Shown here one piece after another: positions 1 to 64,000 of a DNA stretch of 64,000 nt; positions within the stretch are counted from its first letter, which is position 1; every line of letters starts with the position of its first letter. The notes under the pieces are model-generated. The model worked only from the letters and a program-made list of their open reading frames with translations, made no database searches and had not been told where the DNA came from. A program made the position numbers and the translations under genes. This DNA comes from Haloferax denitrificans ATCC 35960 (GTDB taxonomy: Archaea > Halobacteriota > Halobacteria > Halobacteriales > Haloferacaceae). Location of the stretch: NCBI RefSeq assembly GCF_000337795.1, contig NZ_AOLP01000019.1, forward strand, positions 124,001-188,000, written 5' to 3'.

Positions 1-50
1 ACCAGCACGTGCGGGAACGTCGTCGGGAGCCAGTACGGGAGGAGGGACAT
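1..50 (-). CDS. N-terminus of an unidentified protein (cut by window edge)
   Basis: An ATG read leftwards opens a frame that stays open to the window edge and encodes about 16 mostly hydrophobic residues (MSLLPYWLPTTFPHVL). It lies 58 nt downstream of the folCP stop on the same strand, so it may be co-transcribed with it. Too little is present to assign a family or to be certain that it is a gene. Confidence 0.35.
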   Translation of the reverse strand, partial: MSLLPYWLPTTFPHVL

Positions 51-108
51 ACGCGAGTCGAATCGGTGGTCTGACAAAAAGTCGTCGTCGGTCGCCGGGC
101 GTCAGGTC

Positions 109-2632
109 TCAGTCTTCGCGCTCGCCGTCGGCTTCGAACCGGGTGGGGTCCCGCGAGGCGAGCGCGACGTTCACGGCGGCGACGTTCTCCGGCACGTCGT
201 GGACGCGGACGATGTCGGCCCCGCGGTCGGCGGCGATGGCCGTGCCCGCGACGGTCGCCGCGAGGTTGTCGCCCGGCTCCTCGCCGACGAGCGAGAACAT
301 CGACTTGTGGGAGTGGCCGACGAGAATCGGACAGCCGAGCGCGGCGAACTCGTCGGTGCGCCCGAGGAGTTCGAAGTTCTCGGCCTTCGACTTCCCGAAG
401 CCGAGACCGGGGTCGACGATGAGGTTCCGCCGCGGAATGCCCGCCTTCTCGGCGAGCAACACCAGCTCGGTCAGCTCGTCGATGACGTCCTCGACCACGT
501 CGTCGTAGTCGACCTCGCGGGACGGGTCGACCGGCGCGTCGATGCTGTGCATCACGATGACCGGCGCGTCGCGCTCGGCCGCGAGAAAGCGCATCCCGGG
601 GTCTTCGAGGCCGGTCACGTCGTTGAGGATGTCCGCGCCGGCGTCGAGGGCGGCCTCGCCGACCGCGGCCTTCCGGGTGTCTACCGACACGAGCACGTCG
701 AGGTCGGCGATGGCCTCGATGACGGGCGCGACGCGGCGAATCTCCTCGGCGACGGGCACCTCGGCCGCGCCGGGGCGGGTGCTCTCGCCGCCCACGTCGA
801 TGATGTCCACGCCGGCGTCGACCATCGCCCGCGCCTGCTCGACGGCGTCGTCGATGTCGTAGAACTCCCCGCCGTCGTGGAAGCTGTTCGGCGTCACGTT
901 CAGGATGCCCATGACGGCCGTGCCGTCGCCCCACGGGTAGTCGCCGGCTTCGTCGCGGCCGGCGTCGCTCGCGTCGCCAGCGTCGCCGCCCTCGTCGTCT
1001 TCGCCGGCGTCGGCCGCCCCGATGTCGAGCGTCTCGCGAATCTCCTCGGCGACGCCCGCGAGCGCGTACGGCCGGGCTTCGAGGCCCGCCGTCAGGCGCT
1101 CGAACTGGTCGAGCGTCCCCGTCAGGACCACGTCGACGAGTTCGCCGCCGAACTCGTGGCCCGAGACGGCGCAGTCGCCGCCGACCGACAGCAGTTCCTC
1201 GCGGAGTATCCGGGCCTGCCGGCGCTGGACGCGGGTGTGGACCGTTCGGTTGACCGCCCGCTTCGCGCGCTCGCTTCGGTCGGCGGCGTCCGCGACGTTC
1301 GCGCGTTCGAGCGTCCGGCGGGCGTCGTCGAGGGTCCGGTGGGCCTTCGGGACGACCGCCCGCGTCCACGTCGTGCGGGCCTCGGCGACGACGTACAGCG
1401 ACCCGACGACGAGCACGCAGTCGTCGGGGTCGGCGCGGGCGCGCGCCCGGTCGAGCGCCGAGGCGACCGCGCCGCCGGTCTCGACGTCGGGGCCGTCGAG
1501 TCGCTCGAAGACGGACGACAGTATCTCGGGGGGCCTCGCCCCGCGAGATATCCGCCTTGCAGGTGACGACCGACGCGACCTCCGGGAGCGCCCCGACCAT
1601 CTCGCCGTGGTCCTTGTCGTGCATCGCGCCGTAGACGAGGTGGAGGTCGTCGTAGTCGAACTCGTCGAGGACGGTGGCGACCTGCGCGCAGGCGTCGGGG
1701 TTGTGCGCGCCGTCGAGGACGACCGTCGGCTCCGTGCCCATGACCTCGAACCGACCCGGCCAGTGGGCGTTTCGGAGGCCGCGGTGAATCGCCTCCGCGC
1801 CGATTTCGGGGCGGACCTGTCGGGCGAGCGAGACGGCGATACCGGCGTTTCGCGCCTGATACGCGCCCAAAAGCGGGATTCGAACGTCGAGCGTCTCGGC
1901 GTCGGTCTCGACGGTGACGGCGGCCTCCTGGTGGTTGACGCGGCCGCCGTAGGAGGCGCGAACGTCGGCGTCTGCGTCGGCGTCGCCGACGGTCAGCACG
2001 TCGCCGGCCTCCTCGCGGATGACCGACAGCGCCTCGCCGGTCGCCCCGGTCACGAGCGGCGCGTCGGCGGGCGCGACGGCGGCTTTCGTCTTGGCGATTT
2101 CCGCGACAGTGTCGCCGAGGACGGCGGTGTGTTCGAGCGAGACGTTGGTGACGGCGCTCGCGACCGGGTCGACGGCGCTCGTCGCGTCGAGTTCGCCGCC
2201 CATCCCGACTTCGAGGACCGCCACGTCGACGCCCGCGCGGTCGAAGTACCACAGCGCGAGGGCGGTGACGGTCTCGAAGAAGGTCAGCGGCTCGCCGTCG
2301 GCGGCCCGCTCGACGAGGTACGGCTTGGCTTCGGCCACGAACGCCGACAGCGCGGACTTCGGAATCTTCCGGCCGTCGACGCGGATTCGCTCCCGCACGT
2401 CGTCGAAGTGCGGCGAGGTGTACAGGCCGACGTGCGCGCCCGACTCGCGCAGTATCGCGTCGACCATCCGGGCGGTGCTTCCTTTGCCGTTCGACCCCGC
2501 GACCTGCACGAACGACACGTCTTCGTGGGGGTTGCCGAGGTGAGAGAGCAACCGCCGAATCGACTCGGTCCCCGGCTTGACCTGAAACCGCCGGAGGTCG
2601 AAAAGGAAGTTCACCGCCTCGTGGTACTCCAT
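109..2632 (-). pseudogene. folCP: FolCP: fused folylpolyglutamate/dihydrofolate synthase and dihydropteroate synthase, frameshifted in this sequence
   Basis: Bifunctional folate enzyme. The N-terminal FolC half (start ATG at 2632) has the ATP loop GSNGKGS at about residues 46-52 and the Mur-ligase-like LDGAHNPD motif. The C-terminal FolP half carries the dihydropteroate synthase motifs ILNVTPNSFHDGG, GGESTRPG, VDPGLGFGKS and VGHSHKS. The halves are in different frames. Reading slips at a run of six G on the plus strand (1528-1533); dropping one base gives a continuous 840-residue protein with normal sequence on both sides (ADISRGEAPEILSSVFERLD). FolCP fusions are known in haloarchaea, so the intact gene is expected to be one ORF. 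The extra base may be an assembly error or a real null mutation; everything else looks functional. Confidence 0.85.
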
Positions 2633-2791
2633 ACGCGTGAGAAACCGGACGGTGGGCTTAGGCCTAACGCTCCACGTCACTCCTGCGACACGACGCCGGT
2701 CGCTGGGCAGACCAACCGCGGCGACGGGAGTTGTCGGCGACGCTCCGCGAGCGCCGCAGTCCGTCACTGGAGCGCCCCTAACGCACCCGGT

Positions 2792-3217
2792 TCAGTCGAT
2801 ATGGACGACCAGCACCGGGCGCTTGGCGTTCTCGATGACGCGCTCGGTGACGCTCCCGAGCGAGGTGAGCTTGTCGCGGCCGGTCCGCCCGTGGGTCCCC
2901 ATCACGACCACGTCGACGTCGTGTTCGTCGGCGTAGTCGAGGATGACCTTGTGCGGGACGCCGTCTCGAACCGCCGTCGTCGCCGCGGTCTTCCCCTCGC
3001 ACTTCGCGGCGCACCGCTCGACCGCGTCGACCGCGTCGTCGCGGAGCGACTGGATGACGGCGTCCTGTTGGTCGCCGCCGGCGGCGAGGTACACCCGCTG
3101 GTCGACGACCGACAGCACGTGAATCGTCGACTCCGCCCCGGCGAGTTCGAGCGCGTGCTCGATGGCCTGCATCGTCCCCTCGCTCCCGTCGGTGGGCACT
3201 AGGATGTCTTCGTACAT
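2792..3217 (-). CDS. Universal stress protein, UspA family
   Basis: A 141-residue single-domain Usp protein. The N-terminus (ILVPTDGSEG) and the C-terminal nucleotide-binding signature GTHGRTGRDKLTSLGSVTE (the G-x2-G-x9-G-S/T pattern) are intact, so it probably binds ATP. Family members are cytoplasmic stress-response proteins of ill-defined biochemical role. The gene sits between folCP and the 3' end of purNH, all on the minus strand. The hairpin array at 3344-3547 lies just upstream, so it separates the two transcripts. A GGAG sequence 4 nt before the ATG supports the start. Confidence 0.9.
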   Translation of the reverse strand: MYEDILVPTDGSEGTMQAIEHALELAGAESTIHVLSVVDQRVYLAAGGDQQDAVIQSLRDDAVDAVERCAAKCEGKTAATTAVRDGVPHKVILDYADEHDVDVVVMGTHGRTGRDKLTSLGSVTERVIENAKRPVLVVHID

Positions 3218-3343
3218 ACTCCTGTGTTCGCCTCGCCGACACTTGAAGCCACACCGTCGGTGTTAGGTCGTGGGAACGGACGGGCCGTGAAGAAAGCGAG
3301 GTTCTGAGAACAGGAGACAGACGTTCCCTCGCTCCGCTCGGTC

Positions 3344-3547
3344 GTGACGGAAATCGCGTGAGACTCACTGCGTTCGTCTCACTGACTTCCGTCACTCCTT
3401 CACGCTGTTCAGTCGTGACGGAAGCACCGGTGCACTCGCGTTGCTCGCGCACCGAACTTTAGACCCTCCCTCGCTTCGCTCAGTCGTGTCTAAAGCACCG
3501 TGTCCGCGCTACGCGCGGCCACGAGTTCCCGTCACTAATCGTGACGG
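3344..3547. repeat. Array of adjoining hairpins built on GTGACGGAA
   Basis: The short word GTGACGG(AA) or its complement occurs five times: 3344-3352, 3387-3395 (complement), 3415-3424, 3529-3535 (complement) and 3541-3547. Arms include GTGACGGAA/TTCCGTCAC enclosing GTGAGAC/GTCTCAC (3358-3364, 3376-3382); CTTCCGTCAC/GTGACGGAAG (3386-3395, 3415-3424); CGGTGC/GCACCG (3428-3454); CTTTAGAC/GTCTAAAG (3457-3464, 3488-3495); CCGCGC/GCGCGG (3504-3518); and CCGTCAC/GTGACGG (3529-3547). The first two share one arm and so exclude each other. Loops are rich in CTCGCTTCGCTC. The last hairpin covers the final codons and stop of purNH, so the array starts at its 3' end; it may act in termination or 3' processing. 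Confidence 0.8.
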
Positions 3548-5112
3548 AAACACCGCTGGCCGGTGAAGACCATCGCAATCCCGCGCTCGTCGCAGGCCTC
3601 GATGACATCCTCGTCGTTCACCGACCCGCCGGGCTGGATGACCGCCTCGATGCCCGCGTCGGCCGCCTTCTCCACGCCGTCCGGGAACGGGAAGAACGCG
3701 TCGGAGGCCATGACGGCACCCTGCGCGTCCTTGCCCTCGGCGTGTTCCTCGGCCTTCATCGCCGCGAGTTCGACCGCATCGACGCGGGAGACCTGCCCCA
3801 TGCCGACGCCGACCGTCTCGGTGCCCTTGGCGAAGAGAATCCCGTTGGACTTCACGTGCTTCAGGACCTTCCACGCGAACAGCATCGTCTCCAACTGCTC
3901 GTCCGTGGGTTCGGTCTCGGTGACGACTTCGAGGTCGTCGAGCGTCGGCGTCCAGAGGTCGCGCTCCTGAACGAGTCGGCCGCCGACGAGCGCCTTCTCG
4001 GTGTAGGTCTCGGTCCGGTCGCCGAGTTCGCCCACGTCGAGGACGCGGAGGTTCTTTTTCTCGGTCAGCACGTCGAGCGCGTCGTCGGTGTAGCCGGGCG
4101 CGACGACGACTTCCTTGAACGAGTCGATGATGAGTTCGGCCGTCTCGGCGTCGCACTCGCGGTTGAGCGCGACGATGCCGCCGAAGGCGCTCATCGGGTC
4201 GGTGGCGAGGGCGTCGGCGTAGGCTTCAGCGAGCGTGTCGGCGGTGGCACACCCGGCGGGGTTCGTGTGCTTGATGACCGCCGCGGCCGGCTCGTCGAAC
4301 TCCTTGATGATGTTCAGCGCGCCGTCGGCATCGTTGTAGTTGTTGTACGAAAGCCCCTTCGCGCCCTCGTTGAGCTGGGGCGCGCCGACGACCGACGCCT
4401 CGTCGCACGTCTCGTCCACGTAGACGGCGGCGTCCTGATGGGGGTTCTCGCCGTACCGGAGTTCGTCGTAGCGGTCCTCCGAGGTGACGCGGCGCTCGGG
4501 GAGGCCGGCGTCCACGTCGCCCTCGACGGTGACGGAATCGTCTTCGACCGTCACGCGGCCCTCGGCGAACCAGCGGACGGCGCGCGGGTAGGCCTTGAAC
4601 TCGGCGTCGTAGAGGACGCGCGATTTGAGGTCGTCCGCGTCGTCGTCGGTGTACACCGGGACGGCCTCCTGTGTCACGATGGGGCCGGCGTCGACCTCCT
4701 CGTTGACGACGTGGACCGTACAGCCGGTGGTCTTGACGCCGGCGTCGAGGACCTGCTCGTGGGCGTCCATGCCGGGGAACGCGGGGAGGAGCGACGGGTG
4801 GACGTTGAGCGTCGTCGGCGCGGCGTCGAGGAACGTCGAGGTGAGCACGCGCATGTAGCCGTCGAGACAGACGATGTCGAAGTCGTAGTCCGCGAGGGCG
4901 TCGAGGACGCGCTCCTCGTGGGACTCGCGGGACTCGTCGTCGCCGCGTTCGACGACTTCGCTGGGGATGCCGCGTTCGTCCGCCCAGTCGACGACGGGCG
5001 CGTCGGCGCGGTTCGAGACGACGACGCCGAGTTCCGCCCCGCCGGGGGCGCGGTCGGCGACGTTGCGCAGGTTTCGTCCGCGGTTGCTCGCGAGACCGGC
5101 GATGGTGACCAT
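3535..5112 (-). CDS. purNH: PurNH: phosphoribosylglycinamide formyltransferase fused to AICAR formyltransferase
   Basis: Carries out both formyl transfers of purine synthesis. The N-terminal PurN domain (about residues 1-190) has the catalytic LNVHPSLLPAFPG (Asn, His) and the DAGPIV aspartate. The C-terminal AICAR formyltransferase domain has RYGENPHQ, LSYNNYNDADGAL, KHTNPAGC, DPMSAFGGIV, SNGILFAKG and IQPGGSVND. The IMP cyclohydrolase domain of bacterial PurH is absent, as expected where archaea use a separate cyclohydrolase. Start chosen at MVTIAGLASNRGRNL (525 aa), the natural PurN N-terminus; a longer in-frame extension to 5286 would run through the shared promoter region. It is divergent from purB with an inverted repeat in between. 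The C-terminus FRHD is encoded inside a hairpin arm of the downstream repeat array. Confidence 0.93.
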   Translation of the reverse strand: MVTIAGLASNRGRNLRNVADRAPGGAELGVVVSNRADAPVVDWADERGIPSEVVERGDDESRESHEERVLDALADYDFDIVCLDGYMRVLTSTFLDAAPTTLNVHPSLLPAFPGMDAHEQVLDAGVKTTGCTVHVVNEEVDAGPIVTQEAVPVYTDDDADDLKSRVLYDAEFKAYPRAVRWFAEGRVTVEDDSVTVEGDVDAGLPERRVTSEDRYDELRYGENPHQDAAVYVDETCDEASVVGAPQLNEGAKGLSYNNYNDADGALNIIKEFDEPAAAVIKHTNPAGCATADTLAEAYADALATDPMSAFGGIVALNRECDAETAELIIDSFKEVVVAPGYTDDALDVLTEKKNLRVLDVGELGDRTETYTEKALVGGRLVQERDLWTPTLDDLEVVTETEPTDEQLETMLFAWKVLKHVKSNGILFAKGTETVGVGMGQVSRVDAVELAAMKAEEHAEGKDAQGAVMASDAFFPFPDGVEKAADAGIEAVIQPGGSVNDEDVIEACDERGIAMVFTGQRCFRHD

Positions 5113-5218
5113 GTGAGAATGGCGACCCGCGGCCCTCAAAGTGGTTGCGGTCCTCGACGCCGAGATGTACTCGATTGTGTATATGTCGAACCAACCACGG
5201 CCACAGAGTGCCGTTGAG

Positions 5219-5236
5219 TACGCACAGTCGTGCGTA
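5219..5236. promoter_or_regulatory. Inverted repeat in the purNH/purB divergent promoter, candidate purine operator
   Basis: The sequence TACGCAC-AGTC-GTGCGTA is a perfect inverted repeat with 7-bp arms. On the purB side, TTTAAC at 5272-5277 lies 28 nt before the purB ATG (leaderless-type box A). On the purNH side, the complement of GTATATGT at 5179-5186 is a good TATA element. The repeat centre is about 45-47 bp from both boxes, so one regulator could serve both genes. The core GCAC-N4-GTGC recurs before purL at 39778-39789. The regulator is unknown. Confidence 0.55.
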
Positions 5237-5301
5237 ACTGTCAGTCTCGCGGCGGCGACGAACCCCCGGCGTTTAACCTCCCCCATCGTGACGGCTCAGA
5301 C

Positions 5302-6693
5302 ATGACCGACGCCGACCGGCACGACCCGCTGTACGCGGTGTCCCCGCTCGACGGGCGATACGCCTCTCGAACCGCACCCCTCGCGCCGCACGTGAGCGAG
5401 GCCGCGCTCATGCGCGCCCGCGTGGAAGTCGAAGTGGAGTACCTCCTCGCGCTCGCCGACCTCGACGCGACGCCGCTTTCGTTCTCCGAGGTCGAGCGCG
5501 CCGACCTCCGGGCGCTCTACGAGGAGTTCGACGCCGACGACGCCGACCTCGTGAAGCGGCTCGAAGTCGAGGGCGCGGAAGGCTTCTCGGCGACGAACCA
5601 CGACGTGAAGGCCGTCGAGTACTTCATCCGCACCGAGACCGACGAGTCGGTCCACCCGTGGATTCACTTCGGCCTCACCTCCGAGGACGTGAACAACCTC
5701 GCCCAGCGCCTCATGGTGAAGGGCGCGGTCGAGGAAGTCCTCGTGCCCGAACTCCGCGACACCCGCGACGAACTCGTCTCGCTCGCGCGGGAGTTCCGCG
5801 ACGTGCCCATGCTCGCGCGGACCCACGGCCAGCCCGCGACGCCGACGACGTTCGGCAAGGAGATGGCCGTCTACGCCGCCCGCCTCGGCCGGACGCTCGC
5901 CCGCGTCGAGGCCGCGACCGACGACCTCGCCGGCAAGCTCGCGGGCGCGTCGGGCGTCTACGCGGCCCACGTCGCCGCCTACCCCGACGTGGACTGGCGG
6001 GCGTTCTCCCGCGAGTTCGTCGGGTCGCTCGGCCTCGACCACACCGCGCTCGCCACGCAGGTCAACCCCTGCGACGACCTCGCGGCGCTGTTCGACGCCG
6101 TCCGCGGCGTCAACAACGTCCTCGTCGACCTCGACCGCGACGCGTGGCTGTACGTCTCCGACCGCTATCTCGGACAGGAGGCCGTCGAGGGCGAGACCGG
6201 CTCGTCGACGATGCCGCACAAGGTCAACCCCATCGACTTCGAGAACTCCGAGGGCAACCTCTCGAAGGCCAACGCCGACCTGACGTTCCTCGCCGACTAC
6301 GTGACGACCTCGCGCCTCCAGCGCGACCTCTCTGACTCCACGGTCAAGCGCAACGTCGGCGCGGCGTTCGCCCACTGCCTCATCGGCTACAAGAAGACCC
6401 AGACCGGCCTCGGGAAGGTCGTCCCGAACGAGCGGGTCATGCGCGACGAACTCGACGACACGCCGGCCATCATCGGCGAGGCCGTCCAGACGATTCTCCG
6501 CCGCGAGGGCGACACGCAGGCCTACGAGCGGGTGAAGGAACTCACCCGCGGCCGCGAGGTGACCCTCGACGACTTCCACGACCTGTTTGCGGACCTCGAC
6601 GTGGACGAGGAGACCCGCGAGGAACTGCTCGCGCTCACGCCCGCGACGTACGTCGGTCTCGCGGACGAACTCGTCGACGACATCGACAACTGA
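5302..6693 (+). CDS. purB: Adenylosuccinate lyase
   Basis: Catalyses the two fumarate-releasing steps of purine synthesis (SAICAR to AICAR, adenylosuccinate to AMP). The 463-residue product begins MTDADRHDPLYAVSPLDGRY, and the SPLDGRY motif near the N-terminus is typical of PurB. The fumarase/aspartase superfamily signature GSSTMPHKVNPIDFENSEGN is complete, and the TSEDVNN and ARTHGQPATPTT active-site segments are present. Start at 5302 places box A (5272) at leaderless spacing; an in-frame extension to 5230 would begin inside the operator. Divergent from purNH and probably co-regulated with it. Confidence 0.95.
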   Translation: MTDADRHDPLYAVSPLDGRYASRTAPLAPHVSEAALMRARVEVEVEYLLALADLDATPLSFSEVERADLRALYEEFDADDADLVKRLEVEGAEGFSATNHDVKAVEYFIRTETDESVHPWIHFGLTSEDVNNLAQRLMVKGAVEEVLVPELRDTRDELVSLAREFRDVPMLARTHGQPATPTTFGKEMAVYAARLGRTLARVEAATDDLAGKLAGASGVYAAHVAAYPDVDWRAFSREFVGSLGLDHTALATQVNPCDDLAALFDAVRGVNNVLVDLDRDAWLYVSDRYLGQEAVEGETGSSTMPHKVNPIDFENSEGNLSKANADLTFLADYVTTSRLQRDLSDSTVKRNVGAAFAHCLIGYKKTQTGLGKVVPNERVMRDELDDTPAIIGEAVQTILRREGDTQAYERVKELTRGREVTLDDFHDLFADLDVDEETREELLALTPATYVGLADELVDDIDN

Positions 6694-7014
6694 GGAGTCG
6701 GGTCGGCGGGTCGGAAGGTAGCCGCCCGGCGAAGCGACGCGCCCGTTTTTCCCCGGTCTGCCGAACGCGCCGCTGAGCGGAGCGAACGTCAGGAGAAACC
6801 CGAATCCGCCTCAGAGGCCGATGGGCACGGGATATCGGCCTCGGCGCGGTTCAGGCACGGGTTCGGAGAGCGCCGGCACGGGTGGGCTGGACAGGCTGGT
6901 CCGCGCGATGCGGTGCGTCATGGGCTGGTGTGACGACGCTGGGCGCTCACCGTGGCTAAATTATTTACTCATCATAGAATAAGTCTTTTGGTGGGGTGGT
7001 GCGTTGGTGGGTGT
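6694..7014 (+). promoter_or_regulatory. purB-gdh intergenic region with gdh promoter and G-rich leader
   Basis: 321 bp without a gene. The first 250 bp show nothing recognisable. From about 6956 the sequence turns AT-rich (TAAATTATTTACTC), which is the likely box A region for gdh, 45-55 nt before its ATG. Between the expected start site and the ATG lies a G-rich tract (6990-7011) with several GG/GGG/GGGG runs, which also contains GGTG Shine-Dalgarno-like words. Confidence 0.45.
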
Positions 7015-8088
7015 ATGAAAGCAATCGCCGTCGAGCGCGGGGCAGACAAGCCGGTCGTCATCGAGAAGCCGCGACCGGAACCCGACGCCGGTGAGGCGCT
7101 CGTCCGGACGCTTCGGGTCGGCGTGGACGGGACGGACCACGAGGTCATCGCCGGCGGCCACGGCGGGTTCCCCGAGGGCGAAGACCACCTCGTACTCGGC
7201 CACGAGGCGGTCGGCGTCGTCGTCGACCCGAACGGCACCGAACTGGAGGAAGGCGACGTCGTCGTGCCGACGGTCCGCCGCCCGCCGGCGTCGGGGACCA
7301 ACGAGTACTTCGAGAAGAATCAGCCCGACATGGCTCCCGACGGGATGTACGCCGAACGCGGTATCGTCGGCGCGCACGGCTTCATGTCCGAGTACTTCAC
7401 GAGCCCGTCCGACTACCTCGTCCGCATCCCGCGCTCGCAGGCCGACCTCGGCTTCCTCATCGAACCCATCTCAATCACCGAGAAGGCGCGCGAGCACGCC
7501 TACGCGAGTCGGTCCGCGTTCGACTGGAACCCCTCGTCGGCGCTCGTCCTCGGCAACGGGAGCCTCGGGCTCCTGACGCTCGCCATGCTGAGAGCCGACG
7601 ACAAGGGCTACGAGAACCTCTACTGCCTCGGTCGGCGCGACCGCCCCGACCCGACTATCGACATCATCGAGAGACTCGGCGCGACGTACGTCGACTCCCG
7701 CGAGACGCCGGTCGAGGAGGTTCCGAACGCGCACGAGGGCATGGACTTCATCTACGAGGCGACCGGCTTCCCCAAACACGCTATCCAGTCGGTGCAGGCG
7801 CTCGCGCCCAACGGCGTCGCCGCGCTCCTCGGCGTCCCGAGCGACTGGAAGTTCGAGGTCGACGCCGGGGCGTTCCACCGCGAGATGGTGCTCCACAACA
7901 AGGCGCTCGTCGGAAGCGTCAACTCCCACGTCAGGCACTTCGAGGCCGCGACCGTGACGTTCACAAAGCTCCCGCGGTGGTTCCTCCGCGAGTTGGTCAC
8001 CGGCGTCCACCCGCTTTCGGAGTTCGAAGCAGCATTCGAAGACGACGACACCACTATAAAAACCGCCATCGAATTCGGTACTGTATGA
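7015..8088 (+). CDS. gdh: Glucose 1-dehydrogenase (NAD(P)+), zinc-dependent MDR family
   Basis: First enzyme of the semi-phosphorylative Entner-Doudoroff route used by haloarchaea for glucose. The 357-residue protein matches the Haloferax mediterranei enzyme type: Asp38 (in VGVDGTDHE) and His63 (in GHEAVG) are the zinc-ligand positions described for that enzyme, where Asp replaces the usual Cys. The Rossmann motif LGNGSLGLL and the following LGRRDRPDP, whose arginines fit NADP binding, are present. The start is MKAIAVERG at 7015; the in-frame extension to 6952 runs through the promoter. Its stop overlaps the start of gfcR (ATGA), whose promoter lies inside the gdh 3' end. Confidence 0.95.
   Translation: MKAIAVERGADKPVVIEKPRPEPDAGEALVRTLRVGVDGTDHEVIAGGHGGFPEGEDHLVLGHEAVGVVVDPNGTELEEGDVVVPTVRRPPASGTNEYFEKNQPDMAPDGMYAERGIVGAHGFMSEYFTSPSDYLVRIPRSQADLGFLIEPISITEKAREHAYASRSAFDWNPSSALVLGNGSLGLLTLAMLRADDKGYENLYCLGRRDRPDPTIDIIERLGATYVDSRETPVEEVPNAHEGMDFIYEATGFPKHAIQSVQALAPNGVAALLGVPSDWKFEVDAGAFHREMVLHNKALVGSVNSHVRHFEAATVTFTKLPRWFLRELVTGVHPLSEFEAAFEDDDTTIKTAIEFGTV
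8055..8062 (+). promoter_or_regulatory. TATA box for gfcR inside the gdh coding end
   Basis: TATAAAAA lies 23-30 nt upstream of the gfcR ATG, the spacing of a leaderless haloarchaeal transcript. It is the cleanest TATA element in the window and sits within the last gdh codons. gfcR can therefore be transcribed independently even though its start overlaps the gdh stop. Confidence 0.7.
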
Positions 8089-8717
8089 AGAACGTCGACG
8101 ACCTCATCGCCAGCGCGGCTGAGCTCGCGGACCGCGGCCTCTCGAAAGGCGAGATTGCCGACGAGTTGAACGTCTCCCGCGAGACGGCCAGCTGGCTTGT
8201 CGAACGAAGCGGCGCGGCGACCGAACCCGAGCCCCGTGCGGAACCCGACGGCCCCGACGACATCCACGTCGACTGGAACGCCATCGGGAGCGGCGGCAAG
8301 CGCCTCACCTACGTCGGGCGCGCGCTCGCCGACCTGCTCATGGAGACGAACGGCGAGGCCGACGTGACCGTCGGCATCGAGAAGGCGGGGGTTCCGCTTG
8401 CGACCTCGGTCTCGCGCGAACTCGAAACGACGCTCGGCGCGTACTCGCCCGCGAAACACCAGTGGGACGAAGGCGACCTCGAAGACCTCGGCGGCGGCTT
8501 CTCCCGGAACTTCTCGCCCGTCGAGGGCCGCGACTGCTTCATCGTCGACGACACGGTGACGAGCGGTACGACGCTCCGCGAGACCATCGACGCCATCCGC
8601 TCCGAGGGCGGCGAGCCGCTCGCGTGCGTGGTCATCGTCGACAAGCAGGGCGTCGAAGAGATAGACGGCGTCCCCGTCCACTCGCTTATCAACGTCGTCC
8701 GCGTCGGCGAGCAGTAA
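8085..8717 (+). CDS. gfcR: GfcR-type transcriptional regulator, HTH plus orotate phosphoribosyltransferase-like domain
   Basis: Regulator of glucose and fructose catabolism described in Haloferax volcanii; the gene is next to gdh there too. In 210 residues it has an N-terminal helix-turn-helix (about 1-45, KGEIADELNVSRETASWLVE) and a type I phosphoribosyltransferase fold whose PRPP loop reads CFIVDDTVTSGTTLRETI. The intact PRPP loop suggests that it binds a phosphosugar effector. The domain is used for sensing in this family, and I infer no OPRT activity. The stop-start overlap with gdh and an own TATA box support the start at 8085. Confidence 0.92.
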   Translation: MKNVDDLIASAAELADRGLSKGEIADELNVSRETASWLVERSGAATEPEPRAEPDGPDDIHVDWNAIGSGGKRLTYVGRALADLLMETNGEADVTVGIEKAGVPLATSVSRELETTLGAYSPAKHQWDEGDLEDLGGGFSRNFSPVEGRDCFIVDDTVTSGTTLRETIDAIRSEGGEPLACVVIVDKQGVEEIDGVPVHSLINVVRVGEQ

Positions 8718-8800
8718 GCCGCCGTCTCGGTCGGACGGCCCGGCGGTTCCGGATTGACCGCGACGCAACTCCTTTGTCCGCCCGGCCGCTAGCTGGGTGC

Positions 8801-9145
8801 ATGACGTTCCAACCGGAGAGTTTGGACCCCGAAGAAGTGCAGACCCGCGTCGACGAAGCCGTCTCGGACAACCGCGTCGTCCTGTTCATGAAGGGCAACC
8901 GCCTGATGCCGCAGTGCGGCTACTCCGCGAAGGCGGTCGACCTCATCTCCCAGTACGTCGACGAGTTCGAGACCGTGGACGTACTCCCCGCGCTCCCGCA
9001 CTACCGCGAGGCGCTCAAGGAGAAAAGCGACTGGGAGACCATCCCACAGACGTTCGTCGACGGCGAGTTCGTCGGCGGCAGTGACATCCTCGAAGAACTC
9101 GACGAGCGCGGCGAACTCGAAGCGACGCTGACCGGCGCGAACTGA
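8801..9145 (+). CDS. Monothiol glutaredoxin family protein
   Basis: A 114-residue thioredoxin-fold protein with the monothiol motif CGYS in MPQCGYSAKAV, preceded by VVLFMKGN. It also has the cis-proline segment ETIPQTFVDGEFVGG and the C-terminal GGSDI, all hallmarks of Grx4/GrxD-type glutaredoxins. These proteins bind a [2Fe-2S] cluster with glutathione or another thiol and take part in Fe-S trafficking. Haloarchaea use gamma-glutamylcysteine rather than glutathione, so the thiol partner is uncertain. It stands alone between gfcR and an unknown gene. Confidence 0.9.
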   Translation: MTFQPESLDPEEVQTRVDEAVSDNRVVLFMKGNRLMPQCGYSAKAVDLISQYVDEFETVDVLPALPHYREALKEKSDWETIPQTFVDGEFVGGSDILEELDERGELEATLTGAN

Positions 9146-9225
9146 CCGCCGGGAGCGCCCCGACAGACCGCCCGACCGCGGCCGGACGGCGACTTCCTAT
9201 CTTTCGGCTAACGAGAAGGGGAGGC

Positions 9226-9300
9226 CATATAAGCCTCGAACTCGTACATCCACACAGGTATCGCCATCCGGGTGCGCCCGCACCGTGGCTCTCGTCGATA
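9226..9300 (+). promoter_or_regulatory. Promoter and leader of the 9313 gene
   Basis: CATATAAG at 9226-9233 is a good box A. The predicted start site near 9257 leaves a leader of about 55 nt, unusual among the mostly leaderless genes here. The leader contains a small hairpin, GGTGC-GCCC-GCACC. No known riboswitch is recognisable. Confidence 0.45.
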
Positions 9301-9312
9301 CCGAAGCCAACA

Positions 9313-9879
9313 ATGTCAGGCCGCGTATATCGACTCCATTCGACGTTGGAACTGCCACTCGAAGACGTGATGGACTACTTCGAAAACGACCCAGAACTGC
9401 CGCCTGAGGTCGAGAACGTAGACATCACCCGCCGAAACAACACCCTCATCATCAAAGCCGTCTCCGCCGACGACAACCTCAGCAAGTACACGCCGACGGC
9501 CCAGTTGAAAGCGAGCGTGACGGAAAACCGCGTCTACGAAGAAGAGCCCCCCCGAGCGGGAGCGCCCAGCTGGGGAGATGAAGAAGAAGAAGAGATTCCC
9601 TCCGAACTCGTCGAGTTCGCCTGCTTCAAAGGCGACCTCGAAACCGTGCTCCAGAACACGGCGCTCCAGTACCCGATGTTCCTCGTCCTCCGCGAGATTG
9701 CGATGCTCTCGGAGAAGGGGACGCTGACCGCCATCACCGAGGAGAGCGACGAACTGCAGGCGACGCGCATCGTCGAGGGCGAGGTGCGTGCCGCCTCCGT
9801 CGAAGTCGTCGAGAACCCACAGCAGAACGGCTCGTCGGACAGCGGAATCAACTGGCGCGACAACAAGTTCATCTCCTAA
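9313..9879 (+). CDS. Conserved haloarchaeal protein of unknown function
   Basis: A 188-residue acidic soluble protein. The first 80 residues are a compact alpha/beta stretch (VYRLHSTLELPLEDVMDYFE), followed by an acidic linker (WGDEEEEEIPS). A second conserved-looking segment (FACFKGDLETVLQNTALQYPMF) may be a helical pair. The tail GINWRDNKFIS is polar and flexible. There is no signal peptide or membrane segment, and I do not recognise a catalytic motif. It has its own promoter and a leader, and no obvious operon partner. Confidence 0.75.
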   Translation: MSGRVYRLHSTLELPLEDVMDYFENDPELPPEVENVDITRRNNTLIIKAVSADDNLSKYTPTAQLKASVTENRVYEEEPPRAGAPSWGDEEEEEIPSELVEFACFKGDLETVLQNTALQYPMFLVLREIAMLSEKGTLTAITEESDELQATRIVEGEVRAASVEVVENPQQNGSSDSGINWRDNKFIS

Positions 9880-9980
9880 CTGCGTCGTATCTCCCCATCT
9901 CGTCACCGCCGAACCACGTGAGCCAGCGGCCCAAATCGTGTTCGGTGGTATCACGACGCACGCGACTTCTCGGGCAAAAA

Positions 9981-10016
9981 GCATTTACACCGCCTAATTA
10001 GATGTAATTACACACC
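9981..10016 (+). promoter_or_regulatory. Promoter with two AT-rich palindromes before the CysD-like gene
   Basis: TTTACAC at 9984-9990 is box A, about 30 nt before the ATG at 10017. Between it and the ATG are two perfect palindromes, CTAATTAG (9994-10001) and TGTAATTACA (10003-10012). They cover the expected transcription start, the position where a repressor would block initiation. The paralog downstream lacks them. Confidence 0.5.
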
Positions 10017-10994
10017 ATGTCGGAAGCCGAAGCCTTCCCGGACTACCTCGACGTCGACTACACCGACGGCGAGGGAGAAACGCCGGAGGACTACCCGAGT
10101 ATCGAGGACAAAATCGAGAAGGCCATCGAGGTCACGAAGCAGGGGCTCGAACAGTACGAGAACCCCGCCGTGATGTGGACCGGTGGCAAGGACTCGACGC
10201 TCACGCTCTACTTCATCAAGGAAGTCGCGGAGCGCTACGACCTCGACGTCCCGCCGGCGGTCTTCATCGACCACTACCAGCACTTCGACGAGATCATGGA
10301 CTTCGTCGAGCACTGGGCCGACGAGTGGGACCTCGACGTCATCTGGGCGCGTAACGAGGACGTCGGCGCGTACGTCGACGAGAACGGCCTCGAACCCGGC
10401 GACGACATCCCGGTTTCCGAACTCTCCGAGCACAACCAGCACCACATCCGCAACATCCTCGAGTACGAGGAGGACACGTTCCCCTTCCTGCTCGACACCT
10501 ACGTCGGCAACCACCTGCTGAAGACCGTCGCGCTCAACGACACGCTCGAGGAGTACGACATCGACGGCGTCATCTCCGGCGTCCGCTGGGACGAACAGGA
10601 GGCCCGCGCCGACGAGACGTTCTTCAGCCCCCGTCACGACCCCGACATCTACCCCCCGCACGACCGCATTCAACCCATCCTCCAGTTCGAGGAGAGCGCC
10701 GTCTGGGACGCCTTCTGGTACTTCGCGGTCCCGGACACCGTCGAGAACTACCCCGAAGACGGCTACGTCCCGACGAGCGACACCGACCTCCCCGAGGGCG
10801 TCACGCAGGAGGACGTGCCCGTCTCGCCGAAGTACTTCGCCGGCTTCCGGAGCCTCGGAAGCGAGGTTTCGACCGACAAGTCCGCCGAGGAACCGGCGTG
10901 GCTACAGGACATGGAGAACACGACCGAGCGCGCGGGCCGCGCCCAGGACAAAGAGGACCTGATGGAGCGCCTGCGCGACCTCGGCTACATGTGA
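10017..10994 (+). CDS. CysD/PAPS-reductase-family PP-loop protein, paralog 1
   Basis: Adenine nucleotide alpha-hydrolase fold with the PP-loop WTGGKDSTLTLYF near residue 56. Later motifs are arranged as in the ATP-sulfurylase small subunit CysD: SGVRWDEQEARADETFFSPR and QPILQFEESAVWDAFWYF. The 325-residue protein has no cysteine, so it lacks the catalytic ECGIH motif of PAPS/APS reductases; a reductase role is unlikely. CysN, the usual CysD partner, is not in the window. It is followed by a close paralog and by dph6. I infer an AMP-forming activation of an unknown substrate. Confidence 0.85.
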   Translation: MSEAEAFPDYLDVDYTDGEGETPEDYPSIEDKIEKAIEVTKQGLEQYENPAVMWTGGKDSTLTLYFIKEVAERYDLDVPPAVFIDHYQHFDEIMDFVEHWADEWDLDVIWARNEDVGAYVDENGLEPGDDIPVSELSEHNQHHIRNILEYEEDTFPFLLDTYVGNHLLKTVALNDTLEEYDIDGVISGVRWDEQEARADETFFSPRHDPDIYPPHDRIQPILQFEESAVWDAFWYFAVPDTVENYPEDGYVPTSDTDLPEGVTQEDVPVSPKYFAGFRSLGSEVSTDKSAEEPAWLQDMENTTERAGRAQDKEDLMERLRDLGYM

Positions 10995-11116
10995 CGACGG
11001 TCGATATCTAACGCGAACGTCGCCACGCGGTCACTTTTTCGCGGCCCCGCTTCGAGAGCGGCTGCGACCGTCTCACAGCGGAAACAGCGATATGCTCTGC
11101 GAGCGAGTTGTGTTGT

Positions 11117-12070
11117 GTGTCTCACACGTTCCCCGACTACCTCCACGTCGACTACGACGACGGCCGCGAGCAGACCGCCGCGGACTACCCGACGCTGGCG
11201 GACAAACTCGAAAAGGCGGCGGCGGTGACCGCGACCGCCCTCGAACAGTACGAGCGCCCGGCGGTCATGTGGACCGGCGGGAAGGACTCCACGGTCGTCC
11301 TCTACGTCGTCCGCGAGGTCGCCGCCGACATGGGTGTCCCCGTGCCCCCGGTCGTCTTCATCGACCACTTCGAGCACTTCGACGAGACCGAGGCGTTCGT
11401 CCGCGAGTGGGCCGACCGCTGGGACCTCGACCTCGTCGTCGCCCGCAACGAGGACATCGCACGTCTCGGCGCGTCACCCGGCGACGAGATTCCCGTCTCG
11501 AACCTCGGCGACGACACCCGACGCGAACTCGCCCGCCTCGGCTACGAGGGCGAGACCATCGTCCTCGACGCCGACAGCTTCGAGGGCAACCACCTGCTGA
11601 AGACCGTCGCGCTCAACGACACCCTCGAAGACCGCGGTTTCGACGGCGTCTTCTCGGGCGTCCGCTGGGACGAACAGGAGTCTCGCGCCGACGAGACGTT
11701 CTTCAGCCCCCGCCACGACTCCGAGAAGTACCCGCCGCACGACCGCGTCCACTCCATCCTCCAGTTCGAGGAGGCCGACGTGTGGGCGGCGTTCTGGGAG
11801 TACATCGTCCCCGACTCGGTCGAGGGCTACCCCGCGGGCCACGTCCCCGCGTCCATCGACGACCTTCCCGACGGCGTCGAACCCGCCGACCTCCCCGTCT
11901 CGCCGAAGTACTTCGAGGGCTACCGCTCGCTCGGCACCGAGTCCGGCTCGGGGAAGTCCGACGACCGCCCCGCGTGGGCGCAAGACCTCGGCGCGAGCGC
12001 GGAACGCGAGGGCCGCGCGCAGGACAAAGAGGACCTGATGGGTCGGCTCCGCGATTTGGGGTATATGTAG
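11117..12070 (+). CDS. CysD/PAPS-reductase-family PP-loop protein, paralog 2
   Basis: Tandem paralog of the preceding gene with the same motifs: WTGGKDSTVVLYV, SGVRWDEQESRADETFFSPR, HSILQFEEADVWAAFW and the identical tail RAQDKEDLM-RLRDLGYM. Start taken as GTG at 11117 (MSHTFPDYLHVDY), which aligns with the paralog's MSEAEAFPDYLDVDY. An in-frame TTG at 11108 would add two cysteines found nowhere else in the family. From GTG the protein is 317 residues and cysteine-free. Retention of two full copies suggests divided specificity or regulation. Confidence 0.85.
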   Translation: MSHTFPDYLHVDYDDGREQTAADYPTLADKLEKAAAVTATALEQYERPAVMWTGGKDSTVVLYVVREVAADMGVPVPPVVFIDHFEHFDETEAFVREWADRWDLDLVVARNEDIARLGASPGDEIPVSNLGDDTRRELARLGYEGETIVLDADSFEGNHLLKTVALNDTLEDRGFDGVFSGVRWDEQESRADETFFSPRHDSEKYPPHDRVHSILQFEEADVWAAFWEYIVPDSVEGYPAGHVPASIDDLPDGVEPADLPVSPKYFEGYRSLGTESGSGKSDDRPAWAQDLGASAEREGRAQDKEDLMGRLRDLGYM

Positions 12071-12148
12071 CCTCACGCGAGTCACGCAGACGCGGGGCCG
12101 CCGCGCGAACACCGTAGCGCCTAACTCCTCCAACACGCTATCGCCTCC

Positions 12149-12859
12149 ATGACAGCCGAGTGGGTCAGCCTCTTCTCCGGCGGAAAGGACTCCTCGTGGG
12201 CGCTCTACCGCGCGCTCGAAGAGGGGTTGAACGTCACCCGCCTCCTGACCGTCCACCCCAGCGACGACTCGTATATGTACCACGTGCCGGCAACGGACCT
12301 TGCCGCGCTCGCCGCCGAGAGCACCGGTATCGAACTCGTGGAGGTCCACCCCGGCGACCTCGAAGCCACCGACGCCGCCGACTCCGGCGCGCAGGGCGAC
12401 GCCGAACTCGAACCCCTCGAAGCGGCGCTGTCGGACCTCCAGTCCGACATCGACCTCGCGGGCGTCACCGCCGGAGCCATCGAAAGCGAGTTCCAGACCG
12501 ACCGGATTCAGGCGATGTGCGACCGCCTCGGAATCGACCTGTTCGCCCCGCTGTGGCAGGAAGACCCCCGCGAACTCGGCGACGCCATGCTCGCGGCGGG
12601 CTTCGAAATCACCATCATCCAGGTCGCGGCTCACGGCCTCGACGAATCGTGGCTCGGCCGGACGCTCGACGCCGACGCGCTCGACGAACTGGAGGCGCTC
12701 AACGAGCGGTACGGCGTCCACATCCTCGGCGAGGGCGGCGAGTTCGAGACGCTCGTCACCGACGGCCCGCACATGGACCGCCCCATCGAACTGGAGTACG
12801 AGACGGAGTGGGAGGGGACCCACGGCAGGCTCCGCATCACCGACGCGTACCTCGGCTGA
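12149..12859 (+). CDS. dph6: Diphthine--ammonia ligase
   Basis: PP-loop ATPase that performs the last step of diphthamide synthesis on elongation factor 2, amidating diphthine. The 236-residue protein opens with WVSLFSGGKDSSWALYRA and has the family's GEGGEFETLV and PLWQEDPRELG motifs. It is the length of the archaeal enzyme, without the C-terminal YjgF-like domains of eukaryotic Dph6. CCTAAC about 28 nt upstream of the ATG fits a leaderless promoter, so it is probably transcribed separately from the CysD-like pair. Confidence 0.9.
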   Translation: MTAEWVSLFSGGKDSSWALYRALEEGLNVTRLLTVHPSDDSYMYHVPATDLAALAAESTGIELVEVHPGDLEATDAADSGAQGDAELEPLEAALSDLQSDIDLAGVTAGAIESEFQTDRIQAMCDRLGIDLFAPLWQEDPRELGDAMLAAGFEITIIQVAAHGLDESWLGRTLDADALDELEALNERYGVHILGEGGEFETLVTDGPHMDRPIELEYETEWEGTHGRLRITDAYLG

Positions 12860-12876
12860 GAAATAAGAACTCGCGT

Positions 12877-12900
12877 CCGCGGTTCGGACTCGGACCGCGG
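12877..12900. terminator. Hairpin between convergent dph6 and the nucleotidyltransferase gene
   Basis: CCGCGGT-N10-ACCGCGG is a perfect 7-bp stem in the 48-bp gap between two convergent genes. Its position suits a bidirectional 3' end structure. No T-run follows, so a classical archaeal terminator cannot be claimed. Confidence 0.4.
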
Positions 12901-12907
12901 GTCGGCG

Positions 12908-13876
12908 TTACTGCCCGTTCGTCAGCCGCGAGTGCGCCCCGATGAGGGCGTTCGAGAGGTCGAGGCTCTCGATGTGGGTCTCCTCGTCGACGATGGAGCT
13001 TTTGAGTTCCGCGTTGCGGATAACTGCGCCGGGGAACACCACGGACTCTTCGAGGACGGAGTCTTCGACCACCGCGTCGGCCATGACGTGGACGTTGGTG
13101 CCGACCTCCGTGTTCGTGAGCGTCGCCGACTCGTGGATGTAGTTCTCGCCGCCGAGGTACCACGCCACGGCGTCGAGGTAGCTCTGGGGCGTCCCGATGT
13201 CGAACCACGCCTCGTCGAACGTGTAGGCGAACAGGTCGCCGTTCTGCTGGAGCCACTGCATGAACCAGCCGGGCTCGTCGGGGTTGTTGTCGCCGGAGAG
13301 ATACTCGTCGAACTTGGGGAGGTCGCCCGCCGGGATGGCGTAGCAGGCGATGGAGACGAGCGTGCTCTTGGGGTCTTCGGGCTTCTCCTGGAAGTTGATG
13401 ACGCGGTCGCCGTCGAGTTCGACGAGGCCGTAGGCCTTCGCGAGCTCTTTGTCGCCCACGTCGTAGGCGGCGAGACACGGCGCGTTCTTCTCGTAGAAGA
13501 AGTCCACGAAGTCGGCCACGTCGAAGCTGATGAGGTTGTCGCCGGCGATGACGACGAGGTCCTCGTCGACCTCCTCGCGGTCGATGAGTTGGGCGAGCGC
13601 GCCGACGACGCCGAACTTCTCGTCTTCTTCGCTCGTGTCTTCGACCGACAGCGTCGGTTTTTCGAACGGCGACTCGTCGATGTACTCCTCGAACGCGTCG
13701 GCGAAGCGCTCGTTCGTGCTCACGAACACCTCGGAGACCCGGTCGTCGGCCTCCAGGTCTTCGAAGATGGTGTCGATGACCGTCTGGTCACCGACCGGCA
13801 AGAACATCTTGGGTCGGTGTTTGGTAATCGGCCACAGACGCGTCGCGTACCCACCGGCAAGGACGACAGCCTTCAT
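12908..13876 (-). CDS. Sugar-phosphate nucleotidyltransferase with left-handed beta-helix tail
   Basis: A 322-residue NDP-sugar pyrophosphorylase of the glucose-1-phosphate thymidylyl/uridylyltransferase group. The N-terminal signature KAVVLAGGYATRLWPITKHRPKMFLPVG is complete (LAGG-x2-TRL-x14-K), followed by ELDGDRVINFQEKPEDP and AWFDIGTPQSYLDA. The C-terminal 80 residues show hexapeptide-like repeats (VFPGAVIRNAELKSSIVDEET). It probably makes UDP- or dTDP-glucose for glycans (AglF-like), but the sugar cannot be read from the sequence. The start MKAVVLAGG at 13876 is the family's natural N-terminus; earlier in-frame codons have no counterpart. Confidence 0.88.
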   Translation of the reverse strand: MKAVVLAGGYATRLWPITKHRPKMFLPVGDQTVIDTIFEDLEADDRVSEVFVSTNERFADAFEEYIDESPFEKPTLSVEDTSEEDEKFGVVGALAQLIDREEVDEDLVVIAGDNLISFDVADFVDFFYEKNAPCLAAYDVGDKELAKAYGLVELDGDRVINFQEKPEDPKSTLVSIACYAIPAGDLPKFDEYLSGDNNPDEPGWFMQWLQQNGDLFAYTFDEAWFDIGTPQSYLDAVAWYLGGENYIHESATLTNTEVGTNVHVMADAVVEDSVLEESVVFPGAVIRNAELKSSIVDEETHIESLDLSNALIGAHSRLTNGQ

Positions 13877-13989
13877 ATCCCCAAATCCCGCCACGTGGAC
13901 AAGGCCTTTTTGCATCCTCTCTATATTGCTGACATTTCTGGGCGGGCGGCGGCGCAAGGGATTTTCCCTTCGACTCCCAACCCAGCGAT

Positions 13990-14289
13990 ATGACAGCACG
14001 GGAGTCCGACACGACGACCCGCCAGCGCATCGCCGACGCCCTCCGCGACGGCCCCGCGACAGCCTCCGAACTCTCGGCGAGCGTCGGCGTCTCGGTGTCG
14101 TCGGTGTACGGCCACCTCCAACACGTCGCCCAGACGGTCCACGGGGAAGAGGGCGAGCAGTTCCTCGTCGCGCCGCCGGAGTGCAAACACTGCGGGTTCA
14201 ACGCCTTCGACGACCCCGTGAACTACCCCTCGCGGTGTCCGGAGTGCCGAAGTGAGGGCATCGAAGAGGCCGTGTTCAAAATCGAATAA
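13990..14289 (+). CDS. Predicted transcriptional regulator, HTH plus zinc ribbon
   Basis: A 99-residue protein with a winged-helix N-terminus (RQRIADALRDGPATASELSASVGVS, about 10-60) and a C-terminal zinc ribbon with two CxxC knuckles, CKHCGF and CPECRS. This HTH/Zn-ribbon arrangement is a common small archaeal regulator type; its target is unknown. It is divergent from the nucleotidyltransferase gene, with a 113-bp gap that must hold both promoters. Confidence 0.85.
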   Translation: MTARESDTTTRQRIADALRDGPATASELSASVGVSVSSVYGHLQHVAQTVHGEEGEQFLVAPPECKHCGFNAFDDPVNYPSRCPECRSEGIEEAVFKIE

Positions 14290-14298
14290 CGAGACCCG

Positions 14299-15144
14299 TT
14301 AAAACGACGCGATGGTTCGGTTGTGGTAGTCGAGAAACGCGGAACCGAGGTCGTGGTCCTCACGGACAGAAAGCGAAGACCCGTCTAACTCGCGCTCGTA
14401 GGCGTGGGAGATAGTGTGCGTTTCTGGGTCGACCGCTATCATGCCGTAGTCGAAATCCGCGTGGTGGTCGGGACAGAGGACGAGGAGGTTCGCCTCGGTG
14501 TCCGGGCCGTCGTGAGGTCGCCCGAGCGGTTTGAGATGGTGCGCCTCGGCGTACCCCTCGTGAACCCCCCGGCGACGGCGCTCCCCACAGACTTGGCACG
14601 TGTGGGAGTACCGCGCTTTCAACTCGGTCGCGAGCGCCGTGTTTCGAATGATTCGGCTCCGCGTCGTCTCGGCGCGTTCCGCGGGCGCGAGGTCTGCCGC
14701 GGCTTCCTCGTCGTCGACTCGCTCCCGCCGTTCGTGACGACGGCGGAGCACGAATCGATAGACGTCCCTGTCGTCGCCGTCGAACGGGCCGCACGCGTAA
14801 TCGACGACTTCGACTTGCCCTTGGTACTCCCAGTCGGTCTCTCCCGACTCGCGGTGGAAGAAGAATATCGGTAACGGGTGGCGTTTCGCCCGCGCCAGAA
14901 ACTTGTTTCCGCCAGTGAGCGTCTGGTCACCGGTTTGTCCCTCTCCGATGTACGTGAACTCGCCGCCGGTCACGTCGTCGCCGTACGGCCCGGTGTCGCT
15001 CGAAAAGAGACGGAGATACCGTTGGTCGTCGTCGTCGTAACAGATTTCGATGCCCCGTCCCGTCATTCCGCGGTCGAACCGCGAGTTGAGCTCTGACCCG
15101 CTCAACCGTTCACCGGGTTCGAGCGAGAGCGTTGCGAGTTCCAC
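14299..15144 (-). CDS. HNH endonuclease with SRA/YDG-like N-terminal domain, candidate modification-dependent nuclease
   Basis: 281 residues. The C-terminal third is a complete HNH/McrA-type domain: zinc knuckle CQVC, catalytic EAHHLKPLG, then D-x4-NLLVLCPDHHADFDYG. The N-terminal 130 residues resemble the SRA/YDG or related PUA-like modified-base readers (GEFTYIGEGQTGDQTLTGGN-KFLARA). In this architecture the first domain recognises modified DNA and the HNH cuts it. No methylase or other restriction gene is nearby, as expected for a stand-alone type IV-like enzyme. Which modification it reads is unknown. Confidence 0.8.
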   Translation of the reverse strand: MELATLSLEPGERLSGSELNSRFDRGMTGRGIEICYDDDDQRYLRLFSSDTGPYGDDVTGGEFTYIGEGQTGDQTLTGGNKFLARAKRHPLPIFFFHRESGETDWEYQGQVEVVDYACGPFDGDDRDVYRFVLRRRHERRERVDDEEAAADLAPAERAETTRSRIIRNTALATELKARYSHTCQVCGERRRRGVHEGYAEAHHLKPLGRPHDGPDTEANLLVLCPDHHADFDYGMIAVDPETHTISHAYERELDGSSLSVREDHDLGSAFLDYHNRTIASF

Positions 15145-15214
15145 ACCAGTTCGGACGACCGACCCACGAAAAAACGTTCTCCCGCGGCGGGGGGTGCCGC
15201 CCAGACGGGACCGA

Positions 15215-15898
15215 CTAGTTCGCGTCCAACTCGTCCAAGAGCGTCTGGGCCGCCGCGGCCGACGAGCCGGGGCCGCGCGCGGTGATGAGGTCGCCGTCGA
15301 CGGTGACGCTCGTGTCGCTGTCGAGTTCGGCGTCCCAGACGCCGCCGGCGGCCTTCACCTCGTCTTCGACCCAGTACGGGAGCTTCCGGCCGTCGGGCAT
15401 CAGGTCGTCGTCGTCGACGATTCCCTCCTCCCACTCGTTGGGGAAGCCGGTGACCTCGCGGCCCTCGACGAGGAACGAGCCGTCGGCCTCGCGGGTGAAC
15501 CCGAGGATGCCGACCGCGTGGCAGACGACGAGCGCCTTCGAATCGTCGCCGGCGACCGCCTGCAGGAGCGCCTGTCGGGCGTGTCGGTCCTGATTGACGT
15601 CCCACGCGGTCCCGTGGCCGCCGGGGAACACCACGGCGTCGTACTCGTCGGCGTCGACCCGTGCAATCGGCTCCGGATTCTGCAGTCGCTCGTCGTTCTC
15701 GTGGACCTCGACGACCCGCTCTGCGAGTTCCTCGCCGACCTCGTCGGGGTCGATAGAGCGCTCGTCGACGACCGGCACGCCGCCCGTCGGCGTCGCGACG
15801 GTCACGTCCACGCCGGCGTCGGTCAAGCTCGTAAGCGGCTCGATGCACTCTTCGCCCCAGTAACCGTCTTCGCTGACGATGAAAAGCGCCGATGTCAT
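15215..15898 (-). CDS. DJ-1/PfpI family protein (Hsp31/HchA-like)
   Basis: Class I glutamine-amidotransferase-like fold of 227 residues. The nucleophile elbow reads LVVCHAVGILG, with the reactive Cys. YDAVVFPGGHGTAWDV and the early EDGYWGEECIEPL, which provides the glutamate, match the Hsp31 group. Relatives act as glyoxalase III, deglycase-like or holding-chaperone proteins; which applies cannot be judged. Start chosen at MTSALFIVSEDGYWG (15898). Confidence 0.85.
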   Translation of the reverse strand: MTSALFIVSEDGYWGEECIEPLTSLTDAGVDVTVATPTGGVPVVDERSIDPDEVGEELAERVVEVHENDERLQNPEPIARVDADEYDAVVFPGGHGTAWDVNQDRHARQALLQAVAGDDSKALVVCHAVGILGFTREADGSFLVEGREVTGFPNEWEEGIVDDDDLMPDGRKLPYWVEDEVKAAGGVWDAELDSDTSVTVDGDLITARGPGSSAAAAQTLLDELDAN

Positions 15899-16007
15899 CG
15901 CTCCCCGGTACGGGCCTGTCACAAAAAGGCCCCGCGGAGGCGGAAATCCGCGAGAGAAGGCGACGCGGCTGTGACGCCGCGGCCGCGTCGGTGTCGGGTC
16001 GTGTCGG

Positions 16008-16574
16008 TCAGTCGTCGCCGTGCTCGTCGACGATGACGACTTCGCCGTCTTCGACGGTCACGTTGATGAGCGTCTTGACGTGGTGTTCGGAGTCGTCGAG
16101 CTCGTTCGGGCCGGCCTTCTTGATGATGGCGACGGTGTCGACGACGTCCGCGCCGATGTGGTCGAGGGCGTCGAGGACGGCCTTCATCGTGCCGCCGGTC
16201 GAGAGCACGTCGTCGAGGACGAGCACGCGGTCGCCCTCGTTGACGTCGTTGATGAACATGTCGCCCTCGGAGTAGCCCGTCTGCTGGTGGAGCGACACCT
16301 CGCCGTCGAGGCCGTACTCGCGCTTGCGGATGACGACGAGCGGGATGTCCGTCATCAGCGAGACAGCCGTCGAGATGTGGATGCCCATCGCCGCGGGCGT
16401 GACGATTTTGTCGACGTTTTCGAGGTTCGCCTTGCGGATTATCTTGATGACGATCTCGCGGAGGAGCCCCGGCTTCAGCATCGGAACGCCGTCGCTGATG
16501 GGATGAACGAAGTACTCGTAGTCTCCTTTTTCGATGATCGGCGCGTCGAGAAGGGACTGCCGCAACTGGTCCAT
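16008..16574 (-). CDS. hpt: Archaeal hypoxanthine/guanine phosphoribosyltransferase (HGPRTase-like)
   Basis: Purine salvage enzyme or relative, 188 residues. The PRPP loop [18 protein letters not shown] is canonical. The archaeal HPRT subfamily features [17 protein letters not shown] and [15 protein letters not shown] are present. Some haloarchaeal members are named apt, so the exact base is unsure. The start MDQLRQSLL at 16574 is preceded by an AT-rich CATAAAATG region on the plus strand. No GCAC-N4-GTGC repeat precedes it, unlike the de novo purine genes in this window. Confidence 0.88.
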
Positions 16575-16711
16575 GGCGCTCGTTTCCCCGGTTAGGCATA
16601 AAATGTGGCGGTTCGAAGGCTCTCGGACACGCTGACCCACGCCGTGCGGTATCGCCTCTCGTGGAGGCGGCGGCGACGAGCGCGACCGCTCTCGGTCCGA
16701 CCCTGATTCTC

Positions 16712-16732
16712 GGTCCGGAGCGCGGCGCTCCG
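16712..16732 (-). terminator. Strong hairpin after the 16742-17164 gene
   Basis: TCCGGAGCGC-G-GCGCTCCGGA is a perfect inverted repeat with 10-bp arms, beginning 10 nt after the stop codon of the minus-strand gene. It is the strongest simple hairpin in this part of the window and probably forms the mRNA 3' end. There is no U-tract. Confidence 0.45.
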
Positions 16733-16741
16733 GAGCGGCGG

Positions 16742-17164
16742 TTACATCCCGCCGAGAAGCTGTGACGCGGTCTTCACGAGCGGCTCGACGCTCTCGTCGG
16801 GTTCGACGAAAAGCAACATGCCGCGGCCGCCGCAGTAGACCTGCAACACGCCGTAACCGTCGCGTTCCTCGAAGCGGTACTCGACGCTGTTTTGCACCGG
16901 GCTCAGCCCGGAGAACAGCCCGCGTTCCATGAACTCGCGCCGAGTCTCCTCGGCGAGCGAACTCAGGTGCGCCACGAGTTCGTCGCGGCTCCGAAAGTCC
17001 TCTCGGACGGTCTCGCCGACGTGGAACAGGTCGAACGCCGTCGCACCGTAGACGGCGACCAGCGAGACTGCCCCCTTCGCAGTCCCCCGGAGCGCGTCCA
17101 TCGCGACTTCGCTGTCTGGTCCCGGTCCGTTGACGGATGCCATCCGTGACGGGTCGATTATCAT
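16742..17164 (-). CDS. Small haloarchaeal protein of unknown function
   Basis: 140 residues (or 133 if MASVNG at 17143 is the start). A helical N-terminal half ([34 protein letters not shown]) is followed by a beta-rich half ([29 protein letters not shown]). It may be a sensor-like alpha/beta domain, but no family is recognised. The upstream region has a TATA element with a short palindrome, and a winged-helix regulator gene lies just beyond, so that regulator could control it. Confidence 0.7.
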
Positions 17165-17408
17165 TCGTTTCCCCCCCTGCCCTGACGCTGCGCGTCTCCC
17201 TGCCCGGAGCGCGCGCCTGGACGTATCATGAATCTCAGATTGTCAGTTGTTGCTATAAATGTAGAGGTGTAGTTTCTCTCGCTGAAAAACCGGTTCTCAG
17301 TCCGGGTGAGACGCCGTTTAGCACCCGATACGCTGAGAGACACGACAGCGAAACGAGGCTCGACGGGCCGCAACGGACGCGACAGCCACGGACGCGGACG
17401 GTCGGTCG
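17165..17408 (-). promoter_or_regulatory. Promoter region with AATCT-C-AGATT palindrome
   Basis: On the minus strand, ATTTATAG (plus-strand 17253-17260) is a TATA element whose expected start site falls near 17232. There the 11-bp palindrome AATCTCAGATT (17231-17241) is found, a plausible operator. The leader to the 17164 gene would be about 70 nt. The rest of the interval, up to the 3' end of the regulator gene, is featureless. Confidence 0.4.
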
Positions 17409-17747
17409 TCAGTCGGTTCCGGTCTCGGCTCGCTCGCTCGATAACGTGGGGGTCGAGCGGACCTCGGTCCGGAACCCCTCGGTGGTAAGCGAGACGACCG
17501 TCTCGTCGAAGTCGCAGTCGTAGCGGCGGCGATGCGTGCCGTCGTCGCGGACCTCGGTCGCCGAACTGACGAGCCCGCACTCGCACAGCCGGTCGAGCCG
17601 CCGGTACACGGTCGGAAGCGAGAGGTCGAGCGTCTCACCGAGCTCCTTGGCAGTGCGGGACTCACGGCGGAGCGCCACGAGCAGTGCCCTGGACTCGGTG
17701 TCTCCCAGTATATCGAGGAGTTCGTCGCTCGACGCACGTCCGTCCAT
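17409..17747 (-). CDS. Winged-helix transcriptional regulator
   Basis: A 112-residue ArsR-like winged-helix protein. The HTH reads SRTAKELGETLDLSLPTVYRRLDRLCECGLV, followed by a wing (EVRDDGTHRRRYDCDFDETVVSL). There is no ligand-binding domain beyond the HTH. Start taken as MDGRASSDELLDILGD at 17747; CTTTATAC about 30 nt upstream (17773-17779) fits a leaderless promoter, and the longer frame to 17879 would include it. The target is unknown; the 16742-17164 gene next door is a candidate. Confidence 0.82.
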   Translation of the reverse strand: MDGRASSDELLDILGDTESRALLVALRRESRTAKELGETLDLSLPTVYRRLDRLCECGLVSSATEVRDDGTHRRRYDCDFDETVVSLTTEGFRTEVRSTPTLSSERAETGTD

Positions 17748-18083
17748 CTCTGATGAAAGCCTCCGAATGAGCGTATAAAGTAGTTGCGCCCCTGCGGCAG
17801 TGACCGCCTTCAGCGCGGGCAAGCGGGGTACCAGAGGGCCGAATCGGGGGACTCCAGTAACACTATGACAATTGGACACCTCGCGTGCGGACGAAGACGG
17901 CTGACAGCGGGACCGCCTCCCTCACAGACGACGCGGTGGAGTCGCGACGTTCGTCGGTGAGACGACCGCCGCGACGCGTGAGCACAGCGCCGACCGAGTC
18001 GCGCGCGGACGAATCACCCGCCGGCGCGACAAATATTCTCGAACGGCTGAATGTACTCTAAGACGTAGTATGGTCGTCTGAGG
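17748..18083. other. Intergenic region before the mrp operon
   Basis: 336 bp between the divergent HTH gene and the mrp promoter. It holds the HTH-gene TATA (17773-17779) and, at 18061-18079, a short inverted repeat AGACG-N9-CGTCT directly upstream of the mrp TATA. Otherwise I see no gene or structure; short open frames here have no supporting features. Confidence 0.5.
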
Positions 18084-18091
18084 ATATAAAT
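18084..18091 (+). promoter_or_regulatory. TATA box of the mrp operon
   Basis: ATATAAAT within GGATATAAATTTCG is a strong archaeal box A. The expected start site near 18112 coincides with an ATG that opens a short ORF, so the mrp transcript would carry about 105 nt before the GTG start of mrpA. The inverted repeat AGACG-N9-CGTCT immediately upstream could be an activator or repressor site. Confidence 0.6.
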
Positions 18092-18111
18092 TTCGCCCTC
18101 CCATGGAAATC

Positions 18112-18183
18112 ATGAAGATCAGAAAAACGCCGAAGAAATCGACCGACCGTCACATTTCGGTGCCGAATAGCCAACGGGTTTGA
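18112..18183 (+). other. Possible leaderless 23-codon upstream ORF of the mrp operon
   Basis: The ATG coincides with the predicted transcription start and encodes 23 residues beginning MKIRKTPKKS, unusually basic for this proteome. The TGA overlaps an in-frame TTG of mrpA (TTGA at 18180-18183), the same overlap style used between the mrp genes. It could be a translated leader peptide coupling to mrpA, or a chance ORF. Confidence 0.25.
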
Positions 18184-18218
18184 CAACACCTAAGTCGGCG
18201 CTTCCCGCAATTTCCCCC

Positions 18219-20624
18219 GTGCAACCCACACCGGAAGTCGTCCTCGCGGTCGTCTTCTTGCCGTTTCTCGCCGCGGCGTTCACCCCGGTAGTCTACCGGA
18301 TCTTGGGTGAGCGCACGGCGTACTTCGCGGCCGCCGTCGCGCTGGTCACGCTCGGCCTCGTGACGGACCAGTATCTCGCGGGGGCGCACGGAACCGTGTC
18401 GTTCGATTGGATTCCCTCGCTCGGAGTCTCGCTGGCGTTTCACGTAGACGGGTTGGCGCTTCTCATCGCCTTCCTCGCCAGCGGCGTCGGCGTGCTCATC
18501 CTCACGTACTCTGGAGGATACATGCACGGCGAACCGGGCCAGGCGAAATACTACGCGACCCTGTTGGCGTTCATGGGCTCGATGCTCGGCGTCGCCCTCG
18601 CGGGCGACCTCGTCGCCCTGTTCGTCTTCTGGGAGCTGACGAGCCTCTCGTCGTTCATCCTCATCGGCCACTACACCGGCGAGGAAGCGTCCCAGTACGC
18701 CGCCCGGAAGTCGATGCTCATCACCGTCTCCGGCGGCCTGTTCATGCTGGTCGGCTTCCTGCTTCTCGTCTGGGCGTCCGGCCAGACGACGGCCATCGAG
18801 GGGACGACCTACAGCATCCCGCTTTTGGTCGAACACGCGGACGCGATTCGCGAGGTCCTGACGGCCTCCGGCCTGCTCGTCCCCGTGCTCGTCCTCGTCG
18901 GTCTCGGCGCGGCGACGAAGTCCGCGCAGGTGCCGTTCCACGTCTGGCTTCCCAACGCGATGGAGGCTCCGACGCCGGTCTCGGCGTTCCTCCACTCCGC
19001 GACGATGGTCAAAGCCGGCGTCTACCTCGTCGGCCGGTTCCGCCCGCTGTTCCTCCCCGAGGACGCGGCGGTCCTCGGCGAGTGGACGCTCGTCTTCGCC
19101 GTGCTCGGCCTGTTGACGATGACCGTCGCGGCCATGCTCGCGGTGAGCGCGACCGACATCAAGGAACTGCTCGCGTACTCGACGGCCTCGCACCTCGGCC
19201 TCATCATCGCCGCCTTCGGCTTCGCCAACAGCTACGGCGCGGAGGCCGGCGCGTTCCACATCCTGAACCACGCGAGCTTCAAGGCCGCGCTGTTCATGGT
19301 CGCGGGCATCATCGCCCACGAGGCCGGAACGCGGAACATCGACCGCCTCGGCGGGCTCCGGAAACACCTGCCCGTGACGGCCGTCATCGCGGTCGTCGCG
19401 TCGCTGTCGATGGCCGGCTTCCCGCCGTTCAACGGCTTCTACTCGAAGGAACTGCTGTTCGAATCGACGTACTACGCCGCCGAACACATGGGCGGCGTCG
19501 CGTGGGTCTTCCCGGTCGTCGCGGTGTTCGGGAGCGTCTTCACGTTCCTCTACTCCATCAAGTTCGCCTCGCTGTTCTTCGGCGACGAACCCGACGGACT
19601 GGGCCACGTCCACCGCCCGCCGGTGGCCATGCTCGTCCCGCCGGCGATTCTCGGCGCGCTCGTCCTCGCCATCTCCGCCCAGCCGAACCTCTTCATCGAG
19701 GGGCTCATCGGCGACGTGTACGGGAGCGTCGTCCCCGGCGAGGCGCACTCCTTTTCGGTCCACTTCCCGACCGAACTGACTCCGTACGTGATTATGAGTA
19801 TCATCACCATCGTCGTCGGCGCGGCCGCCTTCCCGTTCTACGACCGCATCCACGACGCCATCAACGCGGCCCTGCGCGGCCCCGTCCGCGCGAACTGGTG
19901 GTACGACAACTTCGTCGAGGGGCTGACGACGGCGAGCGTCGCCGTCACGCCGAAGATTCAGACCGGCCTCCTGCGCACCTACACGACGTGGGGCCTCTTC
20001 GGCTTCGTCGCGCTCGCGCTCGGCGGCTACGCGGCCGCCGGCGTCTCCCTGCCCGGCTTCGACGGACTCAGCGTGTCGATACCGATCGTGCTCGTGCTCC
20101 TCGTCGCGCTCGTCGCCGCGTTCGCGGTCGACATCGCGCCGTCGCACGTGGCCGGCGTCCTGACGCTGTCTATCGTCGGCTTCATGGTCGCCATCTTCTA
20201 CATCCTCGCGGACGCGCCCGACCTCGCGTTGACCCAGTTGGTCGTCGAGACGCTGGTGTTGGTCATCTTCCTGCTCGTCTTGGACCGCCTGCCGGCGTTC
20301 TACGGCGACGCGCCGGACCGACTCGTCTCCGTCCGCGACGGCCTGCTATCGCTCGCCGTCGGCGGCACGGTGTTCCTCACCGTCCTGCTGTCGACGAACG
20401 CCTCGCCCGACCCGCTCCTCCGGGAGTTCATCGTGGCGCGGGCGGGCGTTCCGGCGGAACACGGGCCCTTTTTCGCGGACTACGGCGGCGGGTCGAACGT
20501 CGTCAACGTCATCCTCGTCGACTTCCGTGGAATCGACACCATGGGCGAGATTTCGGTCGTCGTGATGGCGTCGATCGCCATCCTGACGCTGATTCGCATG
20601 CGAACGCGGGGTGAGACCCAATGA
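18219..20624 (+). CDS. mrpA: Na+/H+ antiporter subunit MrpA (MnhA)
   Basis: Large membrane subunit of the Mrp antiporter, related to NuoL. About 800 residues with some 20 transmembrane segments. The proton-channel core has FHVDGLALLIAFLASGVGVLI, FWELTSLSSFILIGHYTG, the TM7-type lysine region ATKSAQVPFHVWLPNAMEAPTPVSAFLHSATMVKAG (shown here with its key words) and SMAGFPPFNGFYSKELLFE. The C-terminus carries the DUF4040/MbhE-like domain (APDLALTQLVVETLVLVIFL). Start GTG 18219 gives MQPTPEVVLAVVFLP; TTG 18180 is an alternative. First gene of a seven-gene operon that exchanges cytoplasmic Na+ for H+. Confidence 0.92.
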   Translation: MQPTPEVVLAVVFLPFLAAAFTPVVYRILGERTAYFAAAVALVTLGLVTDQYLAGAHGTVSFDWIPSLGVSLAFHVDGLALLIAFLASGVGVLILTYSGGYMHGEPGQAKYYATLLAFMGSMLGVALAGDLVALFVFWELTSLSSFILIGHYTGEEASQYAARKSMLITVSGGLFMLVGFLLLVWASGQTTAIEGTTYSIPLLVEHADAIREVLTASGLLVPVLVLVGLGAATKSAQVPFHVWLPNAMEAPTPVSAFLHSATMVKAGVYLVGRFRPLFLPEDAAVLGEWTLVFAVLGLLTMTVAAMLAVSATDIKELLAYSTASHLGLIIAAFGFANSYGAEAGAFHILNHASFKAALFMVAGIIAHEAGTRNIDRLGGLRKHLPVTAVIAVVASLSMAGFPPFNGFYSKELLFESTYYAAEHMGGVAWVFPVVAVFGSVFTFLYSIKFASLFFGDEPDGLGHVHRPPVAMLVPPAILGALVLAISAQPNLFIEGLIGDVYGSVVPGEAHSFSVHFPTELTPYVIMSIITIVVGAAAFPFYDRIHDAINAALRGPVRANWWYDNFVEGLTTASVAVTPKIQTGLLRTYTTWGLFGFVALALGGYAAAGVSLPGFDGLSVSIPIVLVLLVALVAAFAVDIAPSHVAGVLTLSIVGFMVAIFYILADAPDLALTQLVVETLVLVIFLLVLDRLPAFYGDAPDRLVSVRDGLLSLAVGGTVFLTVLLSTNASPDPLLREFIVARAGVPAEHGPFFADYGGGSNVVNVILVDFRGIDTMGEISVVVMASIAILTLIRMRTRGETQ

Positions 20625-21094
20625 ACGGCTCGTCCGGCCGGACGACCGTCATCTCGCGGACCGTCGCGCGCATCGTCGTCCCCATCATCCTGGTGACGGC
20701 CATCGCGCTGTTGTTCCGCGGGCACAACCTCCCCGGCGGCGGCTTCATCGGGGCCGTCCTCGCGGCCGCCGCCTTCGCGCTCGTCTACATCATCTTCGGG
20801 CTGGAGTTCATCCAGCGCGAGATTCTCGCCATCAAACCCGACGGCTCGGAGCAACACCGGCTCGTCGAGACCTATCGCTGGATGGCCTCGCTCGGCCTCG
20901 CAATCGCCGTGGCGTCCAGCCTCGCCCCGCTCGCGTTCGGCGCGCCGTTCCTGACCCAGGGCGTGCTCTTCTTGGAGCACCTGCCCCTCTACGGCGAACT
21001 CGAGGTCGCGAGCGCGTTCGCCTTCGACCTCGGCGTCTTCTTCGCCGTCGTCGGCGGCCTGCTCACCATCGTCGCGGAGGTCGGTAACGAATGA
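20621..21094 (+). CDS. mrpB: Na+/H+ antiporter subunit MrpB
   Basis: 157 residues with four hydrophobic segments. It begins with the MnhB signature RTVARIVVPIILVTAIALLFRGHNLPGGGFIGA and ends with a helix rich in phenylalanine (FAFDLGVFFAVVGGLLTIVAEVG). Its ATG overlaps the mrpA TGA by four bases (ATGA), implying translational coupling. Essential small subunit of the Mrp complex. Confidence 0.93.
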   Translation: MNGSSGRTTVISRTVARIVVPIILVTAIALLFRGHNLPGGGFIGAVLAAAAFALVYIIFGLEFIQREILAIKPDGSEQHRLVETYRWMASLGLAIAVASSLAPLAFGAPFLTQGVLFLEHLPLYGELEVASAFAFDLGVFFAVVGGLLTIVAEVGNE

Positions 21095-21432
21095 TTCAGT
21101 TCTTCCTCGCCGCCACGCTCGGCGTCCTGTTCAGCATCGGCACGTACCTCGTGCTCCGACGCGACGTGGTTCGCGTCGTATGGGGTATCAGCATCATCAG
21201 CCAATCGGCCAACGTCTACCTCGTCACCATGGGTGGGTTCGACGGGCTCGCGCCCATCCTCTCGGGCCACGGCGCGAGCGGTCCCGCGCCCTCGGACCCC
21301 ATCGTGCAGGCGCTCGTCCTCACCGCCATCGTCATCGGCTTCGGGACGACCGCGCTCGCGCTCGTCTTGACCTACCGGGTGTACGAGGAACACGGCACAA
21401 TCGACATGTACGAACTCGGAGGGAGCAGATGA
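21091..21432 (+). CDS. mrpC: Na+/H+ antiporter subunit MrpC
   Basis: NuoK-like subunit of 113 residues with three transmembrane helices. Motifs RRDVVRVVWGISIISQSANVYLVTMG and DPIVQALVLTAIVIGFGTTALAL are characteristic, including the acidic/alanine pattern of the last helix. ATGA overlap with mrpB upstream and mrpD downstream. Confidence 0.93.
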   Translation: MIQFFLAATLGVLFSIGTYLVLRRDVVRVVWGISIISQSANVYLVTMGGFDGLAPILSGHGASGPAPSDPIVQALVLTAIVIGFGTTALALVLTYRVYEEHGTIDMYELGGSR

Positions 21433-23126
21433 GCACGCTCGTCATCGCACCGCTCCTCGTGGCGCTCGTGACGGCGATTTTGACGCTTCTCACGCGCCCG
21501 AGCGACATACTCCAACGGACGGTCAGCCTGCTCGGCGGCGTCGCCTACCTCGTCGCCGTCGCCGCCCTGTTCGACGCCGTGGTCCTGCCGCTCGGCGGCG
21601 AGTCGACCACGCTCGTCTATCAGGTGTCCAACTGGGCCGCGCCGTTCGGCATCACGCTCGTCGCCGACGCCCTGTCGGTGTTCATGCTGGCGCTCACCGG
21701 CTTCGTGTCGCTCCTGACGCTCGGTTACTCCGTCGCGTCGGTCGGCGCGTTCGGCCAGCGCCTCAGCTACCACACGCTGTTCCACTTCATGGTGGTCGGC
21801 GTCACCGGCTCGTTCCTCACCGGCGACATCTTCAACCTGTTCGTCTGGTTCGAGGTGATGCTCATGTCGAGCTACATCCTCGTGCTGTTTTACTCCGGCC
21901 GCGAGCACACCCGCGCGGCGCTCAACTACGTCGTGCTCAACCTCATCGGGAGCGCGGTGATGCTCGTCGCCATCGGCGGTCTCTACAGCACGACCGGGAC
22001 GCTCAACATGGCCGACATCGCCCGGCGACTGGCCGAACCGGCCGCCTACGACATCGCGCTCCTGCCGACGCTCGGCCTGTCGGCGGTGCTGTTTTCGGTG
22101 TTCGCGCTGAAGGCCGGCCTCGCACCCTTCCAGTTCTGGGTGCCCGCGGCCTACCGCGCCGCGCCGTCGCCGGTGACCGCGATGCTCGCCGGCGTCGTGA
22201 AGAAAGTCGGCGTCTACGCCATCGTTCGGCTCTACTTCACCATCTTCGCCGCGGCGTCCATCGACATCGGCTTCCTCGGCATCACCGGGGACTCGTTCCT
22301 CGGCTTCTTCGGCCCGGTCATGTTCGCCATGGCCGCGGTCAGCATCGTCCTCGGCGGCATCGGTGCCGTCGGCCGCGACGACGTGGACGGCATCCTCGCG
22401 TACTCCTCTATCAGTCAGGTGGGCTTTATCGTCCTCCCGCTGGCGGTGGCCGCGACCGCGCCGTCCGAGGCGGTTCGGGCGCTCGGCGTGACCGCCGCGC
22501 TGGTCTACGCGTTCAACCACGGCATCGCCAAGAGCCTGCTGTTCCTCGCGAGCGGCACGCTCAAAGACGCCGTCGGGAGCGACCGGCTCTCCGACCTCGG
22601 CGGCCTCGCCGACAGAGCGCCGGTGCTCGCGGCGGGCTTCCTGCTCGGCGCGCTGACGCTCATCGGCGTCCCGCCGCTTTCGGGCTTCTTCGGGAAGTAC
22701 CTCGTCTTCCAGGCGGCCGCGGAGGCGTTCGCCGCGGGCGCGGCCGGCGCGGGACTCGCGCTCGCCGTCGCGCTCGCCGGCGCTATCTTGACTATCGCCT
22801 ACTACACCCGCGCGTGGAACGCGGTGTTCTGGGGTCGCCCGAGCGACCTCGTCGACGCCGCGCTCCCCGAGCGCTGGACTGTCGGCTCCGGCGACGTGGC
22901 GATGACCGACGGCGGTGACGACGGCCTCAAACGGCTCGAACTCACCGCGCAGGTGACCGTCGTCGTCGCGCTCGCCGTCGCCGCCATCGGCTTCGGTATC
23001 GGCTTCGAGGCGCTGTTCGGTGCCGCGGACGCCGCGGCCCGCGCCGCCCTCGACACGAACGGCTACGTCGACGCCGTGATGCACGGTCCGGGCGTCGGCC
23101 TCGAATCCGGCGGGGGTGGCCACTGA
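21429..23126 (+). CDS. mrpD: Na+/H+ antiporter subunit MrpD
   Basis: NuoM/N-like proton-channel subunit, 565 residues, about 14 transmembrane helices. Key segments: GDIFNLFVWFEVMLMSSYIL, with the glutamate equivalent to that required in complex I subunits; the lysine helix LKAGLAPFQFWVPAAYRAAPSP; and NHGIAKSLLFLASGT with GVPPLSGFFGKYLVFQ. Start ATG 21429 overlaps the mrpC stop. An acidic insertion near the C-terminus (about residues 475-500, TVGSGDVAMTDGGDDG) is probably a cytoplasmic loop. Confidence 0.93.
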   Translation: MSTLVIAPLLVALVTAILTLLTRPSDILQRTVSLLGGVAYLVAVAALFDAVVLPLGGESTTLVYQVSNWAAPFGITLVADALSVFMLALTGFVSLLTLGYSVASVGAFGQRLSYHTLFHFMVVGVTGSFLTGDIFNLFVWFEVMLMSSYILVLFYSGREHTRAALNYVVLNLIGSAVMLVAIGGLYSTTGTLNMADIARRLAEPAAYDIALLPTLGLSAVLFSVFALKAGLAPFQFWVPAAYRAAPSPVTAMLAGVVKKVGVYAIVRLYFTIFAAASIDIGFLGITGDSFLGFFGPVMFAMAAVSIVLGGIGAVGRDDVDGILAYSSISQVGFIVLPLAVAATAPSEAVRALGVTAALVYAFNHGIAKSLLFLASGTLKDAVGSDRLSDLGGLADRAPVLAAGFLLGALTLIGVPPLSGFFGKYLVFQAAAEAFAAGAAGAGLALAVALAGAILTIAYYTRAWNAVFWGRPSDLVDAALPERWTVGSGDVAMTDGGDDGLKRLELTAQVTVVVALAVAAIGFGIGFEALFGAADAAARAALDTNGYVDAVMHGPGVGLESGGGGH

Positions 23127-23728
23127 TGAGCCGCCGCTGGCCGGTCTCGGGGCTCGTCATGGCCGTCCTCTGGCTGTTCGTCCGGGGCGTCGAACTGACG
23201 CCCCAGCGCCTGCTGGAGGAGTTCGTCATCGGCCTCGGCGTCGGGATGGGCATCGCCTTCTTCTTCCGGCGGTTCTACGGCGACGAAGCGCCCATCGCGC
23301 GGAGCCTCCGCGTCGCGCCCTACGCGGCGCTGTACCTCGCGACGTTCCTCTGGGAACTCCTCACGGCCAACGTCGACGTGGCGGTGCGGACGCTGTCGCC
23401 GTCGATGCCAATCGACCCCGCCGTGGTCGAGGTGCCGCTCCGCGTGCGGACGCCGCTCGCCATCACGACTATCGCGAACAGTATCACCCTCACTCCGGGG
23501 ACGCTGACCATGGACTACAACGACGAAACCAACTCGCTGTACGTGCACAGCATCGACGGGAGCGACCCCGACGGCATCCTCGAACCCATCCGCCGCTGGG
23601 AGGACTACGCGCTCATCATCTTCGACGAGGAACTGAAACCGGGCGACCCCGCGCCGCAAGTCGAGGGGGCCCCCGCGGACGGCGGCGACGCGCCCGCCGC
23701 CGCGCCGGGAGGTGAGCAACATGGCTGA
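23126..23728 (+). CDS. mrpE: Na+/H+ antiporter subunit MrpE
   Basis: 200 residues: two hydrophobic helices, then a cytoplasmic domain with LRVRTPLAITTIANSITLTPGTLTMDY split over a conserved region typical of MnhE, followed by LYVHSIDG. The C-terminal tail (about 30 residues) is Ala/Gly/Asp-rich and not part of the usual family. It shares one base with the mrpD stop (TGATG). Confidence 0.92.
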   Translation: MSRRWPVSGLVMAVLWLFVRGVELTPQRLLEEFVIGLGVGMGIAFFFRRFYGDEAPIARSLRVAPYAALYLATFLWELLTANVDVAVRTLSPSMPIDPAVVEVPLRVRTPLAITTIANSITLTPGTLTMDYNDETNSLYVHSIDGSDPDGILEPIRRWEDYALIIFDEELKPGDPAPQVEGAPADGGDAPAAAPGGEQHG

Positions 23729-24014
23729 GCCCGCGTACCTCGCGTGGATGGACACCGTCCTCTTCGCCGGTCTCGCGCTCGCCGCGGGGCTGACGCTCCT
23801 CGTGAGTTACCGCGTCATCCGCGGGCCGACGGTGCCCGACCGCGTCGTCGCGCTCGACACCATCGGGACGAACGTCGTCGCCATCGCGGCGCTGTACGCC
23901 ATCTGGAGCCAACAGGGCTACTTCGTCGGCGTGAGCCTCGTGCTCGCCATCATCGGCTTCATCAGCACGATTACCGTGGCTCGGTACGTCACGGAGGGGG
24001 ACATCATCGAATGA
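23721..24014 (+). CDS. mrpF: Na+/H+ antiporter subunit MrpF
   Basis: 97 residues, three transmembrane helices, with the MnhF motifs YRVIRGPTVPDRVVALDTIG and the ending FISTITVARYVTEGDIIE. The ATG at 23721 overlaps the mrpE stop by eight bases; an upstream in-frame GTG at 23712 is a less likely start. Confidence 0.92.
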   Translation: MAEPAYLAWMDTVLFAGLALAAGLTLLVSYRVIRGPTVPDRVVALDTIGTNVVAIAALYAIWSQQGYFVGVSLVLAIIGFISTITVARYVTEGDIIE

Positions 24015-24427
24015 CCGCCGCAGAAACCGCGGCCGCCGCGACGGCCGGTCCCGTTCGCGCGGCGCTCGTCATCCTCCTGACGGTCGTGGGGAGTTTCTTC
24101 CTCGTCGTCGGGACCATCGGCCTGCTCCGGTTCCCCAACGTCTACAACCGGATGCACGCCACCTCGAAGGCGACCACGCTGGGGGCGGCGTCCATCGCGC
24201 TCGCCGCGACGGTGTACTACCTGCCCCACGGCGACGGACTGATGGCGCTCGTCACGGTGTTGTTCCTGTTCCTCACCGCGCCGACGGGCGCGCACATGAT
24301 TTCGCAGGCCGCCCAGCGCATGGGCGTCCCGTTCCTCGACGGGGTCACGTGGCCGAAACAGGTCGCGTCGGGCGACGCCGACACCGCGGACGGCACCGAC
24401 GCCGACGCCGCGAACGGCGACGACTGA
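24011..24427 (+). CDS. mrpG: Na+/H+ antiporter subunit MrpG
   Basis: 138 residues with three helices and the MnhG motifs GTIGLLRFPNVYNRMHATSKATTLGAA split across helix 2 and FLFLTAPTGAHMISQAAQR. An Asp/Ala-rich tail of about 25 residues follows. ATGA overlap with mrpF. Last gene of the operon; coaBC converges from the other side with a 15-bp gap. Confidence 0.93.
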   Translation: MTAAETAAAATAGPVRAALVILLTVVGSFFLVVGTIGLLRFPNVYNRMHATSKATTLGAASIALAATVYYLPHGDGLMALVTVLFLFLTAPTGAHMISQAAQRMGVPFLDGVTWPKQVASGDADTADGTDADAANGDD

Positions 24428-24442
24428 CGACCCACCGAGGGG

Positions 24443-25603
24443 CTATTTTTCGAACTCGCCCGCCAGTTCGACAGCGACGCGAGCGCCGAGTCCGTCTTTC
24501 GACCCGACGAACTCGCTCGTCTCGTCGGCGCGGACGACGAGCGCGCGGGTCTCCGACGCGCCCATCACGGAGGCGTCGTTGGCGACGACGAAGGCGAGGC
24601 CGACGCGGTCCATGATGCGGCGGGCCTCGCCGACCATCGCCTCGTCGTCGCCGGTCGTCTCGGCCTTGAAGCCGACGATGGGGAGGTCCGGGTGCGACTC
24701 GCGGACGGTGTCGATGAGTTTCGGCGCGGGTTCGAGGTCGAGCGTGCGCGCCTCGCCGGAGCGAATCTTCTCGTCGGCCGCCTCGACGGTGAAGTCGGAG
24801 ATGGCGGCCGCGGAGACGAGCGCGTCGGCGCCGGCGTCGACCGCGGCCTCGACGGCCGAAAGCATCTCGGCGGCCGACTCGACGGCGAGCACGTCGGCGT
24901 AGTGGACGTCGTCGCCGTCGTGGACGAGCGTCACGTCCGCGCCGCGGACGGCGAGCGCGCGGGCGACGGCGCGGCCCGTGCGACCGGAGGCGCGGTTCGA
25001 GAGGGTGCGGATGGGGTCGATGGACTCGGTCGTCGCGCCGGCGGTGACGACAACCGACCTGCCGGCGAGCGTCTGTTCGGTCGTCGCTTTGGCCACGCCG
25101 GTGACGATGGCCTCCTCGGTGGCGATTTTCGCCTTTCCCTCCTCGATGCGCGGGTCGACGAACTCGACGCCCCACGACCGCACCCGCTCGATGGCGTCGA
25201 GGACGCCCGGGTGGTCGTACATGGGCTCGTGCATCGCGGGCGCGACGACGACCGGGACGCCCGCGCCGAGGGCGGTGGTCGCGGTGGTCGTCACCGGGGA
25301 GTCGTCGATGGCGGCGGCTATCTTGCCGACCGTGTTGGCGGTCGCGGGCGCGACGAGGAACACGTCTGCCCAGCCGTCGCGGCCGCAGAGATCGACGTGT
25401 TCGACGCGGCCGGTGATCTCGGTCACCACGTCGTGTTCGGTGGCGAACTCGACCGCCCACGGGTGGATGATTCCCGTCGCGGCGTCGGTCATCACCGCGC
25501 GGACCGACGCGCCCCGCCGGCGGAGTTCGTGCGCCAACTCGACGACTTTCACGGCCGCGATACTTCCCGTCACCCCGAGCGCGACGTTCACTCCTTCGAG
25601 CAT
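24443..25603 (-). CDS. coaBC: CoaBC: phosphopantothenoylcysteine decarboxylase / phosphopantothenate--cysteine ligase
   Basis: Bifunctional coenzyme A enzyme of 386 residues. The N-terminal flavoprotein decarboxylase CoaC has VTGSIAAVKVVELAHELRR, the catalytic-His region DLCGRDGWADVFLVAPATANTVGKIA and PAMHEPMYDHP. The C-terminal ligase CoaB has VVVTAGATTESIDPIRTLSNRASGR, LVSAAAISDFTVEA and VGFKAET. The full fusion is intact. Start ATG 25603. Confidence 0.94.
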   Translation of the reverse strand: MLEGVNVALGVTGSIAAVKVVELAHELRRRGASVRAVMTDAATGIIHPWAVEFATEHDVVTEITGRVEHVDLCGRDGWADVFLVAPATANTVGKIAAAIDDSPVTTTATTALGAGVPVVVAPAMHEPMYDHPGVLDAIERVRSWGVEFVDPRIEEGKAKIATEEAIVTGVAKATTEQTLAGRSVVVTAGATTESIDPIRTLSNRASGRTGRAVARALAVRGADVTLVHDGDDVHYADVLAVESAAEMLSAVEAAVDAGADALVSAAAISDFTVEAADEKIRSGEARTLDLEPAPKLIDTVRESHPDLPIVGFKAETTGDDEAMVGEARRIMDRVGLAFVVANDASVMGASETRALVVRADETSEFVGSKDGLGARVAVELAGEFEK

Positions 25604-25699
25604 TCACTCGCCTCTGCGCCCGCTACCCGCTAAAAGGATTCGCGTCCGCGGGCGAGCGCAGGACCACGAGGTGACCCGCCCGCGGTGTGGTCGGGTCGG

Positions 25700-26479
25700 T
25701 TACTCGTCGAGTCGCCCGAGTTCGTCGTCGACGAGGCTCGGGTGGGTGCGCTGTGGCTCGTCGTGCGGTTCGGCGAAGAACTCGCGCATGACCTCGCGGG
25801 ACTCGCGCTCGCGGCGGTCGCGCTCGTCGGCGTCTATCTCCTCGCAGGCCGGCGGCACCTCGCGGCCGCGGTCGGTGAAGTAGCCGGTCGGCGCGACCCA
25901 GTCGTTGTAGAACGCCGTCCCCGAGTCGTGGACCAGCGTGATTGCCGTCTCCGCGGCGTCGCCGGCGGCGACGACCGCCTGATGGTAAATCTCGGTCAGT
26001 CGCCCCGCGGCGTAGATGCCGGGAACGGCGGTCCGCCCGAGGTCGTCCACGCCGACGTAGGTCTTCGACCCGGCGGCTCGGAGGTCGACGCCCGTGTCTT
26101 CGAGGTACGACGCGTCGGACCACGAGGCCGCGACGACCCGCGACGCCTCGACTTGCTCCTCGCCGTCGTCGGTCTCGACGGTCGCGCGGAACAGCGGCTC
26201 GTCGTCGTCGCCGAGCACGGCGAGGTCGGTCACGCGACCCGCCAGTCGGGCCGCGCCGCTCCGGTCGGCCTGCTCGGAGAGGAGGTCGGTGAAAAGCCGG
26301 CTGTTGACGCCCGCCGGGAAGCCGGGGACGTTTTCGAGGTGGGCGTTCCGGCGAACGATCGGTTCGTCCTCGTTGACGACGAGGGTGTCGAGGTCGGCGC
26401 GCGCGAGGAACGTCGCGGCGGTGAGGCCGGCGACGCCGCCGCCGACGACGAGTGCGTCTCGTGGAGTCGTCTCGCTCAT
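25700..26479 (-). CDS. FAD-dependent oxidoreductase, thioredoxin-reductase-like
   Basis: 259 residues. The N-terminal FAD-binding motif is ALVVGGGVAGLTAATFLARA, and the second FAD motif is TAVPGIYAAGRLTEIYHQAVVAAGDAAETAI. The redox CxxC and a full NAD(P)H domain are missing, so it is not a thioredoxin reductase. It is a shortened member of that superfamily with unknown substrate. The tail (about 60 residues) is charged. Start MSETTPRDALVVGG (26479). Same strand as the two neighbours but with independent spacing. Confidence 0.8.
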   Translation of the reverse strand: MSETTPRDALVVGGGVAGLTAATFLARADLDTLVVNEDEPIVRRNAHLENVPGFPAGVNSRLFTDLLSEQADRSGAARLAGRVTDLAVLGDDDEPLFRATVETDDGEEQVEASRVVAASWSDASYLEDTGVDLRAAGSKTYVGVDDLGRTAVPGIYAAGRLTEIYHQAVVAAGDAAETAITLVHDSGTAFYNDWVAPTGYFTDRGREVPPACEEIDADERDRRERESREVMREFFAEPHDEPQRTHPSLVDDELGRLDE

Positions 26480-26571
26480 GTCGTGCGATAGCTCAGCGGC
26501 GAGTAAAACCGTACGGATGTCGCCGAACTCTGCCGAACCCCGCGTGTCTCGCGCTCGGTGACCCGGGTGCG

Positions 26572-27531
26572 CTACCGCCCCAGCGACGCGCTCGGGTCGT
26601 TGAGCCAGCGGTTCTCGATTGCCTCGACGCTGACGAGCCCCGCTGGGCCGCGCTCTCGCCCGCCTTCGCCGTTCGGCGACATCCGGAGCCGGAGCCGCCA
26701 GCGGCCGTCGGAGAGCGCCTCGCCGTCGAGAAAGCGCACGGTTCGCTCCGGCGTCCGGCGGAGGAGGGCCACGGAAATCGGAAGCGTCGGAATCCGGCCG
26801 GTGCGCTCCGCGAGCGCGTAGTCGCCGAAGGTGAGTTCCCACGTCCGGGAGCTGTCGTCGCCGTCGGTCCGGGCATCGGTTCGGGTGCCGGCACCGGCAG
26901 GTCCACCCCCCTCGGCGTCGGGAATCGGACGCACCGAAAAGCCCTCGACGAAGCCGACGGCTTCGAGCTGTCGGAGCGTCGCGTCCACGGGGTTCGGCGT
27001 CGCGGTCGGAGAAAACAGGTCCGCGGCCGCCTCGACGACCGCCCGCCGCTCGGCCGCCGAGAGGCGGACGTCCAGTTCGCTCATCAGGCTCCACACCAGC
27101 GTCAGACAGAAGTCGTCGCGGTCGCCGACGACCTCGGCCAGCGTGAGGTACGTCTCCATCGCGGCGGTCTCGGCCTCTCTGTAGCCGAGTACCGACAGCG
27201 ACTCGAACAGCGCGCCCGCGGTGTCGTGGCAGAACGCGCTGTAGCGGGCGTAGTCGTCCGACGCCTCGGTGGCCGCCCGCGGCGGCCCCTCGGCCACCTC
27301 GTAGACGAGCGGGTCGTCGTACGGGATGTTCGGGTCGTATCGCCGGAGCGCCGCCCGGTAGTCCCGCGTCAGTTCCGCGGCCTCCCCGGCGGCGCGCCGG
27401 TCCGGAAACCGTTGGCCCGTCGCGGCCGGGGGCTCGTCGCCCGTGCGGCCGCACACGACTGCGTAGTCGCCGTCGGAACGCGCCAGAGACCGAATCTCGG
27501 CTCTGATGTCCCGAAGCGTCCCCCCCACCAT
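26572..27531 (-). CDS. Haloarchaeal protein of unknown function
   Basis: 319 residues, soluble and mostly helical in the middle (RYSAFCHDTAGALFESLSVLGYREAETAAM). A central winged-helix-like stretch (VDATLRQLEAVGFVEGFSV) and a C-terminal beta segment (RIPTLPISVALLRRTPERTVRFLDGE) may be separate domains. No catalytic motif is recognised. A Gly/Thr/Asp linker lies near residue 225. Start at MVGGTLRDIRAEI (27531); it diverges from the SRPBCC gene. Confidence 0.72.
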   Translation of the reverse strand: MVGGTLRDIRAEIRSLARSDGDYAVVCGRTGDEPPAATGQRFPDRRAAGEAAELTRDYRAALRRYDPNIPYDDPLVYEVAEGPPRAATEASDDYARYSAFCHDTAGALFESLSVLGYREAETAAMETYLTLAEVVGDRDDFCLTLVWSLMSELDVRLSAAERRAVVEAAADLFSPTATPNPVDATLRQLEAVGFVEGFSVRPIPDAEGGGPAGAGTRTDARTDGDDSSRTWELTFGDYALAERTGRIPTLPISVALLRRTPERTVRFLDGEALSDGRWRLRLRMSPNGEGGRERGPAGLVSVEAIENRWLNDPSASLGR

Positions 27532-27651
27532 CTCGGCTGTATGTCGGCCCACCGACCGATTATAGGTTGCGATTGCGAGGCCGGGTCGGTTCCGCGGGCG
27601 GGGGCGACGCGGCCCACAAGGCTTTGGTCCCGCCGACCCCATTCGACGCTC

Positions 27652-28188
27652 GTGGACGAGATAGCCGTCAGCACCGTCGTCTACCTGCCGCCCGAGGAGA
27701 TATACGAGTTCCTCGTCGATTTCCCGCGGTACGCCGACTACTCGAAGCACCTGCGGGACGTGCGACAGTCGGGCGACGGGTCGCCGGGGACGCGGTACGC
27801 CCTGTACTTTTCGTGGTGGAAGCTCACCTACACCGCCGAGTCGAAGGTGACCGACGTCACCCCCCCGACGCGAATCGACTGGACCATCACCAAGGACGTA
27901 CACGCCGTCGGCCGCTGGCGAGTCGAGGAACTCGACGACCTGCCGGCCGAGGCACCGTCGGACGCCGACACCGCCTGCCGTGTCTTCTTCGAGGTCGAGT
28001 ACGACGCCGACAGCGTCTCCGCCGGCGACATCGACCTCCCGCGGTTCGTCTCGCTCGGGTGGGTCATCGACAAGCTCCGACCGGTGCTCCAGAAAGAGGC
28101 CGAGCGAATCGTCGAGCGCATCGTCGCCGACATCGAGGGACGGCCGCGGCGCGTGGAACTGACGGTACACTCGAAACCGGGGTCGTGA
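27652..28188 (+). CDS. SRPBCC (START/Bet v 1-like) family protein
   Basis: 178 residues with the polyketide cyclase/dehydrase-type helix-grip fold: VSTVVYLPPEEIYEFLVDFPRYADYSKHL is the N-terminal strand-helix, and a long C-terminal helix (LRPVLQKEAERIVERIVADIEGR) closes the pocket. Such proteins bind hydrophobic ligands or act as coenzyme Q-binding-like partners; no catalytic residue is diagnostic. Start is a GTG at 27652 (VDEIAVSTVVY); no ATG is available in the right place. Confidence 0.8.
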   Translation: MDEIAVSTVVYLPPEEIYEFLVDFPRYADYSKHLRDVRQSGDGSPGTRYALYFSWWKLTYTAESKVTDVTPPTRIDWTITKDVHAVGRWRVEELDDLPAEAPSDADTACRVFFEVEYDADSVSAGDIDLPRFVSLGWVIDKLRPVLQKEAERIVERIVADIEGRPRRVELTVHSKPGS

Positions 28189-28191
28189 CCG

Positions 28192-28203
28192 CCGATGCAT
28201 CGG
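28192..28203. promoter_or_regulatory. 12-bp palindrome upstream of trkA
   Basis: CCGATGCATCGG is a perfect palindrome immediately after the SRPBCC stop codon and about 70 bp before the trkA start. It may be an operator for the potassium cassette or the end of the upstream gene. No second copy was found next to the other Trk cassette. Confidence 0.3.
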
Positions 28204-28273
28204 GAATCCGTGAAGGGAAATGCACATACGCGCCCGCGGACCAACACAGGGGTATGACAGGGGCTGGTCTCTG

Positions 28274-29611
28274 GTGCGCGTGATAATCATCGGTGCCGGG
28301 CAGGTCGGGTCGTCAATCGCGGCCGACCTCGACGAGACCCACGAGGTCGTCGTCATCGACTGCGACCCAGAGCGCGTCGACGAACTGAACTACTCGCTCG
28401 ACGTGCTCGCGCTCCACGGCGACGGCACGTCCGTGGACACGCTCGAAGAGGCCGGCGTGGAGCGCGCCGACATGGTCATCGCCTCGACCGACGACGACGA
28501 GACGAACATCGTCGCCTGCGCGACCGCCAAGGCCATCTCGAACGCCTTCACCATCGCCCGCGTCAAGAACACGGAGTACCTCCGGACGTGGCAACGCTCC
28601 GAGAAGGCGTTCGGTATCGACTTCATGGTCTGTACGAACCTGCTCGCCGCGGAGTCCATCGTCCGCGTCGTCGGCCTCCCCGCCGCGCGCGACGTGGACC
28701 CCTTCGCGGGCGGGCAGGTCCAGATGGCGGAGTTCGAAGTCGACGAGGAGAGCCCCGTCGCCAACCAGACCGTAAGCGAGGCCGACCGCTTCGACTCGCT
28801 GACGTTCGCGGCCATCCTCCGCGACGGCGAGGTGACGATTCCCCGCGGCGACTCCGTCATCGGGCCGGGCGACCGCGTCGTCGTCATCGGCAGTCCCAAG
28901 AGCGTTCAGGGGTTCGCAAGCTCCGTCTCGCCGGACGAACCCCCGGGCACCGCAGAAGAGGTCGTCATCGTCGGCGGGAGCGAAATCGGCTACCACGTCG
29001 CCCGCCTGCTCGAAGAACGCGGCTTCAAGCCGAGGCTCATCGAGCACGACGCGGAACGCGCCCGCGAACTCGCGGAGATGCTCCCCGGGACCATCGTGAT
29101 GGAGAGCGACGCGACCGACGTGGACTTCCTCGAACGCGAGTACATCGGCGACGCCGACCTGCTCGTGTCGGCGCTCGATTCCGACGAGAAGAACCTGCTC
29201 GTGTCGCTTCTGGCCGCCCGGCTCGGCGTCGAGCGCACCGTCGCCGTCATCGACACCACGCCCTACGTGGACCTGTTCGAGGCCGTCGGCGTCGACGTGG
29301 GCGTCAGTCCCCGCGAGGTCGTCGCAGAGGAGATAACCCGCTTTACCCGCGAGGGCGGCGCGGAGAACGTCGCGCTCATCGAGTCGAACAAGGCCGAGGT
29401 GCTGGAAATCGAGGTCGACGCCGACAGCGTCCTCGCCGGCAAGCCGATTCGGGAGTCGGTCGCGTCGCTCCCCGAGGGCGTCGTCATCGGCGCGATAACC
29501 CGCCGCCGCGAGTTCATCACCCCCCGCGGCGACACCGTCATCGAACCCGGCGACCACGTCGTCGTCTTCGTCGATAGCTGTGTCATCGACGACGTGGCCC
29601 CGAATCTGTGA
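28274..29611 (+). CDS. trkA: Trk potassium uptake regulatory subunit TrkA (two RCK repeats)
   Basis: 445 residues with two RCK modules. Each has a Rossmann NAD(H)-binding domain, VIIIGAGQVGSSIAADL at the N-terminus and VVIVGGSEIGYHVARLL near residue 225. Each is followed by a TrkA-C domain ending in GDRVVVIG or GDHVVVF. It gates the membrane subunit TrkH in response to nucleotides. Start GTG 28274, just before the first strand. TrkH follows 96 bp downstream on the same strand, forming a complete cassette. Confidence 0.92.
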   Translation: MRVIIIGAGQVGSSIAADLDETHEVVVIDCDPERVDELNYSLDVLALHGDGTSVDTLEEAGVERADMVIASTDDDETNIVACATAKAISNAFTIARVKNTEYLRTWQRSEKAFGIDFMVCTNLLAAESIVRVVGLPAARDVDPFAGGQVQMAEFEVDEESPVANQTVSEADRFDSLTFAAILRDGEVTIPRGDSVIGPGDRVVVIGSPKSVQGFASSVSPDEPPGTAEEVVIVGGSEIGYHVARLLEERGFKPRLIEHDAERARELAEMLPGTIVMESDATDVDFLEREYIGDADLLVSALDSDEKNLLVSLLAARLGVERTVAVIDTTPYVDLFEAVGVDVGVSPREVVAEEITRFTREGGAENVALIESNKAEVLEIEVDADSVLAGKPIRESVASLPEGVVIGAITRRREFITPRGDTVIEPGDHVVVFVDSCVIDDVAPNL

Positions 29612-29707
29612 GCCGGGCGGCCGCCGAACGCCCCGCGTCACGCTGTCGCGCGCCCGACTGCGAACCCGAACACGGAAGAACCCGGCGCTCGGTACGTTAG
29701 TCCACGG

Positions 29708-31312
29708 ATGAAATTGCGGGTCGATTACAGAGCCAGCCTGCGTCTCGTGGGGACCGTCCTGAAGTATCTCGCGGTCCCGCTTTGCTTCCCGCTCGTGGTC
29801 GCGCTGTACTACGGCGAGTCGGTGCTCCCGTTCGTCGTCACGATGGCCGTCACGGTCCTCGTCGGCACGGCGCTCGAACGGCTCGCCGACGAGCCCGATA
29901 TCGGTGCCCGCGAGGGGTTCTTGATGGTCGCGGTGACGTGGTTAGCGGTCACGATAGTCGGCGCGATACCGTTTCTCATCGAGGCCCACGGTATCCCCTT
30001 CGTCGCGTCGCCCCTCCACCCCGAATCGACGCTCGGCAACCCGGTGAACGCGCTGTTCGAGACGATGAGCGGGTTCACCACGACCGGGGCGACGGTGCTC
30101 GGCGACATCTCGTTTAACTCCCACACCCGCGGCATCATGATGTGGCGACAGCTCACCCAGTGGCTCGGCGGGATGGGTATCGTCGTCCTCGCGGTCGCCA
30201 TCCTCCCCGAACTCTCCGTCGGCGGCGCACAGCTGATGGACGCGGAAGCGCCCGGCCCCGGCATCGAGAAGCTCACCCCGCGCATCGCCGAGACGGCCCG
30301 CGCGCTCTGGGGGGCGTACCTCGGTCTCACCGTCCTCGAAATCGTCCTCCTCTACGGCCTGCACGTCACCGGCAACGCCCCGAACATGGACGTGTACAAC
30401 GCCATCGCCCACGGGCTGACGACGATGCCGACCGGCGGGTTCTCGCCGGAGGCCCGGAGTATCGAGGCCTTCTCGGCGGCCGCGCAGTGGGTCATCGTCC
30501 CCTTCATGGTCGCCGCCGGGACCAACTTCGCGCTCTTCTGGCACGTCCTCACCGGCGAGCCGAAGCGGCTGTTCCGCGACACCGAGTTCAAGTCCTATCT
30601 GGGCGTCATCGGCGTCGTCTCGGCCATTCTCGCGGGGGTTCTGTTCCTCGGTGACGGGCTCATGTCCGTCGCGCCCGCGGGCGAGACGTACGACCAGCTC
30701 TACCTCGAAGGCATCCGCACGGCCATCATCGGCAACGTCGAGCCGGCGGTTCGCCAGTCGGTGTTTCAGGTCGTCTCCATCGTCACGACGACGGGATACG
30801 CCAGTATCGACTTCAACGCGTGGAGCGCGCCGGCGCAGTACGCCCTGCTGTTCGCGATGTTCATCGGCGGCTCCGGCGGCTCGACCGGTGGGGCGGTCAA
30901 AATCGTCCGCTGGTACGTCATCGTGAAGTCGCTCCGCCGTGAGCTGTTCACGACGGCCCACCCCGAGGCGGTCCGCCCCGTCAGGCTCGCGGGCCGGGCG
31001 GTCGACGAGCGCGCCATCCGCGGCATCTACGCCTTCACGCTCCTGTATCTCGTGTTGTTTTTCGTCTCGACCGGCCTGCTCCACCTCGACGCCGCGCGCA
31101 TCGGCTTCGACGTGAGCATCCTCGAAACCATGAGCGCCGTCGCCGCGACCCTCGGGAACGTCGGGCCGGGCTTCGGCGTCGCCGGCCCGATGGGGAGCTA
31201 CCTCGACTTCTCCAACGGCTCGAAGCTGTACATGGTGGTTCTCATGTGGGTGGGCCGACTGGAGATTCTCCCCGTGTTAGTCATCTTCACGCCGGAGTAC
31301 TGGCGGCGGTAG
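29708..31312 (+). CDS. trkH: Trk potassium transporter membrane subunit TrkH, copy 1
   Basis: 534 residues, about 10 transmembrane helices plus four pore loops of the TrkH/KtrB superfamily. The loops with their filter glycines are SGFTTTGATV, TTMPTGGFSP, TTTGYASIDF and LGNVGPGFG. An arginine in the intramembrane gate region (GGAVKIVRWYVIVKSLRRE) is as in TrkH. Works with the TrkA encoded just upstream. Its 3' end meets the second trkH head-on, 33 bp apart. Confidence 0.93.
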   Translation: MKLRVDYRASLRLVGTVLKYLAVPLCFPLVVALYYGESVLPFVVTMAVTVLVGTALERLADEPDIGAREGFLMVAVTWLAVTIVGAIPFLIEAHGIPFVASPLHPESTLGNPVNALFETMSGFTTTGATVLGDISFNSHTRGIMMWRQLTQWLGGMGIVVLAVAILPELSVGGAQLMDAEAPGPGIEKLTPRIAETARALWGAYLGLTVLEIVLLYGLHVTGNAPNMDVYNAIAHGLTTMPTGGFSPEARSIEAFSAAAQWVIVPFMVAAGTNFALFWHVLTGEPKRLFRDTEFKSYLGVIGVVSAILAGVLFLGDGLMSVAPAGETYDQLYLEGIRTAIIGNVEPAVRQSVFQVVSIVTTTGYASIDFNAWSAPAQYALLFAMFIGGSGGSTGGAVKIVRWYVIVKSLRRELFTTAHPEAVRPVRLAGRAVDERAIRGIYAFTLLYLVLFFVSTGLLHLDAARIGFDVSILETMSAVAATLGNVGPGFGVAGPMGSYLDFSNGSKLYMVVLMWVGRLEILPVLVIFTPEYWRR

Positions 31313-31345
31313 CGCGGAAAAACTGGAATTCGCGTCCGTGTTTCC

Positions 31346-33007
31346 TCAGGGGTTCAGCCCGTAGATGGCCGACCGGGCGAACACCAACACCGGGATGATT
31401 TCGAGGCGGCCGACCCACATGTTAAACAGGAACATCGTCTCGGCCCACGGGTTCATCCACGGGCCGGTGATGCCCGTCGAGATGCCGACGTTCCCCTGTG
31501 CGGACGCGACTTCGAACAGCGCGTCGGCGTAGGTGAACTCCGGCCCGGCGAGGTTCACGAGGAGGACGCTCGACCCGACGAGGAGCAACAGCCAGAGCAT
31601 CGAGACGATGGCCGCCTCGGAGAACTCGCGGTCCATCTCGGTCCGCGAGAGGCGACGGCCGTTCATCTCGATGTTGACGACCGCGCTCTCGGGGAGGAAC
31701 ACGCGCGAGAACTGCCAGCGGATGCCGCGGGAGATGGTGTAGCCGCGGATGATTTTGATGCCGCCGACGGTCGACCCCGCGGCCCCGCCGAGGGTCATCG
31801 CCCCCGACAGGAGCACCTTCCCGCCGTCGGACCACTCACCGAGCGGCGCGGCCTGAAAGCCGGTGCAGGTGAGCGCGCTCACCCAGTGGAACGCGGCGTC
31901 GCGGACGGCGTCCGACTCCGGCCCGCCGACGACGCCGGCGAGTCCGAAGTAGTCGGCGGTCTCGACGAACGCCGAGCCCGCCGTCGCCGGGAGGCTGACG
32001 AGGTTCTGGACGGCGAGCGCGACCCCGCCGACCGCGAAGATGACGAGGAGCCAGCGCGTCTGGAGGTCGCCCCAGAGACGGTCGATATCGCGGTTCTTCA
32101 GGATGGCGTAGTGGACGGGGAAGGCGATTGCGCCCAGCGCCATGACGGGGAGCAACACCGTCTCGATGAGCGGCGAGTCGTACGTGCCGATAGAGCCGTC
32201 GGTGACGGCGAACCCGCCGGTCGAAAGCCCCGTCATCGCGTGGTTGAGCGCCTGCCACGCGACCTCCCACAGCGGGAGCGCGGCCCCGTAGTCGCTCGCG
32301 CGGATGGCGACGAAGAGGACGGCCACCGACAGGAGCGTGTAGCCGACGAAAATCTTCCAGACCGTCCGGACCGTCGAGACGACGCTCGGGTGAATCTTCT
32401 CCTCTCTGGCCTCGCCGCGGTACAGGGCGTAGCTCCCGCTCCCGGGCCGCGAGAGGATGGAGACGGTGAGGACGATGACGCCCACGCCGCCGACCCACTG
32501 GATGAGCGAGCGCCACCACTGAATCGTCCGCGGGAGCGACGGCTCGTGGATACCCATCGTCAGGCCGCTTCCGGTCCAGCCGCTCATGCTCTCGAACAGG
32601 GCGTGGAGCGGGTCGCGGAAGTAGACGAGACTCGACTGGGCGTAGTCGACGCCGGCGGGGACGAGCGCCGTGAGGACGCTCTGGGGGGCGAACTGCGCCG
32701 TGAGGAAGAAGGGAAGCGACCCGAACGCGGCGGTGGCGAACCAGCCCGCGGCGGCGATTATCATCCCGTGTTTCATCCGGGGCGCGGGGGCGTTCGCGAA
32801 CGCCTTTCGCGCGCCCAGTCCGACGAACGCCGTCGCGCCACCGGCGGTGAGGAACGCGAGCGCGGCGTACCACTCGCGGAAGCCGACCGCGACGAGGACC
32901 GTGGCGGTCATCAGGGCGGCCTCCATGACGAGAAGCGACCCCACGTCGCGGCCGATGACCGCGAGGTCGGCGGGCCACCCCGAGACGGTTCGTCCGCGGC
33001 GGGGCAT
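31346..33007 (-). CDS. trkH: Trk potassium transporter membrane subunit TrkH, copy 2
   Basis: 553 residues, divergent paralog of the convergent copy. Pore loops: SGWTGSGLTM, TGLSTGGFAV, TCTGFQAAPL and AQGNVGISTG. The first loop has Trp-Thr-Gly instead of Phe-Thr-Thr, so ion affinity may differ. Its ATG overlaps the TGA of the upstream trkA2 (TGATG), showing tight co-translation. Confidence 0.92.
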   Translation of the reverse strand: MPRRGRTVSGWPADLAVIGRDVGSLLVMEAALMTATVLVAVGFREWYAALAFLTAGGATAFVGLGARKAFANAPAPRMKHGMIIAAAGWFATAAFGSLPFFLTAQFAPQSVLTALVPAGVDYAQSSLVYFRDPLHALFESMSGWTGSGLTMGIHEPSLPRTIQWWRSLIQWVGGVGVIVLTVSILSRPGSGSYALYRGEAREEKIHPSVVSTVRTVWKIFVGYTLLSVAVLFVAIRASDYGAALPLWEVAWQALNHAMTGLSTGGFAVTDGSIGTYDSPLIETVLLPVMALGAIAFPVHYAILKNRDIDRLWGDLQTRWLLVIFAVGGVALAVQNLVSLPATAGSAFVETADYFGLAGVVGGPESDAVRDAAFHWVSALTCTGFQAAPLGEWSDGGKVLLSGAMTLGGAAGSTVGGIKIIRGYTISRGIRWQFSRVFLPESAVVNIEMNGRRLSRTEMDREFSEAAIVSMLWLLLLVGSSVLLVNLAGPEFTYADALFEVASAQGNVGISTGITGPWMNPWAETMFLFNMWVGRLEIIPVLVFARSAIYGLNP

Positions 33008-33687
33008 CAGTGGTCCTCGTAGTGGCCGAACACGTCAGTCACATCGGGCGTCGCACCCTTCGCGGAGTAGACCGTCAGGAGGTCTCCCGACCCGATAGTG
33101 GTGTTCCCGCGGGGGGTCACGGGGTCGTCGTCGCCCTCGCGCTCGACGGCGACGATGAGGGTGTCCCCGTCGAGGAGGTTCTCCTGTGCGGCCCCCTGAA
33201 TCGTCATCCCCGCGATGGGCGCGTCCTCGTCGACGCGGATTTCGAACACCTCGGCGTGCTCGCCGATGCGCATGTAGTCGACGATGGAGGGCCGCTTGAC
33301 CGCCCGGTAGAGGTACTCCGCGATGAGTCGCTGGGGGTTCTCCATCGTGTTGACGCCGATTTGGCGGTAGAGGCTCATGTGCTCTGGGTTGTGGACGACC
33401 GAGACGATGTCGGGGATGTTGAGCTCCTTCGCCAACAGACAGACCATGATGTTGGTCGCGTCCTTGTCGGTCGTCGTAATGATGGCGTCGGCGCGGTCCG
33501 CGCCGGCCTCGTCAAGCGTCTGTTTGATGGTGGCGTCGTCGTTGAGGACGAGACAGTCGAACGTCGCGGCGGCCGCCTCGGCCTTCGCCTCGTCGCGCTC
33601 GACGACGACGACCTCGTTACCGCCCTCGGTGGCGATTTCGATGAGCGGCGTGCCGATGTTGCCCGCGCCGACGACGATGATGTACAT
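33007..33687 (-). CDS. trkA: Trk potassium uptake regulatory subunit TrkA, single RCK module
   Basis: 226 residues: one TrkA-N Rossmann domain (YIIVVGAGNIGTPLIEIATEGG, then VVVERDEAKAEAAAATFDCLV) and one TrkA-C domain (EIRVDEDAPIAGMTIQGAAQ). It is half the size of the other TrkA and would need to dimerise further to form an RCK ring. First gene of the trkA2-trkH2 pair. Confidence 0.92.
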   Translation of the reverse strand: MYIIVVGAGNIGTPLIEIATEGGNEVVVVERDEAKAEAAAATFDCLVLNDDATIKQTLDEAGADRADAIITTTDKDATNIMVCLLAKELNIPDIVSVVHNPEHMSLYRQIGVNTMENPQRLIAEYLYRAVKRPSIVDYMRIGEHAEVFEIRVDEDAPIAGMTIQGAAQENLLDGDTLIVAVEREGDDDPVTPRGNTTIGSGDLLTVYSAKGATPDVTDVFGHYEDH

Positions 33688-33816
33688 GACGTTCCGGCGT
33701 GCGCGTCGGGTGGTGGAAAAACTATCGGCATGGCGTTCCGTCGCTCGAAAACGGACTACAGGAGAGCTATCCTACTGCTTCGGAACGAGGCGCCCGAGAA
33801 ACCCCCGGCGACCGAC

Positions 33817-35088
33817 TCAGTTCTCGACCGCGGACGCCGCGCGGACGATGGTCTCCTCGCCGAACTTGGGGCCGATGAGCTGGAGGCCGACCGGGAGGCC
33901 GTCGGTCTCGCCCGCCGGGACCGAGATGGCGGGGAGGTTCGCGAGGTTCACCGGGACGGTGTTGGCGTCGGCGAGGTACATCTGGAGCGGGTCGTCGAGG
34001 CTCTCGCCGAGTTCGAACGGCGGGACGGGCATCGTCGGCGACGCGACCACGTCGACGTCCTCGAACGCCTCGTCGAAGTCCTGTTTGACCCACGCGCGGG
34101 CGTCCTGTGCCTTCGCGTAGTACTTGTCGTGGTAGCCCGCGGAGAGGGCGTACGTGCCGAGGAGGATGCGGCGTTTGACCTCGGAGCCGAAGCCGTCCTC
34201 GCGGGCGCGGGCGAACGCCTCGTTCCAGTTGCCGTCGTAGCCGCCGGACTTGCCGTAGCGGACGCCGTCGAAGCGGGCGAGGTTCGACGACGCCTCGGAC
34301 ATGGCGATGACGTAGTAGGCGGCGACGGCCTTCTCGACGGAGGGCATGCTGACCTCGCGGTACTCCGCGCCCTGCGCTTCGAGTTCGTCGAGCGCGGCCC
34401 AGAACGCCGCTTCGACGCCCTCGTCCGCGCCTTCGACGAACTCGGTCGGGACGCCGATGGTGAGCCCCTCGACGTCGCCGTCGGCGGCCGCGGCGTAGTT
34501 CGAGTCAGCGCCGGCGTCGCGGGTCGTGCCGTCGCGGTCGTCGGGGCCGGCGATGACGTCGAGGAGCGCGGCGGCGTCCTCGACGGTCGGCGCGATTGGG
34601 CCGATCTGTTCGAGGGAGTTCGCGTAGGCGACGAGGCCGTAGCGCGAGACGAGGCCGTAGGTCGGCTTGATGCCGACGACGCCGCAGAACGCGGCCGGAC
34701 AGCGGATGGAGCCGCCCGTGTCGGTGCCGAGCGCGAGGTCGGCCTCGCCGGCGGCGACGGCGGCCGCGGAGCCGCCGGAGGAGCCGCCGGGGACGCGGGA
34801 CTCGTCGACGGGGTTCTTCGTCGGGCCGAACGCCGAGGTCTCGGTCGTCGTCCCCATGCCGAACTCGTCCATGTTGGCCTTGCCGACGATGGTCGCGCCG
34901 GCGTCCTTCAGGAGTTCGACCACGGTCGCGTCGTACGGCGGGACGTAGTCTTCGAGCATGGCGGAGCCGCAGGTCGTCCGCAGTCCCTCCGTGGAGATGT
35001 TGTCCTTGACGGCGACGGTCTTGCCCGAAAGCGGGCCGTCGTCGGAGCCGTCGAGCGTCTCTTTCGTGATGAAGGCGTTCAGCGACAT
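33817..35088 (-). CDS. gatA: Asp-tRNA(Asn)/Glu-tRNA(Gln) amidotransferase subunit A
   Basis: Amidase-signature enzyme that releases ammonia from glutamine for transamidation of mischarged tRNA. 423 residues with the Ser-cisSer-Lys triad: the lysine in TVAVKDNISTEG, the cis-Ser in VPGGSSGGSAAAVAAGEADL and the nucleophile Ser in LGTDTGGSIRCPAAFCG. Its ATG overlaps the gatC stop by one base (TAATG). GatB is not in the window. Confidence 0.95.
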   Translation of the reverse strand: MSLNAFITKETLDGSDDGPLSGKTVAVKDNISTEGLRTTCGSAMLEDYVPPYDATVVELLKDAGATIVGKANMDEFGMGTTTETSAFGPTKNPVDESRVPGGSSGGSAAAVAAGEADLALGTDTGGSIRCPAAFCGVVGIKPTYGLVSRYGLVAYANSLEQIGPIAPTVEDAAALLDVIAGPDDRDGTTRDAGADSNYAAAADGDVEGLTIGVPTEFVEGADEGVEAAFWAALDELEAQGAEYREVSMPSVEKAVAAYYVIAMSEASSNLARFDGVRYGKSGGYDGNWNEAFARAREDGFGSEVKRRILLGTYALSAGYHDKYYAKAQDARAWVKQDFDEAFEDVDVVASPTMPVPPFELGESLDDPLQMYLADANTVPVNLANLPAISVPAGETDGLPVGLQLIGPKFGEETIVRAASAVEN

Positions 35089-35366
35089 TACGACACCCGC
35101 GGGCCCTTGAAGTAGCCGTCTTCGGTCTCTGCGGCGTTCGAGAGCGCCTCCTCTTGGGTGAGGCCCTCGCGGACCTCGTCGGGGCGCATCACGTTCACCA
35201 GTTCGTCCTCGCGGTCGACTTCGGGGACCTCGTCGAGGGCGTCGAAGTAGCCGAGGATGTCCGCGAACTGCGCCGCGAACTCCTCGACCTCGTCCTCGTC
35301 GAGGTCGACCCGCGCCAACTCGGCGACGTGTCGAACCTCGTCGGCGTCGACGGGCGTATCGCTCAT
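35088..35366 (-). CDS. gatC: Asp-tRNA(Asn)/Glu-tRNA(Gln) amidotransferase subunit C
   Basis: 92 residues, the short linker subunit that holds GatA and GatB together. It starts with EVRHVAELARVDLDEDEVEEFA and ends with the conserved RPDEVREGLTQEEALSNAAETEDGYF region followed by GPRV. Upstream of gatA with a one-base overlap. Start ATG 35366; the extended frame to 35585 overlaps the tfb promoter region and has no homologous features. Confidence 0.93.
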   Translation of the reverse strand: MSDTPVDADEVRHVAELARVDLDEDEVEEFAAQFADILGYFDALDEVPEVDREDELVNVMRPDEVREGLTQEEALSNAAETEDGYFKGPRVS

Positions 35367-35517
35367 GTATCGGAGGAAACGGAGACCGGGAGTAAGGGTT
35401 TCGGTGTGGGTCGTTTCGTCCGGTCCCCGGCGCGAGCCCGGCCGGTCGAGCCCTCCGACGAGGCGGCCGGGACCGACCGTGCGAACCCGCCGCGATTCCG
35501 TCCTTCTACCGCCGTCA

Positions 35518-35525
35518 GATATAAG
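35518..35525 (+). promoter_or_regulatory. TATA box of the tfb gene
   Basis: GATATAAG lies about 65 nt before the tfb ATG, giving a predicted leader of about 40 nt. It is in the 221-bp gap between the divergent gatC and tfb genes. Confidence 0.55.
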
Positions 35526-35587
35526 TAACGAGGGTCGATACGAATAGACGGAGAACGACCGTTCCCAGTTGCTTCTCTCGCACACAA

Positions 35588-36586
35588 ATGACAGAAAGTG
35601 TCCGACGTTTCACGACCGGCAACGCGCGCGTGCGCAAAGAGAATACGAACGATACCGAACAGACCGACACCGAGCGGGAGCAGACGCCCTCGTGTCCCGA
35701 GTGCGGCTCGGAGAGCCTCGTCTCCGACACCGAACACGGCGAGACGGTCTGTGACGACTGCGGCCTCGTCGTCGAGGAAAACGAAATCGACCACGGCCCC
35801 GAGTGGCGCGCGTTCAACTCCTCGGAGAAGGACCAGAAGTCCCGCGTCGGCGCGCCCACGACGAACATGATGCACGACAAGGGGCTGTCGACCAACATCG
35901 GCTGGCAGAACAAAGACGCCTACGGGCGCTCGCTGTCGTCCCGCCAGCGCGAGAAGATGCAACGGCTTCGCACGTGGAACGAGCGGTTCCGCACCCGCGA
36001 CTCGAAAGAGCGCAATCTCAAGCAGGCGCTCGGCGAAATCGACCGCATGGCCTCGGCGCTCGGTCTCCCGGACAACGTCCGCGAGACCGCGTCGGTCATC
36101 TATCGCCGGGCGCTCGACGACGACCTGCTTCCGGGTCGTTCCATCGAGGGCGTCGCCACGTCGGCGCTGTACGCCGCCGCCCGCATGGCCGACACCCCGC
36201 GCTCGCTCGACGAGATTACGAGCGTCTCGCGCGTCGAGAAGGACGAAATCGCCCGCACCTATCGGTACGTCGTCCGCGAGCTGAAGCTCGAAATCAAGCC
36301 CGCCGACCCCGAGCAGTACGTCCCGCGGTTCGCCAGCGACCTCGGCCTCTCCGACGAGTCCGAGCGGCGCGCCCGACAGCTCTTGAAGAACGCCAAAGAA
36401 CAGGGCGTTCACTCCGGCAAGTCGCCGGTCGGCCTCGCCGCCGCCGCCGTCTACGCGGCCTCGCTTCTGACCAACGAGAAGGTGACGCAGAACGAGGTCT
36501 CCGAGGTCGCCAACATCTCCGAAGTCACCATCCGCAACCGCTACCACGAACTACTCGAAGCCGAAGAGCAGGTCCAACTGCCGTAA
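35588..36586 (+). CDS. tfb: Transcription initiation factor IIB
   Basis: 332 residues. N-terminal zinc ribbon (CPECGSESLVSD and CDDCGLVVEENEIDHGPEWRAF, four cysteines), then the B-finger/linker, and two cyclin-like repeats (about 125-220 and 230-325). The second repeat ends with the recognition HTH TQNEVSEVANISEVTIRNRY that contacts BRE. Haloarchaea carry many TFB paralogs, so the number cannot be assigned here. The N-terminal 30 residues are a polar Glu/Thr-rich extension. Confidence 0.95.
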   Translation: MTESVRRFTTGNARVRKENTNDTEQTDTEREQTPSCPECGSESLVSDTEHGETVCDDCGLVVEENEIDHGPEWRAFNSSEKDQKSRVGAPTTNMMHDKGLSTNIGWQNKDAYGRSLSSRQREKMQRLRTWNERFRTRDSKERNLKQALGEIDRMASALGLPDNVRETASVIYRRALDDDLLPGRSIEGVATSALYAAARMADTPRSLDEITSVSRVEKDEIARTYRYVVRELKLEIKPADPEQYVPRFASDLGLSDESERRARQLLKNAKEQGVHSGKSPVGLAAAAVYAASLLTNEKVTQNEVSEVANISEVTIRNRYHELLEAEEQVQLP

Positions 36587-36613
36587 CCCGGTCGGTCCGT
36601 TCGTTTCCCGCCG

Positions 36614-36683
36614 TCGCGTCTCGGCTCGCCTCGTTTCGCCTCGTTTCGTTCCGCTCCGTCTCGCCCTGTCCCGCCTCGTTCCG
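36614..36683 (+). repeat. Degenerate pentanucleotide tract (YYYCG)n after tfb
   Basis: Fourteen consecutive pentamers fit YYYCG closely (for example CCTCG TTTCG CCTCG TTTCG TTCCG CTCCG), giving a strongly pyrimidine-biased plus strand in the 131-bp gap between tfb and the NUDIX gene. It could be a slipped microsatellite or a 3'-end element of tfb. Confidence 0.65.
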
Positions 36684-36717
36684 CAACAGCCATGGCGCTC
36701 GCTTCGGAGCCACAGCC

Positions 36718-37200
36718 ATGGAGACGACGCGACATTTCACCTCGACCGTGTACATCGTCAACGACGGCGCGGTGGCGCTCCACAGACACGAGCGCCTCGG
36801 CATCCGCATCCCGCCGGGCGGTCACGTCGACCGCGACGAACTCCCCCACGAGGCCGGCCTCCGCGAGGTCCGCGAGGAGACGGGTCTCGACCCGGAACTC
36901 GTCGACGACACCGACTCCGTCCCCGCGCCCGCCGGCCGGACGCTCCCACAGCCTCGCCAGCAGATGCTCTACGACATCAACGTCCACGGCGACGGCTCGG
37001 TCGGCCACCAGCACATCGACCACGTCTTCTACGCCCGCGTGGACTCCCGCGACATCGACCCCGCGCCGGGCGAGGCCGACCCCGAGGTCTGGGCGTGGTA
37101 CGACGAGTCCGACCTCCGCGAGAGCGACCTCGACCCCGACACGGTGCAGTTCGCACTGGAGGCAATCGAGGTCGTGCGCGACGACGAAAACGGAAATTAA
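36718..37200 (+). CDS. NUDIX hydrolase
   Basis: 160 residues. The Nudix box is complete: G-x5-E-x7-REVREETGL, in GHVDRDELPHEAGLREVREE followed by TGL. The N-terminal beta sheet (RHFTSTVYIVNDGAVALHRHERLGI) precedes it. The substrate is not deducible. Start METTRHF at 36718. Confidence 0.9.
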   Translation: METTRHFTSTVYIVNDGAVALHRHERLGIRIPPGGHVDRDELPHEAGLREVREETGLDPELVDDTDSVPAPAGRTLPQPRQQMLYDINVHGDGSVGHQHIDHVFYARVDSRDIDPAPGEADPEVWAWYDESDLRESDLDPDTVQFALEAIEVVRDDENGN

Positions 37201-37222
37201 CTCGAAACCGACCGATTCCGTC

Positions 37223-38314
37223 CTACTCGACGAGCGATTCGACGTACCGCTCGACGTGGTTCTCCATCCGTCGTTTGAACCCCGCCTGCCGCGCGAGTCG
37301 GTCGAGTTCGCGCGAGGCGTAGGTCCCGTACTGGACCGCCTTCTTGTCCGCCTCGGCGACCGACTCGGGGAGCACGCCGCTGGCGGCCTCCCTGAGCGCG
37401 ACCTTCCGCCGGTCGCCGTCGACGAGTAACGCGCCGGGGAGCGGGAGCGCCGCCTCGACCACGCGGTCGTGGAGGAGCGGCGCGACGGGTTCGACCCCGG
37501 CCGCGCGGAGGACGAGCAGGTCGCGTTCGAGCTGGTCGGGGAGCGTGAGAATCATCTCGCGGGCGGCCCCGCGGACGGTCTCGGCCTCGACGCGGGGGTC
37601 GTCGGGCGCTTTCTGGACCTTGGCGTAGCCGCCGAACAGTTCGTCAGCGCCCTGCCCGACCGCGAGGCGGTCGTAGCCGTCTGCGGCGACTCGCTCGGCG
37701 AGCAGGTACAGCGGCAGGACGATTTGCACGTCCATCGGGTTCGTCCGCCCGAGCGCGGCGACGATTTCCGGGACGGCGCGTTCGAGCGCCTCGTGGGTGA
37801 GTTCGACCACGTCGAGGTCGCGGTCCATCGCGGCGGCGGCCTCGCGGGCGGCGGCGACGTCGTGAGAGCCCTCGAAGCCGGCGACGTAACAGGGGGCGTC
37901 GGGGACGCCCGACGCGACGACCGCGGAGTCGACGCCGCCGGAGAAGGCCACGGCGAGGCCGTCGTCGCTGACCGACCGGACCGAGTCGAGCGCGGCGTCG
38001 CGGACGCGGTCGAGCGCGGCGTCGCGGTCGGTCGCGGCCGGCGGGTCGGGAAGCGACCAGACGCGTTCGTCGTCGCCGGCGGCCGCGCCGGTCGTCTCGC
38101 GGGCGTGGCCCGCGGGGACGGCGACCGGGTCGTCGAGGTCGCGGTGGTCGAACGACCACGTCGCGGGGTCGGCGCGCTCGGAGAAAAGCGGCTGGCGACC
38201 GAGCACGTCGCGGACGAGTCGGCCGTCGAGTTCGCCCGCGAAGCCCGCGGTGCCGGGGAGCGGGTCGCGGTCGGCGAGGGCCTGCCGGACGAGGTCGGGG
38301 GACGCGCCGCGCAT
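37223..38314 (-). CDS. Asparagine-synthase-like protein lacking the glutaminase nucleophile
   Basis: 363 residues with the synthetase domain of AsnB: the PP-loop GLAVAFSGGVDSAVVASGV, AVGQGADELFGGYAK and the C-terminal KKAVQYGT. The N-terminal part (about 100 residues) keeps only a fragment resembling the class II amidotransferase (GELDGRLVRDVLGRQPLFSE) and has no N-terminal Cys. It cannot hydrolyse glutamine itself and must use ammonia, another amine, or a partner. The start overlaps the stop of the PHP-domain gene upstream (ATGA), suggesting a functional pair. Confidence 0.85.
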   Translation of the reverse strand: MRGASPDLVRQALADRDPLPGTAGFAGELDGRLVRDVLGRQPLFSERADPATWSFDHRDLDDPVAVPAGHARETTGAAAGDDERVWSLPDPPAATDRDAALDRVRDAALDSVRSVSDDGLAVAFSGGVDSAVVASGVPDAPCYVAGFEGSHDVAAAREAAAAMDRDLDVVELTHEALERAVPEIVAALGRTNPMDVQIVLPLYLLAERVAADGYDRLAVGQGADELFGGYAKVQKAPDDPRVEAETVRGAAREMILTLPDQLERDLLVLRAAGVEPVAPLLHDRVVEAALPLPGALLVDGDRRKVALREAASGVLPESVAEADKKAVQYGTYASRELDRLARQAGFKRRMENHVERYVESLVE

Positions 38315-38997
38315 CAAAACAGGTCCGTCAGGGCGTGTTTCAGGCGTCGGGTCGCGCCGCCCGCGGCCTGTCGGAACGAGATGCGCCACGGGGTCTTGTT
38401 GCCGACGACGCTAGTTCGGCCCTCGGCGACGGCCGAGAGGATGGCGTCCGCGCTTCGGGTGTCGGTGCCGACCTCGGTGACGGCCTGTCCGACCATCTCC
38501 GCGATGTGGGCGTCGCTCCCGGCGGTCATCGGGAGGTTCCGGCGCTTGGCGAACCGCTCGGCGCGCTGGTTTGCGATGCCGGTGAGGAGCCGCGAGTTGT
38601 AGATTTCGATGGCGTCGGCGCTGGCGAGTTGCGAACTGGAGATGTGCGGGGCGACGCCGTGACGCGACTTCTGGAACGGGTGCGGGATGACGGCGATGCC
38701 GCCGGCGTCGTGGATGCGGTCGAGCGTCTCGTCGTACGACAGCCCCGCGGGAATCAGCTCCTCGACGCCGAGCGCGAGGACGTGGCCCGCGGCGCAGGTG
38801 ACTTCCATCCCCGGGATGCCGACCAGCCCGTAGTCGGCCGCGAGCTCCGCGGCTTCGAGGCTGGCGTCTATCTCGTCGTGGTCGGTCACGGCGAGGGCGT
38901 CCAAGCCGACCGCGACCGCCTGTTCGAGGAGGTACTCGATTGGGTCTCGCCCGTCGTAGGACAGAGACGAGTGCGAGTGCAACTCGACCGATAACAC
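38314..38997 (-). CDS. PHP-domain metal-dependent phosphoesterase
   Basis: 227 residues with the PHP metal-binding motifs ELHSHSSLSYDG (HxH), AVTDHDEID, GIPGMEVTCAAGHVL, VIPHPFQKSRHG and MTAGSDAHIAEMVG, a complete trinuclear site. Relatives include phosphatases such as the 3',5'-nucleotide bisphosphatase YciV and histidinol phosphatase. It overlaps the asparagine-synthase-like gene by four bases and is the first gene of that pair. Confidence 0.88.
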   Translation of the reverse strand: MLSVELHSHSSLSYDGRDPIEYLLEQAVAVGLDALAVTDHDEIDASLEAAELAADYGLVGIPGMEVTCAAGHVLALGVEELIPAGLSYDETLDRIHDAGGIAVIPHPFQKSRHGVAPHISSSQLASADAIEIYNSRLLTGIANQRAERFAKRRNLPMTAGSDAHIAEMVGQAVTEVGTDTRSADAILSAVAEGRTSVVGNKTPWRISFRQAAGGATRRLKHALTDLF

Positions 38998-39301
38998 ACC
39001 GTCTCCTAACGATGGAGGCTAAAAAAGCGCCCCGGTCCCGGTGTGATTGGCGTGTGGACCTCACGCACGGTGTCGGCGGACTGGCGAATCGGCGCGCTCC
39101 GTCGCCTCGCCGCGTGCGGTGAGCGCGCGACCGGCGCGAGAACGCGGCCGACCCGAGAGACCGTCCGCGTCCGCAGACAGTCCGCGCGTGCCGACAGACC
39201 GCCGAAACTGGACGAAGTGTAAGAATACAGAAATAATATCGCGGGCGACGAACCGTTCGCACGGTGGCGTACCCACCGCGTGGGTCCACCGGGTGAGAGA
39301 G
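38998..39301 (+). promoter_or_regulatory. Intergenic region with the CBS-protein promoter and leader hairpin
   Basis: 304 bp between the divergent PHP and CBS genes. AAATAATATC at 39231-39240 is the probable box A of the CBS gene, giving a leader of about 40 nt. The leader contains the hairpin ACCCAC-CGC-GTGGGT (39271-39285), 16 nt before the ATG. The GC-rich first 200 bp show nothing recognisable. Confidence 0.4.
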
Positions 39302-39736
39302 ATGACTGTACGAGACATCGCACGGCCGAGAGACGAACTGGTGACAGCGAGGGAAGACACGCCGATTCGGGAGTTAGCGACGCTGATGGGGGACCGAAAC
39401 GTCGGTTCGGTCGTCATCGCGGACGGTGACGACATCCGAGGCATCGTGACGGACCGCGACATCGCGCTCAACTGCGTCGCCGCCGGCGGCGACACGAGCG
39501 GGATGACGGCGAGCGACGTGATGACCGAGAAACCGTTCACCGTCGACGCCGACGTGGGCGTCTTCGACCTGTTCCGGCAGATGCGGGAACACGGCGTCCG
39601 GCGCGCGCCGATAACCGACGGCGGCAAGCTCACGGGCATCGTCACGATGGACGACTTACTCGTGTTGCTCCAAGACGAGATGCACGAGCTGACGGAGATT
39701 ATCCGCGCCGAGTCGCCGCCGTACACGCCCGCGTGA
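39302..39736 (+). CDS. CBS-domain pair protein
   Basis: 144 residues that consist only of two CBS domains: MTVRDIARPRDELVTARED with GSVVIADGDDIRGIVTDRDI, and ASDVMTEKPFTVDADV with ITDGGKLTGIVTMDDLLVLL. Such stand-alone pairs bind adenine nucleotides and regulate other proteins; the partner is unknown. Start ATG 39302. Confidence 0.9.
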   Translation: MTVRDIARPRDELVTAREDTPIRELATLMGDRNVGSVVIADGDDIRGIVTDRDIALNCVAAGGDTSGMTASDVMTEKPFTVDADVGVFDLFRQMREHGVRRAPITDGGKLTGIVTMDDLLVLLQDEMHELTEIIRAESPPYTPA

Positions 39737-39777
39737 GTCGGATGCGGACGGCGACGGCGACCTCGCCCACATTTTGG

Positions 39778-39789
39778 GCACGTTCGTGC
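39778..39789. promoter_or_regulatory. GCAC-N4-GTGC repeat upstream of purL, candidate purine operator
   Basis: GCACGTTCGTGC matches the core of the purNH/purB repeat (GCACAGTCGTGC) at ten of twelve positions. It lies about 20 bp upstream of the likely purL box A (TTTACA, 39802-39807), which is itself about 28 nt before the purL ATG. The shared sequence, geometry and pathway suggest one regulator. Confidence 0.5.
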
Positions 39790-39832
39790 ACATAGAAAGG
39801 GTTTACAATGTGCGTTCTGACCATACCAGTGA

Positions 39833-41941
39833 ATGACGCTTTCCGACGCGGACCGCGACCTCGTCGTCGCCGAGCTCGGTCGAGACCCGACGCCGGCCGA
39901 GGAGATACTCTTCGAGAACCTCTGGAGCGAACACTGCGCCTACCGGTCGTCTCGCCCGCTTCTGTCGGCGTTCGACTCGGAGGGCGACCAGGTCGTCATC
40001 GGCCCCGGTGACGACGCGGCGGTCGTCGCTCTGGACGACGACACCTACATCACGCTCGGTATCGAGAGCCACAACCACCCCTCCTACGTCGACCCCTACG
40101 ACGGCGCGGCCACGGGCGTCGGCGGCATCGTCCGCGACACCCTCTCGATGGGCGCGTACCCCATCGCGCTCGCCGACTGCCTCTACTTCGGCGACTTCGA
40201 CCGCGAGCACTCGCGGTACCTCCTCGACGGCGTCGTCGAGGGCATCGCCGACTACGGCAACGCCATCGGCGTCCCGACCGTGACCGGCTCGACCTCGTTC
40301 CACGAGAACTACGAGGGCAACCCCCTCGTCAACGTCGCCTGCGTCGGCCTCCTGTCGGCCGACCGCCTCGTCACGGCCGAGGCCCAGACGGCGGGCAACA
40401 AGCTCGTCCTCGTCGGCAGTTCGACCGGCCGCGACGGCCTCGGCGGCGCGTCCTTCGCCAGCGAGGACCTCGCGGAGGACGCCGAGACCGAAGACCGGCC
40501 CGCGGTGCAGGTCGGCGACCCCTACACGGAGAAACTGCTCATCGAGTGCAACGAGGCGCTCATCGACGAGGACCTCGTCGAGTCCGCCCGCGACCTCGGG
40601 GCCGCCGGCCTCGGCGGCGCGTCCTCGGAGCTCGTCGCCAAGGGCGGCTTCGGCGCGGAAATCGACCTCGAAAAGGTCCACCAGCGCGAGCCGAACATGA
40701 ACGCCTTCGAGATTCTCCTCTCGGAGTCCCAAGAGCGCATGTGCTACGAGGTGACCCCCGAGAACGTCGAGCGCGTGCGGGAACTCGCCGCGCGGTTCGA
40801 CCTCGGGAGCGCCGTCATCGGCGAGGTCGCCGAGGGCAACTACGTCTGCACCTTCGACGGCGAACCCGTCGTCGACGTGCCCCCGGAGTTCCTCGCCGAG
40901 GGCGCGCCGATGAACGACCTCGACTCGGTCGAACCCGAGTCGGCGACGCGCGACCTGCCCGCGTTCGACCTCGCCGAGGCGGTCGAAGCGGTCGTCTCCG
41001 ACCCCAACACGGCGTCGAAGCGCTGGGTCTACCGCCAGTACGACCACGAGGTCGGCCTGCGGACCGCCCGCCGCCCCGGCGACGACGCGGCGCTCCTCGA
41101 CGTTCCCGAGGCCGACACGAAACTCGCGTTCACCGGCGGCGCGGACCCCAACTGGACGACCGCCGCGCCCTACGACGGCGCGCGCGCGGTCGCCTTCGAG
41201 AACGCGACCAACCTCGCCGCGAAGGGCGCGTCGCCCCTCGCCACCGTCGACTGCCTCAACGGCGGCAACCCCGAGAAGCCCGACGTGTACGGCGGCTTCA
41301 AGGGCATCGTCGACGGCCTCGCCGACATGTGCCGGGCGCTCTCGGTCCCGGTCGTCGGCGGCAACGTCTCTCTGTACAACGACTCCGTCTCCGGCCCGAT
41401 TCCGCCGACGCCGACGCTGGCGATGGTCGGGAAGGCCGACGGCTCCTCGCCCGGCCTCTCGCTTTCGGGCGAGGGCGACCTGTTCCTCGTCGGCTTCGAC
41501 GGCGGCGCGCTCGGCGGCTCGGCGGTCCTCGAACACCTCGGCGGCTCCGACGCGTTCCCGGCGCTCCCGGAGGACGCCGACGCCGCGACCGCGGTCGAGA
41601 CGATTCGGACCGTCGCCGCCGACGACTCGACGGTCGCCGTCCACGACGTGAGCCACGGCGGCCTCGCGGTCGCGCTGGCCGAGATGGTCACAGACGAGGT
41701 CGGCGCGGACGTGTCCGTCTCCGACTACGTCTCGCTGTTCGAGGAGACGCCCGGTCGCGTCGTCGTCGAGACGACCGACGAGGCCGCACTGCGCGACCTC
41801 GCGGGCGACGTGCCCGTGGTCGAACTCGGGACGACGACCGACGACGCGACGCTCTCGCTCGCGGTCGACGGCGACGAGGTCGCCTACGGCGCGGCCGACA
41901 TCGCCGCCCTGCGCGACGTGCTCGCCCGCGAACTCGACTGA
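39833..41941 (+). CDS. purL: Phosphoribosylformylglycinamidine synthase subunit PurL
   Basis: ATP-dependent FGAR to FGAM step of purine synthesis. 702 residues, the size of small PurL, which works with separate PurQ and PurS (not in the window). Motifs: [47 protein letters not shown]-type segment [20 protein letters not shown] and [20 protein letters not shown] at 39833 has box A at leaderless spacing; promoter and operator are shared in style with purB. Confidence 0.95.
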
Positions 41942-41986
41942 ACTGCAAAAGACGCGTCCGCGTCGCACCGCGTCGAACCCCCTCCG

Positions 41987-42958
41987 CTACGGTTCGAGGA
42001 CGACTTTCCCGCGACTCTTTCTGGCTTCGATGTGTTCGTGGGCCGCCGCGGCGTCTTCGAGGTCGAACGCCTCGCCGACGACCACGTCGAGTTCGCCCGC
42101 GGCGAGCAGTTCGGACAGCTCCGGCACCGCGCCGAGAATCGACTCGGGGCGCTGTTGCATCGCGCTCCCGAGGTGGAAGCCGATGACGGACTTGTTCTCG
42201 AACAGCAGGCGCGTCGGGTCCGCCGCGGCCGCGTCGCCGGAGGCCGCGCCGTAGGTGACGAGTCGGCCGAAATCGGCGAGGGCGTCGAGACTGCGCTCGA
42301 ACGTCTCTCCGCCGACGCCGTCGAGGACGAGGTCGACGCCCGCGCCGTCGGTCTCGTCGGCGACGACCTCGCGGAAGTCCTCTTCTGTGTACTGGATACC
42401 GTGGTCGAGACCGAGGTCGGCCGCGAGGTCGAGTTTCTCTTCGGTGCTGGCCGTGCCGAACGTCTCGACGCCGGCGTGGGAGGCGAGTTGGACCGCCGCG
42501 GTGCCGACGCCGCCGGCGGCCGCCTGAATCAGCACGCGCTCGTCGTCGCCGAGGTCACCCCACCCGTGGAGGCAGTTGTAGGCGGTGAGGAACTGGACGG
42601 GGAAGCCGGCGGCCTCGGCGAACGACATCGACTCGGGCACGTCGAACAGCGTCGGGGCCGGCGTGGTGACGGACTCGGCGTACGCCCCGCCGCCGGTCAT
42701 GGCGACGACGCGCTCGCCGACCTCGCGGTCGACGCCCTCACCCACCGCGTCGATGGTTCCCGCGGCCTCCATCCCCGGCGTGTACGGCGGCTCCGGGCCG
42801 TCTCGGTAGGTTCCCCGGCGTTGCATGATGTCGGCGAAGTTGATGCCGGCGGCCTCGACGGCGATGCGGACCTCACCCGGACCCGGCTCCGGTGTCTCCG
42901 TCTCCCGCAGTTCGAGGCTGTCGGAACTCCCGTACTCGGTGACGACTATCGATTTCAC
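41987..42958 (-). CDS. Quinone oxidoreductase-like MDR family protein
   Basis: 323 residues, zinc-free medium-chain dehydrogenase of the QOR group: GINFADIMQRRGTY, PPYTPGMEAAGTIDAVGEGV, HGWGDLGDDERVLIQAAAGGVGTAAVQLA (NADPH motif AAAGGVG) and DLVLDGVGGETFE. No structural-zinc cysteines are present. It probably reduces quinones or enones with NADPH. Start GTG 42958 (MKSIVVTEYG); the longer frame has no family features. Confidence 0.88.
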   Translation of the reverse strand: MKSIVVTEYGSSDSLELRETETPEPGPGEVRIAVEAAGINFADIMQRRGTYRDGPEPPYTPGMEAAGTIDAVGEGVDREVGERVVAMTGGGAYAESVTTPAPTLFDVPESMSFAEAAGFPVQFLTAYNCLHGWGDLGDDERVLIQAAAGGVGTAAVQLASHAGVETFGTASTEEKLDLAADLGLDHGIQYTEEDFREVVADETDGAGVDLVLDGVGGETFERSLDALADFGRLVTYGAASGDAAAADPTRLLFENKSVIGFHLGSAMQQRPESILGAVPELSELLAAGELDVVVGEAFDLEDAAAAHEHIEARKSRGKVVLEP

Positions 42959-43044
42959 ACCGGGCTGTAACCCCGGCGGCTTGAAAAGGGGAGAGAACGC
43001 GGAAGTTCGGGCGAGACGCTGGATTCGCCGGCGGAGAAGCGCGC

Positions 43045-43212
43045 TTACGCCAGCGCCAGCGGGATGCCGAACGTGACGACGAGGCCGACGACGAAGACGA
43101 GGAGTCCGGTCGTGACCTGACTCATCGAAAAGTCCTGCATCGGGGAGGTGACGCGCCCTTCCTGTTCGCCTTCGTGGTGCTCGTCGTGTCCGTGGTCGTG
43201 GTCGTCGCTCAT
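43045..43212 (-). CDS. Small His-rich single-span membrane protein
   Basis: 55 residues: a His/Asp/Glu-rich start (MSDDHDHGHDEHHEGEQEG), then one transmembrane helix (TTGLLVFVVGLVVTFGIPLALA) at the C-terminus. The histidine cluster could bind metal, but this is only suggestive. It sits between the QOR gene and another small membrane gene on the same strand. Confidence 0.7.
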   Translation of the reverse strand: MSDDHDHGHDEHHEGEQEGRVTSPMQDFSMSQVTTGLLVFVVGLVVTFGIPLALA

Positions 43213-43333
43213 ACGCGGAGCGACGGGTTCGCGGTACAAAAACGCACCTAACCGTCGCCCGCGCGTCGTCCGCGGGCGGCGGGACCGACTCGGCGACACT
43301 CGGCCTCGCGGAGCGAGCGTCGCTCCTCACGGG

Positions 43334-43489
43334 TCAGGACCGATACAGGTACAGCGCGACCAGAAACACGACCGCGAGCGGGAGGAACGGAATCGCGGCG
43401 TCGAGCGGGACCAAAAGCGTCACTACCGCGGCCATCACCACGAACTCGACGACCACGAGCAGGCTGAGGAGTTCGGCTGAATCAGTCAT
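43334..43489 (-). CDS. Small two-helix membrane protein of unknown function
   Basis: 51 residues: MTDSAELLSLLVVVEFVVMA and AAIPFLPLAVVFLVALYLY form two hydrophobic helices with a short turn. Ends YRS. No motif. Start at 43489; nothing in the extended frame is convincing. Confidence 0.6.
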   Translation of the reverse strand: MTDSAELLSLLVVVEFVVMAAVVTLLVPLDAAIPFLPLAVVFLVALYLYRS

Positions 43490-43665
43490 CGTTCGAACCG
43501 GGTCTCGCGTCGGGCTTCTCGCCGCCGAGTCATCAAACCACCCGCTGTACGAGGTGGCGAATCGGTATCCGCGTCGCCGGGACTCGCCGACGTGTTCGGA
43601 TTTCGGCCACCGCCTGCCGTAGTCGAAACGGTGAAACGGCTCTTTCGCCAACGTTTCGGTAGCGA

Positions 43666-44478
43666 ATGCTCACGAAGCGCATCATCCCCTGTATCGACGT
43701 CGACCTCGACGAGGACGGGAACCCGGCCGTCTACACCGGCGTCAACTTCGAGGACCTGAAGTACACGGGCGACCCGGTCGAGATGGCCAAACTGTACAAC
43801 GAGGCGGGCGCGGACGAGTTCGTCTTCCTCGACATCACCGCCTCCGCCGAGGGGCGGGCGACGATGCTCGACACCGTCTCGAAAGTCGCGGACGAGGTGT
43901 TCATCCCGCTGACGGTCGGCGGCGGTATCCGCACCCGCGACGACATCAAAGAGACGCTCCGCGCCGGCGCGGACAAGGTCTCTATCAACACCGCGGCGCT
44001 CCAGAACCCCGACCTCATCGAGGAGGGCGCGCGCTCCTTCGGGAGCCAGTGTATCGTCATCTCGGTGGACGCCCGCCGGCGCTACGACGAGGAAGGCGAG
44101 CACTACGCCGAGGTCGACGGCGAGTCCTGCTGGTTCGAGTGCACCGTCAAGGGCGGCCGCGAGGGAACCGGCGTCGACGTGGTCGAGTGGGCCAACGAGG
44201 CCGAATCGCGCGGCGCGGGCGAGCTGTTCATCAACTCCATCGACGCCGACGGGACGAAAGACGGCTACGACATCCCGCTGACGAAGGCCGTCTGCGACAG
44301 CGTCTCGACGCCCGTCATCGCCTCCTCCGGCTGTGGCGGCCCCGAGGACATGTACGAGGTGTTCACCGAGGCCGGCGCGGACGCCGGTCTCGCCGCCTCC
44401 ATCTTCCACTTCGACGAGTACACGATTCGGGACGTCAAGGAGTACCTCGACGAGCGCGACGTGCCGGTTCGACTGTAA
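43666..44478 (+). CDS. hisF: Imidazole glycerol phosphate synthase cyclase subunit
   Basis: Histidine pathway TIM-barrel enzyme, 270 residues. The catalytic aspartates are in [13 protein letters not shown] and [11 protein letters not shown]. The two half-barrel phosphate motifs ([11 protein letters not shown] and [12 protein letters not shown]) are present. It works with HisH (not in the window). The other his genes are elsewhere. Confidence 0.95.
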
Positions 44479-44639
44479 GCCAGCGCCCTCACAGCCGTTC
44501 TGCTCTACCTCTCTTTGTCCCGCTTTCACCCCCCGTCGCCGCCTCTCTGTGCCCCGTCGCCGACCCCTCGTCCGGTCGTGCGCCCCCCGCGCAGTCGGAA
44601 CCAATCTTAACCCGCCGCCGCGTCGTATCTCGACCCGAG

Positions 44640-45200
44640 ATGACAGACGACGCGTGGCTCGACGCCCTCCGCACGCACCGCGAACAGAAGGACCGCTATC
44701 TCGCCGCGGACCGAAATTCGCCGATTCCGCCGGACCAGCGGGACTTTTTCGACGGTCTCGACTACTTCGAGCCGGACCCCGACCTCCGATTCGAACTCGA
44801 ACTCCGCGAGTACGACGACCCAGAGCGCATCACCATCGGCACCTCGACCGACGGCGAGCGCGAGTACCTCGCGTGGGGGCGCTTCGAGTTCGAGGTCGAC
44901 GGCGAGACGTACGCGCTCGACGCCTACCGCGCCGACGCCGACGAGGACCGCCTGTGGGTGCCGTTCCGCGACGAGACGAACACCGAGGAGACCTACGGAG
45001 CGGGTCGCTACCTCGACCTCGAAGCCGCGGACCGGGGCGACGACGGGCGGTGGGTCGTCGATTTCAACTACGCGTACAACCCGTTTTGCGCCTACTCGCC
45101 GCGCTACGAGTGCCCGCTCGTCCCGATGGAGAACTGGCTCGAAGTCCGCATCGAGGCCGGCGAGAAGGACTACGCCGGGCCGGGCGACGCGGACGCGTAA
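44640..45200 (+). CDS. DUF1684 family protein
   Basis: 186 residues with the family features: LRTHREQKDRYLAADRNSPIPPDQRDFF split around the SPIP motif, GLDYFEPDPDLRFELEL, and the C-terminal DFNYAYNPFCAYSPRYECPLVPMENWL. The function is unknown; the ending resembles a small-molecule or metal site with two Cys. CTTAAC about 32 nt upstream fits a leaderless promoter. Confidence 0.85.
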   Translation: MTDDAWLDALRTHREQKDRYLAADRNSPIPPDQRDFFDGLDYFEPDPDLRFELELREYDDPERITIGTSTDGEREYLAWGRFEFEVDGETYALDAYRADADEDRLWVPFRDETNTEETYGAGRYLDLEAADRGDDGRWVVDFNYAYNPFCAYSPRYECPLVPMENWLEVRIEAGEKDYAGPGDADA

Positions 45201-45251
45201 CGGACAGACGCGTCGCTCGGGGACGAGCGGAAACGAGAGAGAACCCGCAGA

Positions 45252-45542
45252 TTACGCGTCGATACCGGCGCGGTAGGCGTCGGTGAAGTCGTCGGCGGTG
45301 CGCTGGACGCCGCGGGCGGCCTCCGCGAGCGCGTCGAGGGGGTCGACGCCGGGCTCCGTCTTGATAGAGAGGACGGGGTCCGTCTGTCCGCCGGACTGTT
45401 CGGGGTTCACGTCGTAGGTCGCGGCCGTGACGGTGTCGGTCTGGAGGAGTTCGCCCTTCAGGACGTTCATGAAGGTGTGGTCCTCGCCGCCGATTTCGAT
45501 GCGGAGTTCCTCGTCGGTCTTGTCGATGACCCGCAGTTCCAT
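45252..45542 (-). CDS. rpoL: DNA-directed RNA polymerase subunit Rpo11 (RpoL)
   Basis: 96 residues of the RPB11/AC19 family: [28 protein letters not shown], with the HTFMN word that marks the dimerisation helix with Rpo3, followed by LKGELLQ. It forms the assembly platform with Rpo3. Start at 45542. Confidence 0.92.
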
Positions 45543-45568
45543 GGCTCTCCGTTCCCTCCAGCGGCGTT

Positions 45569-46567
45569 TTAACGTTTCGTCTCGGGAACCGCGACCAGTT
45601 CGTCGAAATCGGGGTCCGCGTCGAGGAGTTCGTATCGTCCCTCGCCGTCCGGGGACGAAACGACGCCCTCGGCGACGAGGTGGTCGAGGTGAGCGAACGC
45701 CTCGCCGGGGCCGTGGAGGATGTGGATGCCCGAGAGGTCGCCGAACAGGTGCGCGCTCACGGTCCACGCGTCCGTGGGGCCGTGTTCGTCGAGAACGGAG
45801 ACGACGCGCTCGGTGCGCTCGCGGTGGTGTTCGGCGATGACGCGCGCCCGCCCGGCGGGGTCGGAGATGGGGTCGCGGTGGCCGGGCCACGCCCGCTCGA
45901 AGTCGAGGTCGGCGAGGCGCGCGAGGCTGTCGAGATAGGTTTCGAGCGGGCGGTCGACCCGCAGGTCAGCGCCGCCGACGTTCGGGGTGTACTTCGGGAG
46001 GATGACGTCGCCGACGTACGCCTCGCGGCCCGCGCCGCGCTCGCCGTCGAACGCGAAGGCGCTCAGTCCGGCGGCGTGGCCGGGGAGGTGGACGACTTCG
46101 AGTTCGCCGTCGCCGGCGGCGATGCGGTCGCCGTCCTCCACGGGCGTCACGTCGACGCGCCCGCCTCGGAGGTCGTCGTGACCGTCGAGGTAGTCGGTCA
46201 CCTCGGCGCGCGGGCCGCCGGGGATGCGCCACTCGTCGAAGCGGCGCTCGCGAATCGAGCGCTCGGCCGCAATCGCGTCGGGGTCGCCCGCGACGATACC
46301 CGCGTCGTCGGCGTGGACGTAGACCGGCGCGCCGCTTTCGGCCTGTAGTTCGGCCGCGAGTCCGGCGTGGTCGGCGTGCCAGTGGGTGAGGACGATGGCT
46401 TCGAGGTCGGCGACCTCGTGGTCGGCCGCCGCGAGTCCCTCGCGGAGGTCCCGCCGGACCGAGTCGGTCGCCACGCCGGCGTCGACGAGCGTCGGCCGGT
46501 CGCCGGGGAGGAAATAGGCGTTGTTCCGCCCCTCGAAGACGGTGTTCCCGAGCCGTATTCGTTCCAT
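45569..46567 (-). CDS. Metallo-beta-lactamase-fold hydrolase with C-terminal winged-helix-like domain
   Basis: 332 residues. The MBL zinc site is complete: [12 protein letters not shown] (HxHxDH), LPGHAAG, YVGDVIL and WPGHRDPI. The C-terminal 80 residues ([20 protein letters not shown], then [23 protein letters not shown]) look like the LACTB2-type winged-helix extension seen in hydrolases and nucleases of this fold. The substrate is unknown. Start [13 protein letters not shown]. Confidence 0.88.
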
Positions 46568-46731
46568 GCGACCACCTGGCCGCCGAGGTGCATGATTATT
46601 CCGACTGGTCATGGCGGCGGCGTCCCGCGGAGCGGCCGAGCGTCGCCCGGCCATCGGCGCGTCGGCGGCCCGCGCGCCGGCCCGACGCCCGACACATTCA
46701 AAAGCCGGCCGCGCATCGAATCGCACGTCGA

Positions 46732-47845
46732 ATGCCGGTGGACTTCTACGAACTCCTCGGGGTCGAACGCGACGCCGAGACGGCGGAGATAAAACAGGCC
46801 TTTCGTCAGCGGGCGCGGGAGTACCATCCCGACGTCAACGACGACGAGCGAGCGACCGCGCAGTTCACCGTCGTCCGGAAGGCCTACGAAGTCCTCACCG
46901 ACGACGCCGAGCGCGCCGACTACGACCGGATGGGTCACGGCCCGTACGTCGAGAAACGCCTCGACGGCCTGACGAAGTTCAAGTACCCCGGAAAAGACGG
47001 CAAGAACGGCGGACGCGGCAAGTCTGGCACCGGCGGTCGGTCGGCTTCGCGACGGTCGTCGGCCGGGCGGTCGGCTTCGTCGTCGTCCACAACGTCGTCG
47101 TCCTCGTCTTCTCGGTCGTCCTCTCAGCGCGCGTCGTCGTCCTCTCGGCGGTCGTCGTCCGCGTCGAGTTCGTCGCGGTCGGGTCGGTCGCGCGCCTCCG
47201 GGTCGTCCTCGTCGTCGCGGACCGCGGGCGCATCGCAGTCGTCGGCCGCGGGCGGGTCGTCGCGCGGCCGCACCCGAACTTCGGAGTCCGGTCGGTCCGG
47301 TCGGACCGGGACGACCGGCCGGTTCGAACGCGGACGCGACGGCTCCGAGTCGGCGGCCACGACCGCGCCCCCGTCGGGCGCGACGAACCCGCTTTGGTAC
47401 GGCTGGAGCGTCTCACTCGTCGCGCTGGTCGCGTATCTCGGCGGTTTCGCGTGGCACCTCGCGGGCGACGGCGCGGGGTTCGCGGCCGCGCTCGCGTCGC
47501 TCGACACCGCCGCGCCCGCCGCGGGACTCCTCGCGTCGTCGCCGCTGTCCCCTGCCGTCTCTCACGGCACTGGGGGCCGCGGCGACGCCGGCGGCGCTCG
47601 CCCTCCCGGTCGCGGCGGCGCTCCTCGCCGTCTCGCTCACGGGGGTCATCGCCCGGTTCGGCCACGCGTGGACCACGTGGGTCTACGCGCTCGCGGCGGC
47701 CGTCCCGCTGGCGCTCGTGGCGGCCGGCGCGGTCGGCGTCGGCCGGCCCGTCGCGGTCGACCTCCTCGGCTTCGTCGTCTGCCCGCTCCTCGGGGCCGGC
47801 GGCTTCGTCGTCGACGCCGGGTGGTATCTCCTCGCCTCGCGGTAG
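46732..47845 (+). pseudogene. J-domain membrane protein with SR-rich linker, frameshifted in this sequence
   Basis: The N-terminal J-domain (DFYELLGVERDAETAEIKQAF, HPD in EYHPDVNDDE) should stimulate a DnaK ATPase. A linker of about 100 residues follows, almost entirely Ser/Arg/Gly/Thr, then a hydrophobic helix (GWSVSLVALVAYLGGFAWHL). After about 47545 this frame becomes arginine-rich nonsense. One base shift restores further membrane segments (SLTGVIARF, YALAAAVPLALVAAGAVGVG, LLGFVVCPLLGAGGFVVDAG) ending at 47845. The extra base is most likely one C in 47549-47552 (or one G in 47572-47576); without it the product is 370 residues with about four helices. Confidence 0.75.
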
Positions 47846-47906
47846 TCGCCGCGGCGCGGGGCCGCCCTCGCCCACGGTTTTTGTCGCTCGCGCCCGACGG
47901 ACCGGT

Positions 47907-48581
47907 ATGACCATTCCGACCGATTCGGTCCGGCGGTTCCGACTCCGCGGCGTGAACGCGTACCTCGTCTCCGACGGGTCGGAGACGGTGCTCGTCGACG
48001 CCGGGACGCCGTGGGACCGCGACCGACTCCTCCGCGGCCTCGCTCGCTCCGACCTCGACCCCGGCGCTATCGACCGGGTGCTCGTGACGCACTTCGACCT
48101 CGACCACGTCGGGACGCTCGCCTCGCTCAGCCTCCGCGACGACGTGCCGATTCACCTCGCCGAGCCGGACGCCTCGCACCTGACCGGCGCGTCGAAGCCG
48201 TCTCTCACCTCGCTGAAAGGCGTCGCACAGCGCGCGCTCGCGTCGTTCGTCGAGCGACCGACGAACCCCGTGGAGGTCGTCCGCGACGGCGACGAACTCG
48301 GCGGCTTCGTCGCGTACCGGACGCCGGGGCACACCCCCGGTCACACCGCGTTCGTCCACGAGGGCCACGGCGTCGCGTTCGTCGGCGACATGGTCCGCGA
48401 GTCGAACGGGCGTCTCGGGCTGTTGCCGGGGTTTATCGCGACCGACGCCGCGGAGAACAGGCGGAGCGTCCGCGAGTTCGCGGCGCGGTGCCCGCCGGTC
48501 GACGTCGTCGCGATGGGCCACGGCGAGCCGGTCACGGAGTACGGATTCGGCGCGCTCAAGCGACTCGCGGACAAGCTCTGA
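47907..48581 (+). CDS. Metallo-beta-lactamase-fold hydrolase
   Basis: 224 residues with VLVTHFDLDHVGTLASL (HxDxDH, Phe between), RTPGHTPGHTAF, AFVGDMVRES and MGHGEPVTEYG. The first metal motif is THFDLDH, typical of many archaeal members of this superfamily. Substrate unknown. Start ATG 47907, 61 bp after the restored J-domain stop. Confidence 0.88.
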   Translation: MTIPTDSVRRFRLRGVNAYLVSDGSETVLVDAGTPWDRDRLLRGLARSDLDPGAIDRVLVTHFDLDHVGTLASLSLRDDVPIHLAEPDASHLTGASKPSLTSLKGVAQRALASFVERPTNPVEVVRDGDELGGFVAYRTPGHTPGHTAFVHEGHGVAFVGDMVRESNGRLGLLPGFIATDAAENRRSVREFAARCPPVDVVAMGHGEPVTEYGFGALKRLADKL

Positions 48582-48991
48582 GCGGAGAGAGCGCTCTGGG
48601 AGCGTGAGTACGCAGTTACGTGACGACGAGACGCCGAGCCGTCGCTCGCGTCTGAGTTAAGAGCGGGGACCGCGGCCGAGCGCAGGTCCCCGGACTGACC
48701 AAGCCACTGCGAGGAGCACCAGTCTCACAGCTGCCTGACGCGCCCGGCGGAAGTGAATCGAACCACGCGCGTCAATACCACGTTGGACACTAGTTGTAAA
48801 AAGTCCTTTGTTATCGCCAATTAGAACCACGGCCTCCAGAACGACTGGATAAATATGCTCTTATGTGAGCCATTTAGCCGATTCAACTGTACAGATGGTA
48901 ACCTTCATGGTTGTTACTGGACGAACGAACGGTAGAATCGTGAAGAATCTATCGAATCCGCGGACGAGGGTCGAATACGGCCGAAAACAGG
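48582..48991. other. 410-bp convergent intergenic region with an AT-rich core
   Basis: Lies between the 3' ends of two convergent genes. The first part has a GGGGACC-N-GGTCCCC hairpin (about 48664-48691). From about 48780 to 48970 the base composition is visibly AT-richer than the rest of the window, with TATA-like words on both strands (GATAAATATG, 48848-48857). No ORF longer than about 26 codons seems real. It could hold a small RNA or the remnant of a foreign insert. Confidence 0.4.
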
Positions 48992-49618
48992 CTATCTGAC
49001 CAGATACGGGTCCGCTCCGGGCATGAAGCGGCCGAGGTCCGACTCGCGGCGGAAGTCGGTCGACTGAAGCTCCAGCAGGCCGGCGACGAGTTCGTCGTGG
49101 TCGCCGTCGTCCCACTCGGCGGGGTCCTTGATGGGCAACACGAGGAAGCCGCTCCCGCGGAGTTCCTCGCCGTGGAGTCGTTCCATGTCGACGTCGGTCT
49201 TCCAGCCGACGGACGTGTAGTTGTTCAGGACGTGCTTCGTCGCCACCGCGCCGACCGGCAGGAGCACGTGGGCGGCGATAGCGCGGAGCTCCGCGTCGAA
49301 AAACCGCTCCATGTCGGTGTAGTCGGCCGCCGACGGCGTCCCGTCCGGGACGCACATGTGGAGATACGAGAGGAACGTGCGGTTCACCGTCGGTTCGTCG
49401 CCCGTCTCGGCCAGCAACTCGCCGTCTTCGAGCGCCGGGAACAGCCGCTCGCCCGCTTCCCCCGAAAAGGGGATGCCGGTCTCGACGCCCCCGTGGACGC
49501 CGGGGTGGTCGCCGATGACGTGGAAGTCGGCGTTGGCGTCGCCGTAGCCGGGGACGTACCGGTCACACGACGGTCGCATGTCGAACGGGTTTCTCGTGCG
49601 GTCGGTTACGTTTCTCAC
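48992..49618 (-). CDS. Uracil-DNA glycosylase superfamily protein
   Basis: 208 residues of the UDG fold: FHVIGDHPGVHGGVETGIPFSGEAGERL is the motif-1 region with the GD(H)PG water-activating segment, and VLLPVGAVATKHVLN and FLVLPIKDPAEWDD are later motifs. It probably removes uracil from DNA, or is a relative with altered specificity. GTG 49618 is preceded by TTTACT at about 28 nt, so a leaderless start there is preferred over MRPSCDRYVPG further in. Confidence 0.85.
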   Translation of the reverse strand: MRNVTDRTRNPFDMRPSCDRYVPGYGDANADFHVIGDHPGVHGGVETGIPFSGEAGERLFPALEDGELLAETGDEPTVNRTFLSYLHMCVPDGTPSAADYTDMERFFDAELRAIAAHVLLPVGAVATKHVLNNYTSVGWKTDVDMERLHGEELRGSGFLVLPIKDPAEWDDGDHDELVAGLLELQSTDFRRESDLGRFMPGADPYLVR

Positions 49619-49739
49619 GGTACTCTCTGTGGGAGCGGGGAGTAAAGAAGACGTGGTTCGGCCCGATATCGTACACGAACGAGCGTGAGGAACGCATCGA
49701 GAGAGAACGTCGTCCGCGCCGTCGACTCGGTGAGCGCCC

Positions 49740-50213
49740 TCAGAGTTCGACGCCCGACGGGATGAGGCTCTGGCTCCGCAGGAGCCTCCCGTCGCCGTCG
49801 TAGACGAGGAACGTCGATTTCTCGAAGGTCTCGAAGTGGTCGCCCTCGATGGCCACGTCGACGCGGTAGCGCCCCTCGTCGTCGCCCGCGGCGCGCCCGT
49901 ACTCGCGGGCCGCGCGGATGAAGTCGAGGACGTCCTCCGCCCGAGCGTTGAGTTCGAGGACGTAGTCACCGGTCAGTCGGTCCGTCACGCTCACGACGCC
50001 GCGGGCGTCGTCGGCGTCGACGGAGTCTTGCAACCGAAAGGAGACGTCCAGTTCCTCCGCGGCGAGCACGTCGCCGCTGGTCGAGAGGAACCGAGACCGA
50101 AGCTCCTCGGCCGGGCCGTAGAAGTCGATAGATACTGTGGGTTGGCGGGGGTCGCCGTCGTCCTCGTACCAGTCGACGTCGCGGACATCGAGTTCGAAGT
50201 AGTCACGCCGCAT
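49740..50213 (-). CDS. Haloarchaeal protein of unknown function
   Basis: 157 residues, acidic and soluble, mainly beta strands (MRRDYFELDVRDVDWYEDD, TVSIDFYGPAEELRSRF, YVLELNARAEDVLDFIRAAR) ending FLVYDGDGRLLRSQSLIPSGVEL. It looks like one compact conserved domain; no catalytic motif. Confidence 0.75.
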   Translation of the reverse strand: MRRDYFELDVRDVDWYEDDGDPRQPTVSIDFYGPAEELRSRFLSTSGDVLAAEELDVSFRLQDSVDADDARGVVSVTDRLTGDYVLELNARAEDVLDFIRAAREYGRAAGDDEGRYRVDVAIEGDHFETFEKSTFLVYDGDGRLLRSQSLIPSGVEL

Positions 50214-50421
50214 TCCGTACTGTTGGTTGTACTGCGCGGCCTATTAACGTGACGCCACCCGAACCGGGGTTCCGGAGTCGAAACCGACGGAATGGCCCGA
50301 TTCGACGCGGAAACGCCGCTCTCGTCGGTTCCGGCCACCGCCGGAGTCGGGGCGCGTCGAGCGAGCGCCGGCCCCGCGTCGGTCACAACGGTTATCGGCC
50401 GCCGCCGCGAGCGGACCGCGT

Positions 50422-50787
50422 ATGGAACCCGTCAACCTCGACGAGAGCTTCGCGTCGTTCGACGAGACGTGGGCCCCGAGAATCGCCGCGGAGCTGAACG
50501 ACCACGCGGTGAAGGTCGCGAAGTTCGACGGCGAGTTCGTCTGGCACGCCCACGACGAGACCGACGAGCTGTTTCTCGTCCGCGACGGGCGGCTCCGAAT
50601 CGAGTTCCGCGACCGCGACGACGCGGACCTCGGACCGGGCGACCTGCTCGTGGTCCCCCGCGGCGTCGAACACCGCCCCGTGGCGCTCGAACCGACCGAG
50701 GTGCTCCTCGTCGAGCCGACCGAGACGCTCAACACCGGCGACGCCGCGGAGAGCGACCTCACTCACGACCCCGAGCGGCTCTCCTGA
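50422..50787 (+). CDS. Cupin-domain protein
   Basis: 121 residues, a single cupin barrel. Motif 1 is EFVWHAHDETDELFLVRDGRLRIEF (two His and one Glu metal ligands) and motif 2 is DLLVVPRGVEHRPVAL (third His). It may be a mannose-isomerase-like or regulatory cupin. GTTATC at about 30 nt upstream fits a leaderless start. Confidence 0.88.
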   Translation: MEPVNLDESFASFDETWAPRIAAELNDHAVKVAKFDGEFVWHAHDETDELFLVRDGRLRIEFRDRDDADLGPGDLLVVPRGVEHRPVALEPTEVLLVEPTETLNTGDAAESDLTHDPERLS

Positions 50788-50884
50788 GGTACCGTCCGGT
50801 CCGGGGACCGCCTGCGACCCCGCCGCCTCGCCGGCGTGCCCGCGCCGTCGGTAGTTTTTACCTGTCAGACCGTGCGATTGTCCT

Positions 50885-51382
50885 ATGGTCTGGGTCCGCT
50901 CCGAACACGCGGGTGCGCTGGCGGTCGTCTCGACGTGGCTCTGCGCGCTCCTCCCGTGGAACGTCACGTACACGCCGAACGTCTCGGGTGTGAGCCTGCT
51001 TTTCGTCCGGTTTCCCTTCGCCGAGATTCAGTTCGCGTGGGGGCTATCCAGCCGCGTCGCAATCAGAAGCCCGCTGTCCGCGCTGTCGCTCCAGTCGGGA
51101 CAGACCGTCGCCGCCGCGTATCAGGCGTGGGTCGTCGGCGCGGCCGTCCTCGCGCTCGCGGTGCTGTTCTCCCTCGTCTACTACCTGCGCGACGAGCGGG
51201 TCGAAGCCGGCCCGGTCGACCCCGTTCGGGTCCTCGGCGGCCTCCTCGGCGTCGTCGGCGTCGTCCTCGCCGCGGCGACGTACCTCCTCGTGACGCGCGG
51301 GCTTCCGGGGATTCCGCTCCCCCTCGGCGTCGTCATCTCGCTCGTCCTCGCCGGCGTCCTCCTGACCGTCGACCGCACCTGA
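50885..51382 (+). CDS. Polytopic membrane protein of unknown function
   Basis: 165 residues, four hydrophobic stretches (GALAVVSTWLCALLPW, LLFVRFPFAEIQFAWGL, AWVVGAAVLALAVLFSLVYY, LGGLLGVVGVVLAAATYLLV and a last short one). TTTTTACC about 28 nt before the ATG supports the start. It precedes the pilus genes on the same strand, separated by about 100 bp with its own promoter for the ATPase gene, so a link is not proven. Confidence 0.75.
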   Translation: MVWVRSEHAGALAVVSTWLCALLPWNVTYTPNVSGVSLLFVRFPFAEIQFAWGLSSRVAIRSPLSALSLQSGQTVAAAYQAWVVGAAVLALAVLFSLVYYLRDERVEAGPVDPVRVLGGLLGVVGVVLAAATYLLVTRGLPGIPLPLGVVISLVLAGVLLTVDRT

Positions 51383-51483
51383 GCCGAGGCCGCGAGCCGG
51401 TCGTTCACAGCGAGTGACAGTCTCCCGCGCGGACCTTTTAAGTACTGACCCGCCATACCTCCCGACCAACTGACCGGGTGACG

Positions 51484-53178
51484 ATGCCACGAGATACGAC
51501 CACTGAGACGAAGGCGATACGCGACTCGCCGGCCGACAGAGGGGTGTTGAGACTCCTCGCCGGCGGGGAGTTCGACGCCGCGGCCGCCGAAGCCGAGCGG
51601 CTCCTGCGCCGGACCGCGGAGATGTTGCGGGGGTCTGACCTCGACGTGCATCCCCTTTCGCCCGACGACACGCCGCTCGGGACCTACGAGATTCCCGAGG
51701 GCCACGAGGAGGTCGACCGCTACTGGGTGAACGCCCCCTTCGCCTACGTCGTCGTCACCTACGACACGGACGCGACCGCCCACCAGTACCACACCGTCGA
51801 GCCCGACCTCGACGAGTTCGAATCGGCGCTACTCGAACGCGTCCGCACAGACGTCCGCGACCCGCTTTTGTACCGCCGCGAGGCCGACCCGCGGACCGAG
51901 ACGGCGCTCGTCGAGGAGCTCCAGTCGATTCTCGAACAGTACGGGCTGGAACTCGACATGAACACCTTCTACACGCTTCTGTACTACCTCCGGCGCGACT
52001 TCCACGGCTACGGGCCGCTGGACCCGCTGATGAAGGACCCGCACATCGAGGACATCTCGTGTGACGGCTACGACCTGCCGCTTTTCGTCTACCACGACGA
52101 GTACACCGACATCGCCACCAACGTCTCGTTCGAGGCCGAGGAGCTCGACAACTACGTCATCCGACTCGCCCAGCGCTCGGGCCAGCACATCAGCGTCGGC
52201 GACCCCGTCCTCGGGACGACGCTCCCGAACGGCGCGCGCGCCGAGTTGGCCCTCGGCGAGGAGGTCACGCCGCGGGGGTCGGCGTTCACCATCCGCCTCT
52301 ACGCCGAAGAGCCGTTCACGCCCATCGACCTCGTGCGCTACGGCACGTTCTCCATCGAGCAGATGGCCTACCTGTGGCTCTGTATCGAACACAACAAGAG
52401 CCTCATCTTCGCCGGCGGGACGGCCTCGGGCAAGACCACCTCGATGAACGCGGTGTCGATGTTCGTCCCGCCGCGGTCGAAGGTGCTTTCCATCGAGGAC
52501 ACCCGCGAACTCGCGCTCTACCACGACAACTGGCTGTCGTCGGTCACCCGCGAGCGACTCCACGAGGGGACCGATATCTCGATGTACGACCTGCTTCGGT
52601 CCGCGCTCCGGCACCGCCCCGAGTACATCATCGTCGGCGAGGTGCGCGGCGACGAGGCCGTGACGCTGTTTCAGGCGATGAACACCGGCCACACGACGTT
52701 CTCGACGATGCACGCCGACAGCATCGAGACGGTCATCAACCGCCTCGAAAACGAGCCCATCAACGTCCCGCGGGCGATGGTGCAGTCGCTCGACCTGCTG
52801 TGCGTCCAGACGCTCACCCGCCACGACGGCGAGCGCGTCCGCCGCTCGCAGACCATCGGCGAAATCGGCGACATCGACCAGCGGACCGGCGAGCTCGACT
52901 ACTCGTCGGCGTTCGCGTGGGAGCCCGAGACCGACACGTTCAGCCAGAACGATAGCTCGCTTCTCACCGAGATTCAGCGCGAGAACGGCTGGTCGCGGAC
53001 CGAGCTCCGGCGCGAGCTCCGGCGACGCGAGACGTTCCTCCGGTACCTCCTCGACAAGGACGTCTCCGACTACCGGCGCTTTACCGCGCTCATCAACGAG
53101 TACTACGCGGACTCGGAGGACGTGATGCGGCGCGTCGAGGCCGACGAGGACATCGTCGACGCCGGCCCGGAGGCCTGA
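51484..53178 (+). CDS. Type II/IV secretion system ATPase (PilB/TadA family)
   Basis: Motor ATPase for an archaeal type IV pilus-like system. About 564 residues. N-terminal helical domain, then the core: Walker A FAGGTASGKTTSMNAV, the Asp box VLSIEDTRELAL, Walker B EYIIVGEVRGDEAVTLFQAM and the His box NTGHTTFSTMHAD. An in-frame GTG at 51478 is a possible alternative start; CTTTTAAGT (about 51436) is the promoter. The membrane platform gene follows two bases after its stop. Confidence 0.92.
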   Translation: MPRDTTTETKAIRDSPADRGVLRLLAGGEFDAAAAEAERLLRRTAEMLRGSDLDVHPLSPDDTPLGTYEIPEGHEEVDRYWVNAPFAYVVVTYDTDATAHQYHTVEPDLDEFESALLERVRTDVRDPLLYRREADPRTETALVEELQSILEQYGLELDMNTFYTLLYYLRRDFHGYGPLDPLMKDPHIEDISCDGYDLPLFVYHDEYTDIATNVSFEAEELDNYVIRLAQRSGQHISVGDPVLGTTLPNGARAELALGEEVTPRGSAFTIRLYAEEPFTPIDLVRYGTFSIEQMAYLWLCIEHNKSLIFAGGTASGKTTSMNAVSMFVPPRSKVLSIEDTRELALYHDNWLSSVTRERLHEGTDISMYDLLRSALRHRPEYIIVGEVRGDEAVTLFQAMNTGHTTFSTMHADSIETVINRLENEPINVPRAMVQSLDLLCVQTLTRHDGERVRRSQTIGEIGDIDQRTGELDYSSAFAWEPETDTFSQNDSSLLTEIQRENGWSRTELRRELRRRETFLRYLLDKDVSDYRRFTALINEYYADSEDVMRRVEADEDIVDAGPEA

Positions 53179-53179
53179 G

Positions 53180-55303
53180 ATGGCCGCCGCGCAGTCGCTG
53201 TTCCTGCTTCCGCTCTTCCTCGCCGTCCTCCTCGTCCTCCCCGTCGTCCTGTCGCCGGTGAGCCGCGCCGCCGACCTCCTCGTCTCGCGGGTCGCGCTCT
53301 CCGTCTTCGGGTTCTACGTCGCCAACGAGAACCCCCGGCGCAGGGGACAACGAACCCAACTGCGGGCGGCGCACGTGAGCGTCACCCACCGGGTGTACGC
53401 CTCGCGGACGCTCCTCATGGCGGGCGTCTTCGGCGTCGCCGGGAGCGTCTTCGGCGTCTACCTCGCCGCCGCGACGCTCGACACCCTCGCCGTCCAGTCC
53501 GAGACGATTCGGGAGGTCCTCCCCGCCCCGCTCGGCTTCCTCGGCGGCCTCACGAGCATTCGGGCGCTCTCGCTCCACGACCTGTTTCTCGCGCTTCTGC
53601 TTTCGAGCGCGACGCTCGGGACGCTCCTCGCCGTCGGCGTCTACTGGGGCCGGTGGTACGTCCTCACCGAGCGGGCGCGGACCCGCTCGTCGGAAATCGA
53701 GGCGACGCTCCCGCGGACGGTCGCGTTCGTCTTCGCCCTGTCGCGGTCGGGGATGCCGTTCCCGAAGGTGCTGGAGACGCTGGCCCGAAACGAGGCCATC
53801 TACGGCGAGGCGGCGCGCGAGGTCGGCATCGTCGTCCGCGACATGGACGCCTTCGGCACCGACGTGCTCACGGCCCTCCAGTCGATGGCCACGCGGACGC
53901 CGAGCCCGAGCCTCGAAGAGTTCGCCGAGAACCTCGCGAGCGTCCTCGGGAGCGGCCGCAACCTCTCGTCGTTCCTCCAAGAGCAGTACGAGCGGTTTCA
54001 GGCGGAGGCGGAGGCCCAACAACAGCAGTACCTCGACCTGCTTTCGACGTTCGCCGAGGTGTACGTCACCGTCCTCGTCGCCGGGCCGCTGTTTTTCATC
54101 ACCGTCCTCGTCGTCATCGGCCTCGTCCTCGCGGACACGCTGACGCTCATCCGCATCGTCGGCTACGTCGGCATCCCGCTGGCGAGTTTCGGCTTCGTCG
54201 TCTACATCGACAGCATCACCGAGTCGCTCCGGGGCGCGACGGTCGCGGACGACGGCGCGGACACCGCGAGCGACTCGGCTCGTCTCGGCGCAATCGCCGG
54301 CGGCGAGGGGCCGGCTGAGACCGACGGCGGCGAGACCGACCTCGGAGTCGACCCGTGGGGCGCGAACCGCGAGCGACTCGCCGCCTACGACCGCTTCCGC
54401 GCGGTTCGCGACTGGTTCGAGCGCCCGCTCGATAGCCTCGGACGCAAGCCGCTCGCCACGCTGGCGCTCACCGTCCCGCTGGGGCTGGGCTGGGTCGCGC
54501 TCCGGACCACGCTCCCCGCGGACCCCACGATACTCGACGTCGCCGGCGCGGCGGACCAACACGTCGTCGAGGCCGCAATCGGCGCGCTCGTCGTCGTCGC
54601 GGCGCTGTACGAGGTGCGTAAGCGCCGGATTCGCACCATCGAGCGGAGCATGCCCGACTTCCTCGACCGCCTCGCCAGCGTCAACGAGGCCGGCCTGACG
54701 GTCGTCCAGAGCCTCCGCCGGGTGTCGGCGTCGGACCTCGGGCCGCTCGGCGACGAGGTCGAGCGCGTCGTCCGCGACATCGACTGGGGGGCCGACGCCC
54801 AGACCGCGCTCCGGCGGATGGACCGCCGGACGGCCAGCCCGATGGTGTCGCGGTCGGTGACCCTCATCGCCAACGCGATGAGCGCCAGCGGCGACCTCGC
54901 GCCCGTGCTCCGAATCGCGGCCAACGAGGCCCAAGACAGCCGCCGCCTCGCCCGCGAGCGGAACCAGGAGATGGTCACCTACCTCCTCGTCATCTACATC
55001 TCGTTTCTCGTCTTCCTCGGCATCGTCGCCGCGCTGACGGTGTCGTTCATCCCCGCGGTCGAGCAGGCCAGCGCCGGTGCCGTCGGCTCCGGCGAGGTCG
55101 CGGGCGTCAGTTCGGGCACGTTCTCGGGGCTCCGAGACGTGAACACGGCCTCGTACACGCTGTTGTTCTTCCACGTCACGGCGATTCAGGGGCTCTGCTC
55201 GGGGCTCGTCGCCGGACAGCTCGGTGAAGGACAGATCGCCGACGGCGTCAAACACGCCGTCGTCCTGCTCGCCATCACCTACGTGACGTTCATGTTCATC
55301 TGA
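53180..55303 (+). CDS. Type II secretion F-domain membrane protein (PilC/TadC-like platform)
   Basis: 707 residues with two T2SSF modules, each with an amphipathic helical domain (LPRTVAFVFALSRSGMPFPKVLETL; MPDFLDRLASVNEAGLTVVQSL) and flanking transmembrane helices, about eight in total. A charged acidic loop (about residues 355-395) separates the halves. It forms the pilus base with the ATPase encoded directly upstream. No pilin or prepilin peptidase gene is nearby, so pilins must be encoded elsewhere. Confidence 0.9.
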   Translation: MAAAQSLFLLPLFLAVLLVLPVVLSPVSRAADLLVSRVALSVFGFYVANENPRRRGQRTQLRAAHVSVTHRVYASRTLLMAGVFGVAGSVFGVYLAAATLDTLAVQSETIREVLPAPLGFLGGLTSIRALSLHDLFLALLLSSATLGTLLAVGVYWGRWYVLTERARTRSSEIEATLPRTVAFVFALSRSGMPFPKVLETLARNEAIYGEAAREVGIVVRDMDAFGTDVLTALQSMATRTPSPSLEEFAENLASVLGSGRNLSSFLQEQYERFQAEAEAQQQQYLDLLSTFAEVYVTVLVAGPLFFITVLVVIGLVLADTLTLIRIVGYVGIPLASFGFVVYIDSITESLRGATVADDGADTASDSARLGAIAGGEGPAETDGGETDLGVDPWGANRERLAAYDRFRAVRDWFERPLDSLGRKPLATLALTVPLGLGWVALRTTLPADPTILDVAGAADQHVVEAAIGALVVVAALYEVRKRRIRTIERSMPDFLDRLASVNEAGLTVVQSLRRVSASDLGPLGDEVERVVRDIDWGADAQTALRRMDRRTASPMVSRSVTLIANAMSASGDLAPVLRIAANEAQDSRRLARERNQEMVTYLLVIYISFLVFLGIVAALTVSFIPAVEQASAGAVGSGEVAGVSSGTFSGLRDVNTASYTLLFFHVTAIQGLCSGLVAGQLGEGQIADGVKHAVVLLAITYVTFMFI

Positions 55304-55431
55304 CGCTCCGGCTCCTGCGCCTCTCGCGCGTCCCGCGTCCCCCGCGGTCGCCGGGTCGGAGACGCCCGACGGCGCTGGTCTGCTCGACCGCGACCCGTGC
55401 GGTCTTTGTCCCGCCGCCCCGACCGACCGGC

Positions 55432-56100
55432 ATGGACGGAGACGAACCCCGAGACGGGGTCCGCGAGACGTACGACCGCATCGCGTCGCACTTCGCGTCG
55501 ACCCGCGAGTACCCGTGGCCCGAAGTCGAGTCGTTCGTCGCCGACGCGACCGAGTCGGGGCCGGCCGAACGCGCGCTCGACCTCGGCTGTGGAAACGGCC
55601 GGCACGTCGAACTCCTCTCCGGGCACGCCGAGGACGTCGTCGGCCTCGACGTGAGCCGCGGCCTCCTCGACGAGGCGGTCGCGCGGGCGGCCGAACGCGG
55701 CTTCGACGCCGGACTCGTGCAGGGCGACGCCTCGCGGCTCCCCTTCGCCGACGACGCCTTCGACCTCGCGGTGTACGTGGCGACGATTCACCACCTCGCG
55801 CCGCGGGCGGCGCGCGTGGCGAGCCTGAACGAACTCGCGCGCGTGCTCGACGCTGACGGCCGCGCGGTCGTCAGCGCGTGGAGCACCGCCCACGACACGT
55901 TCGACCGCGACGACGGCTTCGACACGACGGTCGACTGGACGCTCCCCGGCGGCGAGACGGTCCCCCGATTTTACCACATCTACGCGCCCGACGAGTTCGA
56001 CGCCGACCTCGACGCGAGCGACCTCTCGGTGGTCGAATCGACGGTCTCCAGCGGGAACTGCTACGCCGTCGTCGCGGGCGCTGAGGGGCGCGGGCGCTGA
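55432..56100 (+). CDS. Trm9/ALKBH8-like class I methyltransferase
   Basis: 222 residues. The N-terminal signature YDRIASHFASTREYPWP matches the Trm9/ALKBH8 methyltransferase group, which methylates carboxymethyl-type wobble uridines of tRNA. The SAM site is complete: ALDLGCGNGRHVELL (motif I), GLDVSRGLLDEAVARA, VQGDASRLPFADDAFD and IHHLA. There is a PGGETVPRFYHIYAPDEF segment near the C-terminus, also typical. Substrate in haloarchaea is inferred only. Confidence 0.85.
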   Translation: MDGDEPRDGVRETYDRIASHFASTREYPWPEVESFVADATESGPAERALDLGCGNGRHVELLSGHAEDVVGLDVSRGLLDEAVARAAERGFDAGLVQGDASRLPFADDAFDLAVYVATIHHLAPRAARVASLNELARVLDADGRAVVSAWSTAHDTFDRDDGFDTTVDWTLPGGETVPRFYHIYAPDEFDADLDASDLSVVESTVSSGNCYAVVAGAEGRGR

Positions 56101-56232
56101 GGGGCGGCCGCTGGGCGTCGTGGTCGGCTTCGAGCGTCGGACGGATCCGTGTCGGTTGCTAACGAATTCCGGGTGGATGCCGGCCGCGCACAGGTGATGT
56201 GGGCTTAAGAGCGCCGCGACGAATTGCCGTGT

Positions 56233-57261
56233 ATGACCGAGACCGACGAACCACGGGAGTACGAGGTTGTCGTCGTGGGCGGCGGCCCGGCGGGCCTGCA
56301 GACCGCGCTCTACACGACGCGACTGGGCCACGACACCGCGCTCGTCGACCGCGGCGGCGGCCGCGCGGCCATGATGCTCGACACGCACAACGTCATCGGC
56401 GTCACCGAGGACGTCTCCGGCAACGAGTTCCTCGAAACCGCTCGCGGCCAGCTCGAAGACTACGGGACCGACATCCACCGCGACTTCGTGACCGACGCGG
56501 AGCGGTTGGACGACGGTCGGTTCCGCCTCGTCGGCAACGAGGGCGAGTTCGTCGCCGACCGCGTCGTCCTCGGCGTCGGCTTCAACGACGAGCGGCCCGA
56601 CCCGCCGCTTCCCCGCACCGGCAAGGGCCTGCACTACTGCCTCCACTGCGACGCCTACATGTTCGTCGACGAGTCGGTGTACGTGATGGGCCACTCCGAC
56701 TCGGCGGCCTACGTCGCCATGATAATGCTCAACTTCACCGACGAGGTGGACCTGCTACTTCGCGGCGACGAGCCGACGTGGTCCGAGGAGACGGACGAAC
56801 TCGTCCGCGCGCACCCCGTCGACATCGTCGAAGAGGAGATTTCGGGCATGACGAAGCGCGACGACGGCTGGCTGGAGAGCTTCGAGTTCGAAGGCGGGAG
56901 CGTCCGCGAGTACAAAGGCGGCTTCGCGATGTACGGCTCGAACTACAACACGACGCTGTTCGAGGCGCTCGACGTGAAGCTCAACGACGACGGGACGGTC
57001 CCCGTGGACGACCACGGCCGGACCAGCGTCGACGGCGTGTTCGCGGTCGGCGACATCACCCCCGGTCACAACCAGATTCCGGTGGCGATGGGCAAGGGCG
57101 CGAAGGCGGGCATCGCCATCCACATGGAACTCCGCGAGTTCCCCAAGAGCCTCGACGAGATTCGCGCCGAGGGCGCGGTGAGCGTCGACGACGTGCCCGG
57201 CATCTCGCCCGGACTGCTCGCCAAGGCGAAACAGTTCAACGAGTCGCACGCGGACGACTGA
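56233..57261 (+). CDS. Thioredoxin-reductase-like FAD-dependent oxidoreductase
   Basis: 342 residues with the FAD motif VVVVGGGPAGLQTALYTTRLG, a CxxC redox pair in GLHYCLHCDAYMF, and the second FAD motif VDGVFAVGDITPGHNQIPVAMGKGAKAG. The canonical NADPH GxGxxA motif is altered (VMGHSDSAAYVAM). It could be a ferredoxin- or NADPH-dependent disulfide reductase; the electron donor is uncertain. CTTAAGA about 26 nt upstream of the ATG supports the start at 56233. Confidence 0.85.
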   Translation: MTETDEPREYEVVVVGGGPAGLQTALYTTRLGHDTALVDRGGGRAAMMLDTHNVIGVTEDVSGNEFLETARGQLEDYGTDIHRDFVTDAERLDDGRFRLVGNEGEFVADRVVLGVGFNDERPDPPLPRTGKGLHYCLHCDAYMFVDESVYVMGHSDSAAYVAMIMLNFTDEVDLLLRGDEPTWSEETDELVRAHPVDIVEEEISGMTKRDDGWLESFEFEGGSVREYKGGFAMYGSNYNTTLFEALDVKLNDDGTVPVDDHGRTSVDGVFAVGDITPGHNQIPVAMGKGAKAGIAIHMELREFPKSLDEIRAEGAVSVDDVPGISPGLLAKAKQFNESHADD

Positions 57262-57344
57262 GGCCGTAATTCGGCGAAATTCGGTGAAAACCGAGGCGTA
57301 CGAACACCCTTCTAAAGTTCTCTCGGCCAGTACGGTCTCCCACG

Positions 57345-58634
57345 ATGAAACGTACTGGACTTGCGACTGTCCTGCTCGCGCTCATGGTCGTACTGGCCGG
57401 CTGTGCGGGCGGGGCCGGCACGATGACCGAGACGCAGACAGACGGGAGCGCCGACGCGACGACGACCGCGTCGTCCGACGGCGGCGACGCGGCCCGGACC
57501 GGGACCGTGAACTTCTACGTGAGCGACGAGCAGAACGCCATCGCGGACTTCGAACACCTCAACGTCACCATCGAGCGCGTGACGCTCGTCCGCGCGGACG
57601 GCGACGCGGAGGCCGAGTCCGAAGCCGACGCCGGCGACGCGGAAACCGAGACCGAAAACGAAACTGAGACCGACGCCGCGAGCGACGCCGACGCGGAGGC
57701 GAACGCGAGCGTCGAGGTGGAAATCGAAGCCAACGCGACCGCGAACACGACGAACACGTCCGCCTCGACCAACGGCTCGGTCGACGTTGACGCCGATGCC
57801 GACGCTGACGCTGATGCCGACGCCGACGCGGACATCGAATCGGCCGGCGTGAACGACACCGACGCGGCCGACGGCGAGTCGAGCGTCACCTACGAGGTCG
57901 ACAACGTGACCGTCGACCTGACCGAACTGCAGGGCGAAAACGCGAGTCTCGTCGGCGAGTACGACGTGCCGGAGGGCAACTACACGAAGGTCTTCGTGCG
58001 CGTGAGCGACGTGAACGGGACGCTGAAGACCGGCGAACAGGTCAACGTGAAGCTCCCCAGTAACAAGCTTCAGCTCAACACGGACTTCGAAGTCGGCAAC
58101 GGCGAGTCCGTGGACTTCGTCTTCGACATCACCGCGTTCGAGGCGGGCGGGAGCGGGAAGTACATCCTCAAGCCCGTCGTGAGCGAGTCGGGGACGAACG
58201 TCCCGATTACGAAGGTCGGCGCGGAGCAGACGGCCGACGCGGACGCCGAGGCTGAGGCCGAGGCTGACGCGAACGCCGAGGTCGAAGCGGCCGAGAACGA
58301 GACAGACGACGACGGCGAGCGCGCCGAAACTGACGCCGAGGGCAACCTCACCGTGAGCTTCGACGGGAACGTCTCCGCCGGCGAGAACGCGACGGTCGTC
58401 GTCACGCGGAACGGGACGCCCGTGGAGAACGCGACGGTGACGATAAACGGCGAGACCGTCGGAACCACCGACGCGGACGGCGAGTTAGCCGTCGCCATCC
58501 CCGACGAGCGGGACGTGACGGTGGTCGCCGTCGACGGGGAGGCGGAAGCCGAGACCGAGTTCGAGTTCGAAGTAGTCGGGAGCGCCCCCGACAACCCCGC
58601 CGAGGGCGGCGAATCGACCTCCCTCGCCGCCTGA
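57345..58634 (+). CDS. DUF4382 lipoprotein with acidic Asp/Ala repeats and C-terminal Ig-like domain
   Basis: 429 residues. A signal peptide with a lipobox (LALMVVLAGCAGG, Cys about residue 19) indicates membrane-anchored export. The DUF4382 domain starts at GTVNFYVSDEQNAIADF and is interrupted by a long insertion (about 90-180) of Asp/Ala/Glu repeats, including a (DA)n run. A carboxypeptidase-regulatory/Ig-like domain follows (TVVVTRNGTPVENATVTING). Many NxT/S sequons suggest N-glycosylation. Function unknown; probably a cell-surface protein. Confidence 0.88.
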   Translation: MKRTGLATVLLALMVVLAGCAGGAGTMTETQTDGSADATTTASSDGGDAARTGTVNFYVSDEQNAIADFEHLNVTIERVTLVRADGDAEAESEADAGDAETETENETETDAASDADAEANASVEVEIEANATANTTNTSASTNGSVDVDADADADADADADADIESAGVNDTDAADGESSVTYEVDNVTVDLTELQGENASLVGEYDVPEGNYTKVFVRVSDVNGTLKTGEQVNVKLPSNKLQLNTDFEVGNGESVDFVFDITAFEAGGSGKYILKPVVSESGTNVPITKVGAEQTADADAEAEAEADANAEVEAAENETDDDGERAETDAEGNLTVSFDGNVSAGENATVVVTRNGTPVENATVTINGETVGTTDADGELAVAIPDERDVTVVAVDGEAEAETEFEFEVVGSAPDNPAEGGESTSLAA

Positions 58635-58705
58635 CCGAAAAGGTAACATCCTTATTGGGGCGTCGAGAATGAAGGGATAGACGCGACGTTCGCGCGCATC
58701 GGTGT

Positions 58706-58816
58706 CTCGGCCGAGCGAAGCGAGGCCGAGGCTCGGTGCGAGCGAGTGAAGCGAGCGAGCACTGGTGTTGAGACGGACGGAGTCCGTCGATGCACGGTGC
58801 GAATGAAACGAGCACC
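58706..58816 (+). repeat. Hairpin array with GAGCGAAGCGAG-type loops, upstream of tRNA-Gly
   Basis: Consecutive stems: CTCGGCC/GGCCGAG (58706-58730) with loop GAGCGAAGCGA; GTGC/GCAC enclosing GAGTGAAGCGAG; GACGGAC-GGA-GTCCGTC (58772-58788); and GGTGC/GCACC (58796-58800, 58812-58816) with loop GAATGAAACGA. The final GCACC is also the first five bases of the tRNA. The loops are reverse-orientation relatives of those in 3344-3547. Confidence 0.7.
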
Positions 58817-58882
58817 GGTGGTCTAATGGTAAGACATTGGCCTTCCAAGCCAATTATCTGGGTTCGATTCCCAGCCGGTGCA
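58812..58882 (+). tRNA. tRNA-Gly (anticodon UCC)
   Basis: 71 nt with a full cloverleaf: acceptor GCACCGG/CCGGTGC with discriminator A, D-arm GTCT/AGAC, anticodon stem TTGGC/GCCAA with loop CTTCCAA (anticodon TCC), and T-arm CTGGG-TTCGATT-CCCAG. CCA is not encoded. The 5' end can also pair with GGTGC just upstream, which belongs to the preceding hairpin array. A conspicuous promoter was not identified between them. Confidence 0.97.
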
Positions 58883-58995
58883 TCTTCTCCGAACCGCCGC
58901 CCGTCGAGCCTCGGCTCCGGTAGCTCTCACCCCGTCGGAATCGGCGGCTATCCTTAACTATCGTTCCCACTATATTCGTGTGTGGTGTGTTACAC

Positions 58996-59766
58996 ATGAG
59001 TCTGCTCGACGGCCGCGTCGCGGTCGTAACCGGCGGTAGCTCGGGAATCGGACGGGGAATCGCGCTGGCCTACGCCGAGGAGGGCGCTGACGTGGTGGTC
59101 TGCGACATCCGCGAAGAGCCGAAGGAGGGCGGCGCGCCGACCCACGAGCAAATCGAGGCCGACACCGACTCGTCGGCGACGTACGTCGAACTCGACGTGA
59201 CCGACCCGACCGCGTTCGAGGCGGCGATGGACGCCGCCGAGGCGTTCGGCGGCGTGGACGTGATGGTGAACAACGCCGGCATCTGGCGGCCCGAGGAGTT
59301 CCTCGAAGTCACCGAAGCCGAGTTCCAACAGATGATGGACATCAACCTGAAGGGCGTGTACTTCGGTGCGCAGGCGGCCGCGGCGCGGATGGTCGAGTCC
59401 GGCGGAGGGAGCATCATCAACGTCTCCAGCGTCAACGGCATCTTCGGCAACGGCAACTACCCGTCGTACAGCGCGTCGAAAGGGGCCGTTCGGACGCTCT
59501 CGTACTCGCTCGCCCACGGCCTCGGCGGCGACGGCGTCCGGGTGAACGCGATTCACCCCGGCGCTATCAAGACGAAAATCGGTCCCGAGGGGGCCGAAGA
59601 GACAAGCGAGGAGCAGATGGCGCAGTTGACCGCGATGATTCCGCTCGGTCGGCAGGGCGAACCGGACGACGTGGCCGGCGTGGCGGTGTTCCTCGCCAGC
59701 GACCTCTCGAAGTACGTCACCGGCGAGTCCATCGTCGTCGACGGCGGCTGGACCAGTTGGCGGTGA
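58996..59766 (+). CDS. Short-chain dehydrogenase/reductase
   Basis: 256 residues, classical SDR: TGGSSGIGRGIA cofactor motif, NNAG (VMVNNAGIW), the catalytic Ser in INVSSVNG, and YSASK. An Asp at the end of the second strand (VVVCDIREE) favours NAD(H). Substrate unknown. TATATTCG about 24 nt before ATG 58996 fits a leaderless promoter. Confidence 0.9.
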   Translation: MSLLDGRVAVVTGGSSGIGRGIALAYAEEGADVVVCDIREEPKEGGAPTHEQIEADTDSSATYVELDVTDPTAFEAAMDAAEAFGGVDVMVNNAGIWRPEEFLEVTEAEFQQMMDINLKGVYFGAQAAAARMVESGGGSIINVSSVNGIFGNGNYPSYSASKGAVRTLSYSLAHGLGGDGVRVNAIHPGAIKTKIGPEGAEETSEEQMAQLTAMIPLGRQGEPDDVAGVAVFLASDLSKYVTGESIVVDGGWTSWR

Positions 59767-59875
59767 CGCGGGCGTGACGTCGTGGTGGTCCGAGCGAAAC
59801 ACGCGGACTGCGGCGGATTCGACGAACCACCGCGGACCGTCTGTCTTATCTTCCCCCCGAACGTAACCGAACGTA

Positions 59876-60142
59876 ATGCTGGATTCCATTCCGCTGTTCC
59901 CCGGACTCCCGGGCGGCCCAGAACTGCTCATCGTCCTACTCATCGTCGTCCTCCTGTTCGGCGCGAACAAACTCCCCCAACTGGCCCGGTCGTCGGGGCA
60001 GGCGATGGGCGAGTTCCGCCGCGGCCGCGAGGAAATCGAAGAGGAACTGAAGAAGGGCGCAGAAGAGGGCGAGAGCGACGACGAGGAAGAAGACGAGACC
60101 GAGGCCGAGGCGACCGAGACGGAAGCCGAGAACAAACAGTAA
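59876..60142 (+). CDS. tatA: Sec-independent protein translocase TatA/E-type
   Basis: 88 residues: a short periplasm-side start, one transmembrane helix (ELLIVLLIVVLLFGANKLP), the FGxxKLP hinge, the amphipathic helix (QLARSSGQAMGEFRRGREEI) and a very acidic tail. Haloarchaea export most proteins in folded form by Tat. CTTATC about 30 nt upstream is a likely promoter. Confidence 0.93.
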   Translation: MLDSIPLFPGLPGGPELLIVLLIVVLLFGANKLPQLARSSGQAMGEFRRGREEIEEELKKGAEEGESDDEEEDETEAEATETEAENKQ

Positions 60143-60316
60143 ACGCCTCTCCGGGGAAACAGACCCCTTATGTTATTTCACGCCCGGCGAGTGCCGACAG
60201 TCGGCGGTCGCTCGCTCGCGCTCGATGTCGGCGAGAACACGACCTCGGTGACTCGGAGCGTCGAGTCCGCGACCGAGAGACCGGTCGGTCGGCGAGTGAC
60301 TGAATGAGGTATGAAT

Positions 60317-60630
60317 GGGTGGACAGCGAGGTTGCCCGGCGTTCCGACGTGGGGAATCCCGGTTGCCTCCTCCACCCCGCGATCCCTCGAGCGACGCACG
60401 TCCGATGGTCCGCTGCTCGCTTCCGCGCCTGGCGGGGTACCACCGATGAACCGCGCGAACCCTTCCCTGCGGAAGGGGTACGCGGAGCCGCTGTCCCCGA
60501 AGGACGAGGTTTCTACGTTGGCTTCCGGGGCCCGCGCCGGTCTGACCGGACGCGCCCGTGTTCGGTCCCCGCTGAAGACCTATTTCGCGGGTAGAGAGCA
60601 GGGCCTAACTGCCCGACCTAGTCCACTCCC
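60317..60630 (-). ncRNA. Signal recognition particle 7S RNA
   Basis: Read on the minus strand, the RNA has the helix 8 signature CCAGGCGCGGAAGCGAGCAG with a GGAA tetraloop and the AGCAG asymmetric loop that binds SRP54. The 5' domain (GTTAGGCCC...TACCCGCGAAATAGG) resembles archaeal helices 3-4. The ends pair: GTGGAC near the 5' end with GTCCAC near the 3' end, and AGGT with ACCT. CTTAACA (plus-strand 60647-60653) is a box A about 26 nt upstream of the expected start. The size of about 310 nt is right for haloarchaea; exact ends are estimates. Confidence 0.87.
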
Positions 60631-60750
60631 TCATTGTCCACCGACTGTTAAGGGCCTTTCGACTCGGAGGCGGGAAAATCGGGGGACACCGTCGGGGTGG
60701 TTCGACGCGGCGCGCCCGCGAGAAGTCGGTTTTCGTTCCGTCGGGTCGGC

Positions 60751-61164
60751 TTACAACACGCCGCGGGCGTACCACGCGCCGCCGACGAACGTGACGAACG
60801 CGGCGGCCACGACGGACCAGCGGTGGTAGGTGAGCCACGAGTACTGCTGGTCGAAGCTGAACAGGAGCGTCTGGTCGATGGAAAACGACCACAGCGCGGC
60901 GACGCCGAGCATCGAAAGCGAGAGCACGAAGGCGAGTCCGGCGGCCGTCGCCGGGTCGGTCCGCTCCTGTCTGCCCGAGAGGAAGACGACGGTTTCGAGG
61001 AGCGCGAGCATCCCGACAAAGGAGATGCCGACCGGGCCCGCGGCGTAGTAGGCGGCCACCTGTCCGTCCCCGGCCTCGACGGTGACGGCGGGAATCGCGA
61101 TGGTGAGTGCGAGCAGCAGCGCGCCGGCGATTCCGACCGTCGGCGCGAGGCGTTCGGCGTCCAT
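60751..61164 (-). CDS. Four-helix membrane protein of unknown function
   Basis: 137 residues with four hydrophobic segments (GALLLALTIAIPAVTV, GISFVGMLALLETVVFL, LAFVLSLSMLGVAALWSF, VVAAAFVTFVGGAWY). No motif known to me. Divergent from the thiolase gene; its 3' end faces the SRP RNA promoter on the same strand. Confidence 0.75.
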   Translation of the reverse strand: MDAERLAPTVGIAGALLLALTIAIPAVTVEAGDGQVAAYYAAGPVGISFVGMLALLETVVFLSGRQERTDPATAAGLAFVLSLSMLGVAALWSFSIDQTLLFSFDQQYSWLTYHRWSVVAAAFVTFVGGAWYARGVL

Positions 61165-61257
61165 GGCCGGTCGTTCGGGCGACCGCCTGATAAACGGTTT
61201 GAGACGTGCCGGCGAGGGATTGCCCGGTTTTAAATCGCGGTGCGACGACGTGCGCGT

Positions 61258-62409
61258 ATGGACCGCGTAGCGATTATCGGTGCATCGATGACCCAGTTCG
61301 GCCAGCGGGACGCGTGGATTCGCGAACTGCTCGCGGAGGCGGGGCAGGCCGCGCTCGCGGACGCCGACGTCTCGCCCGACGAAATCGAGCACCTCTACGT
61401 CTCGAACATGGCCAGCGGCGAGTTCGAGGGACAGACTGGCGTGCCGAACGCCCTCGCCCACGACCTCGCGGCGATGCCCGCCTACACCGCCCGAATCGAC
61501 CAGACCTCCTCGTCCGGCGGCGCGGGCGTCTACGCCGCGTGGCAGTCCGTCGCCTCCGGCGCGTCCGACATGACGATGCTCGTCGGCGGCGAGAAGATGA
61601 CCCACCGCTCGACCGCCGAGGCGACGGACGTCATCGCCTCGCTGACCCACCCGGTGGAGTACAAACACGGCGTGACGCTTCCCTCCTTCGCGGGGCTGAC
61701 CGCCCGGCTCTATCTCGACACCTACGACGCCCCGCGGGAGTCGCTCGGAAAGGTCGCCGTCAAGAACCACAAAAACGGCGTGGACAACCCCCACGCCCAG
61801 TTCCGCAAGGAGGTCGACCTCGACACCGTCCTCGACTCGCCGGTCGTCGCCGACCCGCTTCGCCTCTACGACTTCTGTCCCATCACCGACGGCTCGGCGG
61901 CGCTCGTCTTCTGCCCCGAGTCGGTCGCCCGCGAGTACACCGACGACTACGCCGTCATCTCCGGCATCGGCGGCGCGACGGACACCCACGTCGTCCACGA
62001 GCGCGCCGACCCGACCACGATGGGCGGCGTCGTCAACTCCTCGGAAATCGCCTACGAGATGGCCGACCTCGAACCCGACGACATCGAGGTGGCCGAACTC
62101 CACGACATGTTCACCATCCTCGAGTTCCTCCAGTCGGAGGACCTCGGCTTCTTCGAGAAGGGCGAGGGCTGGAAGGCCGTCGACGAGGGCGTTACCGACC
62201 GCGACGGCGACCTCCCCATCAACACGTCCGGCGGCCTGAAGTCGAAGGGTCACCCCCTCGGGGCCTCGGGCGTCGCGCAGGTGTACGAGATTTACAAACA
62301 GCTCATCGGTGACGCAGGGAAGCGACAGGTCGACGCCGACGTGGGCCTCGCGTGCAACGTCGGCGGCTTCGGCAACTGCGTGACCACGACCATCATGGAG
62401 TCCCGATAA
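61258..62409 (+). CDS. Thiolase-family protein with Ser in place of the nucleophilic Cys
   Basis: 383 residues of the SCP-x/archaeal thiolase group: VAIIGASMTQFGQR start, ELHDMFTILEFL, the catalytic-His motif KSKGHPLGASGVAQ and LACNVGGFGNC at the end. The position normally occupied by the acyl-carrying Cys reads IDQTSSSGGAGVYAA, with no Cys. Either a Ser nucleophile or a non-thiolytic role is implied. TTTAAAT about 27 nt before ATG 61258 supports the start. It overlaps an OB-fold partner gene by one base. Confidence 0.88.
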   Translation: MDRVAIIGASMTQFGQRDAWIRELLAEAGQAALADADVSPDEIEHLYVSNMASGEFEGQTGVPNALAHDLAAMPAYTARIDQTSSSGGAGVYAAWQSVASGASDMTMLVGGEKMTHRSTAEATDVIASLTHPVEYKHGVTLPSFAGLTARLYLDTYDAPRESLGKVAVKNHKNGVDNPHAQFRKEVDLDTVLDSPVVADPLRLYDFCPITDGSAALVFCPESVAREYTDDYAVISGIGGATDTHVVHERADPTTMGGVVNSSEIAYEMADLEPDDIEVAELHDMFTILEFLQSEDLGFFEKGEGWKAVDEGVTDRDGDLPINTSGGLKSKGHPLGASGVAQVYEIYKQLIGDAGKRQVDADVGLACNVGGFGNCVTTTIMESR

Positions 62410-62783
62410 TGTCCGACAATCCCCCAATGGAGGCGTACCGTTACCCCGACGGGAGCATCACCTACCCCGGCCACCCGGTCGGCCCCGGCGGCGAGGAGCC
62501 GGTCGGCACGGTCGACCTCAGCGACTACACGGCGACGGTGCTGACGTGGACGAAATCGACGGCGACGCCGCCGGGCGTCCGCCAGCCCAACACGCTCGCC
62601 ATCGTCGAGTTCGACGTGGACGGCGAACCCGTCCGCGCCATCGGGCAGGTCACCGGCGAGGACGAAGTCGACATCGGCGACGAGGTCCGCCCGGTCTACT
62701 GCGAGGAACTCCGCGAACCCGGCGCGGGCATCCGCGAACCCGCGAGTCAGGAGTGGGACGGCTACCGCTTCGAACCGCTCTGA
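62409..62783 (+). CDS. DUF35-type OB-fold protein, partner of the thiolase, without zinc-ribbon cysteines
   Basis: 124 residues. The C-terminal OB fold (GTVDLSDYTATVLTWTKS, ALAIVEFDVDGEPVRAIGQV, DEVRPVYCEEL) is the acyl-CoA-binding module of DUF35 proteins. The N-terminal rubredoxin-like ribbon, normally two CxxC pairs, is reduced to a cysteine-free stretch. Such proteins bind thiolases in archaea; the one-base overlap (TAATG) supports a complex with the preceding protein. Confidence 0.82.
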   Translation: MSDNPPMEAYRYPDGSITYPGHPVGPGGEEPVGTVDLSDYTATVLTWTKSTATPPGVRQPNTLAIVEFDVDGEPVRAIGQVTGEDEVDIGDEVRPVYCEELREPGAGIREPASQEWDGYRFEPL

Positions 62784-62823
62784 GCGGGCGAGTGTTGATA
62801 TAACTACACCTTCTATCTCGCGT

Positions 62824-63291
62824 ATGAACCGCGCCAGCGGCGTCTCCTTCGCGCGCGACGCGGCGGTCGCCACGGCGGTACTGGCCGCCCTGTACGCCCT
62901 CGGCTCCGGCGTTCAGTTCCAACCGCTCCAACTGCCGACCTATCTCCTCGTCGTCGGCTTCGACGCCCTCGAAGTCGCGTTCGGCTCCGCGGGCGCGGGC
63001 TACGACCTGCTTTTCGCCGCCTATCTCGTCGGCCTCGGCGTCGTCGCCGCGGGCGTGGCCCGAGTCGTCCGCGAGACCTCGAAGACGGCCGACCTCGCGT
63101 GGTGGCGACTCGGCGCGGCGGCGGCGCTGGCGCTCGTCGGCGTCATCTCGCTTCTGTTCGCACTGTTCGTCCTCGTCACCGGCGTGCAGTTCACGCCCGT
63201 CCTCGTGGCCGGCGGCGCGGGCGTCGCGCTCCTCGCGCTCTCGGCGTGGGTCGGCGACGTGGTCCGCGTGGCCGTGGGACCGGCGCGCTGA
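62824..63291 (+). CDS. Four-helix membrane protein of unknown function
   Basis: 155 residues with four predicted helices (AAVATAVLAALYALGSG, LLFAAYLVGLGVVAAGVA, AAAALALVGVISLLFALFVLV, AGGAGVALLALSAWVG). GATATAAC about 24 nt before the ATG is a good leaderless promoter. No assignable family. Confidence 0.75.
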   Translation: MNRASGVSFARDAAVATAVLAALYALGSGVQFQPLQLPTYLLVVGFDALEVAFGSAGAGYDLLFAAYLVGLGVVAAGVARVVRETSKTADLAWWRLGAAAALALVGVISLLFALFVLVTGVQFTPVLVAGGAGVALLALSAWVGDVVRVAVGPAR

Positions 63292-63321
63292 GTCGAACGC
63301 AGAACTCCGAGGGTGCCGCGC

Positions 63322-64000
63322 TCAGCGGTCGCTCGGTTCGTCGCCCGCGTCGGCGTCATCGCCGGGGGCGTCGCCGTCGTCGCCGCCTTTCACCTCGCGC
63401 TTAATCGACTCCAGCTCGGCGTCGACGTCGACGGTCGGCTCCTCGCTCTCGTCGTCCCCGCCGTCCGGGTCGGCTTCCTCGGTCACGTCGATGCGAACCG
63501 GCCCCGTTCCGACTGGCTCTGGGTCGCGGGAGACCCGGTTCCCGTCGCCGGACCGCCGAGCGTCGTCGCGCCGTTGCCACTCGGATTCGAACGTGCGGTC
63601 GTCCTCGCGCCAGCGGCGCTCGCGGGTGGTTCGCTCGCGCTCGGCCTCGGTGATTCGGGCGTCGAGTTCGTCGGCCAGCGAGCGGGCGCGGTCCATCACG
63701 TCCCGGGCCTCGGGGTTCGAGGGCAGGTCGGCCTCCGAGAGCGCGTTTCGGAGTTCGTCGAGGGCGCGGTCGACGCCGGAGACGGCGCTCTTCGGGACGT
63801 TTCGCATCCGGGACTCCGTCTCGCCTCGGGCGTCTTCCATCGCGCGGCCGGGGTCCGAAAGCCGCATGAGGCGGCGGAGCAGTTCGAGCGAGGCGATCGT
63901 CGCTTCGAGGACGGCGATGACCGTCGGGATGGTGTACGACTCGGTGAACCGCAGTACCTCGCCGAACGTCGGGGGACGCGGGGGCCGAAACCGGTCGTCG
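63322..64000 (-). CDS. Acidic protein with helical region, N-terminus beyond the window
   Basis: At least 226 residues. An ATG at 63867 is not the real start, because the same frame stays open to the window edge with protein-like sequence (RPPRPPTFGEVLRFTESYTI then PTVIAVLEATIASLELLRRL), which fits a membrane-associated helix. The rest is a coiled-coil-like helical region (ALDELRNALSEADLP, RARSLADELDARITEAERE) and a very acidic disordered tail. Function unknown. Confidence 0.78.
   Translation of the reverse strand, partial: DDRFRPPRPPTFGEVLRFTESYTIPTVIAVLEATIASLELLRRLMRLSDPGRAMEDARGETESRMRNVPKSAVSGVDRALDELRNALSEADLPSNPEARDVMDRARSLADELDARITEAERERTTRERRWREDDRTFESEWQRRDDARRSGDGNRVSRDPEPVGTGPVRIDVTEEADPDGGDDESEEPTVDVDAELESIKREVKGGDDGDAPGDDADAGDEPSDR

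What the first reader, a model, noticed from the sequence alone, without database searches (positions are those of the whole stretch)
10017..12859. Three consecutive PP-loop ATPases: two cysteine-free CysD-like paralogs and Dph6
All three have SGGKDS-like or TGGKDS loops and activate substrates by adenylylation. The first two lack the reductase ECGIH motif and have no cysteine at all, and no CysN is present. They are usually annotated as PAPS reductases, which the sequence contradicts. Their true reaction is open.
Basis: partly seen in the sequence, partly recalled or inferred. Interest (0 to 1): 0.5.

Follow-up and report, generated by a model that had tools for sequence, protein, structure and literature searches.

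The report
Likely missing sulfate-activating enzyme of haloarchaea
Two neighbouring genes mislabelled as sulfur reductases are probably the enzyme with which salt-loving archaea activate sulfate to decorate their surface sugars and lipids, a step for which no gene was known.

Summary
The window (Haloferax) carries two full-length CysD-like PP-loop proteins (A, B; 61% identical, no cysteine from the likely starts) and an ordinary Dph6. No CysN or Sat was found in the genome; the reductase labels are contradicted. A is a core haloarchaeal gene (289 of 292 genomes, mostly about 80-88% identity); classical Sat is in 7 of 292. One of only three genomes without an A match has Sat plus APS kinase instead. 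Published lipidomes show sulfated lipids in 7 of 7 strains, so sulfate must be activated. A sits directly beside an alkaline-phosphatase-superfamily gene in 30 of 30 loci of one genus and again in a distant archaeon. A and B end in a peptide (L..LGY) which, among 2712 ORFs scanned, occurs only on A/B, APS kinases and sulfatase-superfamily proteins. Published primers show that the two demonstrated haloarchaeal sulfotransferases, Agl30 and Agl31, end in it too. Best reading: a GTPase-free CysD-type ATP sulfurylase making APS for sulfation. No biochemistry yet; confidence 0.6.

The parts
10017..10994 (+). A: CysD-like PP-loop protein, 325 aa, predicted sulfate adenylyltransferase (APS-forming)
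11117..12070 (+). B: tandem paralog of A, 61% identical (alternative start TTG 11108); an old duplicate, one clade in the tree
12149..12859 (+). Dph6, diphthine--ammonia ligase, ordinary
   Evidence: TIGR03679 284.6 bits, cut-off 197.3
10179..10196 (+). PP-loop TGGKDS of A (residues 55-60)
   Evidence: invariant in all 36 and in all 8 aligned rows
11273..11290 (+). PP-loop TGGKDS of B
   Evidence: read
10584..10616 (+). RWDEQEARADE motif of A, counterpart of the CysD motif RRDEQATRAKE
11663..11695 (+). RWDEQESRADE motif of B
10971..10991 (+). C-terminal tail LRDLGYM of A, shared with APS kinases and sulfotransferases
12047..12067 (+). C-terminal tail LRDLGYM of B
9313..9879 (+). DUF7110 protein, conserved upstream neighbour (66 of 80 loci, always same strand); role unknown

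Best explanation
A (and probably B) is a stand-alone, GTPase-independent CysD-type ATP sulfurylase. The PP-loop binds ATP and sulfate attacks its alpha phosphate, giving APS and PPi. APS, directly or after a step not yet found, feeds sulfation of N-glycans and lipids by alkaline-phosphatase-superfamily sulfotransferases of the Agl30/Agl31 kind, and may also feed sulfate reduction. Shown here: full-length CysD homology with the ATP site kept and the reductase cysteines lost; near-universal presence where Sat and CysN were not found; linkage to AP-superfamily and glycan genes; a C-terminal peptide shared with APS kinases and with the demonstrated sulfotransferases. Inferred: the reaction, the substrate sulfate, the use of APS rather than PAPS, and any role of the tail.
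For: (1) Colinear with a true CysD (the one encoded before a CysN-CysC fusion in Niveispirillum) from PP-loop to C-terminus. Best NCBIfam models are CysD: 1.3e-21, against 1.3e-6 for the best reductase model. Best PDB sequence match is CysD 1zun, 9.5e-15. (2) A in 289 of 292 Halobacteria, Sat in 7 of 292, CysN over cut-off in 0 of 12 genomes tested. (3) G021, one of three genomes without an A match, has adjacent Sat and APS kinase genes. (4) Need for activated sulfate: sulfated lipids in 7 of 7 strains of three orders (PMC10704169). Agl30 and Agl31 expressed in Hfx. volcanii sulfate its glycan (PMC11980604), so a donor exists there; the Sat model does not match Hfx. volcanii (control). (5) A kept in 14 of 15 genomes that lack sulfite/nitrite reductase domains, so its role is not only reductive. 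(6) A adjacent to a PF01663 gene in 30 of 30 loci of genus g2, in two orientations, and again in the distant G527 with a 42-base gap. (7) Extra A copies lie near AP-superfamily genes (4 of 9 against 1 of 40 control windows, p 0.0027) and glycan genes (5 of 9 against 0 of 40, p 6.6e-5). (8) Tail L..LGY in 100 of 2712 ORFs: 85 A/B, 5 APS kinases, 10 sulfatase-superfamily. In 888 ORFs of the window, 400 kb of this genome and 40 control windows: A, B and two PF00884 proteins; shuffling 2433 tails gives 0.28. Agl30 ends HLEDLGYL and Agl31 LEELGYT (from primers printed in PMC11980604).
Against: No biochemical or genetic data. CysD alone is thought to work poorly without CysN (recalled). CysD models stay below their cut-offs (77 bits against 195; 60 against 397). 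True APS kinase in only 7 of 145 genomes, so if PAPS is needed its source is missing. In the 80 main loci no relative of the AP-superfamily queries lies within 10 kb of A. G220 lacks both A and Sat in a two-contig genome. Fold comparison does not discriminate: FAD synthase Z 16.9, APS reductase 15.4, CysD 14.2; model mean pLDDT 76.5 with weak parts. The tail could be a general feature of sulfatase-type proteins. The Sat/A displacement rests on one genome (p about 0.05-0.07). Relatives in G300 and G309 carry reductase-type cysteines, so the wider family may be mixed in function.
Confidence: 0.6

Rival explanations
1. A and B adenylylate something other than sulfate (a flavin, another oxyanion, a carboxylate), as other PP-loop enzymes do.
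For: The closest folds include FAD synthase (Z 16.9; profile E 1.7e-6); fold and PP-loop do not fix the substrate.
Against: FAD synthesis is already assigned in Hfx. volcanii to ribL HVO_1015, 50% identical to the tested MJ1179 (PMC8305020). Linkage and shared tail point to sulfate.
Confidence: 0.15
2. A is an ATP sulfurylase, but only for reductive assimilation to cysteine.
For: CysD-like; the window genome has NIR_SIR domains (4 matches) that could be a sulfite reductase.
Against: 14 of 15 genomes without any NIR_SIR domain keep A. No CysH-type protein among the PF01507 hits of this genome. Links go to glycan and AP-superfamily genes.
Confidence: 0.12
3. B (or A) works with the second EF-1alpha paralog as a home-made CysD/CysN pair.
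For: Of 12 genomes searched for CysN, the second EF-1alpha copy appears only in the three that carry B: G000, G078, G022.
Against: The second copy is 88% identical to the first, which looks like an ordinary duplicate. A occurs in genomes with one copy. The pattern follows lineage.
Confidence: 0.05
4. They are PAPS/APS reductases, as labelled in records.
For: Pfam PF01507; relatives in G300 and G309 do have CC and CxxC.
Against: No catalytic cysteine, no Fe-S cysteines, intact TGGKDS ATP loop.
Confidence: 0.02

Closest known systems
CysD, sulfate adenylyltransferase subunit 2 of the GTP-dependent ATP sulfurylase CysDN
   Same: Whole-length alignment, GKDS loop, GIRxDEQxxRAxE..FSPR motif, FRSLG segment and ERAGR..LRxxGY tail
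   Different: No CysN found; two insertions (about residues 117-150 and 235-265 of A); below CysD cut-offs
Sat (PF01747) ATP sulfurylase with APS kinase
   Same: Predicted reaction and product; haloarchaeal stand-alone APS kinases carry the same tail
   Different: Unrelated fold; present in only 7 of 292 Halobacteria
CysH APS/PAPS reductase
   Same: Same Pfam domain (PF01507) and fold
   Different: Lacks ECGIH and Fe-S cysteines; keeps an ATP-type PP-loop
Agl30/Agl31 haloarchaeal glycan sulfotransferases (PMC11980604)
   Same: Share the C-terminal L..LGY tail; predicted consumers of the product
   Different: Alkaline-phosphatase fold (as that paper reports), no known sequence relation otherwise; their full sequences were not at hand
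Dph6, diphthine--ammonia ligase
   Same: PP-loop ATPase and neighbour of A and B in the window
   Different: Distinct family; meets its own equivalog model

Membership tests
CysD | PP-loop GKDS and CysD-type GxRxDExxxRAxE motif | tested here: met
CysD | C-terminal FRSLG...ERxGR...LRxxGY region | tested here: met
   alignment with Niveispirillum CysD
CysD | Score over curated CysD models | tested here: not met
   77.1 against 195 and 60.4 against 396.6 bits
CysD | Partner GTPase CysN encoded in the genome | tested here: not met
   0 of 12 genomes over cut-off
CysD | ATP sulfurylase activity | not testable with these tools
   needs protein
CysH (PAPS/APS reductase) | Catalytic cysteine of ECGIH | tested here: not met
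   no cysteine in A
CysH (APS reductase type) | Fe-S cysteines CC...CxxC | tested here: not met
   GN and GSEVST at these places
PP-loop FAD synthase | Sequence and fold similarity | tested here: inconclusive
   profile E 1.7e-6 and VIA Z 16.9, not separated from CysD
Dph6 (third gene) | Archaeal Dph6 equivalog model over cut-off | tested here: met
   284.6 against 197.3 bits

The most novel reading that the evidence does not exclude
Haloarchaea run sulfation on APS itself, made by a lone CysD and used by alkaline-phosphatase-fold sulfotransferases, with no PAPS. The L..LGY tail is a common docking peptide that brings the APS-making, APS-phosphorylating and sulfate-transferring enzymes together, carried by unrelated folds.
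Probability: 0.3. Interest if true: 0.82.

Novelty: new variant of a known kind. Interest (0 to 1): 0.66.

Why it matters
Sulfated lipids and glycans are a hallmark of haloarchaea, but no sulfate-activating enzyme is assigned in the sources I read. A near-universal, highly conserved gene annotated as a reductase is a concrete candidate, testable in a standard laboratory archaeon. If APS is the donor, it would be a sulfation system without PAPS. The shared C-terminal tail gives a simple marker for finding the sulfotransferases that use it.

Tried and rejected
PAPS reductase: rejected on cysteines and PP-loop. FAD synthase: not excluded by fold, but ribL already covers the step. A distant CysN: sought and not found. 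Fold search did not discriminate. No relative in phages or viral contigs. Paper searches for a known function found nothing on these genes in Haloferax (open-licence PMC only; the tail itself was not searched for). For the enrichment test I excluded the two loci (L199, L200) that supplied the query genes; with them it is 5 of 11 and 7 of 11. Control windows were at round positions that I chose in 10 genomes. Extra copies come from related genomes, so the p values are optimistic. In one search the queries were mostly tail-bearing proteins, so its result is biased; the tail-first scans are the fair test. One search included loci picked for nearness to A. The ORF lists came from a composition filter and contain some false ORFs. 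G108 and G171 count as having A on fragments at contig ends. Tree support is rough: B one clade at 94/81, bootstrap not settled. Genus g2 is unnamed in the tools; that it is Halorubrum is my guess. VNG1063H's KELGYIE comes from an internal-type primer and is not shown to be its C-terminus.

Full report
What is there. Three PP-loop genes run in one direction at 10017-12859. The genome is a Haloferax: the A protein is 100% identical to that of Hfx. sulfurifontis. A (325 aa) and B are paralogs (61%); the third is Dph6. A has no cysteine. B has none from its likely GTG start at 11117; the longer TTG form would add two.

What A and B resemble. Pfam gives PF01507, a domain shared by reductases and CysD. 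NCBIfam ranks CysD first, though below cut-off, and the PDB profile search finds CysD 1zun first (9.5e-15). Aligned with a CysD that is encoded directly before a CysN-CysC fusion (Niveispirillum, L128), A matches from PP-loop to C-terminus, including GIRxDEQxxRAxExxFSPR, FRSLG and ERAGRxxDxExxxxxRLRxxGY. The reductase cysteines are absent and the ATP loop is intact. The predicted structure (pLDDT 76.5) fits PP-loop enzymes in general and does not separate CysD from FAD synthase or reductases.

Distribution. A has a match in 289 of 292 Halobacteria, most at about 80-88% identity among the rows listed. Two of the 289 (G108, G171) are fragments at contig ends. No match: G021, G220, G259. Outside the class, of 392 genomes sampled across the phylum, 84 match at 1e-20; 80 are Halobacteria and four are not: G318, G527, G309, G300. 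Plasmids of two Desulfolutivibrio species carry relatives at 35-37%. B forms one clade (94/81) that branches before A diversified, so it is an old duplicate kept in some families; one tandem copy, in Halorientalis pallida, has lost its PP-loop.

The missing step. Sat is in 7 of 292, CysN over cut-off in 0 of 12 tested, strong APS kinase in 7 of 145. Three of those seven also have Sat; the other four (G022, G087, G057, G118) have no Sat hit. In the two read, G022 and G118, the kinase is fused to another domain and lies next to a sulfotransferase-like gene (Pfam checked for G022). Yet sulfated lipids were found in 7 of 7 cultured strains of three orders (PMC10704169, passages), and Hfx. volcanii sulfates its glycan when given Agl30 or Agl31 (PMC11980604, passages). 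That paper's main text has no occurrence of PAPS, adenosine or 'sulfate donor'. A is the only candidate found for making the donor. G021, which lacks A, has adjacent Sat and APS kinase genes: one case that fits displacement, while G220 lacks both. Fourteen of 15 genomes without NIR_SIR domains keep A, so A is not tied to sulfate reduction.

Linkage. In genus g2 (35 genomes; unnamed in the tool) A lies directly beside a PF01663 gene, within 250 bases in every case read, in 30 of 30 loci, 28 divergent and 2 in tandem. The coordinates of G008 and G015 and a fragment in G171 agree; G108 cannot be judged. G259, the g2 genome without A, also lacks that ortholog and keeps only a 62% paralog. In G527, a distant archaeon of the same phylum, a PF01663 gene precedes the A homolog by 42 bases. 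Extra A copies sit among sulfatase-type, AP and glycan genes, for example on the Halopiger and Natrinema plasmids. Without the query-supplying loci this is 4 of 9 against 1 of 40 (AP) and 5 of 9 against 0 of 40 (glycan). Against this, none of the 80 main loci of other genera has such a gene within 10 kb; there DUF7110 is the constant neighbour (66 of 80).

The tail. A and B end in LRDLGYM. Scanning 2712 gene-like ORFs for [LIVM]..LGY within three residues of the end gave 100: 85 A/B, 5 APS kinases and 10 sulfatase-superfamily proteins, three of these below Pfam's cut-off (one of the ten, of the PF01663 type). All 6 stand-alone APS kinases read have it, one with a longer end. In neutral DNA the only hits were A and B in the window, one PF00884 protein in 400 kb of this genome and one in 40 control windows, against 0.28 expected in 2433. 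Primers printed in PMC11980604 decode to HLEDLGYL for Agl30 and LEELGYT for Agl31; primers for four neighbouring genes (VNG1055, 1058, 1062, 1064) show no such end. Several of these sulfatase-type proteins lack the CxPxR motif of true sulfatases (motif recalled; sequences), as fits transferases. Three unrelated folds sharing one C-terminal peptide is unexplained; docking or channelling of APS is a guess. Two classes lack it: the PF01663 neighbour of A in g2, and the fused APS kinases of L132-L135.

Conclusion. A works like, and is homologous to, CysD, but it is not filed as CysD because the partner and the score cut-offs fail. The best reading is a GTPase-free CysD-type ATP sulfurylase for sulfation. 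The reaction is inferred, not shown.

Noticed in passing
10971-10991 and 12047-12067; L235, L296, L129-L131, L175-L177: A shared C-terminal L..LGY peptide on PP-loop, APS kinase and sulfatase-superfamily proteins, also on Agl30 and Agl31 by their primers; meaning unknown.
   Followed up: partly
G000:C12:107245-108456 (L006) and G000:C9:400638-401849 (L007): Two EF-1alpha genes, 88% identical; of 12 genomes seen, the second copy is found only in the three that also carry B.
   Followed up: partly
9313-9879: DUF7110 gene lies upstream of A on the same strand in 66 of 80 loci within 10 kb; function unknown.
   Followed up: no
L132:1063-1923 and L135:1072-1932: APS kinase fused to a cytidylyltransferase-like domain (Pfam shown for L132) beside a sulfotransferase-like protein, in genomes without Sat.
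   Followed up: partly
L079:11395-12111: Tandem copy beside A whose PP-loop has decayed (WTADRDST), in Halorientalis pallida.
   Followed up: partly
L276:7831-8580 and L277:8861-9622: Archaeal relatives with the same tail but with CC and CxxC cysteines and an intact GGKDS loop: possible intermediates between CysH and CysD types.
   Followed up: partly
L122 and L123: Desulfolutivibrio plasmids carry a relative of A between a tatA-like gene and chemotaxis genes.
   Followed up: no
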